From Pseudomonadota bacterium (GTDB taxonomy: Bacteria; Pseudomonadota; Alphaproteobacteria; Puniceispirillales; Puniceispirillaceae): 64,000 nucleotides of DNA. The stretch covers positions 1 to 64,000 of the forward strand of contig JAQCEA010000010.1 of assembly GCA_027620495.1 (NCBI GenBank), written 5' to 3'. Positions 1 to 64,000 of this stretch are shown here, piece after piece. The translations under genes were made by a program, and so were the position numbers. How positions within the stretch are numbered: position 1 is the stretch's first letter; every line of letters starts with the position of its first letter. Below the pieces are notes generated by a model. The model had not been told where the DNA came from and made no database searches. It was given only the letters and a program-made list of their open reading frames with translations.

Positions 1-113
1 TTGATGGATTCAGTCACAGATTGGCGCTTCGGATAGGCATCGAACTTCTTCCCGAGCGCGCCATTTTCCTTGTTAAAATTTCTATCGATTTTCATTACCA
101 GATATGGCTTCAT
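1..113 (-). CDS. Possible partial ORF at the left edge
   Basis: An open frame of 37 codons starts at an ATG (111-113, minus strand) and runs off the left end of the window without a stop. Residue choice (Lys, Asp, Asn and Ser rich, ending near FDAYPKRQSVTESI) looks coding rather than random. I recognise no family, and I see no convincing ribosome binding site before the ATG. It would be divergent from the oxygenase starting at 148, and it argues that the in-frame ATG at 70 is not that gene's start. Chance openness over so short a stretch is a real alternative. Confidence 0.22.
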   Translation of the reverse strand, partial: MKPYLVMKIDRNFNKENGALGKKFDAYPKRQSVTESI

Positions 114-147
114 ATCCGCGGGGACATTGCATTTCCGGGGGGCGGTT

Positions 148-984
148 ATGGATACAAAAAACCTTATCAATTTACATGCCTATCCGATTGACCAAGATGG
201 TGCGGCACGTGATGCCCTGATACATTCTGTGCGGGCACAGTTACATGATGATGGGTGCGCGGTGCTGAAAAACTTTCTGACCCCATATGCCGTGGCATGT
301 TTGGTAAAAGAAGCCGATCAGGTGGCGCATCTGGCGCATCGGTCTCACAGCCGCACCAACCCATACTTTACAAAGGATGATCCATCGCTCCCACAAGATG
401 ACCCCAGAAGGCGCTTTTTCGACCGTTCGAATGCCTTTATTCCTGCTGACAATTTTGCCCCATCCGGGGCTTTGCGTCAGATCCAAAATTTTCCAGCTTT
501 TGACCCGTTTATCAAAGACTGCCTTGAACAAGATCGGTTCTATCGTTACGCCGACCCGTTGGCGGATGTCATTATAAATGCGGCTGATGAAGGCGAGGGG
601 TTTCCGTGGCATTTTGACACAAATAATTTCACCATCACATTGGCAATTCAGATGGCTGATGAAGGTGGCATGTTTGAATATGCCCCTAATATTCGCTCTG
701 ATGGAGAACATTTTGAAGATGTTTGTGCTGTGCTAGACGGTACGTCAGACAAGGTGCGAAGCCTGCAACTTGAACCGGGTGATTTGCAATTATTCAAAGG
801 CAGATATTCGCTCCAACGTGTCGCGCCGCTAACAGGCAAAACGCCACGATATGTTGCGATTTTTTCTTACGTCGAAGAACCAGATATGGTGGGTTCGCCA
901 GAACGCACAAAACAGCTTTATGGCCGTGTGTTGCCCATTCATCTGCAACGCGCTGGCCTGCGCGGTGATGCCTATATCGACTAA
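148..984 (+). CDS. BesD/HalD-like Fe(II)/2-oxoglutarate oxygenase family protein
   Basis: The 278-residue protein resembles the BesD/HalD family of 2-oxoglutarate-dependent halogenases and hydroxylases that act on free amino acids or small metabolites in the cytoplasm. The metal motif reads WHFDTNNF, with H155 and D157. The Asp predicts hydroxylation, because the halogenases have Gly there. Other family blocks are visible: GGMFEYAPNIR (about 173-183), GDLQLFKGRYSLQRV (about 211-225) and PRYVAIFSYVEEP with a trailing YGR. The expected distal iron-binding His in the 'SLHRV' block reads Gln (Q223, codon CAA at 814-816), so activity is uncertain. I chose the ATG at 148, preceded by a GGGGGG run, because the frame from ATG 70 adds a segment with no family similarity. 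The substrate is unknown. Confidence 0.72.
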   Translation: MDTKNLINLHAYPIDQDGAARDALIHSVRAQLHDDGCAVLKNFLTPYAVACLVKEADQVAHLAHRSHSRTNPYFTKDDPSLPQDDPRRRFFDRSNAFIPADNFAPSGALRQIQNFPAFDPFIKDCLEQDRFYRYADPLADVIINAADEGEGFPWHFDTNNFTITLAIQMADEGGMFEYAPNIRSDGEHFEDVCAVLDGTSDKVRSLQLEPGDLQLFKGRYSLQRVAPLTGKTPRYVAIFSYVEEPDMVGSPERTKQLYGRVLPIHLQRAGLRGDAYID

Positions 985-1202
985 ATAGGGTTTGCCTGCC
1001 TTGGCATGGAATACCGGCCAAAGGGCTGTTTTCAAAGTTACCAATTCTGGCTCGCACCCAGCGTTGGAAAGACGTTTAAGGCATACACCCACCATCGCAT
1101 TTCATCTGACAACGCACCAAAACGGCAAAACCTATTTCAGCAAGACGAAAATAGGCGTATCCTAGCGCGACCAAATCATCCATTGTATGGACAGCTATTG
1201 CC

Positions 1203-1958
1203 ATGAAACACCTATCGCTTCACATCGTCTCTTTATGCGCCGCGTTATTGCTTGGTACCCCAGTTTCACTCGCCGCGGGCGAAGCCACCACATTAACCTA
1301 TCAGCTTGGCGACAAGACATTTGCCGCCCATGTCGAAACAGCGGCATCACCCGCCAAAGGGACGGTCTTTATCATCCATGACTGGGACGGCCTGACAGAT
1401 TACGAAAAATCACGTGCAAAAATGCTGTCTGATCTTGGCTTTGATGCCATTGCCGTGGATCTGTTCGGGGTAGATGCCAAACTTGAGAACCGTGATGATT
1501 ACAAACGAGAGACCGGGGCTTTATATAAAGACCGTACCCAGTTCAGAGCGCGCATTGCCGCCGCCATTGATGCCGGTGTAAACAGCGCTAGGAACCGTGA
1601 AAAAATTGTTATCATTGGCTATTGCTTTGGCGGGGCCGCCACACTGGAAGCGGCGCGTGCTGGTCTTAGGGCCGACGGCTTTGTGAGTTTTCATGGCGGG
1701 CTAAAAACACCTGACGGGCAAGATTATAGCCAAACCACCGCGCCTGTTTTAGTCCTGCATGGGTCTGCTGACCCGGTTTCAGGCATGGAAGATGTCGCCG
1801 CTCTGATTAACCAATTAAAAGACGCGAATGTGCCGCATGATGCACAAATTTTTGGTGGCGCCCGGCATTCCTTTACCGTGCAAGGCTCTCGCGATTATGA
1901 CGCACAAGCCGACCAAAAATCATGGGATGCCTTGCAACGGTTTTTGGCAAAGCTTTGA
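1203..1958 (+). CDS. Exported dienelactone hydrolase family protein
   Basis: This 251-residue alpha/beta hydrolase of the dienelactone hydrolase family begins with a signal peptide of about 25 residues ending near SLAAG, so it should act in the periplasm. The catalytic triad is visible: nucleophile C141 in GYCFGG, D190 in HGSADP and H222 in ARHSF. The family hydrolyses lactones and carboxyl esters, and the natural substrate here cannot be deduced. It stands alone between the oxygenase and an unrelated gene, with no aromatic-degradation genes nearby, so a role in chlorocatechol breakdown should not be assumed. The 985-1202 gap before it holds no gene I can defend. Confidence 0.85.
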   Translation: MKHLSLHIVSLCAALLLGTPVSLAAGEATTLTYQLGDKTFAAHVETAASPAKGTVFIIHDWDGLTDYEKSRAKMLSDLGFDAIAVDLFGVDAKLENRDDYKRETGALYKDRTQFRARIAAAIDAGVNSARNREKIVIIGYCFGGAATLEAARAGLRADGFVSFHGGLKTPDGQDYSQTTAPVLVLHGSADPVSGMEDVAALINQLKDANVPHDAQIFGGARHSFTVQGSRDYDAQADQKSWDALQRFLAKL

Positions 1959-2064
1959 TACCGACTCTTCCCAGCGGACATAAAAAAAATCAAAATAAGG
2001 TTGATTTGTTATGCCGGTCTTTCTTATTTAGGGAAACGTTATATATCATCTCAAGTGAAAAAGA

Positions 2065-3063
2065 ATGTGTAGAATGCGAGACCCCCTAGGCGGCATAAAA
2101 GGCGATGAAGTCAAAAAATCGAACCCGTTTGCGGTCGATAGATTGCGCGCTTTGAAAGAGTTAGACACCTCTATCGACTGGATTGAGGGCAGAAAACGCA
2201 AGAGCGACAAGACCGTGCTTCAACGCATGCGTGACGGCACTTGGGGACAAGAAGAAAAAATACCAAATTGGGAACCGTCAGCAGATAGCGAATTTAATGG
2301 CGTTGATGTGATTTTGCGCTGGGCAGGAAAAGAAATCACTCGCGTTAGAAATATCAATAAAAAAGAAGCCAAAGTGGCGCTGTCTGGCGTCAAAGCCTTT
2401 TTACGAAACATAAATCCTGAAAATCCGGATTTCACCAACCCATGGACGGTGAAATGCTATAATGTAACAGCAAAAATATATGGATTAAAAACAGCAACTT
2501 ATGATGCCACTGATGAAAACATATCCCACCCACATTTATTTGCTGGCATCAAAGGTGATGATTCATCATTAAGCAAAAACAGATTTCTTAAAGATATCAA
2601 ACGCGCCATTTTATTGACCGACAAGAGCCTAAAATTTCTCGAAGTTACAGAAATGCCATTGCGCAAGCGCCCGCCGGACTTGCGGATTGTTAAAACCGAA
2701 TTATGCCAGCCCACTTATAAAACCAGTAATTCACATTTCGATGTATCGCTGGTCTTTGCCAACCAGATCATTGTCATAGAAAAAAACATCCCCCTGCCGC
2801 GGGCGAAAATTGCCATGTCATCGATGCGCGGCTGGCTTCGTTCTATTGATGCAGAAAAACCAGATTTGTCGGATCAGGTTGTCAATCAATGTTATGAGGC
2901 CACCAAGCTTAGAACCCGGCCCGGGCGCTATATGAAAGTCGAGCCCGAACTATTGCCCATTGATGAAGGGGGCACAAGCTTTTGGTCTGACAGGTTGCAT
3001 TGTTGGGTCACTGGCTATTTTGACAATAAAGGGGTGTTCATCCCGCCAGATTGGGGCGTATAG
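2065..3063 (+). CDS. Unrecognised protein with two internal repeats
   Basis: I do not recognise this 332-residue, Lys/Arg-rich, apparently soluble protein. It has no signal peptide or membrane segment. It does contain a clear internal duplication: residues about 80-137 and about 225-282 share the pattern DVxL...AK(V/I)A(L/M)S..(K/R)(A/G)(F/W)LR(N/S)I(N/D)...P(D)...CY..T.K. A candidate promoter lies upstream (TTGATT at 2001-2006, TTATTT at 2024-2029, 17-bp spacer). The ATG at 2065 has a poor ribosome binding site and the next in-frame ATG is at 2074, so the start is uncertain. Long, uninterrupted coding with normal residue use makes it a real gene. It may be lineage-restricted. Confidence 0.65.
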   Translation: MCRMRDPLGGIKGDEVKKSNPFAVDRLRALKELDTSIDWIEGRKRKSDKTVLQRMRDGTWGQEEKIPNWEPSADSEFNGVDVILRWAGKEITRVRNINKKEAKVALSGVKAFLRNINPENPDFTNPWTVKCYNVTAKIYGLKTATYDATDENISHPHLFAGIKGDDSSLSKNRFLKDIKRAILLTDKSLKFLEVTEMPLRKRPPDLRIVKTELCQPTYKTSNSHFDVSLVFANQIIVIEKNIPLPRAKIAMSSMRGWLRSIDAEKPDLSDQVVNQCYEATKLRTRPGRYMKVEPELLPIDEGGTSFWSDRLHCWVTGYFDNKGVFIPPDWGV

Positions 3064-3081
3064 CCACGCCGACACAGTGCT

Positions 3082-3621
3082 TCAGGCTGGATGTTTGACC
3101 GCGTCAATCAAGATAAAGGCAATTTGACAAGGTTCAGACCCACGATTTGACCAGGCATGGTTTGTGCCTTGCTGGACCACCACATCACCTGCCTTTAGCA
3201 AATATTCATCTTCATCCATCATCATGTAAATTTCACCGGTCAGAACCACCGCATAATCCAGACTGTCCGTCCGGTGCATAAATGGATGGCGTGCCCCTTC
3301 GACAATATTGGCCCCTGCGCCCATTTCGGCAAATGCCGCCTTGCCATCAAGCGTGGCCAGCTGTTGCGGGTCTTCTGGGTCAAACTGAACAATACGGAAC
3401 ACTGATCCATTTTTTGGCGGATGCAGAATTAATGGGCCGGTGACCGGGTCATCATGACGTTCCATATCTGCTGGCGATTTGTCGCTTTGCCACAGATTTG
3501 TAAGCGTCACACCCGGGCGGTTTGGACGTTGCAGAATACAGCTTGCCTCGCCATCCATAATGACCGTGGCCACGCCATTTTCGTCATGCCCGGTTACAAC
3601 ACGTCTAATTTTTTTTCCCAT
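3082..3621 (-). CDS. Cupin-domain protein
   Basis: The 179-residue protein is a single-domain cupin, a small beta-barrel that usually binds a metal. The C-terminal half shows the core: HPFMHRTDSLDYAVVLTGE followed by GDVVVQQGTNHAWSNRG, matching the two cupin motifs with His residues. The N-terminal part carries a 'VTGHDENGVATVIMDG' block common in cupins linked to small-molecule or aromatic metabolism. I start at the ATG at 3621 (MGKKIRR) with GGAACG upstream. The frame stays open further upstream only because it runs through the tRNA-Ser gene, and that extension is spurious. Enzymatic activity versus sensing cannot be decided. Confidence 0.8.
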   Translation of the reverse strand: MGKKIRRVVTGHDENGVATVIMDGEASCILQRPNRPGVTLTNLWQSDKSPADMERHDDPVTGPLILHPPKNGSVFRIVQFDPEDPQQLATLDGKAAFAEMGAGANIVEGARHPFMHRTDSLDYAVVLTGEIYMMMDEDEYLLKAGDVVVQQGTNHAWSNRGSEPCQIAFILIDAVKHPA

Positions 3622-3670
3622 AGGTTTCGTTCCAATGCGTAATGTGTCATGCCGCCGATGATGGCCTGAC

Positions 3671-3760
3671 TGGCGGAGGGTGAGGGATTCGAACCCTCGG
3701 TACGCTTGCGCGTACAACGGTTTTCGAGACCGTCCCGTTCAACCACTCCGGCAACCCTCC
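3671..3760 (-). tRNA. tRNA-Ser (anticodon CGA)
   Basis: Read on the minus strand, a 90-nt class II tRNA folds with acceptor GGAGGGT pairing ACCCTCC, discriminator G and an encoded CCA. The anticodon loop CTCGAAA gives anticodon CGA for the serine codon UCG. The variable arm has the stem GTACGC/GCGTAC, and the T arm carries GGTTCGAATCC. The long variable arm and the anticodon identify tRNA-Ser. It lies just upstream of the cupin gene on the same strand. Confidence 0.96.
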
Positions 3761-4040
3761 ATCCATCAGGCCTCTACACAATCAAATTTGTGTCACCGGC
3801 ACAAGTGGCGGCCAAAGAAAAATAGTGCCAAAAATTTATCGCCTATCATTATGTATTTTGGCATTCATGTTGGCACTGACCTTGGCACCCATATCGCGGC
3901 CTTGTAGATTTGCCTCTATCCCCCTAACCTGTCACTGGCAAGATTACACCGCCTTTTTGGGGGCGAGAGATGGCATTTTTGGGCGGCGCGAACCAGCATA
4001 GAGACAGACCCGGCATCAAATTTCGATAAATGGCAAAAAA

Positions 4041-4640
4041 ATGGGCAAACAATCCGTCTTAAAATGTGATTTTCTGCAAGGCGCGGTAAACCATAGATTG
4101 CGTTTCGGCGGCGGGCGCGGACAGCATCTGCCAAAGGCTGTTGGTATGAAAGGCGGCCAGTCACCAACCATTATTGATGCCACAGCTGGCCTTGGCCGGG
4201 ATGCGTTTTTATTGGCATCACTGGGGTCACAGGTCACCTTGATTGAACGATCAGACACCATCCATGAATTACTAGCCGCTGGTATGGAATCCGCACGCCA
4301 AGCTGGCGGCCAGCATAAAGACATTATTGACCGGATGACCCTGATCCATGGCGATTCGATTGCGCTTTTGCCGCATATGAAGGCTGATGTCGTGCTGGTT
4401 GACCCCATGCACCCACCGCGGCAAAAATCTGCATTGGTAAAGGCCGAAATGCGCGCCATACGCGATATTGTCGGGGTTGATCAAGACCAACAGTTGCTGA
4501 TTGAAACGGCCTTGGCCATGGCCGCAAAACGGGTGGTTCTCAAATGGCCAGCCAAGGCCGCACCGTTAGCGGGGCTACGGCCAGCCTCGCACCAGATTAT
4601 CGGTAAATCGATCAGATATGATGTATTTATGACCGGCTAA
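4041..4640 (+). CDS. rsmJ: RsmJ-like 16S rRNA methyltransferase, N-terminus short
   Basis: The product resembles RsmJ, the SAM-dependent enzyme that makes m2G1516 in 16S rRNA. Signature blocks are FGGGRGQHLPKAVG (about 22-35), the SAM-binding DATAGLGRDAFLLASLG (about 46-62), LIER, VVLVDPMHPPRQKSALVKAEMR and the C-terminal KRVVLKWPAKAAPL. At 199 residues it lacks roughly 50 N-terminal residues of the usual ~250. Family-like residues (ISINGKK) continue upstream of the ATG in the same frame up to a TAG at 3999-4001. Beyond that TAG an ATG-started stretch from 3867 remains open. So the gene either uses a shortened start with no clear ribosome binding site or has been damaged. The 3761-4040 gap holds only this possible remnant. 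Confidence 0.75.
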   Translation: MGKQSVLKCDFLQGAVNHRLRFGGGRGQHLPKAVGMKGGQSPTIIDATAGLGRDAFLLASLGSQVTLIERSDTIHELLAAGMESARQAGGQHKDIIDRMTLIHGDSIALLPHMKADVVLVDPMHPPRQKSALVKAEMRAIRDIVGVDQDQQLLIETALAMAAKRVVLKWPAKAAPLAGLRPASHQIIGKSIRYDVFMTG

Positions 4641-4769
4641 GAGGTGTGATCATCCGATTGTCAGACAGCTTGTTTTTTCACTCATCGCTGTCACAATCAA
4701 TTGATGATGATCGCAGATGCTGATGCTAGAATGCGCATTGCAGTGTAACTGACCACAGGAGACCGCCCC

Positions 4770-5255
4770 ATGCCAAGCTTTGATATTGTAAGCAAGACAG
4801 ATATGACATCTGTTGACAATGCCTTGCAGGGTGTCGCCAAGGAAATGCAAGTCCGATATGATTTCAAAGGCAGCAAATCAGAGGTCAGCAAAAATGACGA
4901 TGTCATCACCATTCTTGCTGATGATGAGCTGAAACGCCGTCAGGTGGAAGAGCTGTTGATCACCCATCTCACCCGGAAAGGCGTTGATACAAAAGCGTTG
5001 GAATTTGGTAAGCTGGAACAAGCCGGTGGCAATATGGTGCGCCAAGCCGTTCAGGTCAAACAAGGCGTCCAGCGTGAGGTGGCGCAAAAAATTGTCAAAG
5101 CCATCAAATCATCAAAGCTGAAAACGCAAGCGGCCATTCAGCGCGATGAAATTCGTGTATCTGGCAAAAACCGAGATGATTTGCAATCCACCATGGCAAT
5201 GATCAAAGCGCTTGATGTCGACCTGCCATTACAATTTGAGAATTTTCGCGATTAG
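4770..5255 (+). CDS. yajQ: YajQ family nucleotide-binding protein
   Basis: The 161-residue protein matches the YajQ family from end to end: N-terminal MPSFDIVSKTDMTSVDNAL, the YDFKGSKSEV block and C-terminal VSGKNRDDLQSTMAMIKALD with LPLQFENFRD. Members bind cyclic di-GMP or nucleotides and RNA, and some act as cytoplasmic effectors with transcription factors. Start at ATG 4770, with a good ACAGGAGA ribosome binding site. It appears to be a single-gene transcript, and the gene to its right is convergent. Confidence 0.95.
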   Translation: MPSFDIVSKTDMTSVDNALQGVAKEMQVRYDFKGSKSEVSKNDDVITILADDELKRRQVEELLITHLTRKGVDTKALEFGKLEQAGGNMVRQAVQVKQGVQREVAQKIVKAIKSSKLKTQAAIQRDEIRVSGKNRDDLQSTMAMIKALDVDLPLQFENFRD

Positions 5256-5280
5256 GGCCTGGTCAAAACAGCGCCTCTGG

Positions 5281-6168
5281 CTATCCCTTCAACCCTTGGA
5301 TCGGCACTTTTAAATAGGTGGCACCATTTTCTTCGGCGTCAGGCATATGGCCCGCCCGCATGTTCACCTGTATCGATGGCATAATCAGCCGCGGCATGGC
5401 CAAAGTGGCATCACGTTTTTCACGCATCTCTACAAAACTGTCTTCGCTGGCATTATGGCCAACATGAATATTGTTTGCGCGTTGCGCCCCGACTGTTGTT
5501 TCCCATAAAAATTCGCGGCCATTTGGCGCATAGTCATGACAAACAAACATTCGGGTCTCATCAGGCAGTGCTAAAATCTTTTGGATAGATTGATACAGCG
5601 TGCGGGCGTCACCGCCCGGAAAATCGGCACGCGCGGTGCCGCCATCTGGCATAAACAACGTATCGCCAACAAACACAGCATCACCAATAAGATGCACCAT
5701 GCAAGCTGGCGTATGACCGGGTGTGGCAATGGCCACGCCATCTAATTGGCCAATTTTATATCGATCGCCATCTGCAAATAACTGGTCAAACTGGCTGCCA
5801 TCACGTTCAAATTCGGTCCCAGCATTGAACATTTTGCCAAACACCGTTTGCACTTCTGAAATACGGTCAGAAATACCTATTTTGCCGCCCAGTTTTTGTT
5901 GGATATAGGGCGCCGCCGATAAATGATCGGCATGCACATGCGTTTCAATCAACCATTCCACATCAAGATTTTGCGTTTTTACATAATCAATGATCATGTC
6001 AGCGTGATCATAGCTAATCGTGCCTGACGCATAATCAAAATCCAAAACCGAATCGATGATCGCGGCTTTTTTCGTTGCCGGATCAGTTACCACATAGCTG
6101 ACCGTGTTGCTGTCATGATCAAAAAATGCTTTGACGTTTGGTGCTATGCTTGTGGCGTTTTGGGACAT
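5281..6168 (-). CDS. Metallo-beta-lactamase-fold hydrolase, persulfide dioxygenase/Blh-like
   Basis: The 295-residue metallo-beta-lactamase-fold protein has the metal motif THVHADHLSAA (about 80-90), then GHTPACMVHL, GDTLFMPDGGTARADFPGG and VCHDYAPNGR. This layout matches the ETHE1/Blh group, whose members oxidise glutathione persulfide to sulfite with one iron. The C-terminal RLIMPSIQVNMRAGHMP is typical of the Blh branch. A sulfur-detoxification role is therefore likely but not proven. I chose ATG 6168 because GGAG lies 8 nt upstream; the GTG at 6180 falls inside that site. No rhodanese or BigR gene is adjacent. A sulfite exporter (TauE/SafE) lies 5 kb away. Confidence 0.8.
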   Translation of the reverse strand: MSQNATSIAPNVKAFFDHDSNTVSYVVTDPATKKAAIIDSVLDFDYASGTISYDHADMIIDYVKTQNLDVEWLIETHVHADHLSAAPYIQQKLGGKIGISDRISEVQTVFGKMFNAGTEFERDGSQFDQLFADGDRYKIGQLDGVAIATPGHTPACMVHLIGDAVFVGDTLFMPDGGTARADFPGGDARTLYQSIQKILALPDETRMFVCHDYAPNGREFLWETTVGAQRANNIHVGHNASEDSFVEMREKRDATLAMPRLIMPSIQVNMRAGHMPDAEENGATYLKVPIQGLKG

Positions 6169-6194
6169 GAAACACTCCACTTAAATACTGCTCC

Positions 6195-6224
6195 ATTATA
6201 GTGCTAAATCTCTATAAAATATAG
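6195..6224 (-). promoter_or_regulatory. Candidate promoter with palindromic operator for the metallo-hydrolase
   Basis: On the minus strand a perfect -10 TATAAT (6195-6200) lies 26 bp before the ATG of the metallo-hydrolase. A 13-bp palindrome, CTATAAAATATAG (6212-6224), covers the expected -35 position. A repressor site overlapping the promoter is plausible, because ArsR-type regulators of persulfide genes bind AT-rich palindromes. No regulator gene is adjacent. The rest of the 6181-6500 gap holds only this and the plus-strand promoter at 6387. Confidence 0.4.
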
Positions 6225-6386
6225 GGTCTGGCAAGCCACAAAACAGCATAAATTGAAAATTGGTTTTTTTAAATGGCGGCATCTAGCCATCACCCGGCGA
6301 TCATACCCTATCTACAAACCCGCATCTATTCATCTGGCACCCGCATGGGCGGCGCCGGCATGCCAAAAGCCATGCAAGGCTAAAAT

Positions 6387-6415
6387 TTGACAGAACCAAC
6401 CTGACATAGTTTTAT
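6387..6415 (+). promoter_or_regulatory. Candidate sigma-70-type promoter for the 97-residue gene
   Basis: A perfect -35 TTGACA (6387-6392) is followed after 17 bp by TTTTAT (6410-6415), on the plus strand about 85 bp before the ATG at 6501. The -10 matches the consensus at four of six positions. No other plus-strand gene lies between them. Confidence 0.45.
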
Positions 6416-6500
6416 CACAATTAGATCAAAATTATGGCCAACAGCATTTGATCATAAGCGGCGTTTAACAAAATGTCTGCAGCAGAGGGGGGGGACAAAA

Positions 6501-6794
6501 ATGAAGCTTACAATTATTGCCCGGTCTCGAGATGATTTTGGGGTGATTCTTACCACGAAACATCAGCATAAATCAGACCAGAAAATTTTTTCAGTCACTG
6601 TAACAGATGCGGATTTACATGCATTGACCGAAACGCGTGTTGATAAAGAACATTTGATTGAATTTGCGTTTCAATTTCTGGTCGACCACGAACCTGTCAG
6701 CGCCATTCAGGGCAAATTTGATATCTCTATCATTTCCACATATTTTCCTGAATTCCCTTCCGCTGTGAAACAATGGGTGGATGAAAACACCTAA
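6501..6794 (+). CDS. Conserved-looking hypothetical protein, 97 residues
   Basis: I do not recognise a family. The protein is soluble and slightly acidic. It begins MKLTIIARSRDDFGVILT, has an internal HLIEFAFQFLVDHEP helix-like stretch and ends KQWVDENT. There is no Cys, signal peptide or membrane segment. An extremely purine-rich ribosome binding site (AGAGGGGGGGAC) precedes the ATG, and a good promoter lies upstream at 6387, so expression is likely. It is single and followed by a tandem repeat and cysQ. Confidence 0.65.
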   Translation: MKLTIIARSRDDFGVILTTKHQHKSDQKIFSVTVTDADLHALTETRVDKEHLIEFAFQFLVDHEPVSAIQGKFDISIISTYFPEFPSAVKQWVDENT

Positions 6795-6850
6795 TGTTGA
6801 ATGATTGAAATAGCTGTGGCTTGGCGGTTACCAAACGCAATCACCGGCAT

Positions 6851-6922
6851 GACCATTTTGTGCCAGACCATTTTGTGCCAGACCATTTTGTGCCAGACCA
6901 TTTTGTGCCAGACCATTTTGTG
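6851..6922 (+). repeat. 15-bp tandem repeat, about 4.8 copies
   Basis: The unit GACCATTTTGTGCCA occurs four times exactly (6851-6865, 6866-6880, 6881-6895, 6896-6910), followed by 12 nt of a fifth copy. It lies 47 bp before the cysQ start, in the gap after the 97-residue gene. The unit length is a multiple of three and the plus-strand frame reads DHFVP repeats, but that frame has no ribosome binding site and overruns cysQ out of frame. Perfect identity suggests recent expansion by replication slippage. Confidence 0.95.
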
Positions 6923-6968
6923 ATAACTATCACAACCCCAATAACAACAAACAGGCGGATAAAGAACT

Positions 6969-7748
6969 ATGGATTACGCAAGTCTCATTGCCGCCTTGAC
7001 ACCAGCTGTTGATGCCGCCGGATCAGTTATTTTGGATATTAAAGCCAAAGGCCCAGCCAGCATGACCAAATCTGATGGCAGCCCGGTGACAGTTGCCGAC
7101 CAAAAGGCTGAAAAAATTTTGTTGGCCGCGTTGGCTGACATATGCCCAGATATTCCAGTTGTGTCAGAAGAAAATACAGATAGCCACCATCTGTCTGCTG
7201 GCCAGCGGTTTTTTCTGGTTGATCCGCTAGATGGCACCAAGGAATTTATCAAGGCAGATGATAATGGGGCCTTTACCGTCAATATCGGGCTGATTGAAAA
7301 TGGCCTGCCGGTGATGGGCATGGTATATGCCCCGGCCCGCAACGCCTTTTATTGGGGGTATCAAGGCGGCGGTGCATGTTGCCGCGAGACCACACGCATC
7401 ACCCCCATCACCGTGCGCAATCTGCCAGATAGTGGTGCGGTGGCCGTGGCCAGTGCCTCGCATTTAGATGCTGCCACGACAAACTGGCTGGCAGACCACC
7501 ACATCCATCAAACCACATCGGTTGGGTCATCGCTTAAATTTGCGCTTGTCGCATCTGGTCAGGCTGATGTCTATCCGCGATTTGGGCCAACCATGGAATG
7601 GGATACGGCGGCTGGGGATGCTATTTTGCGCGCCGGCGGCGGCATGGTCTTGCACCCTGACGGCGAGATCTATCGCTATGGCAAACCAGGCTATCGCAAT
7701 ACGCCATTTATTGCCTATGGCCAGCTGACGCCATCAGCCATCGCATAG
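6969..7748 (+). CDS. cysQ: 3'(2'),5'-bisphosphate nucleotidase
   Basis: The 259-residue protein belongs to the inositol-monophosphatase superfamily, CysQ branch. It removes the 3' phosphate from PAP/PAPS, the by-product of sulfate assimilation. Metal-binding motifs are VVSEEN (about 64-69), DPLDGTKEF (85-93) and WDTAAGDAIL (211-220). Length and order match the family. The ATG follows a CAGGCGGATAAAGA stretch. The 15-bp tandem repeat sits in its leader. No other sulfate-assimilation gene adjoins it. Confidence 0.93.
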   Translation: MDYASLIAALTPAVDAAGSVILDIKAKGPASMTKSDGSPVTVADQKAEKILLAALADICPDIPVVSEENTDSHHLSAGQRFFLVDPLDGTKEFIKADDNGAFTVNIGLIENGLPVMGMVYAPARNAFYWGYQGGGACCRETTRITPITVRNLPDSGAVAVASASHLDAATTNWLADHHIHQTTSVGSSLKFALVASGQADVYPRFGPTMEWDTAAGDAILRAGGGMVLHPDGEIYRYGKPGYRNTPFIAYGQLTPSAIA

Positions 7749-7770
7749 CGTGTTATTAATGTCTGAAATC

Positions 7771-7929
7771 CTATGCTTTTGACGCGGAAAATTCCCGCGT
7801 TTTGGTCTGATGATGATGGGCTTTCCATTGCATAAACAGATGCACCGCCACCACCGTAATGGTGTAATAGGCACTGAACTGATCAAGAAGATGGTCGGTA
7901 AACACCGTGTCGTCATCACTCTCATACAT
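7771..7929 (-). CDS. Small protein with one hydrophobic segment, 52 residues
   Basis: This short gene sits in the otherwise empty gap between cysQ and the MFS transporter. The product starts MYESDDDTVFTDHLLDQF, has a hydrophobic stretch (about 20-34, SAYYTITVVAVHLFM), then WKAHHHQTKTREF, and ends ASKA with a TAG. An acidic N-terminus, a single possible membrane helix and a basic His-rich tail suggest a small inner-membrane protein. An AGGG about 11 nt upstream could serve as ribosome binding site. Overlapping frames on either strand look much less protein-like. The function is unknown. The remaining bases up to 8108 show no other gene. Confidence 0.5.
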   Translation of the reverse strand: MYESDDDTVFTDHLLDQFSAYYTITVVAVHLFMQWKAHHHQTKTREFSASKA

Positions 7930-8108
7930 CGTATAAAGACCCTGATTTTTCCCTTTTTAAGACAAAAGCCGATCGGCGCGCCCAAATATCCAACGCTTTT
8001 TTATCATCACATGATCATAGGCCAAAAGGCTAGCCATTGTTATGATAATGGCGCTAATCTGGGCTAGGAGAATAGCTTTGATCCTGATCTGTTAGGGGTG
8101 CTTTATCG

Positions 8109-9341
8109 ATGCAAAAATCATATGGTCTGCCATTTAGCGGCAAAACTGTTCCAGATATTTATCTGAATATTGGCCATTTTCTGGATCATTTCATTATGCT
8201 GATTTTTGCCAAAGCGGCCTATGATGCTGGCCGCGAGTTTGGCCTTGGTTATGACGAAATTATTGCCTATGGGGCATTTGGTTTTGTGCTTTTTGGTGGC
8301 ATGGCGCCGGTGGCGGCACAGTTTGCCGATAAATTTTCCCGGTCATTATTGATGGTGTTGTTTCATTTTGGCATTGGACTGGCCGCGATTATTGCCGGAT
8401 ACACACAATCGGTCTGGCAATTGGCCGCGGCGATCGCGCTTATCGGTGTATTTGCAGCGATCTATCACCCTGTTGGCATTGCCATGCTGATCAAAAGCAA
8501 TCAGAAAATTGGCTTTCGGCTGGGGGTCAATGGGGTGTTTGGCAATATGGGTGTTGCCGCCGCACCGCTGATCACCGGCATGCTACTTACCTATGGCGAC
8601 TGGCGGCTTTGTTTCACCATTCCGGGTGTGTTCTGTCTGGTTTATGGCGTGGTGTTTGCCCTTGCGCTCAAAGATGGTGACGGTACTGTTGCCGCTAAAA
8701 AGACCAGACCTTCTGATGCCTTTGCCCCGCAATGGCGGCGGGCCTTGGCGGCACTGGCGCTATCGACGGCCAGCGGCGGATTTATCTTTGGTGCCATGAC
8801 ATTTGTGGTGCCACGCTATTTTGAAATCTCTATGACCAATCTGTCCACCTCGGTGGCGGTGACTGGGTTGCTGGCGGCAATTGTCTATGCGGTGGCGTCA
8901 TTTTCGCAAATTGTTGTGGGCTGGCTTATTGATCGGTTCCCACCAAAAACTATTTTATTTTCTATCGCTTGCGGACAGGTGGTGTTTATCTTCTTGGCGG
9001 CCACCTACACCGATCTGGCTTTATTTGCGGCCATGCTTGTTGCCATGTGTTTTGTCTTTGGACAAATTCCCATCACCGACACGATCTTGTCGCGCTATGT
9101 GCCAGATGATTGGCGTGCCAAAGTATTGAGCATTAAATTTCTTTTGAATTTATCGATTGGCGCCAGCGTATTGCCAATATGTGGGATGTTGATGCAGGCC
9201 GGGTTCACCATGGCACATTTGTTCAGCCTGATGAGCGCCGTTGCCATTCTGGTGATGCTTGCGGCGATCATCTTACCGCATCAAACATCATCGGACCGGG
9301 TTGATATAGCGGCCAGCAAATCGCCAGCGTTACCGAAATAA
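8109..9341 (+). CDS. MFS transporter, fosmidomycin-resistance-like
   Basis: The 410-residue membrane protein has about twelve hydrophobic segments and looks like the FSR-type branch of the major facilitator superfamily. The N-terminal DIYLNIGHFLDHFIMLIF, the helix-2/3 DKFSRS loop, GVFAAIYHPVGIAML in helix 4/5 and the mid-protein WLIDRFPPK loop fit this fold. Substrate cannot be predicted; relatives export drugs or take up small acids. It is convergent with the acyl-CoA ligase and overlaps it by 12 bp at the 3' ends, so each gene likely ends its transcript in the other. Confidence 0.88.
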   Translation: MQKSYGLPFSGKTVPDIYLNIGHFLDHFIMLIFAKAAYDAGREFGLGYDEIIAYGAFGFVLFGGMAPVAAQFADKFSRSLLMVLFHFGIGLAAIIAGYTQSVWQLAAAIALIGVFAAIYHPVGIAMLIKSNQKIGFRLGVNGVFGNMGVAAAPLITGMLLTYGDWRLCFTIPGVFCLVYGVVFALALKDGDGTVAAKKTRPSDAFAPQWRRALAALALSTASGGFIFGAMTFVVPRYFEISMTNLSTSVAVTGLLAAIVYAVASFSQIVVGWLIDRFPPKTILFSIACGQVVFIFLAATYTDLALFAAMLVAMCFVFGQIPITDTILSRYVPDDWRAKVLSIKFLLNLSIGASVLPICGMLMQAGFTMAHLFSLMSAVAILVMLAAIILPHQTSSDRVDIAASKSPALPK

Positions 9342-10844
9342 ATCTTTGGCCGCGCGCCGCAATATTTTGCCAACCGCGCTTCGCGGCAGATCATCGGTTA
9401 TATGCACCATTTTTGGGGCTTTTACCGAATCGAGGTGCTGTTTAACAAAACTGATGATGTCATCCGCACTGGCAGTGGCACCATTATGTAATTCCACGGC
9501 CGCATGAACAGCCTCGCCCCATTTGGCGTCATCGACCCCAAACACAACACATTCAAGAACCGCCGGATGTCGACCAAGCACCGCTTCGACATCACTTGGA
9601 TAGACATTAAACCCACCAGTCACCACCACGTCGCGAATACGGTCTTTGATGAACACATAGCCGCGCAAATCGATGTAACCAATATCGCCGGTATGCAGCC
9701 ACCCATCTATAATGGTTTCAGCGGTTTTATCTGGCATTTTGTAATAACCAGCCATCACCAGATCACCCGCTAAGACAATTTCGCCCATTTCACCCGGCCC
9801 TAAAAACTGTCCCGCACCATCGATGATGCCAATTTGCGTCAACACCGTGGCGCGTCCGGTTGAAGCATGATTTTGTGGGTCCTGCCATTCACTAGACCGC
9901 ATGCAAACAGCGATTTGTGGAACTTCGGTTTGCCCGAAACAGGTTTCAAGCGCATGGTTAAAACGCGGCATTGCCGCCGCCACCATATCTGGCCGCATGG
10001 CGGCCCCGCCAATAATCAGATGGCGCAGACTAGATAGATCAGCGTCATCCAAATGATCCTCGGCCATCATCATATAGAGCAATGTTGGCGGTACATAGAC
10101 AGTTGTCGCACGCAATGTTTCGATGGCGTTGATGATTCCTGCCGGGCGGCTGTTATGGGTGAAAAGCTGGGCACCGCCAACAGCAAAGATCGGCATAATC
10201 AGCGTATTGGCGCCATGCGTCATCGGTGCCACAATAAGGTGCCGGTCATTCGCGTCAAATTCAAATGACACTATCATGGATGCAATACAGGCGTTAAACA
10301 CACGGTAGCTTTGCATAACACCTTTTGGCATGCCGGTTGACCCGCTGGTGAATTTTATCGCCTGAAGATGATCTAAATGCGCAGGGTGGCGGGTCGGTGC
10401 GGCACCTTTAAAATTATCAACCAAATCATAAATGTGGCTGTTGGCGCGTTGATGTTCACCTTTGGCGCTGATCAGATGCGCCGTCCTAGTTGCAAATTTT
10501 TCCGCACAATCAGCATCAAAAATAATCACTGATGGCGCGGTGACATTAATAATCCTGTCCAATTCATCTCGGCCATTGCGCGGGTTCAGCGGTACCCAAA
10601 TTTTTCCTGCCGCAAAACAGCCCAACCATCCCAGCAAATGTTCAAAATGATTATAGGCACAAATGCCAACACGGCTTTGTGGATGCGGGTCGATAGATTG
10701 CAGCCCCGCCGCCACTGCCCGCACCATGTCGGCAAGCTTGGCATAGCTGATCGCTTCGATATGATCGATATGGGCAATCTCGACCGCGGTACGGTCTGGC
10801 CACAGCGCCGCCGCACGGAAAAAATTATCAATCGGTGCCATCAT
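9330..10844 (-). CDS. AMP-binding acyl-CoA ligase family protein
   Basis: The 504-residue protein is an ANL-superfamily adenylate-forming enzyme that would activate a carboxylic acid to its CoA thioester in the cytoplasm. Motifs are the P-loop FTSGSTGMPKGV (165-176), the YGQTE-equivalent CFGQTEVP, and the hinge-region HTGDIGYIDLRGYVFIKDRIRD (about 390). The C-terminal PRSAVGKILRR supplies the catalytic Lys. Acid specificity is not evident. It is downstream of, and same-strand with, the TauE/SafE gene across a 90-bp gap. Confidence 0.87.
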   Translation of the reverse strand: MMAPIDNFFRAAALWPDRTAVEIAHIDHIEAISYAKLADMVRAVAAGLQSIDPHPQSRVGICAYNHFEHLLGWLGCFAAGKIWVPLNPRNGRDELDRIINVTAPSVIIFDADCAEKFATRTAHLISAKGEHQRANSHIYDLVDNFKGAAPTRHPAHLDHLQAIKFTSGSTGMPKGVMQSYRVFNACIASMIVSFEFDANDRHLIVAPMTHGANTLIMPIFAVGGAQLFTHNSRPAGIINAIETLRATTVYVPPTLLYMMMAEDHLDDADLSSLRHLIIGGAAMRPDMVAAAMPRFNHALETCFGQTEVPQIAVCMRSSEWQDPQNHASTGRATVLTQIGIIDGAGQFLGPGEMGEIVLAGDLVMAGYYKMPDKTAETIIDGWLHTGDIGYIDLRGYVFIKDRIRDVVVTGGFNVYPSDVEAVLGRHPAVLECVVFGVDDAKWGEAVHAAVELHNGATASADDIISFVKQHLDSVKAPKMVHITDDLPRSAVGKILRRAAKDLFR

Positions 10845-10934
10845 CTGAATTTTGTACCCACTGTCCCTGTCATTGCCATGATCATTGCTTTTGCATTTAG
10901 CATTGGCCTCATCAAAACAAGCAACCGGTTCACA

Positions 10935-11678
10935 TTAACCAAGCATAATATAAAGGCCAAGGCATGCCAGCCCAGACAGAAACAGACGGCGAAACAGATC
11001 GTCTGATAAATAACTACGACAGATTTTGCCGCAATGCATACCAAACAGCGCAGGCAGCAACGCAAAGCCGGAAATTTGCCAAAGACCAGCATCAATGCGG
11101 CCGGTTTCCTGAAGGCTAATCCCCAAAGCCAATGTTGACAGAGCAAACAGCAACCCCATGGCCTGAACCAATTGGTCTCGCGATAAGCCAATGGCCTGTA
11201 AATACATCACGCCCGGCAGAAACAAACTACCAGTCAAGCCAGTCAGCACACCATTCATCGCCCCGCATAAAGGCGCCAGCCAAGCTTGCAATGGCAGCGA
11301 TATAACATAGGGCATAGACCGGAATGATAGCACGGCATAGATCACCACCATACCGCCCAAAACGCGCGTCAAGATTGCTGTCTCAAACAGGCTAGACAGC
11401 GCCGCCCCCACCCATACAAATGGAACCACCGCCAGCAATAAAGGCCATAATCGGCGTAACAACACCGCAACATGGCCACCAATAAATCCCTGCCAGATAT
11501 TGGTGCAAAATGATGGTACCACCAACAAGGCCATCGCCGTTGGTAAATCAAGAAACGCTGTTAATAGGGCTAGGCTTATTGTGGGCAATCCCAGACCAAC
11601 AACGCCTTTTACAAATCCAGCAAGCAGAAAGCTGCCGCCTATTACCGCATAGGTCACCTCACCAAATTCCATTGGCAA
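10935..11678 (-). CDS. TauE/SafE family sulfite/organosulfur exporter-like permease
   Basis: The 247-residue membrane protein has seven or eight hydrophobic segments and the family repeat start GFVKGVVGLGLPTISLALL (about 22-40), with the second-half GAMNGVLTGLTGSLFLPG. TauE/SafE proteins move sulfite, sulfoacetate or other small anions across the inner membrane. Export of sulfite would suit the persulfide-dioxygenase-like gene at 5281, but the link is inference. ATG 11678 is the first Met before the hydrophobic run. Confidence 0.85.
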   Translation of the reverse strand: MPMEFGEVTYAVIGGSFLLAGFVKGVVGLGLPTISLALLTAFLDLPTAMALLVVPSFCTNIWQGFIGGHVAVLLRRLWPLLLAVVPFVWVGAALSSLFETAILTRVLGGMVVIYAVLSFRSMPYVISLPLQAWLAPLCGAMNGVLTGLTGSLFLPGVMYLQAIGLSRDQLVQAMGLLFALSTLALGISLQETGRIDAGLWQISGFALLPALFGMHCGKICRSYLSDDLFRRLFLSGLACLGLYIMLG

Positions 11679-11765
11679 ATAGTGACAATAAACAATGGAT
11701 CCGGCAAGCCAGCATTGCTGTTACAACCACCATCAACAGCCAGCCAGACTTGGCCATATCGCTGA

Positions 11766-12347
11766 TTATTCGGTCAGCATCCGGATCATAGCACGGCGGT
11801 TGCGGGCCCAGATTTCCGGGGTAGAACCAACAGCAAGTGGCCGTTCTTTTCCATAGGATACGGTTCGAATGCGCGCGGTCGCCATGCCATTGGCAAGCAA
11901 AACATCGCGGACAGCTGCCGCGCGGCGATCGCCAAGTGCCAAATTATAATCACGCGATCCACGTTCGTCACAATGCCCCTCAACAATCAGTGTTACGTTG
12001 GGCTTGTCCGCCAGAAATGCCGCAATGGTAACAAGATGGTCTTTGGCATCTTGTCTCAAATCAGCACTGTCATAGGCAAAATTAGTGACATAGCCATCAA
12101 TCAATGGTGGCGCCATCAAAAGCTGGCTTGTCGGCACAGATATGTCAGGCGCGATGATCGCTGGCTGGTCTTGGTTCATGGCCGGGCTTGGCACCTTGTC
12201 AGGCTGGTCAAGCGATGGCAACGCTGCCACCGGACAAGCCGTGGCGACCGGGCATTCCGGCCCATCTTCAAACACAACAATGCTACAGCCCGACAAGGCA
12301 AGTGCCGTCACCCCGCAAAGAAGCATATTTTGGCAAATTTTTTTCAT
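11766..12347 (-). CDS. Pal/OmpA-family outer-membrane lipoprotein
   Basis: The 193-residue product has a lipoprotein signal with lipobox ALSGC (Cys about 20), a Pro-rich linker and a C-terminal OmpA domain with the peptidoglycan-binding pattern NVTLIVEGHCDERGSRDYNLALGDRRA. This is the Pal pattern: the lipid anchor sits in the outer membrane while the domain binds peptidoglycan. It is not next to tolB or ybgF, so it may be a Pal paralogue rather than the Tol-Pal component. The start is ATG 12347 (MKKICQN), immediately before the signal, although the frame is open to 12452. Confidence 0.85.
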   Translation of the reverse strand: MKKICQNMLLCGVTALALSGCSIVVFEDGPECPVATACPVAALPSLDQPDKVPSPAMNQDQPAIIAPDISVPTSQLLMAPPLIDGYVTNFAYDSADLRQDAKDHLVTIAAFLADKPNVTLIVEGHCDERGSRDYNLALGDRRAAAVRDVLLANGMATARIRTVSYGKERPLAVGSTPEIWARNRRAMIRMLTE

Positions 12348-12445
12348 AGTTTGGTCACTGCTCGCCTTGCCTGAATCTATCGTCAGGTCAAATAACGACC
12401 CAAACAGGATATTTTTGAGGGTTGCACCGCAAAGAAACCATAGAA

Positions 12446-12559
12446 ATGGCAAACCTCATACCCCGCCGCCCTGCCAGCCGCTATGAATTGCGATTTGCGA
12501 ACGGACAACAAGGCATTATGGTGACAGGACGTTCAAAATCAAAAATGGATTGGCACTGA
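12446..12559 (+). CDS. Possible 37-residue ORF overlapping the next gene's start
   Basis: A short basic ORF (starts MANLIPRRPASRYELRF, ends KMDWH) terminates with TGA inside a TGATG overlap with the oxidoreductase start at 12559. Such an overlap is the classical geometry of translational coupling. No good ribosome binding site precedes its own ATG and I know no family, so a chance ORF is possible. Confidence 0.22.
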   Translation: MANLIPRRPASRYELRFANGQQGIMVTGRSKSKMDWH

Positions 12560-13911
12560 TGAATCTTTACACCAAGCTCCAGGCGCGCGCCGCAACAAAT
12601 ACACCGATTCGTGTTGGCATGATTGGCGCTGGCAAATTCGGCAGTATGTTTCTGGCCCAAGCCATTAAATTGCCGGGCATTCATATTGTTGCCATTTGCG
12701 ATATTGATATAGGGCAGGCCAAATCCAACCTCGCCTATATTGGCTGGCCGCAAGACCGATACGCCGACACGTCATTTGATGATGCCCGCAAAAATCACAC
12801 CACCTTTTTGACCGATCATTCAGATCTTGTGATCAATTGTCCGCATATTGACATCATCATTGAATGTACCGGCAACCCGGTGGCGGCGGTTGCGCATGCG
12901 GTGGCCGCCTTTGCCGCACAGAAACATGTGATTAATGCCACCGTCGAGGCTGATGCGTTTTGCGGTCCGGGGCTTGCCGCGGCGGCGCATGAAGCGGGAG
13001 TAATCTACAGCATGGCCTATGGTGACCAGCCAGCACTTGTCTGTGATCTGGTTGATTGGGCGCGCAGTTGCGGGTTTGTTGTGACAGCGGCCGGGCGCGG
13101 GCATATCTGGAAACCAGAATACAGATTTTCAACACCCGAAACCATCTGGGATTATTGGGGGTTGAGCAAACAGCAAGCTGAACGAGGGCGGCTGAACCCG
13201 AAAATGTTCAATGCCTTTCTTGATGGTTCAAAACCATCGATAGAATCAGCAGCCATCGCCAATGCCACTGGTTTACATGTGCCAAAAAATGGACTGGCCT
13301 ATCCATCTGGCAATGTTGATGACATTCCGAATTTGATGCGGCCGCAGACCGTTGGTGGGGTGCTAGAACAACCCGGCATGGTTGAGGTTGTGTCATGTCT
13401 TGATGCCAACGGCAAACAGATCGCCAATGACATCCGGAAAGGCGTGTGGGTCTGTATCGAGGCGGATACCGATTATATCAAACATTGTTTTGAAGAATAT
13501 AAAGTGGTTACCGACACTACTGGCCGATATATGAGCCTCTATAAAAAATGGCATTTGATTGGTTTGGAACTGGGCCTGTCGGTTGCCTCGGTTGGTATTC
13601 GCGGCGAAGCCACCGGCGCTGCCCGCTATTTCAATGCTGATGTGGTGGCCTTTGCCAAAAAAGACCTGCCATCAGGATCAGTACTTGATGGTGAAGGCGG
13701 CTTTACCATTTATGGCGGCGTGCGGCCAGCCGCTGATTCGCTAGGCCAAAATCTTCTGCCGCTTGGTCTTGCCAATCAAGTCAAATTGAAAAGAGCAATC
13801 AGCCAAGACCAGCCAATCACCATTGATGATGTGGTTCTGGAAACCACTTCAGCTGCCTATAAACTGCGGCAAAAGACCATAGATTTATTTGCCGCGGGCC
13901 AGACATGCTAG
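12559..13911 (+). CDS. Rossmann-fold oxidoreductase with C-terminal SAF domain
   Basis: The 450-residue protein opens with a dinucleotide-binding motif VGMIGAGKFGSMFLAQ (about 16-31) and a homoserine-dehydrogenase/GFO-like core (IIECTGNPVAAVAHAVAAF). It ends with a SAF-like domain (about 365-440), rich in DLPSGSVLDGEGG and LPLGLANQVKLKRAI. Relatives are usually annotated as NAD(P)-dependent SAF-domain proteins of unclear substrate, often in carbohydrate or amino-acid catabolic loci. The start ATG 12559 overlaps the stop of a tiny upstream ORF. A GlcG-like gene follows 109 bp later on the same strand. Confidence 0.78.
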   Translation: MNLYTKLQARAATNTPIRVGMIGAGKFGSMFLAQAIKLPGIHIVAICDIDIGQAKSNLAYIGWPQDRYADTSFDDARKNHTTFLTDHSDLVINCPHIDIIIECTGNPVAAVAHAVAAFAAQKHVINATVEADAFCGPGLAAAAHEAGVIYSMAYGDQPALVCDLVDWARSCGFVVTAAGRGHIWKPEYRFSTPETIWDYWGLSKQQAERGRLNPKMFNAFLDGSKPSIESAAIANATGLHVPKNGLAYPSGNVDDIPNLMRPQTVGGVLEQPGMVEVVSCLDANGKQIANDIRKGVWVCIEADTDYIKHCFEEYKVVTDTTGRYMSLYKKWHLIGLELGLSVASVGIRGEATGAARYFNADVVAFAKKDLPSGSVLDGEGGFTIYGGVRPAADSLGQNLLPLGLANQVKLKRAISQDQPITIDDVVLETTSAAYKLRQKTIDLFAAGQTC

Positions 13912-14020
13912 TCAGATCATATCAAATCTTGCCCTTACAGACTAACACCGCTACAACGAGGCACCTGTCAACTTGGGGCCGGGCAGACCAGCTCCGCCCC
14001 TTAGATATGAGGAACATACC

Positions 14021-14449
14021 ATGTCAGTTAGTTTGGATCAGGCGCGCATCATCGCCGATGCCAGCCTTGTCAAGGCCCGCGAACTGGGCCTGAAACCATT
14101 GAGCGTGGTGGTGATTGACCCGCGCACATCTATTGTGGCTTGCCTGTCTGAAGATGGCTGCAGTCAAATGCGCCAACGCATCGCATTGGGCAAGGCAAAA
14201 GCCACTATTCAGCTTGGCGTAGGCGGACGCGCGCTGATGAAACGGGCTGAAGAACAAGCCTATTTTGTTCAGTCAATGAACGGTTTGGCCGGCGGCGAAT
14301 TTGTGCCGGTGCCGGGCGGTGTGTTATTGCGCGATCAGTCAGGCACGCTTATTGGCGCGGTCGGCATTTCGGGCGATACATCAGATAATGATGAAGCGGC
14401 GGCGCTTGCTGGCATTGCTGCGGCTGGTCTTGTTGGCGAAACCGGCTGA
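14021..14449 (+). CDS. GlcG/HbpS family heme-binding-like protein
   Basis: The 142-residue protein is a single GlcG/HbpS domain: N-terminal SLDQARIIADASLVKARELG, central VVVIDPRTSIVACLSEDG, then GEFVPVPGGVLLRDQSGTLIGAVGISGDTSDNDEAAALAGI. The family includes heme-binding and glycolate-locus proteins; the biochemical role is often unknown. I start at ATG 14021 because GAGGA lies 8 nt upstream, so the frame's earlier opening at 13973 is not used. It may be co-transcribed with the SAF-domain gene. Confidence 0.88.
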   Translation: MSVSLDQARIIADASLVKARELGLKPLSVVVIDPRTSIVACLSEDGCSQMRQRIALGKAKATIQLGVGGRALMKRAEEQAYFVQSMNGLAGGEFVPVPGGVLLRDQSGTLIGAVGISGDTSDNDEAAALAGIAAAGLVGETG

Positions 14450-14485
14450 TACCAAATCAGTCCGACCAAAGCTGAAACCTATGGG

Positions 14486-15994
14486 TTATGCCGAACCGGC
14501 TGACCCATAGGTGTCACGCAGAATATTTTTCTGTACCTTGCCCATGGCATTACGCGGCAACGCGTCAACAACAACAAGCTTGCGCGGCTGTTTAAACTTG
14601 GCAAGCGAGGCCGCCAGCGTTTCGGTGATTTTTTCTAGATCAAGCAATCCGCTATCATCAGGCACCAAAATGCCCACCACAGATTCGCCAAAATCAGCGT
14701 GTGGTACACCAATCACAGCACTTTCAAGAACGCCCGGCTGGTCATCAAGAATCAGTTCAATTTCTTTTGGGTAAATATTATAGCCACCAGCGATAATCAG
14801 GTCCTTATTTCGCCCGACAATCTGCACATAGCCCTGATCATCAATGAAACCTAAATCACCCGTGATAAAAAACCCATCTTCGCGCAATTCTTCACGGGTT
14901 TTTTCAGGCATGTTCCAATAACCAACAAATACATTCGGGCCGCGCACTTCAATCTGGCCAATTGTGCCATTTTCTAGCGTGGCGCCAGTCTCTGGATCGG
15001 TAATTTTCAGTTCAACCCCGGCCAACGGCATGCCAACGGTACCCGCCCGGCGCGGGCCATCATAGGGGTTGGTTGTGTTCATATTGGTCTCGGTCATGCC
15101 GTAGCGTTCCAAAATCTGCTGGCCGGTGCGCGCTGAAAACTGCAGATGTGTTTCAGCAAGAAGCGGCGCACTGCCAGACACAAAAAGACGGATATGGCGG
15201 GTGCTGTCGGCAGTGAGGCGTTCATCGTCAAGAAGCCGCGTATAAAAAGTAGGTACACCCATCATGCTGGTGGCCTGCGGCAAAAGCGCAAAAACCGAAT
15301 CGACATCAAATTTCGGCAAAAAAATCATACTGGCACGGGCCAGCAAAATAATATTGGTGGCAACAAACAGGCCATGCGTATGAAAAATTGGAAGCGCATG
15401 TAACAGAACATCATCTTCAGTAAAGCGCCATGCGTCGACCAATGTTTGCGCGTTTGACAGCAAATTATTCTGCGTCAGCATGGCCCCTTTTGACCGGCCG
15501 GTGGTACCAGACGTATAGAGAAAGGCCGCCAAATCATTACCCGCTCGCGCTACTGGTGCGAACTGGTCACTGGCGGTGGCGGCAAGGCTGGTAAAACTGC
15601 CACTGCCATCAGCTGCCATATGATGTAAAATGACGTCATGCACCGCGGCAACCGGTTGCAGGTTTTCCGCATCGCCAGCAATCAGCATACGCGCCCCAGA
15701 ATCACTGATAAAATAGTCAACTTCAGCTGGTTTATATGCCGTATTCAGCGGCAGTAAAATTACCCCGCTTTGCACACAGGCTGCATATACAGCCAGCGCT
15801 TCGGCAGATTTTTCGACCTGAACCGCAAGCCTGTCACCAGCCATAAGGCCTGCCGCCTTCATGGTGTTGGCAAACCGGCTAGCCATGCGCAAAAATGCGT
15901 CATAGCTGATCTGGCCACCATCAGCAAAAGTCAAAAACGGCTTGTCATCACCAGCATGGCAACCAAAAAGCGAATCATAGAGCAAATTTGACAT
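14486..15994 (-). CDS. matB: Malonyl-CoA synthetase (MatB family)
   Basis: The 502-residue ANL-superfamily ligase matches MatB, which converts malonate, CoA and ATP to malonyl-CoA. The P-loop YTSGTTGRSKGAMLT (about 160-174), the LPIFHTHGLFVATN block, the RYGMTETNMNTTNPY adenine motif and the C-terminal PRNAMGKVQKN catalytic Lys are present. The malonyl-CoA decarboxylase gene ends 26 bp upstream on the same strand, so the pair probably forms an operon turning malonate into acetyl-CoA. ATG 15994 is chosen for its CAGGAC ribosome binding site. Confidence 0.9.
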   Translation of the reverse strand: MSNLLYDSLFGCHAGDDKPFLTFADGGQISYDAFLRMASRFANTMKAAGLMAGDRLAVQVEKSAEALAVYAACVQSGVILLPLNTAYKPAEVDYFISDSGARMLIAGDAENLQPVAAVHDVILHHMAADGSGSFTSLAATASDQFAPVARAGNDLAAFLYTSGTTGRSKGAMLTQNNLLSNAQTLVDAWRFTEDDVLLHALPIFHTHGLFVATNIILLARASMIFLPKFDVDSVFALLPQATSMMGVPTFYTRLLDDERLTADSTRHIRLFVSGSAPLLAETHLQFSARTGQQILERYGMTETNMNTTNPYDGPRRAGTVGMPLAGVELKITDPETGATLENGTIGQIEVRGPNVFVGYWNMPEKTREELREDGFFITGDLGFIDDQGYVQIVGRNKDLIIAGGYNIYPKEIELILDDQPGVLESAVIGVPHADFGESVVGILVPDDSGLLDLEKITETLAASLAKFKQPRKLVVVDALPRNAMGKVQKNILRDTYGSAGSA

Positions 15995-16020
15995 AAGAAC
16001 TGTCCTGAACATCCAAAATA

Positions 16021-17268
16021 TTATGCATCAACAAGCTGGACTTGTTCTGCCAGTGATTTGACAGCTTTGCTGGCAACGACTGATTGCTGATTGGCGTAAG
16101 CCTCGTGATTGGTGGAAATTTTATTCAAATCATAACGGTAATTTACCATAACCCCGCAGGACTGAGCCAGCCCATTTGCCGAAATATCAGCATCGGCATG
16201 CACCGCCTCGACAAGCGCGCCATTATTGAGATGAAACCGTGCAACTGGATCACGCGGCTGGCCGGTGCGGTGCTTGGCCTCAAGAAGATAATGCGCCGCT
16301 AGCGGCAATAATGTATGTGGGTCTGCCGACTCGTCAAACTGATTGGTTTCATGCAGCCATTTGGCAAAGCCAGGGATTGGCGACAGCGTCACAAATGTTT
16401 TGATTTGTGGTAAGTCACGCAACAGATGCTGGACAACCGTTTTGATCAGCGAATTGCCAAAAGAAATACCAGCTAATCCGGCCTGACAATTTGAAATTGA
16501 ATAGAATGTGGCGGTATCGGCATCTGCCGCCGCCAGCGATCTATGCGTTTCTGATAAAATAGTCTGAATTGAATTTGGCGTGCCGCGGGTAAGTGCAACC
16601 TCGACAAATATCAGCGGTTCGTCAGGCATCGCCGGATGGAAAAATGCAAAACAACGGCGATCATCTGGTTGCAGCCTCCGCCGCAAATCATCCCAGCTTT
16701 GAATGGCATGAACCGATTCATAGCTGATGATTTTTTCAAGAATATGGGCCGGGCTGCCCCAATTAATCGGCCGCAACACCAAAAACCCGCGATTGAACCA
16801 AGTGGTGAACAGATTTTTAAAATCAATATCAAGTTTGGCTAGGTCAGGATGCTGGTCAAGCATTCGCAACAAATCATGGCGCATGGCCACAAGCTGGGTG
16901 GTGGCGTCCTGTGTCTGGTTCAAACGCCGGATTACTTGCAGCCGTGCAGGTTCGACCAGTTTTGTTAGCGCGGCATAATTGGCCGCCGTTGGCGCGCTTT
17001 CATAGGTTTGAAGCGCCGCTACCGCATCACCACATGATACATCCATCTCATTAGCCAGTACGGTAAATAAGGCCAGCTTCTGATCATCATCAAAATTTGC
17101 ATAGCGATCCAAAACCAATTGTGCCAGTGACATGCCAGATACCTCGCCCCGGCTTGACAATAAATCCCTGCACAGCACCTCAATCGGCTTGTCATCATCA
17201 GTCATGGCACCGCGCAACATAGGCGCGCGCTCAAATAGACTGGTTAAAATGCCACTAAAAAAACTCAC
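16021..17268 (-). CDS. matA: Malonyl-CoA decarboxylase
   Basis: The 415-residue protein matches the MLYCD/MatA family, which decarboxylates malonyl-CoA to acetyl-CoA. There is an N-terminal helical region to about residue 155. The acetyltransferase-like catalytic domain follows, with FFHPAMPDEPLIFVEVALT (about 209-227), SISNCQAGLAGISFGN (257-272), TLSPIPGF (294-301) and HLNNGA with C-terminal CGVMVNYRYD. No mitochondrial-type leader is present. It precedes matB in a likely two-gene operon. No malonate transporter gene is visible next to them. Confidence 0.93.
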   Translation of the reverse strand: MSFFSGILTSLFERAPMLRGAMTDDDKPIEVLCRDLLSSRGEVSGMSLAQLVLDRYANFDDDQKLALFTVLANEMDVSCGDAVAALQTYESAPTAANYAALTKLVEPARLQVIRRLNQTQDATTQLVAMRHDLLRMLDQHPDLAKLDIDFKNLFTTWFNRGFLVLRPINWGSPAHILEKIISYESVHAIQSWDDLRRRLQPDDRRCFAFFHPAMPDEPLIFVEVALTRGTPNSIQTILSETHRSLAAADADTATFYSISNCQAGLAGISFGNSLIKTVVQHLLRDLPQIKTFVTLSPIPGFAKWLHETNQFDESADPHTLLPLAAHYLLEAKHRTGQPRDPVARFHLNNGALVEAVHADADISANGLAQSCGVMVNYRYDLNKISTNHEAYANQQSVVASKAVKSLAEQVQLVDA

Positions 17269-17414
17269 CTTTCATTCCCCCCGCGCTTAGATGATACTTT
17301 TTTGTATATAGGGCTGACATCAGACAAGCACCAGCCCCAGCGGGCTGGCCTAGGCAAAATAATAGCGAAAAAGATGACCGAAATTGTGGGAAGCGTGCGC
17401 GAAGAAAAAACGAT

Positions 17415-17729
17415 CTATTGATCTGAACCACGACAAGAAAAATACGCAGTGGCCTGATCTTCATTAATCGAAATCGACTGCATAAAGGCGCGGTCAAACC
17501 CGCGTTCAACACACGCGGCAAGCGCTTGTGCACGAATATCCAGCGGCGGCGACAACATTGCCGAATAATCGGTGTTCCAACTATATTGCAGCGGGGCCAA
17601 AGACAAAGCGGCAGGTGCAGGGCTTGTGGCGTCCACCGCGTTGCGTGTGGCGTGTTGCGATGGACAAGCAGACAGCATAGCCACCGCCGCCATAATAAAA
17701 GCAATTTTGAAACCCACCTGACGAATCAT
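17415..17729 (-). CDS. Small hypothetical lipoprotein
   Basis: The 104-residue product has a lipoprotein signal peptide with lipobox MLSAC (Cys about 22) and a mature part of about 82 residues containing further Cys residues (ALAACVERG and YFSCRG) that could form a disulfide. I recognise no family. It lies between metZ and the malonyl-CoA decarboxylase gene on the same strand, with gaps of about 140 bp on each side, so it is probably its own transcript. The ATG at 17729 starts directly at the signal peptide. Confidence 0.6.
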   Translation of the reverse strand: MIRQVGFKIAFIMAAVAMLSACPSQHATRNAVDATSPAPAALSLAPLQYSWNTDYSAMLSPPLDIRAQALAACVERGFDRAFMQSISINEDQATAYFSCRGSDQ

Positions 17730-17796
17730 TGAAACCAGCTTTGTTGTTGCCCGCGAATACCGCTATAAACGCGCTACCTAGTTGACCGAATCACAG

Positions 17797-17822
17797 CGCA
17801 AAATACAACCGCCAATTTTGCG
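17797..17822. repeat. 8-bp perfect inverted repeat between metZ and the lipoprotein gene
   Basis: CGCAAAAT (17797-17804) and ATTTTGCG (17815-17822) form a perfect inverted repeat with a 10-nt loop. On the minus strand no T-run follows, so it does not look like an intrinsic terminator for metZ. It could be an operator for the downstream lipoprotein gene or a transcript-end structure. Confidence 0.45.
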
Positions 17823-17867
17823 GTATGGGTGTTTTTTGTACGATTGACCGGCACGCACGCTTGCTTG

Positions 17868-19058
17868 TTATCTAGCCCCTAGGCAAGCCAGGGCTTGGTC
17901 CAAATCTTCAATCAGATCGTCAGCATCCTCCAAACCGACCGACAAACGGATATGACCGCCAGAAATGCCAAGGCTTGCGCGGTCCTCTGGGCTCATATTG
18001 GAATGCGTGGTTGTATAGGGGTGACACGCCAGTGATTTGCTATCGCCGAGATTATTCGAAATATCGATAAGCTGCAGATTGTTTAACACGGTGAATGCCG
18101 CGGCTTCGCCGCCAGCGACCTCAAATGCCAGCAAGCTACCAAAACCTGACATTTGCTGTTTCGCCAGATCATGTTGCGGATGGCTGGCATGTCCCGGATA
18201 GCTGATTTTTTCGATTTTAGGATGCTGGAACAACCATTCGGCAATTTTCGCCGCGGTCTCGCTTTGCGCCGCCACACGCAATGGCAATGTTTCAAGTGAT
18301 TTCAACATCACCCACGCGTTAAAGGCGCTAATCGCCGCCCCAGTTTGCCGATAGAACGGCAAAAACACATCTTCGACAAAGCTGTGTTTGCCAAGCACCG
18401 CCCCGCCAAGCAAACGGCCCTGACCATCTATATGTTTGGTTGTCGAATAAATCACGATATCTGCGCCAAGTGCCAATGGCTTTTGATAGAGCGGCGAGGC
18501 GAATACATTATCAACCACCACCAAAGCACCGGCTTTATGTGCCAGCTTGGCAACAGCGCTTATATCAACAAGGTCAAGAACCGGGTTAGAGGGACTTTCC
18601 AGAAATACCAGCTTTGCCGGTTCGGCCAATGCGGTTTTCCACGCCGATAGATCAGTGCCATCAATCAGCTCTGTCTGGATCCCCCAACACGGCAGAATCT
18701 TTGTTAAAATAGCATGACACGCACCAAATAACGCCCGGCTTGCCACCACCCGGTCTCCAGCCTCTAGCTGGCAGGCCATCGCGCCAAACACCGCCGCCAT
18801 GCCGCTGCCTGTCGCCCGGCAGGATTCGGCACCTTCAAGCAGGGCCAAACGCTGTTCAAACATTTTGACCGTCGGGTTGCCATAGCGCGAATAGACAAAC
18901 ACATCTGCCTCATCGCGAAACGCCGCGGCTGCCTCTTCGGCAGAGCTGTAAACAAACCCAGAGGTCATATACAAAGCTTCAGCGGTTTCCTGATTGGCCG
19001 AACGCTTGACACCACCACGAACAAGCTTTGTCGCTGTGCGATATTCTTTGCGGGTCAT
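17868..19058 (-). CDS. metZ: O-succinylhomoserine sulfhydrylase
   Basis: The 396-residue Cys/Met-metabolism PLP enzyme matches MetZ, which makes homocysteine from O-succinylhomoserine and sulfide. Hallmarks are SRYGNPTVKMFEQRLALLEGAE, the cofactor-contacting ATGSGMAA and the PLP lysine in YSTTKHIDGQGR (about K208). ATG 19058 has AGGA 10 nt upstream; the frame before it is not needed. A DUF1737 gene lies 10 bp upstream, so the two are probably co-transcribed. No SAM riboswitch is evident before them. Confidence 0.92.
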   Translation of the reverse strand: MTRKEYRTATKLVRGGVKRSANQETAEALYMTSGFVYSSAEEAAAAFRDEADVFVYSRYGNPTVKMFEQRLALLEGAESCRATGSGMAAVFGAMACQLEAGDRVVASRALFGACHAILTKILPCWGIQTELIDGTDLSAWKTALAEPAKLVFLESPSNPVLDLVDISAVAKLAHKAGALVVVDNVFASPLYQKPLALGADIVIYSTTKHIDGQGRLLGGAVLGKHSFVEDVFLPFYRQTGAAISAFNAWVMLKSLETLPLRVAAQSETAAKIAEWLFQHPKIEKISYPGHASHPQHDLAKQQMSGFGSLLAFEVAGGEAAAFTVLNNLQLIDISNNLGDSKSLACHPYTTTHSNMSPEDRASLGISGGHIRLSVGLEDADDLIEDLDQALACLGAR

Positions 19059-19068
19059 TCTGTTGTTC

Positions 19069-19260
19069 CTAATCGGCTGGTGCGGTATGTGTGTTGGCAA
19101 TTTCAGGTAAGATGACCGCTTGGCCTACCATGCGCACATCTTTATCCATCACCATAACAGGATTACCATACAATACATACCCATCCGCCAACGCATCGCT
19201 GACGCGCTGGCAGAATTCAGCGTTATCAACACCGCTAAGAAATCGATAGAATTTACGCAT
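19069..19260 (-). CDS. DUF1737 family small protein
   Basis: The 63-residue protein matches the DUF1737 pattern: YRFLSGVDNAEFCQRVSDALADGY followed by LYGNP and a GQAV block. The function of the family is not established. It directly precedes metZ (10-bp gap) and follows regA by 70 bp on the same strand, so it likely shares the metZ transcript. Confidence 0.8.
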   Translation of the reverse strand: MRKFYRFLSGVDNAEFCQRVSDALADGYVLYGNPVMVMDKDVRMVGQAVILPEIANTHTAPAD

Positions 19261-19330
19261 AAGAGCAGCCTTTTACCCAGCAGTTCATAAAGAAACTAGC
19301 GTTTGGTTTTACTGCCATGCTGGCATGCGG

Positions 19331-19861
19331 TCAATCGCGCGGTGCGTGCTTGCTCAAAATACGCTGTAGCGTGCGCCGATGCATCCGAAGACGGCGTGCG
19401 GTTTCCGATACATTGCGTCCGCATTGTTCATAGACACGCTGGATATGTTCCCAGCGCACACGATCAGCGCTCATCGGGTCTTGCGGCGGCGGTGGCAAAT
19501 CGCCACCGGTTTGTAACAGCGCCGCGGCAATCTGATCAGGATCGGCTGGCTTTGGTAGGTAATCCAACGCACCCGCTTTGACCGCGGCAACCGCAGTGGC
19601 GATATTGCCAAATCCAGTCAGCATAATGATTCGGCAATCTGCACGTTTTTTGCGCAATTCAGGAACAAGGCTTAGGCCCGTACCATCATCCAGCTTCATA
19701 TCGAGAATGGCATAGGCTGGGGCGGCTTTGCGGACAAGATCAATACCATCGCTGACAGTCCCAGCATCCATCACAGTAAAACCGCGGGTTTCCATCGCCC
19801 GGCACAAACGGTTTCGCAATGGCGCATCATCATCCAAAATCAACAATGTTTTATCTGTCAC
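19331..19861 (-). CDS. regA: Redox response regulator RegA/PrrA/ActR
   Basis: The 176-residue response regulator has a receiver domain (1-120) with the acidic cluster ILDDD (8-12) and phosphoacceptor D54 in AILDMKL. A Pro linker (PPPPP) and a Fis-type helix-turn-helix follow. The C-terminal block RVRWEHIQRVYEQCGRNV...ARRLRMHRRTLQRIL is nearly diagnostic for RegA/PrrA/ActR, the global regulator of respiration, carbon and nitrogen fixation genes in alphaproteobacteria. It lies 39 bp after the sensor gene regB. The usual senC/prrC gene is absent between them. Confidence 0.95.
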   Translation of the reverse strand: MTDKTLLILDDDAPLRNRLCRAMETRGFTVMDAGTVSDGIDLVRKAAPAYAILDMKLDDGTGLSLVPELRKKRADCRIIMLTGFGNIATAVAAVKAGALDYLPKPADPDQIAAALLQTGGDLPPPPQDPMSADRVRWEHIQRVYEQCGRNVSETARRLRMHRRTLQRILSKHAPRD

Positions 19862-19900
19862 TCACATATCCAATCTGGCGATGCATCCACCATGCCCATT

Positions 19901-21154
19901 TCAAGACATTGATTCGCGCGGCAGCATAATCCCGACTTTGCCACCGCCTAAATGATCATTCGCAAAACTGATCGAACCCCCAATGGATTCAAGCAAACTA
20001 CGGGCAATGAACAACCCCAATCCACGATGCCCTTCTTGGCCAGCGCGGCTGCTATTCCAAGGTTGGCCAGCACGTGCCAGCGTTGCTCGGGCGAAACCCG
20101 GACCGTCATCGACAATGGTTATATGGAGATCAATTGCCGTCCATTCAATGTTTACCGTCACATCATGTGCCGAAAATTCATGCGCATTTTGTAAAAGATT
20201 CTCCAAAGCATGAACCAATTCTGGCCGACGCCACACAACCGGAATCGATTTGGCGCGATCATAGACGAGTTTGAAATTTGTCTGATTTGGTGATAACCGG
20301 CTGTAAATAATTTCTTCAATCAGCGCGGTTATCGGTTCAGGCGATTCAGCTTCTAGTGATTTCAGGCTCGTATGGCTGTCAATTTCACTTAAAATCACCC
20401 GGCAGCGTTCGATTTCAGCACGCAAAAGCGCGATGTCATCATAAATCGGATCATCAGGCTTGATATCACGGCTCAATTCATGCGCAACAACGGTTATGGT
20501 GTTTAGCGGCGAACCTAGCTTATGCGCCGCACTTGTTGCTAATGCGCCAAGTGCACGGCTTTGCTGTTCCTCGATTAACGCCAATTTCGCATCCGCTAAT
20601 GTGCCTGATAACCGCCTGGCACTTGACGCCACCCACCATGTATAGCCGCCAATAAAACAGCTTGATATGATCAATGCTAACCATAAACCAGCCAGATAAA
20701 GTGGCGGAAAATCAACTGGTTGCCCCCAATTCAACGGATGATAGGACAGGGCCAGAAGGCTGACCGAAACCGCCACTAGCCCGACAAGAAGCAAGGTCGA
20801 TTTTCGGCGTAACACCGCCGCCGATACAACCACAGGTGCCAGAATCAAAATTGAAAATGGGTTGAGCAAGCCACCAGTTAAATAGAGAAGCGCGGCAATC
20901 TGGATTACATCAAAACCAAGCTCAAGAAAGTTTGCTTGCTGATAAAGACGGCGGCGGCGCGCCGCATGAATATGCCAGAAATTTACAATCGCAGAACTGC
21001 CAATCACCGCCATTGCTGGCAATAACGGCAATTCAAATTTCAAAATGCTATGGGTAAATAACAGCGCGGCAATCTGGCCAGCCACCGCCACCCAGCGGAT
21101 GACAAAAATAGCCTGTGGATCAATCGGCCCACGAAGAAGAGGATCAGCACTCAT
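19901..21154 (-). CDS. regB: Redox sensor histidine kinase RegB/PrrB/ActS
   Basis: The 417-residue kinase has about six N-terminal membrane helices with the ubiquinone-binding heptapeptide GGLLNPF (94-100). The dimerisation region follows with H211, then redox Cys C251 in ERCRVIL, and the ATPase boxes ENLLQNAHEF, DDGPGF and GLGLFIA. These are the RegB hallmarks. The H-box reads AAHKLGSPLNTI rather than the usual AHELGTPL: the Glu after the phosphoacceptor His is Lys (K212). That Glu usually helps catalysis. The gene starts 33 bp after gyrB. Confidence 0.94.
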   Translation of the reverse strand: MSADPLLRGPIDPQAIFVIRWVAVAGQIAALLFTHSILKFELPLLPAMAVIGSSAIVNFWHIHAARRRRLYQQANFLELGFDVIQIAALLYLTGGLLNPFSILILAPVVVSAAVLRRKSTLLLVGLVAVSVSLLALSYHPLNWGQPVDFPPLYLAGLWLALIISSCFIGGYTWWVASSARRLSGTLADAKLALIEEQQSRALGALATSAAHKLGSPLNTITVVAHELSRDIKPDDPIYDDIALLRAEIERCRVILSEIDSHTSLKSLEAESPEPITALIEEIIYSRLSPNQTNFKLVYDRAKSIPVVWRRPELVHALENLLQNAHEFSAHDVTVNIEWTAIDLHITIVDDGPGFARATLARAGQPWNSSRAGQEGHRGLGLFIARSLLESIGGSISFANDHLGGGKVGIMLPRESMS

Positions 21155-21187
21155 AACGCCTCGGCATCTGCCACGCCGTTGCCGCCG

Positions 21188-24810
<3,623 letters not shown>

Positions 24811-24817
24811 ATCTTAC

Positions 24818-25921
24818 TCACACACGCATCGGCATCAATACAAACAAGCTGGCGTCATCACCGGGGGCGCGCACAAGGCTTGGCGACCCCTGATCAGCCA
24901 AGGCAAATTCGACAATATCGTTATTCACCTGACCGGCAATATCCAAAAGATAGCGGGCGTTAAAGCCGATATCCATTTCCGGCCCGTCATAGGTGACTTC
25001 AAGTTCCTCGGTTGCACTTGACGCATCAGTATTGCTTGCCGACAAGGTCAAAGTACCGGGTTTCAGCCCCATTTTCACCGACCGTGATTTTTCTGAAGAA
25101 ATGGTCGACACTCGGTCAACAGCCGCGGAAAAAGATGCCGCATCAACCTGCATGATCCGGTCATTGCCAGCCGGGATCACCCGCGTGTAATCAGGAAATG
25201 TGCCATCGATCAACTTGCTTGTCAGACGCACCGTGCCAAAACCAAATTCAGCCCGTGTTTCAGACAAACCAACCGACACCTCGCCATCATAATCATCAAG
25301 AAGCTTGCGCAATTCGCCAACAGCTTTGCGCGGCAAAATCACCGATGGCATTTGTGACGCCCCTGATGGCAATGCCTGACGGGTCAGCGCAAGGCGATGA
25401 CCATCTGTCGCCACCGCACATAAATTACCGTCTTCAGCCTTATGGAAATAAATACCGTTCAGATAATAACGGGTTTCTTCGGTGGAAATGGCAAAACGTG
25501 TCGCATCAATCAGATCGCGAAGATCAGCCGCTGTCAGGGTGAAATTCACTGGCAAGTCACTACTGCTGATCGCCGGAAAATCTTCTACTGGCAAGGTTGG
25601 CAAGCGAAAGCTAGACCGGCCAGCGCTAATGCTGGCATGCCCGTCTGCCACGGTGAGTTCCACTTCGGCACCGTCAGGCAGTTTACGCGCGATATCATAC
25701 AGCATATGTGCTGACATTGTGGCGGTGCCAGATGTGGCAACGGCGCAACCAACCTCGGTGGCAATATCCATATCCATATCCGTTGCCGTCAGTGACAATT
25801 GCCCATCTTCGGCCCGCAACACAACATTTGCCAAAATGGGAATGGTGTTGCGCCGCTCAACAACAGATTGGACATGACCCAAGGGCCGCAACAAGCTCAT
25901 ACGATCAATGGTCAGTTTCAT
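24818..25921 (-). CDS. dnaN: DNA polymerase III sliding clamp (beta subunit)
   Basis: The 367-residue protein is the beta clamp, a ring-forming processivity factor for DNA polymerase III. It begins MKLTIDRMSLLRPLGHVQSVVERRNTIPILANV, a typical clamp N-terminus, and ends with LFVLMPMRV. Three clamp domains are spaced as usual. An AGAGAGAG stretch precedes the ATG. A 218-bp gap separates it from dnaA and holds its likely promoter. Confidence 0.97.
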   Translation of the reverse strand: MKLTIDRMSLLRPLGHVQSVVERRNTIPILANVVLRAEDGQLSLTATDMDMDIATEVGCAVATSGTATMSAHMLYDIARKLPDGAEVELTVADGHASISAGRSSFRLPTLPVEDFPAISSSDLPVNFTLTAADLRDLIDATRFAISTEETRYYLNGIYFHKAEDGNLCAVATDGHRLALTRQALPSGASQMPSVILPRKAVGELRKLLDDYDGEVSVGLSETRAEFGFGTVRLTSKLIDGTFPDYTRVIPAGNDRIMQVDAASFSAAVDRVSTISSEKSRSVKMGLKPGTLTLSASNTDASSATEELEVTYDGPEMDIGFNARYLLDIAGQVNNDIVEFALADQGSPSLVRAPGDDASLFVLMPMRV

Positions 25922-26010
25922 CAGCTCTCTCTTTAGTGTTTACAACGATTCGCAGCCTTTGGCATGTATCGCCTGAATGGTGGTGGCACAGGCCCCTATC
26001 CATTCTACAA

Positions 26011-26019
26011 AATATAGCA
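26011..26019 (-). promoter_or_regulatory. Candidate extended -10 element for dnaN
   Basis: On the minus strand TGCTATATT matches an extended -10 (TGN plus a five-of-six TATAAT). It lies 90 bp upstream of the dnaN ATG and downstream of the dnaA 3' hairpin. The matching -35 is weak. Confidence 0.3.
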
Positions 26020-26059
26020 TGAGATAATAAAACAAGCATCAAAATATTGTAAAAATCCC

Positions 26060-26081
26060 GATTCGCAACATACAGCGAATC
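26060..26081 (-). terminator. Hairpin downstream of dnaA
   Basis: GATTCGC (26060-26066) and GCGAATC (26075-26081) form a perfect 7-bp stem with an 8-nt loop. On the minus strand it is followed by GGGATTTTTAC. It sits about 60 bp after the dnaA stop and could terminate or attenuate dnaA transcription before the dnaN promoter. Confidence 0.45.
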
Positions 26082-26139
26082 AGCCCGTTTTACGGCTATT
26101 TTATCGGGTGATTTTCAGGCGCTGGTCAGCCGCCCAAGA

Positions 26140-27528
26140 TCAGCTGGCAAGAATAGATTTGATTAATTCGACATCTTCGGCGAGCTGGGCGTCGCTTTTC
26201 ATCAAATTTTCGATGGTTTTCACCGCATGCATCACCGTTGTGTGATCGCGGCCACCAAATTGCCGGCCGATTTCCGGGTAGGATAGCGACGTCAGATTTT
26301 TCGCCAGATACATGGCAATCTGCCGTGGCCGGGCGATGTTGCGTGCACGCCGCGCTGAAAACATTTCAGAAACCCGCACGCCATAATGTGCCGCCACCCG
26401 CTTTTGGATGACATCAACGCTGATTTGCCGGCTGCTGGCGCGCAACAGATCAGCCAAAAGATCAGCCGTGCTATCAATGGTAATTTCCCGGCCAATCAGC
26501 ATGGCATGAGCCAAAATACGGTTCAGCGCGCCTTCTAATTCACGCACATTGCTGACAATGCGATGCGCCATAAATTCCAAAACCTTGTCTGAAATCTCTA
26601 CCTGTGCCTGCTCGGCCTTTGATTGCAAGATTCCCAAACGCAATTCATAGTCTGCCGGATGTATATCCGCCACCATGCCCCAGCCAAGCCGCGAGCGCAG
26701 ACGCTCTTCCATGCCTTCAAGATCGGTTGGCGACTTATCTGCCGACACAATCACCTGACGCCCATCTTCGACAAGCGCGTTAAAAGTATGGAAAAATTCT
26801 TCCTGCGTTGATTCCTTGCCGCTGATAAATTGCACATCATCAATCATCAAGACATCGACTGAACGAAATTGTTCTTTAAAGGAAATTGTGTCTCTGAACC
26901 GTAGCGCCTGAACAAACCGGTTCATAAATTTTTCAGCCGACAGATACATCACCTTGCGCGCCGGGTTTTGCTGGCGGATATGCCAGGCAATGGCGTGCAT
27001 CAGATGGGTTTTACCAAGACCAACACCGCCATATAAAAATAACGGGTTAAAGGCGACTTTTTCGCTTTCCGCGGTCCGCCGCGCCACCGCAAATGCCAAC
27101 TCATTTGGTTTGCCAACAACGAATTTCGCAAAGGTATATCTTGGATCAAGACCAGCAGACAGATCATAAGATTTGTCTTTGTTTGGGGCTTTTTCAACTG
27201 GCTTTTGCTCGCTCATCCGATGTGGGCGATCGGTGCGCTGGGCCAATGCCTTGGCAATACGCACCTCGACATGATTAACGCCGGATGCCATGGTTTTGAA
27301 TTCAGCCGCCGAAATCACCCGCAACCGATCCGCATATTGGCTGTTTACCCGTTCACGCGTCAGCGTCGAATCGGTCTCAAGTGTCAAGGTGCCAGCTTCT
27401 AGCCGGTTGACCCGCAACGGCTTGATCCAGTTACGCCATGCCGCATCACCAATATCGTGGCGCATACGTTGCGTGACCCGCCCCCAGCATTGCGCCAACG
27501 CGGCATTATCTTCAGGCAGATCAGTCAC
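26140..27528 (-). CDS. dnaA: Chromosomal replication initiator DnaA
   Basis: The 462-residue protein is DnaA. Domain I (about 8-80) is present, then a linker, the AAA+ core with Walker A GGVGLGKTHLMHAIA, Walker B VLMIDDVQFI and sensor motifs. The C-terminal DNA-binding domain carries the signature GGRDHTTVMHAVKTIENL. Translation starts at GTG (27526-27528); the frame upstream meets a TGA, so no ATG alternative exists. That GTG overlaps the stop of an 18-codon leader ORF by GTGA. I find no clear DnaA-box cluster next to the gene, so the origin is probably elsewhere. Confidence 0.97.
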   Translation of the reverse strand: MTDLPEDNAALAQCWGRVTQRMRHDIGDAAWRNWIKPLRVNRLEAGTLTLETDSTLTRERVNSQYADRLRVISAAEFKTMASGVNHVEVRIAKALAQRTDRPHRMSEQKPVEKAPNKDKSYDLSAGLDPRYTFAKFVVGKPNELAFAVARRTAESEKVAFNPLFLYGGVGLGKTHLMHAIAWHIRQQNPARKVMYLSAEKFMNRFVQALRFRDTISFKEQFRSVDVLMIDDVQFISGKESTQEEFFHTFNALVEDGRQVIVSADKSPTDLEGMEERLRSRLGWGMVADIHPADYELRLGILQSKAEQAQVEISDKVLEFMAHRIVSNVRELEGALNRILAHAMLIGREITIDSTADLLADLLRASSRQISVDVIQKRVAAHYGVRVSEMFSARRARNIARPRQIAMYLAKNLTSLSYPEIGRQFGGRDHTTVMHAVKTIENLMKSDAQLAEDVELIKSILAS

Positions 27529-27581
27529 AACACAAATTGGCGCATATCAATGGTCATCATAGCTGTCGGTATGTCAGACAT
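27525..27581 (-). CDS. 18-codon leader ORF translationally coupled to dnaA
   Basis: A short ORF encoding MSDIPTAMMTIDMRQFVL has a strong ribosome binding site (GAGGAGAG, 5 nt before its ATG). It ends with TGA overlapping the dnaA start as GTGA. dnaA itself starts with the weaker GTG and has no independent ribosome binding site close to it. This geometry predicts that dnaA translation depends on ribosomes finishing the leader. Whether the peptide has a function is unknown. Confidence 0.55.
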   Translation of the reverse strand: MSDIPTAMMTIDMRQFVL

Positions 27582-28001
27582 ATGCGCTCTCCTCGGCTGG
27601 CTGAATTAAAAAGATATCCTTTGTGGTGGTGGCGCTATTCAGGTTGTCTCTGCAGCACCGTGCCCGCGTCAAGGAGATACCGGATAGTAACGATTATTGT
27701 GCCAGTCGGGCAAGATGCCAGACCGGTGAAAACCAAAAATAAAATGGGCAAAATTGCAGTTATTTTTATTGACATTTAAATGCCCAGAATTTGGGTAGAT
27801 TTCGGAAAAATTACATATAATCAGATGCCGAATCGGCAAGAGATGAGATACTGGACGAATAACTGGCAATAAGCCATGCCCATGGCCAGCAACCAATCGG
27901 CCAACGCACAACCGCGCTAATGCCAACCACCCCGTTGCTACGTACCCCGTTGGCATTTTGCCCGATTCGCAACTGCCCTGCTGGCTAGAACAAAAGCCAA
28001 T
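27582..28001. other. Gene-free stretch upstream of dnaA
   Basis: No convincing gene lies on either strand here. It must hold the dnaA promoter, but I cannot assign one with confidence; the minus-strand TTGCCC/TTACTA pair is weak. The part near 27730-27830 is AT-rich. I see no TTATCCACA-type DnaA boxes. Confidence 0.6.
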
Positions 28002-28035
28002 AAAAAAACCCACAGCCCCTAATCGGACTATGGGT
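28002..28035 (-). terminator. Intrinsic terminator after rpsT
   Basis: On the minus strand ACCCATAGTCC pairs with GGGGCTGTGGGT around a 5-nt loop, followed by seven T residues (28002-28008 on the plus strand are A). It lies about 55 bp after the rpsT stop. Confidence 0.8.
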
Positions 28036-28090
28036 CACATTTTTCATCGCGCCCGTTTTGTTGTGGGCGCTGGTCTTTGCGAGACGGCGT

Positions 28091-28360
28091 TTAAGCGGCG
28101 AGGGCCTTTACCCGGGCGGCCAGACGCGAAATCTTACGGGAAACTGTGTTCTTATGCAGAACGCCGCGCGAAACACCGCGTTGCAATTCTGGCTGAGCTA
28201 CACGCAACGCTTCACGCGCAGCAGTGGCATCACCAGAGGCAATCGCAACTTCGACTTTTTTCACAAAAGTTCTGATTCGGCTGATACGCGCACCATTGAT
28301 CAATGCGCGGTTTGCGTTGCGGATGATCCGCTTTTTCGCAGACTTATGATTTGCCATCAC
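28091..28360 (-). CDS. rpsT: 30S ribosomal protein S20
   Basis: The 89-residue, strongly basic protein begins [24 protein letters not shown] and ends with [14 protein letters not shown], a full S20. It binds 16S rRNA in the body of the 30S subunit. It is a single-gene transcript with a good promoter (28401-28430), an AGGA ribosome binding site and an intrinsic terminator. It precedes dnaA on the same strand, as in many alphaproteobacteria. Confidence 0.97.
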
Positions 28361-28400
28361 ATGTGTCCTAAATTTTTAAAAATTCCATAGCTAGAGCGGG

Positions 28401-28430
28401 CTTATAGGCGCTTTTGGGGCTGTAGGTCAA
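28401..28430 (-). promoter_or_regulatory. rpsT promoter
   Basis: On the minus strand TTGACC (28425-28430) and TATAAG (28401-28406) are separated by 18 bp, about 40 bp before the rpsT ATG. Both hexamers match the sigma-70-type consensus at five of six positions. Confidence 0.65.
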
Positions 28431-28513
28431 GCCTTTTGGTATTTGGTTTGATATTTGTTTATTTTGCCACCAAATCACCGGGTAGGGGCATCGCCGCGTG
28501 GATAGCACATCTT

Positions 28514-28957
28514 TTAATGCGGTCGCACCATCAACCGCCATAACCGGCCTGCCGCCGTGCTGACCTGTGAAATCAGAAGCGTTTCTGGTCCTCGGCGCCA
28601 CTCACCATCACCGCCAACCCATCCAATTGCCGCCAGCGATTCATTATAAAATCCAAAAATATCTGCCGCTTTTGCCGTGCTAGAGGCAAAAATCATCACG
28701 ATTCGGCCATTTGGCGAATCAAACGCAAAGCCAAGGGCAGGTTCAACAGACAGATCTGCCATAATCGGGACATCACCAACCCAGCTATGTTGCTGGCTTT
28801 GTGCGGCCTGACTTGGCGACAGATTGCCAAACGCGACCATCGCAAAACCGACCAAAAACATATAAGCAGTCAGCAATCGATAGGCGGTTGATCGGCGCGC
28901 CATGTAAATGGCAAAGCGCCGCGGCTGGTTGTGGGGAGAACATATTTCTAGGGTCAT
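28514..28957 (-). CDS. Hypothetical protein with N-terminal membrane or signal segment
   Basis: The 147-residue protein has one hydrophobic stretch (about 25-45, RLLTAYMFLVGFAMVAFG) ending near SPSQAAQ, which could be a signal peptide if translation starts at the internal ATG 28903 (MARRSTAYR). The mature part contains FDSPNGRIVMIFASSTAKAADIFGFYNESLAAIGW, an ordered alpha/beta-looking stretch. I do not recognise the family. Neither start has a clear ribosome binding site. It follows mutM by 70 bp on the same strand and may be co-transcribed. Confidence 0.6.
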   Translation of the reverse strand: MTLEICSPHNQPRRFAIYMARRSTAYRLLTAYMFLVGFAMVAFGNLSPSQAAQSQQHSWVGDVPIMADLSVEPALGFAFDSPNGRIVMIFASSTAKAADIFGFYNESLAAIGWVGGDGEWRRGPETLLISQVSTAAGRLWRLMVRPH

Positions 28958-29027
28958 AGCAGGTGCCTGTTTTCAAAATCAGTCTGTGTGCGGTTTTTAC
29001 GCACGGCTTCACTATCGCATGATAAAT

Positions 29028-29867
29028 CTAGCCTTGGCAACGCGGACAATAGAAACTTGATCGGCCTGATTGCACAATCATTTTAATTGGGGTTGTGCAG
29101 GTCTGACAGGGCTGGCCAGCCCGCCCATAAACAGCCAGTCTTTGCACGAAATAGCCGATCTCGCCGCCGGGCTGAACATGATCGCGAAGCGATGTGCCAC
29201 CATCTTCGATCGCCGCGCGTAATGTTTTCACAACCGCCGCGGCCAGCCGTTCGGCGCGCTGCCCTCTCACCGTGGCCGCCTTGCGGCGCGGCGAAATCCC
29301 CGCATGAAACAGGGCTTCACTGGCATATATATTGCCAATGCCAGCAATAAGTTGCTGGTTCAACAGCGCATTTTTCACCGGCCCCTGCCGGCCTTTGAAC
29401 ACCATTTGCAAATGCGCGGCTGAAAAACCGTTGCCAAGCGGTTCCGGGCCCATATGCCGCAATAATTTATGACTGTCTTGATGTGCCGCCGGAAATACAT
29501 CCACCCAGCCAAATCGGCGGGGGTCATTCAGAACAACATAATGTGTGGCAGAGGCGGTTGGGCTGGCCGCTATCGTCAACATTATATGATCATGTTTGCC
29601 AAGCGGGGGCGGGGTGTCATAAATGCGAATGGACCCGGACATGCCAAGATGCAGCAACAAAATATCCTGTTGATCCAAATGCATCAGAACATATTTGCCG
29701 CGGCGGTCCACACTGGTAAACCGGCGCCCTAGCAAGCGCGCGGCCAAATTTTCCGGTAACGGCCAGCGTAAATCATCACGCCCGACAAAAGCGGCGGCGA
29801 TAAATTGCTGTTCTAATACCGGTGCAAGCGCACGGCGTACCGTTTCAACCTCTGGCAATTCTGGCAT
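29028..29867 (-). CDS. mutM: Formamidopyrimidine-DNA glycosylase
   Basis: The 279-residue base-excision repair enzyme removes 8-oxoguanine and formamidopyrimidines. The N-terminal catalytic PELPEVETVRRAL (Pro1 after Met removal, Glu2), the conserved Lys in the RGKYVLMHL strand, the helix-two-turn-helix region GIGNIYASEALFHAGISPRR and a C-terminal zinc finger (CQTC...CPRC) are all visible. It is divergent from ubiE. Confidence 0.97.
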   Translation of the reverse strand: MPELPEVETVRRALAPVLEQQFIAAAFVGRDDLRWPLPENLAARLLGRRFTSVDRRGKYVLMHLDQQDILLLHLGMSGSIRIYDTPPPLGKHDHIMLTIAASPTASATHYVVLNDPRRFGWVDVFPAAHQDSHKLLRHMGPEPLGNGFSAAHLQMVFKGRQGPVKNALLNQQLIAGIGNIYASEALFHAGISPRRKAATVRGQRAERLAAAVVKTLRAAIEDGGTSLRDHVQPGGEIGYFVQRLAVYGRAGQPCQTCTTPIKMIVQSGRSSFYCPRCQG

Positions 29868-29999
29868 ATTTATCCTGTTTTAATTCATCTGCCGCGATAT
29901 GGCATTATCCTGTGCGGCGTAAAAATGCGGTGAACGCCGTTTCGTATTTTGCTGAGGGCTGTTATAGAAGAAACCAGCGCGGTGAACAAAAGGCGATTT

Positions 30000-30803
30000 A
30001 TGCAAAATTCACAAGATAGAAAAAGCGATGATGCCGCCATCAGGCGCGCCCGCAACATGGCCCAAGATGACACCATAGATTTTGGCTTTCAAACCGTTGA
30101 GCGTGCGGCGAAAGCCGGGCTTGTCCGCGGCGTGTTTGATTCGGTTGCCAGCCGCTATGACATTATGAATGACGTGATGAGCGGCGGCGTCCATCGGCTG
30201 TGGAAAACCGCAATGATCGATTGGATGGCACCGCAACCAGACCAGCATTTGGTTGATCTGGCAGGCGGCACCGGCGATATCAGCTTGCGATTCTTAAAAG
30301 CTGGCGGCGGGTCCGCCTGTATCACCGACATCAATCAGGCGATGCTGCAAGCTGGCCAGCAACGGGCGCAATTACAACGTCATGCGGGTCAATTAAGCTG
30401 GTGTGTTGGCAATGCCGAAGCCTTGCCACTCGCCAGTGCCACTGCTGATTTTGTGACAATCGCCTTTGGGTTACGCAACGTCACTGACCGGCAAGCGGCA
30501 CTTGGTGAAGCCTATCGCATTCTCAAACCCGGCGGGCGGTTTTTATGTTTGGAATTTTCGCATGTGCAAAATCGGCCTTTGGCAAAACTCTATGATGCTT
30601 TCTCGTTTAACCTTTTGCCAGTTATGGGACAGGTTATTGCGGGTGATGCGGCAAGCTATCGATATCTTGTTGAATCTATCCGCCAATTTCCAAGCAAAGA
30701 AGTGCTAGCCGATATGTTTGCCGCGGCTGGGTTTGCGCAAATCCGCGTGCGCAGGCTGTCAGCTGGCATCGCCTGTATTCATTCTGGCTGGAAACTCGAT
30801 TAA
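30000..30803 (+). CDS. ubiE: Ubiquinone biosynthesis C-methyltransferase
   Basis: The 267-residue SAM-dependent methyltransferase matches UbiE, which methylates the ring carbon of ubiquinone precursors (and menaquinone in other species). Motifs are VFDSVASRYDIMNDVMSGGVHRLWK, the SAM site LVDLAGGTGDISLRF and FGLRNVTDRQAAL. ATG 30000 has AAAAGG upstream; earlier in-frame codons are not family-like. It overlaps ubiB by TAATG, opening a quinone-biosynthesis run. Confidence 0.95.
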   Translation: MQNSQDRKSDDAAIRRARNMAQDDTIDFGFQTVERAAKAGLVRGVFDSVASRYDIMNDVMSGGVHRLWKTAMIDWMAPQPDQHLVDLAGGTGDISLRFLKAGGGSACITDINQAMLQAGQQRAQLQRHAGQLSWCVGNAEALPLASATADFVTIAFGLRNVTDRQAALGEAYRILKPGGRFLCLEFSHVQNRPLAKLYDAFSFNLLPVMGQVIAGDAASYRYLVESIRQFPSKEVLADMFAAAGFAQIRVRRLSAGIACIHSGWKLD

Positions 30804-32311
30804 TGCGGCCTTTATCCCTATTTCTGGCGTTGCTGCGGTTGCCATTGATCGCATGGCATCTTGGGCGGGGCGGGGTGTTGGGTCATCTGGCATTGGTCCG
30901 GCTCTTGCCGGCATGGCTTCGCCATTTATGCCATATTCTAGATAAAATCATCCGGTCTGGATCGGTCACCGCCGATGCCGGCGGTGCGTTGGCACAGGCG
31001 CTGGTGCGGTTGGGTCCGGGCTTTATAAAATTTGGTCAGGCCCTATCAACCCGGGCCGATCTGATTGGGCCAGATATGGGCCATGCACTGGCCCAGCTTC
31101 AAGATCGATTGCCGCCATTTCCAGCGGCATTGGCACGCCGCCTTGTGGCCAGCCAATCTGGCAGACCGCTAGAAGAAAGCTTCGCCAGTTTTGATGATGA
31201 AGCGGTGGCGGCGGCCTCGATCGCACAAGTCCACCGGGCGACATTATGTGACGGGCGTGATGTTGCTGTTAAATTACTGCGCCCGGGCATTGAAAAACGC
31301 ATGCGGGCTGATACCGATTTATTTGATTCGCTGGCGCATATTTTAGAATGGCTTGCCCCTGGCCTGCGGCGGCTCAAACTTGTTGAAGCTGTCGCGCAAT
31401 TTCGTGAGATTTCTGAAACAGAGCTTGATTTTCGGCTTGAAGCTGCCGCTGGTGGGCGGCTGGCAGATAATCTGGCACATGATCAGGGTATTTATGTCCC
31501 ATGGATTGATCTTGAACAAAGCACCAAACAGATGCTGATCATCGAATGGATTGACGGTATTCGCATTGATGATATCGATGGGTTGCGCGCCGCTGGGCAT
31601 GATATTGCCAAGGTCACTGAATTTGCTGCCAGCAGCTTTTTTAACCAGGTATTCCGCGATGGCTATTTCCACGCCGATATGCACCCCGGCAATATTTTCA
31701 TTCGTGATGATGGTGTTTTGGTGCCAATTGATTTTGGCATTATGGGCTATCTGGAATTTGGCGACCGGCTGTTTTTGGCCCAGCTGTTAAGCGCCATGAT
31801 CGATCGCGATTATGACGAAGTCGCGTTGCTACATAAACATGCGGGCATGCTGAAAAACACGGTTTCAGTTCACCAGTTTTCACAAGCCATTCGCGCTGTT
31901 GCCGATCCGGTGATGGGCAAGGCGCTTGGCGAAGTGTCATTAGCCACCGTATTGGGACAAATTTTGCAAATTTCAACACGGTTTGAAATCGAAGTGCAGC
32001 CGGAATTTAATCTGCTTCAAAAAACCATGATGATGGCCGAGGGCGTTGCGCGGCAACTTAATCCAAAAGCCGATATGTGGCAGCTAGCCAAACCTCTGGC
32101 AGAAGATTGGATGGCACAAGAGGCCAGTTTTTCAAAGCAAGCTGAACAGGCGGTCAAAGCGGTTTTTGCGCTGACAACACGCCTGCCATCGCTTCTTGAC
32201 GCGCTGGAACGCCCACACCCAGAACCCCCGCCGCCATCGCCTTGGCCATTACGTTTGGCAATTGGTGCCATTGGGCTTGCTATTCTCAGCTTTTTCACGC
32301 ATTTTCATTGA
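30803..32311 (+). CDS. ubiB: Ubiquinone biosynthesis ADCK/UbiB atypical kinase
   Basis: The 502-residue protein is UbiB, an ABC1/ADCK-type atypical kinase-fold ATPase needed for ubiquinone synthesis at the membrane. KxGQ signature LGPGFIKFGQALSTR (about 71-85), AAASIAQVHRA, VAVKLLRPGI and the catalytic FHADMHPGNIFIRDDG with IDFGIMG are present. The extreme C-terminus is hydrophobic (LRLAIGAIGLAILSFF), the expected membrane anchor. It is coupled to ubiE by a one-base stop/start overlap. Confidence 0.95.
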   Translation: MRPLSLFLALLRLPLIAWHLGRGGVLGHLALVRLLPAWLRHLCHILDKIIRSGSVTADAGGALAQALVRLGPGFIKFGQALSTRADLIGPDMGHALAQLQDRLPPFPAALARRLVASQSGRPLEESFASFDDEAVAAASIAQVHRATLCDGRDVAVKLLRPGIEKRMRADTDLFDSLAHILEWLAPGLRRLKLVEAVAQFREISETELDFRLEAAAGGRLADNLAHDQGIYVPWIDLEQSTKQMLIIEWIDGIRIDDIDGLRAAGHDIAKVTEFAASSFFNQVFRDGYFHADMHPGNIFIRDDGVLVPIDFGIMGYLEFGDRLFLAQLLSAMIDRDYDEVALLHKHAGMLKNTVSVHQFSQAIRAVADPVMGKALGEVSLATVLGQILQISTRFEIEVQPEFNLLQKTMMMAEGVARQLNPKADMWQLAKPLAEDWMAQEASFSKQAEQAVKAVFALTTRLPSLLDALERPHPEPPPPSPWPLRLAIGAIGLAILSFFTHFH

Positions 32312-32351
32312 TATGAATATTTGTGTAATTTCGTGAAATTGAGGCTTGGTG

Positions 32352-33794
32352 ATGACGCCAACCAATCATGTTGATTTAACAGCGATTATGACCGCCCTTG
32401 GTGGCCGGCAGGCCATGCAGGATGTGTTGGGGGTGGGGGCCAGCGCGATCAGCAACTATGTCGCGCGCGGGTCTGTACCAACGCATGTGCGGTCCAAACT
32501 TTATAATGCCCTCACCGCCCGCGGCTATCAGGTCCGGCTTGATGATTTATCGATTATATGCGGCCCGGATGCGGCCACCAGCCCAGCGGCAAAGCCAATG
32601 ATTCTGTTAATCATAGGCGGCGGAATTGCCGCCTATAAAGCATTAGAAACAGCCCGGCAGATGCAGCGGCTTGGCCTAGATGTGACCGGCGTTATGACAA
32701 AATCAGCCGGGCAATTTATCACCCCGTTAAGCGTGGCCGCGCTGACCAACCAGAAATGTTATGATGATCTGTTTTCCCTCACCGACGAAGCGGAAATGGG
32801 GCATATCAGATTGGCACGGTCGGCTGATTTGGTGCTGGTTATGCCGGCCACTGCCAATTTGATGGCACGTGCCGCATCTGGGCTTGCCGATGACCTTGCG
32901 ACAACCATCTTGCTGGCCACAACAGCGCCTATTTTAATGGCACCAGCGATGAATCCAGCCATGTGGGCACATCCGGCTACCGTTGCCAATTTGGAGGTTT
33001 TGCGTCAACGCGGCGTCCATATGATTGGCCCAACCGAAGGCGACACCGCCTGTGGGGAAATTGGCAGTGGACGGATGAGCGAGCCTGCCGATATCGCCGC
33101 GGCGGCCTTTGAACTGGCGGTCAAACGGCCCCAAACGCTGGCTGGCAAAACCGCTATTGTTACCGCTGGCCCGACGGTTGAACCCATCGATTCTGTGAGA
33201 TTTATTGCCAATCATTCATCTGGCAAACAAGGCTATGCGATTGCCGCGTTACTGGCGGCACGCGGCGCGTCTGTCACGCTGATCAGCGGGCCTGTGACCT
33301 TGCCAGCACCCGCAGGGGTAAAGCGCGTTTCGGTACAAACCGCCGCGCAAATGCAGGCGGCAGTCAATGCAGCCCTACCAGCAGATATAGCGATATGCGC
33401 CGCCGCGGTTGCCGATTGGCGCGTTGCCGAGGCACGTCACGCAAAGCTGAAAAAGCCAGATCACCAAAACGCCGCGGGCATGCAACTCACGCTGATTGAA
33501 AACCCGGATATTTTGGCGTCACTCGGGCAATCAGACCAGCGCCCCAAACTTCTTATCGGCTTTGCCGCCGAAACCGAAGATGTGCTGGAAAATGCCACCG
33601 CCAAAAGAAGCCGCAAACAATGTGACTGGATGATTGCCAATCAGGTTGGTGCCGCCGATGACCCGGTCTTTGGCAGTGATCAGAATCATATTATGCTGAT
33701 ATCTGAAACAGCGGTTGAAACCTGGCCTCGGATGCTGAAAACTGAATTGGCAGATAAATTGGCGGAACGAATTACAATGGAATTTTTAACGTGA
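32352..33794 (+). CDS. coaBC: Bifunctional CoaBC with N-terminal helix-turn-helix-like extension
   Basis: The enzyme makes 4'-phosphopantothenoylcysteine and decarboxylates it in coenzyme A synthesis. The flavin-dependent CoaC part (about 82-260) has IIGGGIAAYKALE, APAMNPAMW and the redox Cys in GDTACGEIGSGRM. The CoaB part has VTAGPTVEPIDSVRFIANHSSGKQG and KKPDH. At 480 residues it is about 75 longer than usual. Residues about 8-68 form a separate helical domain (RQAMQDVLGVGASAISNYVA) resembling a Cro/YdaS-type helix-turn-helix. ATG 32352 follows GAGG at 8 nt; no ribosome binding site precedes the internal ATG 32598. It overlaps dut by GTGA. Confidence 0.9.
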   Translation: MTPTNHVDLTAIMTALGGRQAMQDVLGVGASAISNYVARGSVPTHVRSKLYNALTARGYQVRLDDLSIICGPDAATSPAAKPMILLIIGGGIAAYKALETARQMQRLGLDVTGVMTKSAGQFITPLSVAALTNQKCYDDLFSLTDEAEMGHIRLARSADLVLVMPATANLMARAASGLADDLATTILLATTAPILMAPAMNPAMWAHPATVANLEVLRQRGVHMIGPTEGDTACGEIGSGRMSEPADIAAAAFELAVKRPQTLAGKTAIVTAGPTVEPIDSVRFIANHSSGKQGYAIAALLAARGASVTLISGPVTLPAPAGVKRVSVQTAAQMQAAVNAALPADIAICAAAVADWRVAEARHAKLKKPDHQNAAGMQLTLIENPDILASLGQSDQRPKLLIGFAAETEDVLENATAKRSRKQCDWMIANQVGAADDPVFGSDQNHIMLISETAVETWPRMLKTELADKLAERITMEFLT

Positions 33795-34234
33795 GCGCTG
33801 TAACGGTCAAATTCCACCGTCATGCTGAAGATGTTGTTTTGCCTAATTATGCGACATCCGGTGCGGCGGGTATGGATATTGCCGCGCATATCGATAGCGC
33901 GGTAACCCTCGCTCCATTTGCACGGGCCGCCATTACCACCGGTTTTTCCATGCAGTTACCAACTGGTTATGAAGCGCAAATACGGCCACGGTCTGGTCTT
34001 GCACTCAAAAATGGGGTAACCGTCGCCAATGCCCCCGGCACCATTGATAGTGATTATCGCGGTGAAGTGACGGTAATTTTGATTAATCTAAGCCAGCAAG
34101 ACTTTACCATCACATCTGGTATGCGCATTGCACAAATGGTTATTGCCCCAGTCACACAGTGCCGCCTAGAAGACGCATCACAGCTTGATAAAACAGATCG
34201 CGGCACGGGTGGATTTGGATCAACTGGCCTATGA
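33791..34234 (+). CDS. dut: dUTP diphosphatase
   Basis: The 147-residue trimeric-type dUTPase hydrolyses dUTP to dUMP, keeping uracil out of DNA. All five motifs are visible: AAGMDIAA, PRSGLA, GTIDSDYRGE, RIAQMVIAP and the C-terminal RGTGGFGSTG. The GTG start overlaps the coaBC stop by 4 bp, so translation is coupled. The next gene starts 7 bp later. Confidence 0.97.
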   Translation: MSAVTVKFHRHAEDVVLPNYATSGAAGMDIAAHIDSAVTLAPFARAAITTGFSMQLPTGYEAQIRPRSGLALKNGVTVANAPGTIDSDYRGEVTVILINLSQQDFTITSGMRIAQMVIAPVTQCRLEDASQLDKTDRGTGGFGSTGL

Positions 34235-34241
34235 GGACCCT

Positions 34242-35018
34242 ATGCTAAGTGATGCCGATTTAGAACGCTATGCCCGGCAGGTGATCATGCCGCATATGGG
34301 CGAAGACGGACAGGAACGATTGCTGGCCGCAAAAGTGCTTGTGGTTGGTGCAGGCGGGTTGGGCGCGCCGGTTATTCTCTATCTAGCGGCGGCTGGCATT
34401 GGTCATATCACGATTATTGATGATGATAAGGTGTCTCGTACCGATTTAAATAGGCAAATTATTTATCGTGACGCGGATATCGGCATTGCAAAAGCGCAAT
34501 TGGCGGCACAAGCGGCCAAAGCCATTAACCCCGATATTCAAGTGTCTCACCTTGTCACCCGCATAAATAAAGGCAACGTGAAAAATTTTGTCGCCGCGCA
34601 TGATGTGATTGTGGATTGTTCGGATAATGCCGACACCCGCTATCTATTAGGCGATTGCGCCCACCATCAAGGGCGCACATTGGTATTTGGCGGTGCGGTG
34701 CGGATGGAAGGCCAGCTAGCGGTATTTCAAAGCAGTGTAGCCGGGCATGTTGGCACGGCCTGTTATCGCTGTGTATTCCCGTCTATGCCAGATGCCAAAC
34801 AGGCACCGGGCTGTTCCGAAGCTGGTATTTTAGGGGCGGTGACGGGTATTGTTGGCAGCCTGCAAGCCCTTGAAACAATCAAATTATGTATGGGACAGGA
34901 CAGCGGTCTGACCGGATCGCTTTTATTGATCGAGGCCGGGCAAACTGAATTTATGAAGATTGCCACCGCACCGCGCAAAGATTGCAGTTGTTGCGGCGAT
35001 GATCAGGCGGATGGCTAG
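34242..35018 (+). CDS. MoeB/ThiF/HesA family adenylyltransferase
   Basis: The 258-residue E1-like enzyme adenylates the C-terminus of a ubiquitin-like sulfur carrier (MoaD or ThiS) for molybdopterin or thiamine synthesis. It starts LSDADLERYARQVIMPHMG, with nucleotide site VVGAGGLGAPVILYLAAAGIG, DLNRQIIY, the catalytic-type Cys in KQAPGCSEAGILG and zinc pairs CYRC and CSCC. There is no C-terminal rhodanese domain. ATG 34242 has GAGGA upstream. It ends the ubiE-ubiB-coaBC-dut operon. MoeB versus ThiF cannot be settled without the partner gene. Confidence 0.88.
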   Translation: MLSDADLERYARQVIMPHMGEDGQERLLAAKVLVVGAGGLGAPVILYLAAAGIGHITIIDDDKVSRTDLNRQIIYRDADIGIAKAQLAAQAAKAINPDIQVSHLVTRINKGNVKNFVAAHDVIVDCSDNADTRYLLGDCAHHQGRTLVFGGAVRMEGQLAVFQSSVAGHVGTACYRCVFPSMPDAKQAPGCSEAGILGAVTGIVGSLQALETIKLCMGQDSGLTGSLLLIEAGQTEFMKIATAPRKDCSCCGDDQADG

Positions 35019-36005
35019 TTACAGCATCGCCTCAATCACCCGATCCGGCGGGGTATGGCCATCCCAAAATGTCTGCACATTGATAATCACCTTGTCACCC
35101 ATTTGCAGACGCCCTTCGATGGTTGCCGACCCGATATGTGGTAGCAACACCACATTTGGCAAGGTGCGTAATTTTTCTGAAATTTTTGGCTCTTCGGCAT
35201 AAACATCAAGCCCAGCCCCAGCGATATGCCGTTTTGCCAGCAATTCGGTCAACGCCGCTTCATCCACCACATCTCCGCGTGATGTGTTGACCAGATAGGC
35301 AGATGGCTGCATCAATGCCAACCGATCAGCCGATAGCAAATTACTTGTTTGTGCGGTATGCGGGCAATTTACCGATACAATATCAACCCGCGCCAGCATC
35401 TGTTCAAGCGATTCCCAATAGGTGGCTTCGAGTTCTGCCTCGGTTTGGCGATGCACGGGTTTACGATTATGATAATGGATCGACAGGCCAAAGCCGCGCG
35501 CCCGCCGGGCCACCGCTTCACCAATGCGGCCCATACCCACAATGCCCAAACGTTTGCCATTAATCCGGTGTCCTAACATGCCTGTTGGCGCCCAGCCCCG
35601 CCATTTGCCAGACCGCACCAGCGCATCACCTTCGGCAATGCGTCGTGGCACCGCAAGAATCAACGCCATCGTCACATCAGCTGTATCTTCGGTCAACACC
35701 CCCGGGGTATTTGTCACCGTGATCCCGCGCGCCCGCGCCGCCGCCAGATCAATATGATCAACACCTGTGCCAAATGACGCAATCAAACGCAATTGACTGC
35801 CAGCCGCGGCAATCAGATCGGCATCTATTTTATCGGTAACAGTTGGCACCAGTACATCAGCCGTCTTTACCACCTCTTCCAGCTGGGCACGGCTAAGCGC
35901 CATATCGGTTTCATTCAATTTGGTGCTGAATAATTCCCGCATACGGGTCTCGACCGTGTCAGGAAGCTTGCGTGTCAAAATGACTCGGGGCTTGCTTTGG
36001 TTCAT
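35019..36005 (-). CDS. D-isomer-specific 2-hydroxyacid dehydrogenase (glyoxylate reductase-like)
   Basis: The 328-residue NAD(P)-dependent dehydrogenase matches the GyaR/GRHPR branch, which reduces glyoxylate or hydroxypyruvate. The Rossmann motif is GIVGMGRIGEAVARRARGFG (about 151-170). Catalytic Arg is in NTSRGDVVDE, Glu in DVYAEEP and His in LLPHIGSAT. The stop abuts the convergent MoeB/ThiF stop with no gap. ATG 36005 or 36011 could start it. Exact substrate is inferred from family only. Confidence 0.87.
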   Translation of the reverse strand: MNQSKPRVILTRKLPDTVETRMRELFSTKLNETDMALSRAQLEEVVKTADVLVPTVTDKIDADLIAAAGSQLRLIASFGTGVDHIDLAAARARGITVTNTPGVLTEDTADVTMALILAVPRRIAEGDALVRSGKWRGWAPTGMLGHRINGKRLGIVGMGRIGEAVARRARGFGLSIHYHNRKPVHRQTEAELEATYWESLEQMLARVDIVSVNCPHTAQTSNLLSADRLALMQPSAYLVNTSRGDVVDEAALTELLAKRHIAGAGLDVYAEEPKISEKLRTLPNVVLLPHIGSATIEGRLQMGDKVIINVQTFWDGHTPPDRVIEAML

Positions 36006-36157
36006 CACCATACCTTCTGGCTATTTGTCACAACAGATCTGCTGCTGGCATTCGCTGGTAAAACATATTATGCTCTGCCATGGCTTGAGTATCGCCCTGA
36101 CATAGTTGTTTAATCTGCACCAAAACGCACCGAAACGCCACCAGAACAGCAAATCCC

Positions 36158-36703
36158 ATGAAAAAAAAATATGATAAAGCTGGCCTTTTATTGATCCGAT
36201 TTGGCCTGCTGGCCGTGCTTGGCTATGGCGCTGTAATGTCAGCACCGCTCATGGCAACAGCACAAGAAACAAAATTGACTGTTCGCGGTAGCGGTTTGCC
36301 AGTGCCAAGATTTGTCTCGCTGAAATTTAACGAGGCCAATCTGCGCGCAGGACCGGGAAGTGAATATCCAGTTTTATGGCAATATAGACAGGCCGGATTA
36401 CCGCTATTGGTCGATGCCGAGTTTGGCGTGTGGCGTAAAGTCAGAGATGCCGACGGCACAACCGGATGGATGCACGGGGCCGGCCTGTCTTTGCGGCGCA
36501 TGGCCTTTATTCATGAGGGCATGGCAAAAATTTATCAGCAAGATAACATTGAATCAGGCGTGGTGGCTGTGGCCGAAAAAAACGCCCTTCTTGAGCTTGA
36601 ATCCTGCCCGAAAAACTGGTGCCGAGTGACAACAGACACCGTTAAAGGCTGGGTGCAACGCACCGCGATCTGGGGCGTTTTAAAAGATGAAAGCCTGAAA
36701 TAA
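36158..36703 (+). CDS. Exported bacterial SH3-domain protein
   Basis: The 181-residue protein has a signal peptide (about 1-36, hydrophobic LLLIRFGLLAVLGYGAVM) and two SH3b-like repeats: SLKFNEANLRAGPGSEYPVLWQ with W-R-KV-D--G--GW, and a second ending CRVTTDTVKGWVQR. Such proteins sit in the periplasm and often bind peptidoglycan or partner enzymes. Enzymatic residues are absent. A bidirectional terminator follows it. Confidence 0.85.
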   Translation: MKKKYDKAGLLLIRFGLLAVLGYGAVMSAPLMATAQETKLTVRGSGLPVPRFVSLKFNEANLRAGPGSEYPVLWQYRQAGLPLLVDAEFGVWRKVRDADGTTGWMHGAGLSLRRMAFIHEGMAKIYQQDNIESGVVAVAEKNALLELESCPKNWCRVTTDTVKGWVQRTAIWGVLKDESLK

Positions 36704-36746
36704 CGCCGCCCTCATACCGGTATCTTTATCAAAATGTTAGGGACGT

Positions 36747-36786
36747 AAAAAAGGCGCTTCACCTTGATGAAGCGCCCTATTTTTTT
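36747..36786. terminator. Bidirectional intrinsic terminator
   Basis: GGCGCTTCA (36753-36761) pairs perfectly with TGAAGCGCC (36768-36776). A T-run follows at 36779-36786 and an A-run precedes the stem, so the hairpin can terminate both the SH3 gene (plus) and katG (minus). Confidence 0.85.
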
Positions 36787-36829
36787 TAAGCGGTCTCGAG
36801 GCCATTTTCAAAGCCTCGATGATATCCGA

Positions 36830-38962
<2,133 letters not shown>

Positions 38963-39074
38963 TCACTCTCCTTGGCAAGGTTTGTCGTGTTCGAAAAAAA
39001 CAGTTTGAACTTATTCGCAATGGCGGCCAGCACAAAGTAATATAGGTCGCCGAGTTGCAGAAACTCATCGTCTC

Positions 39075-39103
39075 AAAATAGGCATTGGCCTGATCACGGT
39101 CAA
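39075..39103 (-). promoter_or_regulatory. Candidate katG promoter
   Basis: On the minus strand TTGACC (39098-39103) and TATTTT (39075-39080) are spaced by 17 bp, about 115 bp before the katG ATG. Confidence 0.5.
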
Positions 39104-39108
39104 GCCTG

Positions 39109-39125
39109 TTTAGAATAATTTCAAA
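39109..39125. promoter_or_regulatory. Irr-type iron control element upstream of katG
   Basis: TTTAGAATAATTTCAAA matches the palindromic Irr/ICE consensus as I recall it (TTTAGAATnATTCTAAA) at all but two positions. It sits immediately upstream of the -35 of the candidate katG promoter. irr itself is the adjacent gene. The consensus is from memory. Confidence 0.5.
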
Positions 39126-39164
39126 CTAGAAACCAAAGCGATCATGAATCGCCAGATCGGGCGT

Positions 39165-39206
39165 CCAGCACCTATTTTCCAGCACCTATTTTCCAGCGCC
39201 TATTTT
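39165..39206. repeat. 14-bp tandem repeat, three copies, at the irr 3' end
   Basis: CCAGCACCTATTTT occurs at 39165-39178 and 39179-39192, and with one change (GCGCC) at 39193-39206. The last copy covers the irr stop codon region. The unit length is not a multiple of three. Confidence 0.9.
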
Positions 39207-39649
39207 TTGGTGACGTGAATGATCACATCAACGCCGGTAATATTATGATCAGCCGGGGCCTGTGGCAAGCGCGACAACACCACATCATCAGATGGAATAT
39301 CAATCAGCCGGTCATCTGCCGCGTCATAAAAATGATGATGGTGCGCCGTGTTGGTATCAAACAGGCTAAATTCATTATGCACCGTCACCCGCCGCAAAAA
39401 TCCAGCATCGGTAAATTGGTTCAGCGTATTATAGACCGTACCCCCAGCCACACGCATCCCGCTGGCGTTGATTTCAGCGGTCAGACTTTCGGCGGTAACA
39501 TGCCGGTGCCGCCCATCAAGCAAAAGACAGGCAATCGCCACCCTTTGGCGCGTAGGGCGCAATCCAGCCGCGCGCAATTTTGACGCCATCGCCGCCACGG
39601 TTGCTGGCGGTGCAGATTGGATTTCTTGGGGTGTCACATTCATCGACAT
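39200..39649 (-). CDS. irr: Irr, heme-responsive Fur-family iron regulator
   Basis: The 149-residue protein is a Fur-superfamily repressor/activator. The DNA-binding part has KLRAAGLRPTRQRVAIACLLL and HVTAESLTAEI...GTVYNTLNQFTDAGFLRRV. The dimerisation part has FDTNTAHHHHFYDAADDRLIDIPSDDV. The His cluster (103-106) and the NTLNQF block point to Irr rather than Fur. Irr controls heme synthesis and iron storage, and is itself degraded or inactivated when it binds heme. The N-terminal heme regulatory motif with Cys-Pro known in Bradyrhizobium is absent. Start ATG 39649 is supported by a promoter just upstream; the longer open frame to 39862 is not coding. Neighbours fabA-fabB (divergent) match other alphaproteobacteria. 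Confidence 0.92.
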   Translation of the reverse strand: MSMNVTPQEIQSAPPATVAAMASKLRAAGLRPTRQRVAIACLLLDGRHRHVTAESLTAEINASGMRVAGGTVYNTLNQFTDAGFLRRVTVHNEFSLFDTNTAHHHHFYDAADDRLIDIPSDDVVLSRLPQAPADHNITGVDVIIHVTKK

Positions 39650-39658
39650 AGTCCAAAC

Positions 39659-39687
39659 AAAATGCGCAGTTTGCTGGAAATTGTCAA
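39659..39687 (-). promoter_or_regulatory. Candidate irr promoter, possibly leaderless transcript
   Basis: On the minus strand a perfect TTGACA (39682-39687) is followed after 17 bp by CATTTT (39659-39664). The -10 ends 9 bp before the irr ATG, so the transcript could start at or next to the start codon. Confidence 0.4.
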
Positions 39688-39863
39688 TATTGCCTTGGCT
39701 AACAGGGGTGTTTCGTGCTTTTTTAGGGCGTTTCAATGCTTTTGTGCCACGCATAAAGGCAGGTCGTCTGGCGGTATGGCTGATCTGGTCATATTTGCCT
39801 GTAAGTTGAGTAACCGCGCCTGTTGTCAAACTTGGTTTACAGCGCCGAATTGAGGAATGCAAA

Positions 39864-40382
39864 ATGCAACCGAAACAGCAAAATTCATTTACCTATGACG
39901 AGCTGATTAGCTGTGCCAAGGGAAAGATGTTTGGCCCGGGCAACCCACAATTGCCGCTTCCGCCCATGTTGATGTGTGACCGCATCACTCATATCGATGA
40001 CAATGGTGGTGAATTTGGTAAAGGCCTGATAGAAGCAGAATTAGATATTCACCCAGATTTGTGGTTTTTCCCCTGCCATTTTGAAGGCGACCCGGTAATG
40101 CCGGGCTGTTTGGGCATGGATGCATTATGGCAATTGGTCGGATTTTTTCTGGGCTGGTCAGGGGGGCTTGGACGCGGCCGGGCGTTGTCGGTTGGTGAAG
40201 TGAAATTTACCGGACAAATTCTGCCAGAAAATAAGCGCGTGCAATTCCGCCTCGATATGAAACGCGTTATTATGCGGCGTTTGGTTATAGGCATCGCTGT
40301 TGGCAAAGTATTGTGCGATGGTGAAGTTGTCTTTGAAGCCAATGACATTCGCGTTGGTCTGTTTACGCCAGAAGGAAATTAA
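39864..40382 (+). CDS. fabA: 3-hydroxydecanoyl-ACP dehydratase/isomerase FabA
   Basis: The 172-residue enzyme dehydrates 3-hydroxyacyl-ACP and isomerises trans-2 to cis-3-decenoyl-ACP, the branch point of anaerobic unsaturated fatty-acid synthesis. The active-site His lies in [33 protein letters not shown] ribosome binding site precedes the ATG. It leads a fabA-fabB-fabI unit and is divergent from irr. Confidence 0.97.
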
Positions 40383-40387
40383 TCATT

Positions 40388-41623
40388 ATGCGTCGTGTTG
40401 CAATCACCGGGATCGGCATCGTTTCGTCGATTGGAAATAATGTCGAAGAGGTCACCACCTCATTGCGCAATGGCACATCCGGCATTGTTGCCGCGCCAGA
40501 ATATACCGAGCTTGGATTTCGCAGTCAGGTTCATGGCACAGTAAAGCTGGATGTGACCGAACATATTGACCGCAAGCAGTTGCGCTTTATGGGCGAAGGC
40601 GCAGCCTATGCGGTGCTGGCGATGGAACAAGCCATTGCCGATGCCGGTCTTGACGATCAACTGGTATCGCATGTGAAAACCGGTCTGGTGGCTGGGTCTG
40701 GTGGCCCATCAACAGCCAATTTATTGGCGGCTTTCGATATTACCCGTGAAAAAGGCCCAAAACGTATCGGGCCTTACATGGTGCCACGCTGTATGTCATC
40801 GACCGTATCGGCATGTATTTCGACCTTTTTTAAAATCAAAGGCATCAATTATTCGATTTCTTCTGCCTGTTCGACATCAGCGCATTGCATCACAGCTGGG
40901 GCTGATGCGATTCGCAGTGGCAGTCAGAATATTGTGTTTGCTGGTGGCGGCGAAGAACTGCATTGGACATTATCTGTGCTGTTTGACGCAATGGGCGCGA
41001 TGTCATCTAAATATAATGACACACCGGAAACGGCATCACGCCCCTATGACACCGATCGTGACGGGTTTGTGATTGCTGGCGGCGGCGGCATGGTGGTGCT
41101 GGAAGATATGGACCACGCCATTGCCCGCGGGGCAAAAATTTATGCCGAGCTTGTTGGCTATGGTGCCAATTCTGATGGCGACGACATGGTCGCCCCATCT
41201 GGCGAAGGCGCGGTGCGTTGCATGGAACTGGCACTGGCCGGATTTGATGACAATGCATTAACCGACAAGGTTGATTACATCAATGCCCATGGCACATCGA
41301 CCCCGGTTGGTGATGTCAAGGAATTGGACGCCGTGCGCAGTGTTTTTGGCCCACGCGGATATTTGCCAATCGTCACCTCGACAAAGTCGCTGACCGGGCA
41401 TTCACTTGGGGCAACAGGCGTTCAAGAAGCCATCTATACGCTGATCATGATGCAAAATAATTTTATTGCCGCCTCGGCCAATATCAGCAACCCAGACCCG
41501 GCCATTGGGGATATTACGATACCGCAACAGCGTGTTGATAATGTGTCTATTGGACTGGCGCTTTCAAACTCATTTGGCTTTGGTGGCACCAATGCCACCT
41601 TGGCACTCAAAAAGGTGTCTTAA
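40388..41623 (+). CDS. fabB: 3-oxoacyl-ACP synthase I FabB
   Basis: The 411-residue KASI elongates the cis-3-decenoyl-ACP made by FabA. Active-site Cys is in [13 protein letters not shown] (about 160-172) and the two His residues in [12 protein letters not shown] and TGHSLGATG. FabB rather than FabF is supported by the immediate fabA neighbour (5-bp gap). Confidence 0.96.
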
Positions 41624-41625
41624 CC

Positions 41626-42417
41626 ATGCAGCAAGGACAACTCCTGGCTGGCAAACGCGGCCTGGTAATGGGCGTTGCCAACGAAAAATCGATTGCCTGG
41701 GGAATCGCCGCCGCCGCCGCCGCACAAGGGGCGGAAATTGCCTTTTCCTATCAGATGGAGGGGTTTGGCAAGCGGCTTAAACCGCTGGCCGACTCGATTG
41801 GGTCCAGCCTGTTGATTGAATGCGATGTGGCCGCTGATGGTGCTGTTGAGCGCTGTTTTAACCAGCTTGCCAAAGACTGGCCAGAAATAGATTTTGTCGT
41901 GCATGCACTGGCCTATTCAGACAAAGCCGAACTGAAAGGGGCGTATCTTGATACCAGCCGGGATAATTTCATCAACACCATGATGATTTCGGCTTATTCC
42001 TTTACCGAAGTGGCCCGCGCCGCCCGGCCAATGATGCCAGCTGGCGGGGCCTTGCTCACGCTTAGCTATATCGGGGCGCAACGCATCACCCCCAATTACA
42101 ATGTCATGGGTGTCGCCAAAGCCGCATTAGAAGCTTCTGTACGCTATCTGGCTGTCGATCTTGGCGGTGAAAACATTCGGGTAAATGGGCTGTCTGCTGG
42201 GCCAATGCGCACGCTTGCCGGGGCCGCCATTGGCGGGGCGCGTCATATTTTTCGCCATTCTGAAGAGAACGCCCCGTTGCGCCGCAACCCGGGCCTAGAA
42301 GAGGTGGGGCGGTCTGGCCTCTATCTGATTTCAGATTTGTCATCCGGCGTCACCGGCGAGGTGCATTTTGTCGATGGCGGCTTTAACGCCGTGGCCATTC
42401 CGCGTGAACATAGCTAG
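41626..42417 (+). CDS. fabI: Enoyl-ACP reductase (NADH) FabI
   Basis: The 263-residue short-chain dehydrogenase catalyses the last step of each elongation cycle. It starts LAGKRGLVMGVANEKSIAWGIA, with the catalytic Tyr and Lys in YNVMGVAKAALE and LSYIGAQR before it. It begins 2 bp after fabB. FabI is the usual triclosan target, and nothing here looks altered. Confidence 0.96.
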   Translation: MQQGQLLAGKRGLVMGVANEKSIAWGIAAAAAAQGAEIAFSYQMEGFGKRLKPLADSIGSSLLIECDVAADGAVERCFNQLAKDWPEIDFVVHALAYSDKAELKGAYLDTSRDNFINTMMISAYSFTEVARAARPMMPAGGALLTLSYIGAQRITPNYNVMGVAKAALEASVRYLAVDLGGENIRVNGLSAGPMRTLAGAAIGGARHIFRHSEENAPLRRNPGLEEVGRSGLYLISDLSSGVTGEVHFVDGGFNAVAIPREHS

Positions 42418-42457
42418 GCTGGTTTAGACTGGCACAATAGCTTGTTTCAAATTGGCA

Positions 42458-43444
42458 TTATGAATTTGCCCGCTCCCACGCCAGCGCATCGCTGACAATT
42501 TTTTGCAGATCATCATATTGTGGGGTCCAGCCAAGCGCGGTCCGCAATTTGGTCGAATCAGCAACCAAAATAGCCGCGTCACCCGCACGCCGCGGCGCAT
42601 CTGAAATGGCCAGCTTTTTGCCTGCTTGCGCGGCCACAACATCCAGCACATCACGCACAGATGCACCATGTCCATAGCCGCAATTGGCCAGCATCGATTC
42701 GCCGCCAGACTGTAAATGGGAAAGTGCCGCCATATGCGCCCCGATAAGATCAGACACATGGATATAGTCTCGAATACAGGTGCCATCCGGGGTCGGGTAA
42801 TCTGTCCCATAAACCTGCATAGACGCCCGTTTGCCAACCGCCGCCTCGACAGCGACTTTGATCAGATGCGTTGCCGGTTCCGACAATTGACCGGCCCGTC
42901 CTTTGGGATCGGCACCAGCCACATTGAAATAACGTAAAATCACATAAGATATGCCGGTGGCCCGGGCGCAATCGCGCAAAATGGTCTCGGACATCAATTT
43001 GCTGGTGCCATAGGGATTTTCTGGCTGGGTGCTGGCATCTTCGGCGATCGGGTTGCTATCTTGATTGCCATAGACAGCCGCGGTCGATGAAAAGACAAAC
43101 CGTTTTATGCCAGCCTGTACACAAGCAGCGATAAAACGAGTCGTCGATGCCGTGTTGTTCAAATAATATTTCAGCGGATCTATAACCGATTCAGGCACCA
43201 CAATTGACGCGGCAAAATGCGCCACTGCATCAATGTCATAGCTGTTGCAAATCTCTGCCACCAGCGCTGGATCCGCCACATTGCCGCGAAACACCGGCAC
43301 GCCATTTGGCACCAATGTTTCATGGCCAGTCGAAAAATCATCAAGAATAACTGGCTGATGACCAGCATCAAGCAAGGCCAAAACCATATGGCTTCCAATA
43401 TAGCCAGCCCCGCCAGTCACCAACACTGTCATATGATCAGACAT
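42458..43444 (-). CDS. galE: UDP-glucose 4-epimerase
   Basis: The 328-residue extended SDR enzyme interconverts UDP-glucose and UDP-galactose for surface polysaccharides. VTGGAGYIGSHMVLALLDAGH (about 8-28) binds NAD, SSTAAVYGN and YGTSKLMSE hold the catalytic Ser, Tyr and Lys. ATG 43444 has AGGTGG upstream, so the open frame to 43585 is not used. It converges on fabI. Length is slightly short but normal. Confidence 0.94.
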   Translation of the reverse strand: MSDHMTVLVTGGAGYIGSHMVLALLDAGHQPVILDDFSTGHETLVPNGVPVFRGNVADPALVAEICNSYDIDAVAHFAASIVVPESVIDPLKYYLNNTASTTRFIAACVQAGIKRFVFSSTAAVYGNQDSNPIAEDASTQPENPYGTSKLMSETILRDCARATGISYVILRYFNVAGADPKGRAGQLSEPATHLIKVAVEAAVGKRASMQVYGTDYPTPDGTCIRDYIHVSDLIGAHMAALSHLQSGGESMLANCGYGHGASVRDVLDVVAAQAGKKLAISDAPRRAGDAAILVADSTKLRTALGWTPQYDDLQKIVSDALAWERANS

Positions 43445-43542
43445 GCACCCACCTTTATTCCACGCCATATTTTGCCAACTTTCATGGCACGCATTATGGT
43501 TACCATCAAACACGCGCCCGCGCATTAACAAGATTTTCAGGC

Positions 43543-43569
43543 AAAAAAAAGCAGGGCCATTGGCCCCGC
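43543..43569 (-). terminator. Intrinsic terminator after pnp
   Basis: GCAGGGCCATTGGCCCCGC (43551-43569) is a GC-rich hairpin. On the minus strand it is followed by eight T residues (43543-43550 are A on the plus strand), 25-50 bp after the pnp stop. Confidence 0.85.
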
Positions 43570-43593
43570 TTTCATTAGATATCATATATTGGC

Positions 43594-45708
43594 TTATTCA
43601 GCGTCGCCAGCCGCCTCAAGATCCTCGCCGGTTTCTTGATCGACCCGCTTCATCGACAATTTGACTTTGCCGCGATCATCAAAGCCAATGACCTTAACCT
43701 TAACCATATCGCCTTCTTGACAAATATCGGTGGTCTTTTCGGTCCGGCCATTTTGCAATTCAGAAATATGCACCAGCCCATCCTTGGCCCCGAGGAAATT
43801 CACAAAGGCGCCAAAATCGACCGTTTTGACCACTTTGCCATCATAAATAACGCCAAGTTCAGGTTCCGCCACAATATCGCGGATCCGCGCCACAGCGGCT
43901 TCACCTGACGGACCACTGACAGCGGCAACTTTAACTGTGCCATCTTCCTCAATATCAATCTTCGCGCCTGTTTCTTCACATATCTCGCGGATGATTTTAC
44001 CGCCCGGCCCGATGATATCGCGGATTTTATCCACCTGAATTTTTAAGGTGGTGATTTTTGGTGCGCTATCGGCCAGATCTTCGCGTGCAGAGGTCAATGC
44101 CTTGGCCATTTCGCCAAGGATATGAATCCGGCCGTCACGGGCCTGTTCAAGGGCAATGCTCATAATTTCCGGGGTGATAGATGTGATCTTGATATCCATC
44201 TGTAAAGAAGTCACACCAGCGTCAGAACCAGCCACTTTGAAATCCATGTCACCAAGATGGTCTTCATCACCAAGAATGTCAGACAAGACAGCAAAATCAT
44301 TGCCTTCCTTAATCAGACCCATGGCAATACCGGCAACTGGCCGCTTGACTGGCACACCAGCATCCATCAACGCCAGCGAACCACCGCACACGGTTGCCAT
44401 TGATGATGACCCGTTTGATTCGGTGATTTCTGATACCAAACGAATGGTATAAGGAAATTCATCCTTTTTAGGCAATAATGGACGCAGCGCCCGCCAAGCC
44501 AGTTTGCCGTGACCAATCTCGCGGCGCCCCGGCGAGCCAACCCGGCCAGCCTCACCCACCGAATAAGGTGGAAAATTATAATGCAACATGAAGTTTGACC
44601 GGCTTTCACCAACCAACGCATCGATAATCTGTTCATCCTGACCGGTGCCAAGTGTGGCCACCACCATCGCCTGTGTTTCCCCGCGCGTAAACAGCGAAGA
44701 ACCATGCGCACGTGGCAAAAATCCAGCTTCGGCAACAATTTGACGGACTGTTTTGGTGTCACGGCCATCAATCCGCACACCTGTTTTCAAAATGGCACCA
44801 CGTACCACATTGGCTTCAAGATCCTTGATCAAGCCGCCAACAAGAACGGCATCATGGTCTTCGCCAATGGCGTCTTTCGCCTCGTTGCGGGCGACCGCCA
44901 ATGCGGCTTGACGTTCGGTTTTATCGGCAATTTTATAGGCCGCGGTAAATGCCTTTTCGAAACCTTTGAGAATTTTTTCGATGGCTTTTTTCTCGGCTGG
45001 TTCTTCTGGCAGTGGGCGCGGTTCTTTTGCACAAGATTCCGCAAGGTCAATAATCGCATCAATCACTGGCTTGATCGCGTCATGACCAAAATTCACTGCT
45101 CCAAGCATAATGTCTTCAGACAGTTCCTGTGCTTCAGATTCAACCATCAAGACACCTTCATGCGTGCCTGCCATGACAAGATCAAGCGCGGTATCTTCCA
45201 TTTGTTCAACCGTTGGGTTCAATACATAAGCATCATTAATCCAGCCAACCCGCGCCGCGGCTATCGGCCCAAAAAATGGCACACCTGACAATGTCAGCGC
45301 GGCAGAAGCACCAATCATCGCCGCAATATCTGGATTGTTTTCCATATCATGTGCCAAAACGGTACAAATGACCTGTGTTTCGCATTTAAATGATTTTGGA
45401 AATAACGGGCGAATGGGACGGTCAATCAGACGGCTGACCAATGTTTCATTTTCAGATGGACGCCCTTCGCGCTTGAAAAACCCACCCGGGATTTTGCCAG
45501 CGGCGAATGCTTTTTCCTGATAGTTCACTGTTAATGGGAAAAAATCTTGTCCCGGCTTGGCGGTTTGTGCGGCAACAGCGGTACATAATACGGTGGTTTC
45601 GCCAAGGCTGACCATCACCGCGCCATCGGCCTGCCGTGCCACCTTGCCAGTTTCCAACACCAAGTGGGTGCCGCCCCAATCTAATTCTTTACGGAATATT
45701 TTGAACAT
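43594..45708 (-). CDS. pnp: Polyribonucleotide nucleotidyltransferase
   Basis: The 704-residue PNPase degrades RNA 3' to 5' with phosphate and is a degradosome component. Two RNase PH-like domains ([29 protein letters not shown], and the second with [19 protein letters not shown]), an alpha-helical linker, a KH domain ([21 protein letters not shown]) and an S1 domain ([21 protein letters not shown]) are in order. It is the last gene of the rimP-to-pnp run. rpsO is 356 bp upstream. Confidence 0.97.
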
Positions 45709-46064
45709 CTAATCATCTCTTTCATATAGATATCTGGCGCATCCTTTGCCCAGACAACATCACAGCATCGACCGCAAATCAGCATGATTTACGGATAAAC
45801 AAAAGGGCTGGTGATTTCGAAGGTGTAGAGTTGGGGTGTAGAGTTGGATCGGCGCTCTGTCTGCGTCCGGTTTCCAGGGGCACCCTCAATCGGCCTTGTC
45901 CGTGCCCAGTTTTTTCGCATTTCCCTTTGGTTTCGCCGCCCTTGTCGCATGGACAAAGACAAAAAGCAATAAAAATGCGTCATTTAAGCACAAACCAAAC
46001 CACACAGCGCGGCCACCGCCACACTGTGTGTTTGATTTTGGCTTTTTTAAAAAAGAATCAGCGC
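45709..46064. other. rpsO-pnp intergenic region with hairpin
   Basis: No gene is supported here. A hairpin CACACAG...CTGTGTG (46001-46030) lies just after rpsO and is followed on the minus strand by a T/G-rich stretch, so it could terminate or protect the rpsO transcript. A near-perfect duplication GGTGTAGAGTTGG occurs around 45823-45850. The pnp promoter must lie here, but I cannot name it. Confidence 0.5.
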
Positions 46065-46334
46065 TTAACGGCGCAGACCAAGCTTTTCAATCAGTGACTT
46101 ATAAGCATCCTGATTGTCTGACTTGATGTAATCAAGAAGGCTACGGCGCTGGCCAACCATTGTCAGCAACCCGCGACGCGATCCAAAATCCTTTTTATGT
46201 GACTTTAGATGTTCGGTCAGATTGCGGATACGCTCTGACAAAATAGCAACCTGAACGGCGGCCGAGCCAGAATCCTTGTCATTTTTGCCAAACTCTTTGA
46301 TGAGTTCCGCTTTACGTTCCTGCGTAATCGACAT
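46065..46334 (-). CDS. rpsO: 30S ribosomal protein S15
   Basis: The 89-residue S15 binds the central domain of 16S rRNA early in 30S assembly. [15 protein letters not shown], the conserved [30 protein letters not shown] and C-terminal LIEKLGLRR match fully. ATG 46334 is chosen for the near-perfect AGGAGG ribosome binding site; the codon before it is a TTG. It follows truB by 22 bp. Confidence 0.97.
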
Positions 46335-46356
46335 CAAAACCTCCTATGGGTTTGCG

Positions 46357-47289
46357 TTACAAATTCAGCACCCGAACCGGACATATGGCCCCAGCCTTTA
46401 GCATCACCAAGGCCACCGGGGTTTGACCCTCAATGGCAATCGCGGTACTGCCGGTCATTAACATGGCGAAGCGCTGTTGCGCCGAAGCGCTCAGGGCTGG
46501 CAATGTTTGACCATGGCGGAGCTTTGTTGCCTCGGTCCTGGAAATGGGTAACGCCGGGATGTCGTCCAGCGCACTCAAAACCGGGTGCAAATGCTCAAAA
46601 GCGGCGGCACTATGCGTCAGCTTTTCTAAAAAATCCAGCGAAATCGCATGATCGGCGTGAAATTGTCCAACCGATAAGCGCCGCAAACTGGTCACATGTG
46701 CGGCACTGCCAAGCACCCGCCCCAGATCACGTGCCAAGGCACGGATATAAGCGCCCTTGCCGCATCCAACAAAAAACCGGGCGCCCGCCTGATCGGACTC
46801 AAGACGCTGAAATTGGTCAATCCGTACCTCGCGTGGTTTTAACGCTGTTAATGGCTGGCCAGAACCTGCCTGCCGGGCCAGATCATACGCCCGCGCCCCG
46901 TCCATTTTTATTGCTGAATAATCCGGCGGCACTTGGTCGATCACCCCGTGAAACTTTACCAGCGCCCGATCAATATCATCATCTGACGGTCGCATGTCGG
47001 ACTGGCGAGTTACCTCGCCTTCGGTGTCATCTGTGCTGGTTTCAGCCCCCCATGCCAGCGAAAATTCATAGCTTTTGCTTTTGCCCATCGTATAGGACAC
47101 AGTTTTCGTGGCTTCGCCTAGCGCAATCGGCAACACGCCGCTGGCCAGAGGGTCAAGCGTACCCCCATGTCCAGCTTTTGCCGCATCAAAGACCCGCCTG
47201 ACGATGGCCACCGCCTTTGCCGAGCTAATGCCGCGAGGTTTATCTAGATTGACCCAACCATGCACTGGCTGGCCGCGTCGCTTTGCCAT
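46357..47289 (-). CDS. truB: tRNA pseudouridine-55 synthase
   Basis: The 310-residue enzyme makes pseudouridine 55 in the T arm of tRNAs. WVNLDKPRGISSAKAVAIVRR, the catalytic HGGTLDPLASGVLPIALGEATK (Asp of GTLDP) and the later RDLGRVLGSAAHVTSLRRL block are present. It starts 4 bp after rbfA, within the nusA-infB-rbfA-truB-rpsO operon. Confidence 0.97.
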   Translation of the reverse strand: MAKRRGQPVHGWVNLDKPRGISSAKAVAIVRRVFDAAKAGHGGTLDPLASGVLPIALGEATKTVSYTMGKSKSYEFSLAWGAETSTDDTEGEVTRQSDMRPSDDDIDRALVKFHGVIDQVPPDYSAIKMDGARAYDLARQAGSGQPLTALKPREVRIDQFQRLESDQAGARFFVGCGKGAYIRALARDLGRVLGSAAHVTSLRRLSVGQFHADHAISLDFLEKLTHSAAAFEHLHPVLSALDDIPALPISRTEATKLRHGQTLPALSASAQQRFAMLMTGSTAIAIEGQTPVALVMLKAGAICPVRVLNL

Positions 47290-47293
47290 CGCG

Positions 47294-47683
47294 TCATGAT
47301 TCCTGCTTTATGGCGTGAAACAGCTGGTTCATTCTGGCGGCATTTTCAAAACTGTCATCAAGCAAAAAACGCAATCGTGGAGTGCGCCGCAAATGCACCT
47401 TTTTTGCCACAAGTGATTGGATCACCGGTGCCAGCCTGTTCAAAGCTGGCAAAACCACATCCACATTCACCCCGCCCAAAGGCATCGTATAAACGCGGGC
47501 ATTGGTTAAATCTGGGCTGACTGAAATTTCCGAAATTGTGATCGACACATTTGCCAAATCAGGATCAAAAAAATCTTCACGCATCAAAATTTCAGACAAG
47601 GCATGGCGCAATGATTCACCAACCCGCAATTGGCGCTGGCTTGGTCCTGACGCTTGGCCTTGACGGCGCGATTTTGATGACAT
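47294..47683 (-). CDS. rbfA: Ribosome-binding factor A
   Basis: The 129-residue KH-like protein assists 30S maturation and cold adaptation. It starts SSKSRRQGQASGPSQRQLRVGESLRHALSEIL and carries the conserved ITISEISVSPDLTNARVYTMPLGG, RLAPVIQSLVAKKVHLRRTPRLRFLLDDS. It lies between infB and truB. Confidence 0.95.
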   Translation of the reverse strand: MSSKSRRQGQASGPSQRQLRVGESLRHALSEILMREDFFDPDLANVSITISEISVSPDLTNARVYTMPLGGVNVDVVLPALNRLAPVIQSLVAKKVHLRRTPRLRFLLDDSFENAARMNQLFHAIKQES

Positions 47684-47750
47684 GACCCTAAACCCTCTGC
47701 CAAAACATCATTTTTGTGGCAAACGGTCACGCCACCGGTTGCATCGCCAT

Positions 47751-50345
47751 TTAATCAAGCGTGCGGGCAACCTCACGAATTTCAAAACATTCGATCATAT
47801 CGCCTTCTTGCAGATCTGAATAATTTTCAAACGCCATGCCGCATTCAAAACCCTCTCGGACCTCGCGCACTTCATCTTTAAAGCGTTTCAGCGTTTTCAA
47901 AGACCCTTCGTGAATGACCACATTATCACGCAACAACCGCACCTTGCAGCCACGCTTGATAATGCCTTCGGTGACCATACAACCAGCCACCTTGCCAATT
48001 TTTGATACACCAAATACCTGTCGTATTTCGGCGTAACCAATAAAATCTTCTTGCGTGTCGGGGCTCAGCAACCCGCCCATTGCCGCTTTCACTTCGTCAA
48101 TCAATTCATAGATGATTGAGTGATAACGAATTTCAACACCATCCCGTTTGGCAAGATCACGGGCTTGCGGAATTGCCCGCACATTAAAGCCAATGACAAT
48201 GGCATTTGATGCTGTTGCCAAAGAGATATCTGACTCGCTCAACGCGCCGACGCCTGATGACAAGATTTTGACCTGCACCTGATCGGTTCCCAGCTTTTCA
48301 AGGGCCACCCGAATCGCCTCAAGCGATCCATGCACATCGGTTTTGATCACCACAGGAAGTTCGGCCGCCTCACCAGCGGCGATGGCTGACAACATCTGTT
48401 CAACTGATCCACGCGCCCCACGGGCCGCTTCGCGATCCCGGTTGACGCGGGTACGATATTCAGCGATTTCACGGGCGCGCGCTTCGGTTTCAACAACAAC
48501 ACAGCTGTCACCGGCCATGGGGGTGCCATTCAGCCCCAAAATTTCAACAGGCTGACCCGGCCCCGCCGATTTCAATGTCTGGCCACGGTCATCAAGAAGC
48601 GCCCGCACCCGGCCATTTTCCGCGCCCATTACGAAAATATCGCCCTGTTTTAACGTGCCACGCTGTACCAGCAATGTTGCCACCGATCCTTTGCCGCGCT
48701 CGACTTTAGATTCAATAACAATACCTTCAGCATGTCGGTCAGGGTTGGCTTTTAACTCTAGCAATTCGGCCTGCAACATAATCGCTTCTTCAAGCTTGTC
48801 GAGGCCAGCCCCGGTCACCGCCGAAACATCAACGCACAACACATCGCCACCAAAATCTTCGGTGATAATTTCATGCTGCAGCAAATCATTCCGCACTTTT
48901 TGCGGATTGGCTTCGGGTTTGTCACATTTATTCACCGCAACAATTGTCGGGCATCCAGCGGCCTTGGCATGATTGATGGCTTCAATCGTTTGCATCATGA
49001 CCGAATCATCTGCCGCCACAACCAGCACCACAATATCAGTGATATTGGCCCCACGAGATCGCATTTCGGTAAAGGCTTCGTGGCCCGGTGTATCAATAAA
49101 GGTGATCACATTGCCAGCCGCGGTCTTGATTTGATAGGCACCAATATGCTGGGTGATACCCCCTGATTCACCAGCCGCAACATCGGTGCGCCGGATCGCA
49201 TCAAGCAAGCTTGTTTTACCGTGATCAACATGTCCCATGACGGTGACCACAGGCGGACGCGGCTGCAAGCTTGCCGGATCATCATCACTGCCTGACAAGC
49301 CAATTTCGATATCTGATTCAGATACCCGCTGGACGCGGTGGCCAAATTCGCCAGTAACCAGTTCGGCTGTTTCACCATCAATGGTTTGTGTCGCCGTTGC
49401 CATGATGCCAAGCTTCATCAGCTCTTTCACCACATCGGCGGTACGTTCCGCCATGCGGTTGGCCAATTCACCTACGGTGATCGTATCCGGCACCACAACA
49501 TCACGCACTTGTTTGACTTGTGGCTGGTCTTCACGCATCCGCGCTTTTTCGCGTTGCCGTTTGACCGACGCAAGTGATCTTTGACGGCGGTTATCTTCAC
49601 CTGACAATGCCTGTGTGATGGTCATTTTGCCAGATTGGCGACGACCTGCACCTTCGCGGCGGGGCGCTGGACGGCGCGGTGCCATTTCATCAACTTCACG
49701 GCGACGACGCGATGCCACATCGGCTAATGATGGGCTTTGTGGTCCGGCTCTATATAGATTTGCGTTATCTCGGTCAGCGACAGCCTGTTGATGGCGGGCC
49801 ACATGTTCTGAATTACGTCGCGCTTCTTCAGCACGTCGGTTTGCTTCTTCAGCTTCAATTTCTTCAAGTTCAGCCAGTTCAGCCGCGCGTCTTTGCGCCG
49901 CCGGATCAAGTGGTGCGGCCGGTTCTGCCGCAACAGCTTCGGCACCTGACGCGCCGTCATCACTGGTGCTTGCTGGTGCGTCATCGGCTGGGACGGTATC
50001 ATCCGTTGGAACCCCGGCCGCTGGTTTTTTTAGCCCCTCTTGCAAGGCACGTACCCGTGCGGCGCGTTCCTGTGCGGTCAGGCGATCATCTGAAGACGGT
50101 GCGGCTGGTGCTGGTGACGCCGCTGGGGTTGGCGTAGGGGCCGCCGCTGGCGCTTCAACCGCGGCTGGCGTTTGGGTGCGTGATGGTGCGGCTGGTGCCC
50201 GCTTGCGGCGCACTTCAACCTGCACTGTTTTGCGGCCAGCCCCAACTGTCGGTCCGGCCCGCAGCTTACTGGGATCAATCGCGCCCAGTGTCAGCTTGCC
50301 GCTCGACAGGCTTAGCTTTTTTGTTTTACCGCTATCGTCACTCAT
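47751..50345 (-). CDS. infB: Translation initiation factor IF-2
   Basis: The 864-residue GTPase positions fMet-tRNA on the 30S subunit. It has an Ala/Pro-rich, charged N-terminal half (low-complexity about 50-170), then the G domain with [23 protein letters not shown] and NKCDK, and two domain-II-like barrels. The C-terminal GEGxEC-like FEDGxEF stretch ([24 protein letters not shown]) closes it. The N-terminal IF2N-like start ([12 protein letters not shown]) is typical for alphaproteobacteria. Confidence 0.97.
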
Positions 50346-50413
50346 TTTGAACCTTTCTTGGCATCAGCGCGCCACACCCCGAACGGGCATGGCGGCCAAG
50401 TGCACCGCTCCGT

Positions 50414-51019
50414 CTAGGTGATACACCCGTCTGGTAGGTCATTACAACCCACCGCACCGTAAAACCCGTCTAATCGTATAATCTCTTGATGTAAAATATC
50501 GCTTAATTTGTCAGCCCCGGGCGAGGTAGATGCCCGCACGCCAACAAACGCAATGCTGTCACGGCCAAAAATTCTTCCCAATTCGGTAGCGCTGAAATTA
50601 CGTGCCACCCAATCCACCGCAAGTTTTGATCGCAGTTTTTCTGTTTCGCGCGGCGATGCATCATCGGCGGCCAACAGTCCAACACAATGGCCTTCGGCCA
50701 ACAATTTACCAGATCCACCTAGCAAAATGCCTGAACGACGCGCCAGCCCGGCAATCGACAGCACCCGCGCCCGTAACTGCGCGGCAATCATCATGATCGT
50801 TTGATCATCGCTCAGCAAGCCACCGCCAAGCGCACGCTTGAAATGTCCGCGCTTGTCCGCCTTACGTATAGCATCTTCAGACGCTGTCACCCATGCCCCA
50901 CGGCCAGGCAATTTGCCTGCCAGATCAGCGATGGCATAGCCATCAGGCGCCGCAACAAAACGGATTAACCGATGTGGCGGTAAGGTCTGCCCAGTGGTGA
51001 TACAGGTGCGCTCTGCCAT
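50414..51019 (-). CDS. YlxR/DUF448 nucleic-acid-binding protein with L7Ae-like domain
   Basis: The 201-residue protein combines an N-terminal YlxR domain (MAERTCITTGQTLPPHRLIRFVAAPDG, GRGAWV) with a C-terminal L7Ae-like domain (IAGLARRSGILLGGSGKLL). YlxR proteins bind RNA, and a regulatory role near RNase P or ribosome function has been suggested. It sits between nusA and infB, its conserved position. Confidence 0.92.
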   Translation of the reverse strand: MAERTCITTGQTLPPHRLIRFVAAPDGYAIADLAGKLPGRGAWVTASEDAIRKADKRGHFKRALGGGLLSDDQTIMMIAAQLRARVLSIAGLARRSGILLGGSGKLLAEGHCVGLLAADDASPRETEKLRSKLAVDWVARNFSATELGRIFGRDSIAFVGVRASTSPGADKLSDILHQEIIRLDGFYGAVGCNDLPDGCIT

Positions 51020-51039
51020 GCGGCGATCCTAGACATGAC

Positions 51040-52623
51040 TTAGCTATCAGTATCTGCAGCCGGGGCTGCATCACTGTCTAAGTCACCGCTATCTGCATCA
51101 GCACCTTGATCGGCATCTTCATCGGCAAACCAATGCGCACGTGCCGCCATGATGATATCACCAGCTTCAGTGTCATCGGTCAGGCCATGTTGACCGAGAT
51201 ATTCAAGCAATTCTTCATTATCGAGGTCAGCTAGGTCATCAAGCGTACGCACATTATTTTCAGCAAGCGTCAACATCATGCCAAGGCTGATATATTCAAA
51301 AGCCCGCAGATCATCAGCCACCTTCAATTCATCCAAAGCGGCATTGATCCGATCAGCCTCACGTGTCACATATTCGGCCGCACGATTTTGCAATTCGGCC
51401 GCGATATCTTCGTCAAACCCCTGAATATTGGCCAGCTCATCAATTGAGCTTTCCGCCACATCTTCGGGGAAAACAAAGCCTTCTGCCACCAGCAGATGGG
51501 CAATCACATCATCAATATTCAACGCATCAATAAAGCGCGCAGAACGGGTTTTAAATTCTTCCTGACGGCGCTCTGATTCTTCTGCCTCGGTCAGGATATC
51601 AATATACCAGCCCGATAATTGTGATGCCAAACGGACATTCTGACCGCGGCGACCAATCGCTAGGCTAAGCTGGTCATCAGGCACCACAACTTCCATCCGG
51701 CCAGCCACTTCATCCATTACCACTTTGGCCACTTCGGCCGGTGCCAGCGCATTCACCACAAACGCGGCTGGATCCTCGGTAAAGGGAATGATTTCTACCT
51801 TTTCACCCTGCAATTCACCAACAACAGCCTGAACGCGGCTTCCCCGCATGCCAACACAAGCACCAACCGGGTCAATGCCGGGGTCTTTTGACAAAACGGC
51901 TATTTTGGCACGGCTACCAGCTTCCCGGGCAACACCCTTGATTTCGATAATGCCATCATAAATTTCCGGCACTTCTTGGGTGAACAGCTTTGCCATAAAT
52001 TCATTACAGGCGCGCGACAAAAAGATTTGCGGGCCGCGCGGTTCTTCACGCACATCAATGATATAGGCACGGACCCGGTCGCCTTGAAGCAAATTTTCGC
52101 GCGGGATCATTTCTTCACGGCGAATCACCGCTTCGGCGCGGCCAAGATCAACCGTAATGGAATAGCTTTCCGCCCGCTTGACCGTGCCCACAACAATTTC
52201 ACCAACACGGTCTTTATATTCGGCAAACTGGCGAACCCGTTCGGCATCACGGACTTTTTGTGAAATCACCTGTTTGGCGGTTTGCGCGGCGATACGGCCA
52301 AATTCAATTGGTGGGAGTGGTTGCCGTAAAAATTCACCAACCGCAAGTGGCGGCGAAAGTTTGGCACCCTCTTCAGCGCTCATTTGGGTGGCTTCGTCTT
52401 CGACCTCTTCGACAACTTCCATCCAACGCTCTAGCGCAATCGCACCAGATTTTCTGTCGATCATCACCCGGATATCACGATCCAGCCCATATTTGGCCCG
52501 GCCCGCTTTCTGGATGGCCTCTTCCATGGCCAGCATAACTTCTTCGCGCTCGATTGATTTTTCACGCGCCACAACATCTGCAACCTGAATCAACTCAAGT
52601 CCCGGAATTGATGATGTATCCAT
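51040..52623 (-). CDS. nusA: Transcription termination/antitermination factor NusA
   Basis: The 527-residue factor binds RNA polymerase and RNA to modulate pausing and termination. Order: N-terminal polymerase-binding domain, S1 (GEIVVGTVKRAESYSITVDLGRAEAVIRREEMIP), two KH domains (IDPVGACVGMRGSRVQAVVGELQGEKVEIIPFT and AIGRRGQNVRLASQLSGWYIDI). C-terminal acidic HhH repeats follow (about 345-500) with an Asp-rich tail. Length and order are standard for alphaproteobacteria. Confidence 0.97.
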   Translation of the reverse strand: MDTSSIPGLELIQVADVVAREKSIEREEVMLAMEEAIQKAGRAKYGLDRDIRVMIDRKSGAIALERWMEVVEEVEDEATQMSAEEGAKLSPPLAVGEFLRQPLPPIEFGRIAAQTAKQVISQKVRDAERVRQFAEYKDRVGEIVVGTVKRAESYSITVDLGRAEAVIRREEMIPRENLLQGDRVRAYIIDVREEPRGPQIFLSRACNEFMAKLFTQEVPEIYDGIIEIKGVAREAGSRAKIAVLSKDPGIDPVGACVGMRGSRVQAVVGELQGEKVEIIPFTEDPAAFVVNALAPAEVAKVVMDEVAGRMEVVVPDDQLSLAIGRRGQNVRLASQLSGWYIDILTEAEESERRQEEFKTRSARFIDALNIDDVIAHLLVAEGFVFPEDVAESSIDELANIQGFDEDIAAELQNRAAEYVTREADRINAALDELKVADDLRAFEYISLGMMLTLAENNVRTLDDLADLDNEELLEYLGQHGLTDDTEAGDIIMAARAHWFADEDADQGADADSGDLDSDAAPAADTDS

Positions 52624-52662
52624 TGTTATCTCACTTCTTCTCGATGTTTTCCAACGATCCGC

Positions 52663-53148
52663 CTAGGCGTTACCGTATCGTTCCAAAATCTCTGACGGAT
52701 CAATGCGCCCCGCCTCAATATCGTCAAAGGCAAATTCAAACTTGCCAAATGATGTATCCAAAATCACCAGCCCAGCGTCACTTACACCGCCAAGCCTGCC
52801 GTTAAACCGGCGCCGTCCATCCTGCATCAGGCGCAGGGTAATCTTTGCCAGTTCACCTTGAAACCGTTCATAATCAGCCAAACGCGTCAATGGCCGGTCG
52901 ATACCGGGTGAACTGACCTCTAGCACATAGGCGCTGGAAATCGGATCTTCAACATCAAGCAGGGCTGAAACATGACGGCTGATCATCTGACAATCTTCAA
53001 CCGTCATGTCGCGGTCCTCTTTTGGCTCGGCCATAATCTGTAATTGATTACGGCCAGCCTGCCGGCCGGAATACAGCACCCGCACCAACGAAAATCCCAA
53101 TTCTTCGATGGCCGCTTCAATGATCTGACTAATCTTGGTCTCGACCAA
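52663..53148 (-). CDS. rimP: Ribosome maturation factor RimP
   Basis: The 161-residue protein helps 30S assembly. IIEAAIEELGFSLVRVLYSG, VEDCQMISRHVSALLDVEDPISSAYVLEVSSPGIDRPLTRLADYERFQG is the diagnostic RimP block. It heads the rimP-nusA-ylxR-infB-rbfA-truB-rpsO-pnp run. The trmB terminator is immediately upstream, so the operon promoter lies in the 53149-53246 interval, where I cannot fix it. Confidence 0.96.
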   Translation of the reverse strand: MVETKISQIIEAAIEELGFSLVRVLYSGRQAGRNQLQIMAEPKEDRDMTVEDCQMISRHVSALLDVEDPISSAYVLEVSSPGIDRPLTRLADYERFQGELAKITLRLMQDGRRRFNGRLGGVSDAGLVILDTSFGKFEFAFDDIEAGRIDPSEILERYGNA

Positions 53149-53246
53149 TAGATACCCTTTTCATCTTCGCGCCAACCGGTATGGACAGAATAGCCAAACC
53201 GAAAAGCGCGCACCTTTTGCGCTAATCTCATCACGACAAATCGCAA

Positions 53247-53270
53247 TAAAAAAGTGGGCCAAAGGCCCAC
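53247..53270 (-). terminator. Intrinsic terminator after trmB
   Basis: GTGGGCCAAAGGCCCAC (53254-53270) is a perfect hairpin. On the minus strand it is followed by T-rich sequence (53247-53253 are A-rich on plus). It separates the tsaB-to-trmB run from rimP. Other bases of the 53149-53353 gap show no gene. Confidence 0.85.
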
Positions 53271-53353
53271 CATCAAAATACGACAGTCATGTTTCGATCT
53301 GTATAGCCGCTCTTGGCCAAGAATGCAACCCTTCTAACCGGGACCGAACAGCG

Positions 53354-54046
53354 CTAGCCGCGCCGTTCAAAAATAAACCATGAGGGTTGGCGCGATGCTT
53401 GTTCTGCCTTGGTCATATAACGGGTCGCTGGCAGGTGCGGCGGTCGCTGGCGCCAATCAGCCGGGCGGCGGGCTGTCCAATAAAATTGCCGATGTGACAT
53501 GGCCGTTTGCAACAGCCAGCCTTTGGCAGTCGGATCATCGCTTGCCAACACCAATTGGCCGCCGGGCCGGATTAATTGCGCCAAAATATCCATCATTTCT
53601 GGTTGTAAAATGCGCCGCGCCGCATGCCGTTTTTTTGGCCACGGGTCAGGGAACATAATGAAGACTTGGGACAAACCAGCATCAGGCAAAGCTGGCAAAA
53701 CCAGCCGCACATCATCATCCCAAATCCGGATGTTTGATACCGCACCTGTTTGGATATGACGAAGCAAACTTGCCACGCCATTCACAAATGGTTCAGCGCC
53801 AATGAAATTAACCGCCGGGTTGGCTTCGGCAAGACCAGCTAGATGCTCACCGCCGCCAAATCCAATTTCCAGCGCCAAATCAGCTTGCCGGCCGCTAGCC
53901 TTCCCAAATTGTGTGGCTAGCGGCCGGGTAGCATCAAATCGCAATGCTGGCAGCATTTCGCTCAACAAGGCTTGCATGCCGCGGCGCAACGGCCGGCCTT
54001 TACGGCGCCCGTAAAACCGTGGGCTGGTCGGTTCACTTGTCTTCAT
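53354..54046 (-). CDS. trmB: tRNA (guanine-N7)-methyltransferase
   Basis: The 230-residue SAM-dependent enzyme makes m7G46 in tRNA. FYGRRKGRPLRRGM, the SAM site LALEIGFGGGEHLAGLAEANP, FIGAEPFVNGVASLL and VFIMFPDPWPKKRHAARRI are diagnostic. It follows metK by 56 bp. Confidence 0.96.
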   Translation of the reverse strand: MKTSEPTSPRFYGRRKGRPLRRGMQALLSEMLPALRFDATRPLATQFGKASGRQADLALEIGFGGGEHLAGLAEANPAVNFIGAEPFVNGVASLLRHIQTGAVSNIRIWDDDVRLVLPALPDAGLSQVFIMFPDPWPKKRHAARRILQPEMMDILAQLIRPGGQLVLASDDPTAKGWLLQTAMSHRQFYWTARRPADWRQRPPHLPATRYMTKAEQASRQPSWFIFERRG

Positions 54047-54102
54047 TGTGCCTTATTATGCCTTGCCCAAACGGGGTAAGATGAATGTAAGCGTTTCGTG
54101 GC

Positions 54103-55281
54103 CTAGGCCAGCGCTGAATGCAACGCATCAACCAAATCGGTCGCTTCCCAACTAAAACTGCCCGGGCCTGCTTCACCGGCGGTACGGCCAAAATGACCAT
54201 AAGCCGAAGATGGTACATAAATCGGGGCGTTCAATGTCAAATGCTGGCGAATCCCGCGCGGCGTCAAATTCATCGATTGCGCCAACGCATCTTGCAGTCT
54301 GGCATCATCAATTGTGCCGGTGCCATGCGTATTCGCATACAACGACACAGGTTCAGCAACGCCGATGGCATAGGCCAGTTGAATGGTACATTTTTCAGCC
54401 AACCCAGCGGCCACGACATTTTTCGCTAGATAGCGACAGGCATACGCGGCTGACCGGTCGACCTTTGTCGGATCTTTTCCAGAAAACGCACCGCCCCCAT
54501 GCGGTGCAGCACCGCCATAGGTGTCAACAATGATTTTACGTCCGGTCAGACCGGCATCCCCGTCCGGGCCGCCAATGACAAATTGACCGGTTGGATTGAC
54601 CAGCAAATCATCTGCGCCCACCATCCAGCCATCTGGCATCACATCGGCAATAACCGGCGTTACAAGGGCGCGGATATCACGTTGTGAGGCGGCCGCATCA
54701 TGCTGTGTCGATAACACAATTTTATGCGCCCCTGTTGGCCGTCCCTGATCATCATAAATCAAGCTGATCTGACTTTTTGAATCCGGTCCAAGGATTGAAT
54801 CAGCATCACTTTTGCGTATTTCGGCAAGCCGTTTTAAAATTTGATGCGAATAATGAATCGCCGCTGGCATCAAGACATCTGTTTCGCGGCAGGCATAGCC
54901 AAACATCAAGCCTTGATCTCCGGCGCCTTCATCTTTGTTATCGCCCGAATCAACCCCCATCGCGATATCAGCAGATTGTTCATGCAAATAATTTTGAAAT
55001 TCAAAATGCGCATGGTGAAATTTATCCTGCTCATAGCCGATATCTTTTACCGCGGCGCGCACCGCTGGCTCAATTGCTGCCATTATGCTGGCCAGATTTT
55101 CTTTACTGGCGCGCACTTCGCCGCCCAAAATCACCCGGTTGGTGGTGGCAAATGTTTCACAAGCAACGCGGGCTTCTGGCTCAGCCGCCAAAAACAGATC
55201 AAGCACCGTATCGGAAACACGGTCGCATAATTTATCTGGATGCCCTTCCGAAACAGATTCGGATGTAAAGATATAGCTCAT
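54103..55281 (-). CDS. metK: S-adenosylmethionine synthase
   Basis: The 392-residue enzyme makes SAM from methionine and [36 protein letters not shown] (about 117-129) and [19 protein letters not shown] are the standard motifs. A long poorly structured interval with a minor hairpin precedes it; I see no convincing SAM riboswitch. trmB follows, and lnt precedes it by 65 bp. Confidence 0.97.
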
Positions 55282-55346
55282 TATTTTGCCTCAAACCCTT
55301 GTTCGCTACTTGTTCATCTAAGCGTGCCTATGCACCTGATTAGTCG

Positions 55347-56873
55347 TTATATTTTTTGTGCCTTTTGTGTTTCGCGCCGGTACAAACCCAACGCCACCCC
55401 AAATACACCCAGACACAGGGCAAAAAATCCGGCATTGCCAAATCGGGCAAATACAGGAGCAGTCAATACAGAAGGAATCGCAATGTCAAGATAGGCACGT
55501 TCACCAAGCGGAATGCTGCCAAGTTGACGACCAAACCCATCAAAAGCAGCGCTGATACCGGTATTGGCAACACGCAACAACGGTATGCCTTCTTCTACCG
55601 CGCGCATCTGTGATTGATAAAGATGTTGCCAAGGGCCAATCGTGGCACCGAACCATGCGTCATTTGTCACATTCACCAGCAAATCAGGACGCGTATGCGG
55701 GGCAACCACATGACCAGCGAAAATCACTTCATAGCAAATCAAGGTTTGTACCTGCCCAATGCGAGGCATCGATATTAAATGATTTTGTGTACCGGCAACA
55801 AAATCGGCTGGCCCGGCAATAATATCCAGAAATGGCACCCATGACCGAAATGGCACATATTCTCCAAATGGTACCAAATGACGCTTGTCATACACCCCGC
55901 GCAGGCCGGCCTGATGATCAAACAAAAAAACCGAATTAAGCGGCCTGTTATCGCCGTTAAACCGCGGTATGCCAGTAAGCAGGAATCCGCCCGGATGCGT
56001 TGCCGCCTGCACTGTATCGGCAAGCAACAGCCGGTTTTGGCTTGGCAAACCAGCAAAAGCTGTTTCTGGCCAAATCACAACATCGGGCTTGTTTGCACCC
56101 GCCTGAGACAAATTTACCAAATCAGCAAGATGCGCCGGGCGTTTCTGGCGGTTCCATTTATCTTGTTGTGGCACCGCCGGTTGCACAAGCCGCGCTATGG
56201 GTAATTTGGCTGTTGGTTCTGCTGGCTGGCGATCTAAGCGCGCCATGCCCCATCCCGTGCCAAGAACCGGCAACATCAGCAAAATCAGCGCCAAACGTCG
56301 TGCTGATAATCGCCATAACACAGGCGCGATTGCACAGCCAAAAGCCAATAAGGTAAGCCCATAAATACCCATAAAACTGGCCATCTGCAGACTGCTAAGA
56401 TGAACAGCAAACATGCTTCCCATAAGGCTCCAGGGAAACCCTGAGGCAACAAAACTACGGGTCCATTCAATCAGAGAAAATGCCGCAAGCAAACACAGCA
56501 GACGCACCAAGGCAGACGAATGCGGTATCCAGCTTGCCGCCGCCGCAACCGCCCAAAAAACCGCTAATATAAGCGCCAGCGCCAGTGCCAGAAATGGCGT
56601 TAGAAACCATAATGAAGGCGCGCTGACAATCAGCGCATGTGATACCCAAAATGTTGACGCCAAAAACCAGCCAAGACCAGCCGCACCAAAAATGCTAGCC
56701 GCCTCAACGCGGCTGTTGGCATGAATCACCCGCCAAACAGGCAGGCCCAAAAACCACAAAGCTGGCACGATGAAAATTGGCGGCAAGGCTAGACTGGCCG
56801 CCGCTCCACAGATGACATCGATCAAAACCCCAGCAAATCGATATTTAGTCCTGATCTTGTTTAGCAACTGCAC
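55347..56873 (-). CDS. lnt: Apolipoprotein N-acyltransferase
   Basis: The 508-residue inner-membrane enzyme adds the third acyl chain to lipoproteins. N-terminal hydrophobic helices (about 15-210) precede a nitrilase-like periplasmic domain with catalytic E270 (VIWPETAF), K330 (YDKRHLVPFGEY) and C380 (TLICYEVIF). A final C-terminal helix closes it. GTG 56873 is the first usable start and gives a 29-bp overlap with corC. The window's lipoproteins are its likely substrates. Confidence 0.95.
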   Translation of the reverse strand: MQLLNKIRTKYRFAGVLIDVICGAAASLALPPIFIVPALWFLGLPVWRVIHANSRVEAASIFGAAGLGWFLASTFWVSHALIVSAPSLWFLTPFLALALALILAVFWAVAAAASWIPHSSALVRLLCLLAAFSLIEWTRSFVASGFPWSLMGSMFAVHLSSLQMASFMGIYGLTLLAFGCAIAPVLWRLSARRLALILLMLPVLGTGWGMARLDRQPAEPTAKLPIARLVQPAVPQQDKWNRQKRPAHLADLVNLSQAGANKPDVVIWPETAFAGLPSQNRLLLADTVQAATHPGGFLLTGIPRFNGDNRPLNSVFLFDHQAGLRGVYDKRHLVPFGEYVPFRSWVPFLDIIAGPADFVAGTQNHLISMPRIGQVQTLICYEVIFAGHVVAPHTRPDLLVNVTNDAWFGATIGPWQHLYQSQMRAVEEGIPLLRVANTGISAAFDGFGRQLGSIPLGERAYLDIAIPSVLTAPVFARFGNAGFFALCLGVFGVALGLYRRETQKAQKI

Positions 56874-57690
56874 GCGGCAATCCCCGAATTTTCAGCAGCG
56901 TGATTCGGCGCGGGTCAGCGTCAAGGATTTCAAACTGAATGCCTGCCCGGTGGCGTACCACTTCACCACGACTTGGCACCCGACCAGCCAGCGCAAACAC
57001 CAGCCCACCAACCGTATCCACTTCGTCACGTTCATCGTCATCCAGCAGCACGCCAGCCACGGCTTCAAGATCTTCGACTTCGAGTCTCGCATCGGCAATG
57101 GCCGTGCCGTCATCGTTAATTTCAAATCGCGGCATTGTGGTTTTGTCATGTTCGTCTTCGATTTCACCAACAATCTGTTCGACAAGATCTTCGATCGTGA
57201 TCAGGCCGTCAACGCCGCCAAATTCATCAACAACAAGGGCCAAATGCCGCCGCCGCAACCGCATTTCATGCAGCAAATCAAGAAGTCTGATTGCTGGCGA
57301 AATAAATAATGCTGGGCGTAATAATTGATCAATTGACGGGGTATTGCCAGCTGGCAGATGGGCAAATAAATCTTTGATGTGAATAATGCCAACAACATCG
57401 TCAAGCGTGTCACGATATACCGGCACGCGGCTGTGATTTGCGGCGCTCATCTGCTGGATAATATCATCGAAACAATCATTTAAAGACACCGCAAATATAT
57501 CGGCCCGCGGGATCATCACATCCACAGCTGTCAGATCACGAAGGCTAAGGAAATTTTGTAATAACGCCCCTTCGTGACTATCAAAGCTGGCTTTATCGCC
57601 AACTGATTCTTGCAGTAATTCGGTCAGTTCCTCACGCCGCGACGCCGGGCGTGCCAAGGCTGGAAACAATTTACCAAGCAAAGCCGCCAT
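56845..57690 (-). CDS. CorC/HlyC family CBS-domain protein
   Basis: The 281-residue protein has two CBS domains (about 60-180; MIPRADIFAVSLNDCFDDIIQQM and HEMRLRRRHLALVVDEFGGVDGLITIEDLVEQIVGEIEDEHD) and the C-terminal CorC/HlyC domain (GGLVFALAGRVPSRGEVV). The family is tied to Mg2+/Co2+ efflux or membrane integrity; older 'hemolysin' names are not meaningful. It overlaps ybeY by one base, a common alphaproteobacterial arrangement. Confidence 0.93.
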   Translation of the reverse strand: MAALLGKLFPALARPASRREELTELLQESVGDKASFDSHEGALLQNFLSLRDLTAVDVMIPRADIFAVSLNDCFDDIIQQMSAANHSRVPVYRDTLDDVVGIIHIKDLFAHLPAGNTPSIDQLLRPALFISPAIRLLDLLHEMRLRRRHLALVVDEFGGVDGLITIEDLVEQIVGEIEDEHDKTTMPRFEINDDGTAIADARLEVEDLEAVAGVLLDDDERDEVDTVGGLVFALAGRVPSRGEVVRHRAGIQFEILDADPRRITLLKIRGLPRAVAKQDQD

Positions 57691-58283
57691 TAGTTATCAA
57701 CCTCCAATTGCGTATCTTGATAAGGATTGGCGATGCCAATATTTGCCAAAAACTTTATTTCAAGCGACTCCATGGTTTCTGCCATATCATCGTCAATATG
57801 GTCATAGCCAAATAGATGCAGCATCCCATGCACAAATAAATGCATAAGATGATCCGCCACGGGTATCTGCATGGCATCTGCCTCACGCGTCACCGTTTCA
57901 GCGGCAATAACAATATCGCCAAGAAGGGCCGGTGCGCCCGGGTCAAGGTGATGGCTGGGCATGTCATATGCCGGAAAGGACAGCACATTTGTTGCCTTAT
58001 CAATCTGGCGATGCTGCCGATTTATCTGCCGCATCTCTCGATCATCACAAAGGCACAAACTGACACTTGCGGGGGGGGTGTCATGCGCGGCCAAAATGTC
58101 ATCAAAAATTTTGGGGGCGGTGTTTTGAAAGCTGTTTACCAGCGCGTCTGGCCAGATGTTTCTATCAATGCTGGCTTCGATCATCGCGCCAGCGGGGCTT
58201 TGCCAGTCACTATATGAAATATCATCATCGCCCGGACTGTCAGGTTCCGGTGCAGTATCGCTTGCATGTGTGTCATGAACCAT
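57690..58283 (-). CDS. ybeY: Endoribonuclease YbeY
   Basis: The product (about 197 residues) is the zinc-dependent ribonuclease needed for 16S rRNA 3'-end maturation and ribosome quality control. The zinc motif reads HLFVHGMLHLFGYDH, with three His. ATNVLSFPAYD and GDIVIAAETVTREA are also diagnostic. An acidic, Asp-rich N-terminal extension of about 30 residues is unusual. ATG 58283 is my choice; its ribosome binding site (AGAGGA) is rather far upstream. Confidence 0.94.
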   Translation of the reverse strand: MVHDTHASDTAPEPDSPGDDDISYSDWQSPAGAMIEASIDRNIWPDALVNSFQNTAPKIFDDILAAHDTPPASVSLCLCDDREMRQINRQHRQIDKATNVLSFPAYDMPSHHLDPGAPALLGDIVIAAETVTREADAMQIPVADHLMHLFVHGMLHLFGYDHIDDDMAETMESLEIKFLANIGIANPYQDTQLEVDN

Positions 58284-58332
58284 GACTATGAAGACCAATC
58301 CTCTGGGTAGTATTTACGGCACTTACAATTTA

Positions 58333-59313
58333 CTATTTGTTCTTATTTTGCGGTTTTTGTCCAGCCTCATAAGCTTGCAAAATGCGCGCCACAACAGGAT
58401 GGCGTACAACATCTTCGCCTGATAGGTGAATAATGCCGACGCCGCGGATATTATCAAGAATGCGCACAGCCTCGGCAAGGCCAGATGGGTGCCCATCGGG
58501 CAAATCAATCTGGCTGAGGTCACCAGTGATAACCATATGCGAGTCTTGACCAAGTCTGGTAAGCACCATTTTCATTTGTACCGGCGTGGTGTTTTGGGCT
58601 TCGTCAATAATGACATGGGCATTGCTAAGGGTACGACCACGCATAAAGGCAAGCGGCGCGATCTCGATTTCACCACTTACCAACATCCGGTCAACTTTAT
58701 CAGCTGGCATCATATCATACAGCGCGTCATATAAAGGCCGCAGATACGGGTCCACCTTTTCTTTCATATCGCCCGGCAAAAATCCCAGACGCTCGCCAGC
58801 TTCAACAGCCGGGCGCGACAGGATAATGCGTTCAACTTCGCGTTTTTTCAGCGCTTCTACAGCGCGCGCCACCGCCATATAGGTTTTACCTGTCCCCGCA
58901 GGCCCTAGGCCAAATACCACTTCATTTGATCGCAACAACCCAAGGTAATCTTGCTGGCCTTTGGTTTTGGCAACAATTTTCTTCTTCCATGTGTCGATTG
59001 TGGCCGCCGCAGCCGTTGGTGCGTTTTCATGACCATTCGTTGCCCAGCGCAAGGCATCATCGACCATGCTTTTATCAAAATCTGTCGCCGCGCCAGCATG
59101 AATTTTTTTGTATAAATCTTCAATCACGCGGCGTGCTGTTTTTGTCGATTTGGCCGGGCCGGTGATTTTAATGCTGTTTCCAAATGAATCGAGCGATACA
59201 TCTAGTGATTTTTCGATATGGGCAAGATAGTGGTTATGTTCACCAGAAAGCAGAGCAAGGATATCATTATTTTCAAAATCCATGCGAATTGACGTCACTT
59301 TGTCCGCGTTCAC
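58333..59313 (-). CDS. PhoH-like ATPase
   Basis: The 326-residue cytoplasmic NTPase is the YbeZ/PhoH type that travels with ybeY. Walker [18 protein letters not shown] (about 131-150), [35 protein letters not shown] and [10 protein letters not shown] are visible. It likely cooperates with YbeY in RNA processing. It overlaps miaB by 4 bp. Confidence 0.95.
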
Positions 59314-60665
59314 GCTGCCCCCTTGATCGCCACGATTTCCCCAGTCATGCTATTTTGCCGTGCGGCGGATAATTTGCACGGAACGATTTGCCCAATTTGC
59401 GATTCATCCCCAACAAAATTCACCGCCTGCATATAGGGGCTGCGGCCCGCCATTTGCCCGGCCCGTCCACCGGCGCGCTCAACAAGAATATCAACCACCT
59501 GTCCCTCAGTTGCCTTGTTAAAGGCAAATTGCTGGGCATTCAAAAGCTGCTGTAAACTCTCTAACCGTTCGGCCTTTACCTCTTCGGCAACCTGATCATC
59601 ACTACTTGCTGCCGGTGTGCCGGGACGAGGGCTGTATTTAAAGGAATAGGCAGAAGCATAGCCAACCTGATTCACAAGCTGCAACGTTTCGGCAAAATCA
59701 CGGTCAGTCTCGCCGGGGAAGCCCACAATGAAATCCCCTGACATAGCAATATCAGGCCTGACAGCGCGTAATTTATCAATCACCGCAAGATAGACATCAC
59801 TGGTATGACGCCGGTTCATCGCGGCAAGAACATGATTTGATCCAGATTGGATCGGCAAATGCAAATAGGGCATTAATTGCGGCACATCACCATGGGCGCT
59901 GATCAGTTCGTCATCCATATCAAGCGGATGCGATGTGGTGTAACGAAGACGATCAAGGCCTTCAATATCTGCAAGTTCACGGATCAGACGGCCAAGTGTC
60001 CAGCTTTTGCCATCTTTTGCCTCGCCATGATAGGCATTTACATTTTGCCCAAGCAACGTCAATTCGCGCGTGCCGCCAGCCACAAGCCGTCGTGCCTCTT
60101 CAACAACTGTTGCCACTGGCCGCGAAAATTCAGCGCCGCGCGTATACGGTACAACACAGAATGCACAAAATTTATCGCACCCTTCTTGCACACTTAAAAA
60201 TGCCGCCGGTCCACGTGGCGCATGTTCGCCCGGCAAAAAGTCGAATTTCACCTCTTCAGGAAAATCCGTATCAATCACCCGGTTACGGGCCATTGGATCG
60301 ATCTGGCTGACCAATTCTGGCAAGCGATGATAGGTTTGCGGGCCAACAACAATATCAACCCACGGGGCCCGGCGGGTGATTTCTGCACCTTCTGCCTGTG
60401 CCACACATCCGGCAACAGCGATGGTCATCTGCCGGCCTTGCTGGTCGCGCGCACGCTCTTTGAGCTGGCGCAGCCTGCCAAGTTCGGAAAATACTTTTTC
60501 TGAGGCTTTTTCGCGGATATGGCAGGTGTTCAAAATCACCATATCGGCCCCTTCGGGCAGATCTGTTGGGGCATATCCAAGCGGTGCCAGAACATCCGAC
60601 ATACGGTCAGAATCATACACATTCATCTGACAGCCATAGGTTTTGATAAAAAGTTTTTTGGTCAC
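59310..60665 (-). CDS. miaB: tRNA-2-methylthio-N6-dimethylallyladenosine synthase
   Basis: The 451-residue radical-SAM methylthiotransferase modifies A37 of tRNAs reading U-starting codons. N-terminal Cys at [20 protein letters not shown] and [10 protein letters not shown] bind the auxiliary cluster. [15 protein letters not shown] binds the radical-SAM cluster. A TRAM domain closes the protein. It precedes phoH-ybeY in the conserved miaB-ybeZ-ybeY order. Confidence 0.97.
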
Positions 60666-60732
60666 GTGCGATGCATCACATGTTTGCGCTGGTACTTACC
60701 TGACTGGTTGTAGCCGCTGGCTACAGCTTTGG

Positions 60733-61197
60733 TCAAGGAAAAGCCGAGTCACGCTGGCGCACCATAATCACCGCATCACATCGATTTTCGCCGCGATGAT
60801 AGTAATTTTTACGAATGCCAGACTGATGAAATCCGCACGAATCATAAAGCCGTCTGGCCGCTATGTTATCAGCCGCCACCTCTAGGGTGATTTCGGCCAC
60901 ATTTCGTTGTTCGGTTACATCGATCAGATGCTGTAAAATAATCCGGCCAAATCCGCGACCTTGCTTGGTTTTTTCTGTGCCAATGGCAATAATATCTGCC
61001 TGCATAGCGGTGATATAGGCCAAACAATAGGCATGAATGGTTGTGGGCATTTCAGGGGCTGGCAATACCGCACCATAAAAGGCGAGCTTGCCAAGCAACG
61101 CACGAAGACCCGCCGCATCAAAACGCCCATCAAAAAGCTGTGTTTCCAGATCAGCAACAGCCTGACAATCATCAAGGGTGAGCTGGCGCGCTGTCAT
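60733..61197 (-). CDS. rimI: GNAT N-acetyltransferase, RimI-like
   Basis: The 154-residue GNAT protein resembles RimI, which acetylates ribosomal protein S18 and other N-termini. The acetyl-CoA-binding stretch is GTEKTKQGRGFGRIILQHLI (Q/RxxGxG/A), followed by EITLEVAADNIAARRLYDSCGFHQSGIRKNYY. The start overlaps tsaB by 4 bp, so the pair is translationally coupled. Confidence 0.9.
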   Translation of the reverse strand: MTARQLTLDDCQAVADLETQLFDGRFDAAGLRALLGKLAFYGAVLPAPEMPTTIHAYCLAYITAMQADIIAIGTEKTKQGRGFGRIILQHLIDVTEQRNVAEITLEVAADNIAARRLYDSCGFHQSGIRKNYYHRGENRCDAVIMVRQRDSAFP

Positions 61198-61925
61198 CCG
61201 TTTGATTTTTTCTTTGGCCCAAGCCGGGGATCAGCAAGATAGAGCGGGTGAAGCGGCGCTGTTTGCTGTTCTATGATTTGTTTATTTGCAAAGCGTGCCA
61301 CCATACTGGCACTTGGCATTTCATCAATATCTGGCAGTACGGCGGCGATGCCAGCCCCAGTGAGCGCATCAGCAACTGCCATGCGGTCTGTGCCAATGAC
61401 ACGTAGGCCTGATGCGGTTATTTCGGCATCAATCAGATGCGGCAATTGTTGAATAGATGCCTCGAAAATTGCCCCCATAGGCTGGGCGGTGGCGTCAAAT
61501 ATTTGCGCATAGAGCGGCCCGCGACGGGTATCAGCCAGCACCAAGCAGGGCGTTGTTGCCCCCGCCGCCGCATGGCTGGCGGCATGGGCCAAGGCCTGTA
61601 GGCCAGAGACCCCTACACCAGTTGCCTGATGGGCCATACAAAATCCCTTGGCCGCCGCCAAAACTACGCGAATACCGGTAAATGACCCGGGGCCACAGCC
61701 CGCCGCGATATGTGTCATCGCGTCAAACGTCATACCCGAATCCTTTACCGTTTCAATCGACAAAGGTACGATACCCACAGCATGACCATGCGCGGCCAGA
61801 TGCTGGCGCGCGGCGACCACCTCACCATTGACCATCACCGCAATCGATAGCTGGTTTGCGCTGGCCTCAATTGCCAGAATATGCGGGGTTACGGGCGGCA
61901 ATGTGGTGGCTGGTGGTTTTTTCAT
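61194..61925 (-). CDS. tsaB: tRNA threonylcarbamoyladenosine synthesis protein TsaB
   Basis: The 243-residue ASKHA-fold protein partners TsaD and TsaE in making t6A37 in tRNA. ILAIEASANQLSIAVMVNG at the N-terminus and AAGCGPGSFTGIRVVLAAAKGFCMA are diagnostic. It opens the long minus-strand run ending at pnp and is coupled to rimI. The basic C-terminus (GPKKKSNG) is unremarkable. Confidence 0.94.
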   Translation of the reverse strand: MKKPPATTLPPVTPHILAIEASANQLSIAVMVNGEVVAARQHLAAHGHAVGIVPLSIETVKDSGMTFDAMTHIAAGCGPGSFTGIRVVLAAAKGFCMAHQATGVGVSGLQALAHAASHAAAGATTPCLVLADTRRGPLYAQIFDATAQPMGAIFEASIQQLPHLIDAEITASGLRVIGTDRMAVADALTGAGIAAVLPDIDEMPSASMVARFANKQIIEQQTAPLHPLYLADPRLGPKKKSNG

Positions 61926-62125
61926 CTTGTCTCTTCACATAGAAGGCGGCATTATTGGACAGCATCCAGCAAGGTGCAACACCCGCCAAGACGGCAGATA
62001 TAGCAACATAACGACACCTTCAGGTTTGTTTATTATTTTGGAACATCTCCATGTTAATGCTGCACATTGCTCTACCACAGCTTCTTAGACGCATGAAACC
62101 CTGTATTTGCCAGAATGTCGCAAAG

Positions 62126-63127
62126 ATGAAACTGCTTTTCATGATAGCGGTGTATGGGGTGACCAGCGGCGCGGCCTTTGCCGCCGATTATGCCACCGTG
62201 CTGATGTATCACCGGTTTGGTGAAGATAAATATCCAAGCACAAATATCCGCATAGAACAGTTCGAGGCGCATCTCGATATGCTGTCCAGTGGCGATTATA
62301 CCGTCTGGCCGCTTGGCAAGATTATCGACCATTTGCAACAGGGTCTGAACCTGCCGGACAAAACTGTCGCCATCACCATTGATGATGCCTATCTATCGGT
62401 TTTTACCGAAGCCAGACCACGGCTGAAAGCCCGCAATTTTCCCTTTACTGTATTTGTTGCCACCCAGCCAGTTGATCGCAATCAACGAGGCTATATGAGT
62501 TGGGATCAAATCCGTATATTACAGGATGAAGGCGTGCAAATTGGCAGCCAAACCAAAACGCATCCGCATATGTATGAGATCAGCATAGCGGATGCCGAAG
62601 ATGAATTAAAAACCTCGAATGAACGGTTTCTAGAAGAGATTGGCCAGCGGCCAAAATTATTTGCCTACCCTTTTGGTGAATATAATTTAGATGTTATTGA
62701 ATTGGTGAAGCAGGCCGGGTTTGACGCGGCGTTTGGCCAAAATTCCGGCATTGCCCATGGCTATAACGGCTTTTTTGAATTGCCACGTTTTGCGATGAAT
62801 GAACAATATGGAACGATTGATCGATTGCAATTGGCGATTGACGGATTGCCGCTGAAAGTTGATCAGATTGTGCCGGAAGATGTTGTTTTGAATAAAGACA
62901 ACAACCCGCCAAATTACGGATTTACATTGGCACCAGATATTGCAAATGACAGGCAATTACGCTGTTTTAACAGCACCTATGGCAAGCTAGAGGTAAATAT
63001 TCTGGGGCCGCGTGCGGAAATACGCTTGCCCGGCCCGCTTGAGCAAGGCCGCGCACGGATCAATTGCACCATGCCCGGCGGTGATGGACGCTGGCGATGG
63101 TTTGGACGCCAGTTTTTAATTCCGTAA
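62126..63127 (+). CDS. Polysaccharide deacetylase-like exported protein
   Basis: From ATG 62126 the product is 333 residues with a signal peptide (KLLFMIAVYGVTSGAAFA). It carries the NodB-like fold: VLMYHRFGED, AITIDDAY (Asp pair about 86-87) and LFAYPFGEYN. The metal motif normally written H-[ST]-x-x-H reads GSQTKTHPH, so the first His is Gln (about Q142, codon at 62549-62551). A C-terminal part of about 110 residues lies beyond the deacetylase core. Earlier ATGs at 62051 and 62093 lack ribosome binding sites too. Enzyme activity is uncertain because of the altered ligand. Confidence 0.8.
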   Translation: MKLLFMIAVYGVTSGAAFAADYATVLMYHRFGEDKYPSTNIRIEQFEAHLDMLSSGDYTVWPLGKIIDHLQQGLNLPDKTVAITIDDAYLSVFTEARPRLKARNFPFTVFVATQPVDRNQRGYMSWDQIRILQDEGVQIGSQTKTHPHMYEISIADAEDELKTSNERFLEEIGQRPKLFAYPFGEYNLDVIELVKQAGFDAAFGQNSGIAHGYNGFFELPRFAMNEQYGTIDRLQLAIDGLPLKVDQIVPEDVVLNKDNNPPNYGFTLAPDIANDRQLRCFNSTYGKLEVNILGPRAEIRLPGPLEQGRARINCTMPGGDGRWRWFGRQFLIP

Positions 63128-63159
63128 ATATCAGGCGGCTATTTTCATCCGACAGGCTG

Positions 63160-64000
63160 TTAACCAAGCTTGGCTTCGGCATATTGATCAAAATCATTTG
63201 ATGTCATCACAGCCAGCAATTTTTTGACATAAGCCTGACCAATTTCAGCATAGCTATCAAGATATGTTGCCAAGCGGCTAGCTTTGACCTCTTCCGCCTG
63301 CGGCTTCAGTCGATAACGCGCTTCTCGAAACCGTTTGTAATTCTGATGCGTGTTTAAATTATGCATATAAGCCCGCACCGATTCCAACAAGCTGCCAAAG
63401 CTTCGTACCACCGCGCGGTCATTGCTAGCCGCCAACGGCCGCAAACCCGCCGATTCAGTCCATGCCCATTGGCCAAACAAGGCGTTTCCTTGGCGGGCAA
63501 ATCTTGATGTACCCCATCCTGATTCAACCGCGGCTTGGGCTAGGGCAAGGGCCACTGGGATGGTATCCACCCGGCGCAACAAACGTTCAGCCAATCCGAC
63601 ATCGTCAAAATCTTCTGAATCAATGCGGTACAGCACCGCCCATTGGACCAGCGTATCGCGGTCATTGGCTTGTACCGCTGCTTGTACCGCTTCACGGCGT
63701 TGTAACAATTCTTCATTTGCCGCCAAAATCAATGGCAACACGAGTTTGATAAAAGATTCTTTTTGTATGTCGCCAGTCATTTCAAAATGTTTTGCCGGAA
63801 TATGTCTGGCAAATTTTGACGGGACGGTCACTGCACTGGTTTGGTTTTGGCTGGGTTGGTTTTGGCTGGCTTGATTTTGGCTGGTTTGGGCCGGGCTGGT
63901 TTGGTCTGGCTCTGGTGCCTGTTGTGTCGCCCGATCAGCCGCCAAATTATCTTCAACCTTTGGCACCATGCCGAGGCTCGCAACAGATGTTGATGTGTCT
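63160..64000 (-). CDS. Bax-like glucosaminidase, partial at right edge
   Basis: The 3' part of a gene continues beyond the window; the frame is open to the last base with no stop. The C-terminal half has the Bax/mannosyl-glycoprotein endo-beta-N-acetylglucosaminidase-like domain. Blocks seen are LALAQAAVESGWGTSRFARQGNALFGQW and YMHNLNTHQNYKRFREAR, with the catalytic-type Glu in VESGWG. A Gln/Ser/Asn-rich linker made of QNQ repeats precedes it, so the protein is probably exported and acts on peptidoglycan. Confidence 0.85.
   Translation of the reverse strand, partial: DTSTSVASLGMVPKVEDNLAADRATQQAPEPDQTSPAQTSQNQASQNQPSQNQTSAVTVPSKFARHIPAKHFEMTGDIQKESFIKLVLPLILAANEELLQRREAVQAAVQANDRDTLVQWAVLYRIDSEDFDDVGLAERLLRRVDTIPVALALAQAAVESGWGTSRFARQGNALFGQWAWTESAGLRPLAASNDRAVVRSFGSLLESVRAYMHNLNTHQNYKRFREARYRLKPQAEEVKASRLATYLDSYAEIGQAYVKKLLAVMTSNDFDQYAEAKLG
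63842..63901. repeat. Degenerate 15-bp repeat encoding a QNQxS linker
   Basis: Four 15-bp units of the type TGGTTTTGGCTGGNT (63842, 63857, 63872, 63887) lie in frame in the Bax-like gene. They encode SQNQ-type linker units before the enzyme domain. The first two copies differ by one base, while later copies diverge. Confidence 0.75.

Follow-up and report, generated by a model that had tools for sequence, protein, structure and literature searches.

The coaBC locus

The stretch of DNA analyzed here (64 kb, referred to below as the window) carries ubiE, ubiB, coaBC, and dut in succession, and a further neighbor of coaBC encodes a MoeB/ThiF-type adenylyltransferase (NCBIfam); the features of the locus are collected in Table 1. 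The open frame of coaBC runs on the + strand from 32346 (TTG) or 32352 (ATG) to 33794, and the product of 32352-33794 has 480 residues. Residues 83-474 match TIGR00521 (CoaBC) with 404.4 bits against a curated cut-off of 219.7, as required of a full-length CoaBC, and residues 1-82 form an extension ahead of this match that contains a small domain. H151, N201, C234, and K365-x-K367-K368, which we take to be active-site residues with roles assigned from E. coli CoaBC, are invariant in 30 aligned sequences, and the active site is in this respect intact; the K-X-K-K motif of CoaBC is named in PMC7794376. A search of the window's genome detected a single coaBC, and it is likely that coaBC and dut are cotranscribed.

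Table 1. Features of the coaBC locus, with positions in the window
Feature	Position	Strand	Basis or remark
ubiE, 5' of ubiB	29949..30803	+	NCBIfam; TTG at 29949 is the mechanical ORF start, true start codon unsettled
ubiB, neighbor 5' of coaBC	30803..32311	+	NCBIfam
Candidate operator, imperfect dyad, steps of ~10 bp	32293..32338		Half-sites; no binding data
GAGG of coaBC, ribosome-binding-site-like	32341..32344	+	7 nt before the ATG at 32352
Cro-type helix-turn-helix domain, CoaBC N terminus	32352..32561	+	Residues 1-70 (helix-turn-helix ~6-70); fold, profile, alignment
Predicted recognition helix ASAISNYVAR	32439..32468	+	Residues 30-39; S34 and N35 invariant in 50 aligned sequences
Variable linker	32562..32597	+	Residues 71-82; low pLDDT at 74-79
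CoaC flavoprotein domain	32601..33110	+	PF02441, residues 84-253
CoaB synthetase domain	33138..33701	+	PF04127, residues 263-450
dut (dUTP diphosphatase)	33791..34234	+	NCBIfam; overlaps the coaBC stop

A conserved Cro-like domain at the N terminus of CoaBC

As a single sequence, the extension gave weak profile matches (YdaS_toxin, E 0.023; Phage_CI_repr, E 0.038; carph-isopro, E 8.7e-5) and reached no Pfam or NCBIfam cut-off; it scored 15.0 bits for YdaS_toxin and 14.8 bits for Phage_CI_repr, for which Pfam sets gathering scores of 30 and 22 bits, respectively. A profile built from 42 relatives matched the Cro protein of prophage Xfaso 1 (3bd1) with an E value of 5.8e-7 in a PDB profile search, in which two BurrH repeat-protein chains rank above 3bd1 through 25-residue stretches that do not pass singly. 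Among the 42 relatives, 34 match YdaS_toxin and 24 match P22_Cro at E<=0.1. AlphaFold2 predicts four helices (residues 9-16, 19-26, 30-39, and 44-56) plus a short beta element, with 10-residue pLDDT means of 84-94 across residues 11-70 of the full-length model and an overall mean of 86.3 for that model and 69.5 for the isolated domain. The closest solved fold to the isolated domain is again 3bd1 (Z 7.7, rmsd 1.7 Å over 58 residues), and the Foldseek E values for the domain are no better than 0.041. Judged by the profile E value and the Z score, the extension is related to a solved Cro both in fold and in sequence, and it is predicted, from sequence alone, to be a helix-turn-helix (HTH) of the phage Cro/YdaS type with helix 30-39 as the expected recognition helix.

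G17, G18, L26, S34, N35, and P43 are invariant in 50 sequences, in which mean column identity is 39%. The HTH codons (residues 5-67) have a dN/dS of 0.02 against the close relative L003 and 0.07 against L004, in both cases below that of the CoaBC core (0.085 and 0.086, respectively), and they are under purifying selection. We discarded a translation start at 32598, which would leave CoaBC without the HTH; such a start is unlikely because Met83 is kept in few relatives (the two closest, a few of family f4, and few others) and because the HTH codons are under purifying selection.

One could propose that the HTH is a structural or partner-binding module whose DNA binding was lost in the fusion. 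In favor of this view, the extension scores under the family cut-offs, and some XRE-type domains are known to act in protein contacts. Against it, two residues of the predicted recognition helix (S34 and N35) are invariant, and protein and DNA covary among CoaBC, HisZ, and phage proteins, as described below. We consider this view very unlikely.

The extension is characteristic of SAR116

The genomes surveyed most closely belong to SAR116, an order which we take to be Puniceispirillales. A protein search found a CoaBC match in 54 of 61 order genomes, the window's own included, and the extension is present in 52 of the 54. Fifty of these were read at the sequence level, all with the domain, and two (G015 and G033) were counted from a match reaching into it; the remaining two matches (G058 and G060) are truncated by contig ends. 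Across the class, a sample of 289 genomes gave matches in 227, for which 150 match rows were listed; all 146 of those outside the order lack the extension, starting at query residue 55 or later, and a strongly diverged domain could have escaped this survey. The domain was also absent by eye from twelve loci outside the order (L054-L065). A scan of GTDB genomes with the domain returned 67 loci. Of these, 57 are CoaBC, and their record titles include SAR116 cluster, Candidatus Puniceispirillum, and plain Alphaproteobacteria; the other 10 comprise nine HisZ fusions and one stand-alone domain.

The original prediction was confirmed in these points, on firmer evidence than before. It had described an N-terminal addition of ~80 residues before the flavoprotein core, and the CoaBC profile match does start at residue 83; it had likened residues ~8-68 to a Cro/YdaS-type HTH, which is borne out by the AlphaFold2 fold, the 3bd1 match, and the 42-relative profile. 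Of the checks it proposed for residues 1-80, structure prediction returned an HTH fold nearest to Cro, and profile search was weak and below cut-offs for the lone sequence and succeeded with the profile of relatives. Its statement that CoaBC usually begins at the flavoprotein domain holds for every listed class match outside the order, the survey it suggested found the extension in all order matches apart from the two cut by contig ends, and the evidence went against the start at 32598 that would have refuted it.

Candidate operator sites upstream of HTH-coaBC

The upstream DNA of relatives contains TTCAC/GTGAA repeats directly before coaBC. Dereplication kept 52 of 74 upstream regions of 160 bp (L130 was excluded, its upstream being cut), and setting family f4 apart left a set of 47. 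As controls, 52 HTH-less loci were picked from the 146 outside rows, without dereplication and with start codons chosen by rule, and five were dropped because the core motif was not recognized in them by script (L168, L172, L175, L178, and L187), which also left 47.

The most frequent 5-mer in inverted pairs is TTCAC, in 21 of the 52 dereplicated regions; in 40 shuffles of these regions its count never exceeded 1, and the highest count for any 5-mer was 11. All 47 HTH-coaBC regions contain a half-site, 42 contain two or more, and 21 contain TTCACN5-6GTGAA, versus 13, 4, and 0 of the 47 controls. GTGAA/TTCAC is likewise the top enriched 5-mer upstream of HTH-coaBC (129 occurrences against 16.2 expected in the 47 regions; 17 against 10.8 in the controls). 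Among same-orientation half-sites, the spacing differs from a multiple of 10 by no more than 1 bp in 72 of 110 pairs, where 33 would be expected. The half-site counts are not independent of phylogeny. Dyad sites at the gene's own promoter, as would suit a Cro/YdaS-type HTH, are found across the order by sequence only, the array of the window being looser, and the presence of conserved sites at this pathway gene is tied to that of the HTH (21/47 against 0/47 palindromes). In family f4 (L036-L043), which has L or Q at residue 39, TTCAT/ATGAA arrays replace the TTCAC palindromes upstream of coaBC, and the top 5-mer is ATGAA (46 against 11.8 expected).

The exact pattern TTCACAN2-5TGTGAA occurs 29 times in the 61 genomes, 15 of them directly upstream of coaBC in 14 genomes (positions were matched to coaBC by hand). 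The other 14 sites, seven inside open frames of at least 70 residues and seven outside such frames, are about as many as the 12 matches of a reversed control pattern, and on this count we discarded a wider regulon beyond coaBC. As a separate observation, three f3 genomes (L148, L149, and L150) have a second TTCACAN3TGTGAA at 2001-2015, outside frames of >=70 residues and ~250 bp from a terminator-like ACCCTACGGGT repeat, which remains unexplained.

The position of the sites leaves room for control at the level of translation, with the HTH bound to the leader of the coaBC mRNA, as the sites are near the start codon, with 21 palindromes in checked loci ending 2-53 bp before the rule-chosen start. 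Against this possibility, the ~10-bp steps suit B-DNA, the sites of phage loci L069 and L071 are within promoter-like spacers, and the best solved fold is that of a DNA-binding Cro protein, and it appears very unlikely to us.

The site of the window

In the window itself, the half-sites are TTCAC at 32294, TTCAT at 32304, ATGAA at 32313, GTGTA at 32323, and GTGAA at 32333. The left part of the candidate operator overlaps the last ubiB codons, in which the left half-site lies, and the ubiB stop, which ends at 32311. The canonical palindrome of 15-16 bp is absent at the window's coaBC, the sole TTCAN7TGAA of the window being elsewhere (53792), and the window's genus has a looser half-site array in its place. 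Nowhere else in the 64 kb are half-sites as numerous within 50 bp; this score was widened to GTGTA after the site had been seen and is not an independent test. The same 44-bp layout is found in L004 (0 mismatches) and L079 (1 mismatch), with the same reservation that the pattern was composed after the site had been seen. A promoter scan found no sigma-70-like promoter at 32150-32420.

The likely target is coaBC(-dut) and not the whole ubiE-ubiB-coaBC-dut cluster, because the conserved sites lie between ubiB and coaBC (32294-32337 in the window). The original prediction that the protein could be a metabolic regulator, for example of its own ubiE-ubiB-coaBC-dut operon, is supported with one refinement: control of its own gene is favored, with binding and repression inferred, and the target is narrowed from the whole cluster to coaBC(-dut).

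Phage and HisZ relatives of the domain

A viral scan with the domain returned 13 loci, in about seven distinct groups by eye. In every one of the 13, TTCAN7TGAA precedes the HTH match by no more than 150 bp (1-3 copies per whole locus; in L066-L068 and L074-L078 the open frame crosses these sites, and the start codon was assumed to be below them). A simple promoter pattern was applied to six of the viral loci, and in two of them, L069 and L071, TTCAN7TGAA falls between TTGACA and a -10-like sequence. GenBank phage MW202785.1, a protein match to the window's extension, contains four TTCAN7TGAA sites against 0.04 expected; it was the single record matched by the extension in a search of named phages, in which the L071 protein matched none. 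In this record (L263), the sites surround a Cro-like frame (1462 onward) that has no annotation and runs in the opposite direction to the genes annotated there.

HisZ carries this Cro-type HTH as a fusion in two groups, the PS1 clade and another alphaproteobacterial family. We observed HTH-HisZ loci in L132-L134, L136, L138, L140, L142, L144, L145, L237, L238, L242, and L243; among the nine fusions of the GTDB scan, HisZ was identified by NCBIfam in L132 and L133 and by motif or likeness in the rest. For the four loci tested, the best NCBIfam E values for HisZ lay between 7e-55 and 3e-86, with no match reaching its equivalog cut-off, and in L132 the fusion is situated between hisS-like and hisG-like frames (by eye). 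TTCAN7-8TGAA occurs upstream in 8 of 11 HisZ loci, with mostly T or A at base 5; one of the two sites in L142 has C.

Residue 39 and base 5 of the half-site

Residue 39, the last of the predicted recognition helix, tends to covary with operator base 5, with exceptions. With R at residue 39, C occupies base 5 in 160 of 253 TTCAN half-sites, compared with 16 of 166 for other residues; R39 pairs with TTCAC, and L, Q, D, T, W, and the K of HisZ pair with TTCAT or TTCAA. By groups, there is agreement in f1/f2, f3, f4, the HisZ proteins of two families, and the R39 phages L069, L071, and L074-L078, as well as in L070, L072, and L137. The exceptions are L073 (A39 with TTCAC), CoaBC proteins with K39 (C in 8 of 23), L066 (R39 with C in one half-site and T in the other), and MW202785.1 (Q39 with mixed C and T). 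These are counts of sequences and not of independent events, nor are they independent of phylogeny; from a set of 14 loci, the five that gave no motif match (L240, L241, L244, L245, and L258) were left out of the comparison. The tendency itself is observed, and it is known from sequence alone.

A further possibility is that a separate, stand-alone regulator reads the TTCAC sites and that the HTH remains on CoaBC as an inert relic of gene fusion. It is true that sites by themselves do not identify their reader, and Cro-like stand-alone relatives are known in phages and in other genomes. On the other hand, the fusion is the sole HTH-profile match (E<=1e-5) in the window's genome, where no second one was found, and in each of the four further genomes of the order that were sampled. 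NF046037 does give a second, weak match in the window's genome (E 0.005), to a frame of 37 residues containing a stop. Moreover, dN/dS of the HTH is lower than that of the core in both relatives compared, the palindromes are found solely where coaBC has the HTH (21/47 versus 0/47), and the site tends to vary together with residue 39. We regard a separate regulator as unlikely.

A putative enzyme-repressor circuit

Our preferred reading is that HTH-CoaBC is a bifunctional enzyme and transcriptional autoregulator, which we consider likely. What has been computed is the HTH, its conservation, the conserved sites, and their link to the presence of the HTH and, with exceptions, to its sequence; binding, repression, multi-site binding by an oligomer, and ligand control are inferred, and there are no binding or expression data. 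In this model, the catalytic core would perform both CoaBC steps of CoA synthesis, while the phage-Cro-type HTH of each subunit would bind the TTCAC/GTGAA half-site cluster directly upstream of coaBC and would repress the coaBC(-dut) promoter, repression rather than activation being an inference. Mycobacterial CoaBC is a tetrahedral dodecamer (PMC7794376), and if HTH-CoaBC is a dodecamer as in Mycobacterium, many HTHs could touch several helically phased half-sites together. The probable signal may be occupation of the CoaB site by CoA thioesters or substrate, such that full CoA pools would lead to tighter repression. Mycobacterial CoaB is inhibited by CoA and CoA thioesters, and acetyl-CoA competes with CTP and phosphopantothenate (PMC7794376); this inhibition concerns the activity of mycobacterial CoaBC, not repression. 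The simplest circuit would be an autorepression of coaBC-dut that tracks the CoA pool, with oligomeric state, direction, and ligand all inferred.

We also consider a bolder reading fairly likely. It holds that phage-Cro-type HTHs, together with their operator type, were captured at least twice onto marine alphaproteobacterial biosynthetic proteins (CoaBC in SAR116; HisZ in the PS1 clade and in one more family), making one-gene feedback circuits in which an enzyme assembly, bearing as many as 12 HTHs in the case of CoaBC, would sense its own product pool and dock on phased half-sites at its own promoter, and that residue 39 and base 5 would be part of a recognition code common to the phage and enzyme versions. 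A search of the open-access literature, covering open-licence papers only (CoaBC or HisZ with helix-turn-helix, SAR116 CoaBC, and coaBC autoregulation), found no title reporting the fusion or the circuit.

SAR116 is a major group of ocean bacteria, and CoaBC is an essential enzyme of coenzyme A synthesis. If our reading is true, an ocean bacterial group sets its CoA supply through a single self-regulating enzyme, and there would be a route from phage repressors to metabolic regulators, with an operator code that is directly testable in a reporter.

Comparison with known systems

The HTH of CoaBC gives a weak match to carph-isopro (NF046037) over residues 11-58, with 22.6 bits (22.8 in the genome search) against a cut-off of 38 bits. 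Twenty of 30 class carph-isopro loci could be displayed by script; they show a different motif, of the GG[ILV]RP.A.K..V...TVQGW type, and nearly all of these domains precede long low-complexity frames that contain a hydrophobic stretch. We discarded membership of the CoaBC HTH in carph-isopro, the match being below cut-off and the displayed members a different subfamily. The alphaproteobacterial carph-isopro domains of L202-L230 mostly head long A/P/E-rich frames with a hydrophobic stretch, which we take to resemble mitofilin-like proteins. In L216, a carph-isopro-type domain is in frame with sequence that by eye resembles NAD(P)H-hydrate epimerase (YjeF N-terminal), perhaps another HTH-enzyme fusion.

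With the Cro of Xfaso 1 (3bd1) and the YdaS and P22_Cro families, the CoaBC HTH shares its fold and recognition-helix region; unlike them, it is fused to a 400-residue enzyme and falls below the Pfam gathering score. With the CoaBC of Mycobacterium (PMC7794376), the window's protein shares the CoaC-CoaB core, whereas the mycobacterial enzyme has no such extension, the solved M. smegmatis model comprising residues 2-412 with CoaC at 1-179.

BirA and NadR are cofactor enzymes with an N-terminal HTH that repress genes of their own pathways. Like them, HTH-CoaBC unites an enzyme and a DNA-binding domain in one chain, the latter being of DNA-binding type by fold and sequence, and it is a cofactor-pathway enzyme with candidate operators at a pathway gene. 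In contrast to BirA and NadR, HTH-CoaBC has a different enzyme, a phage Cro/YdaS-like HTH, a possibly dodecameric core, and one apparent target, its own gene. With DNA binding and metabolite-controlled repression still inferred, HTH-CoaBC is likely to be the CoA counterpart of BirA and NadR, built from a phage Cro-like domain.
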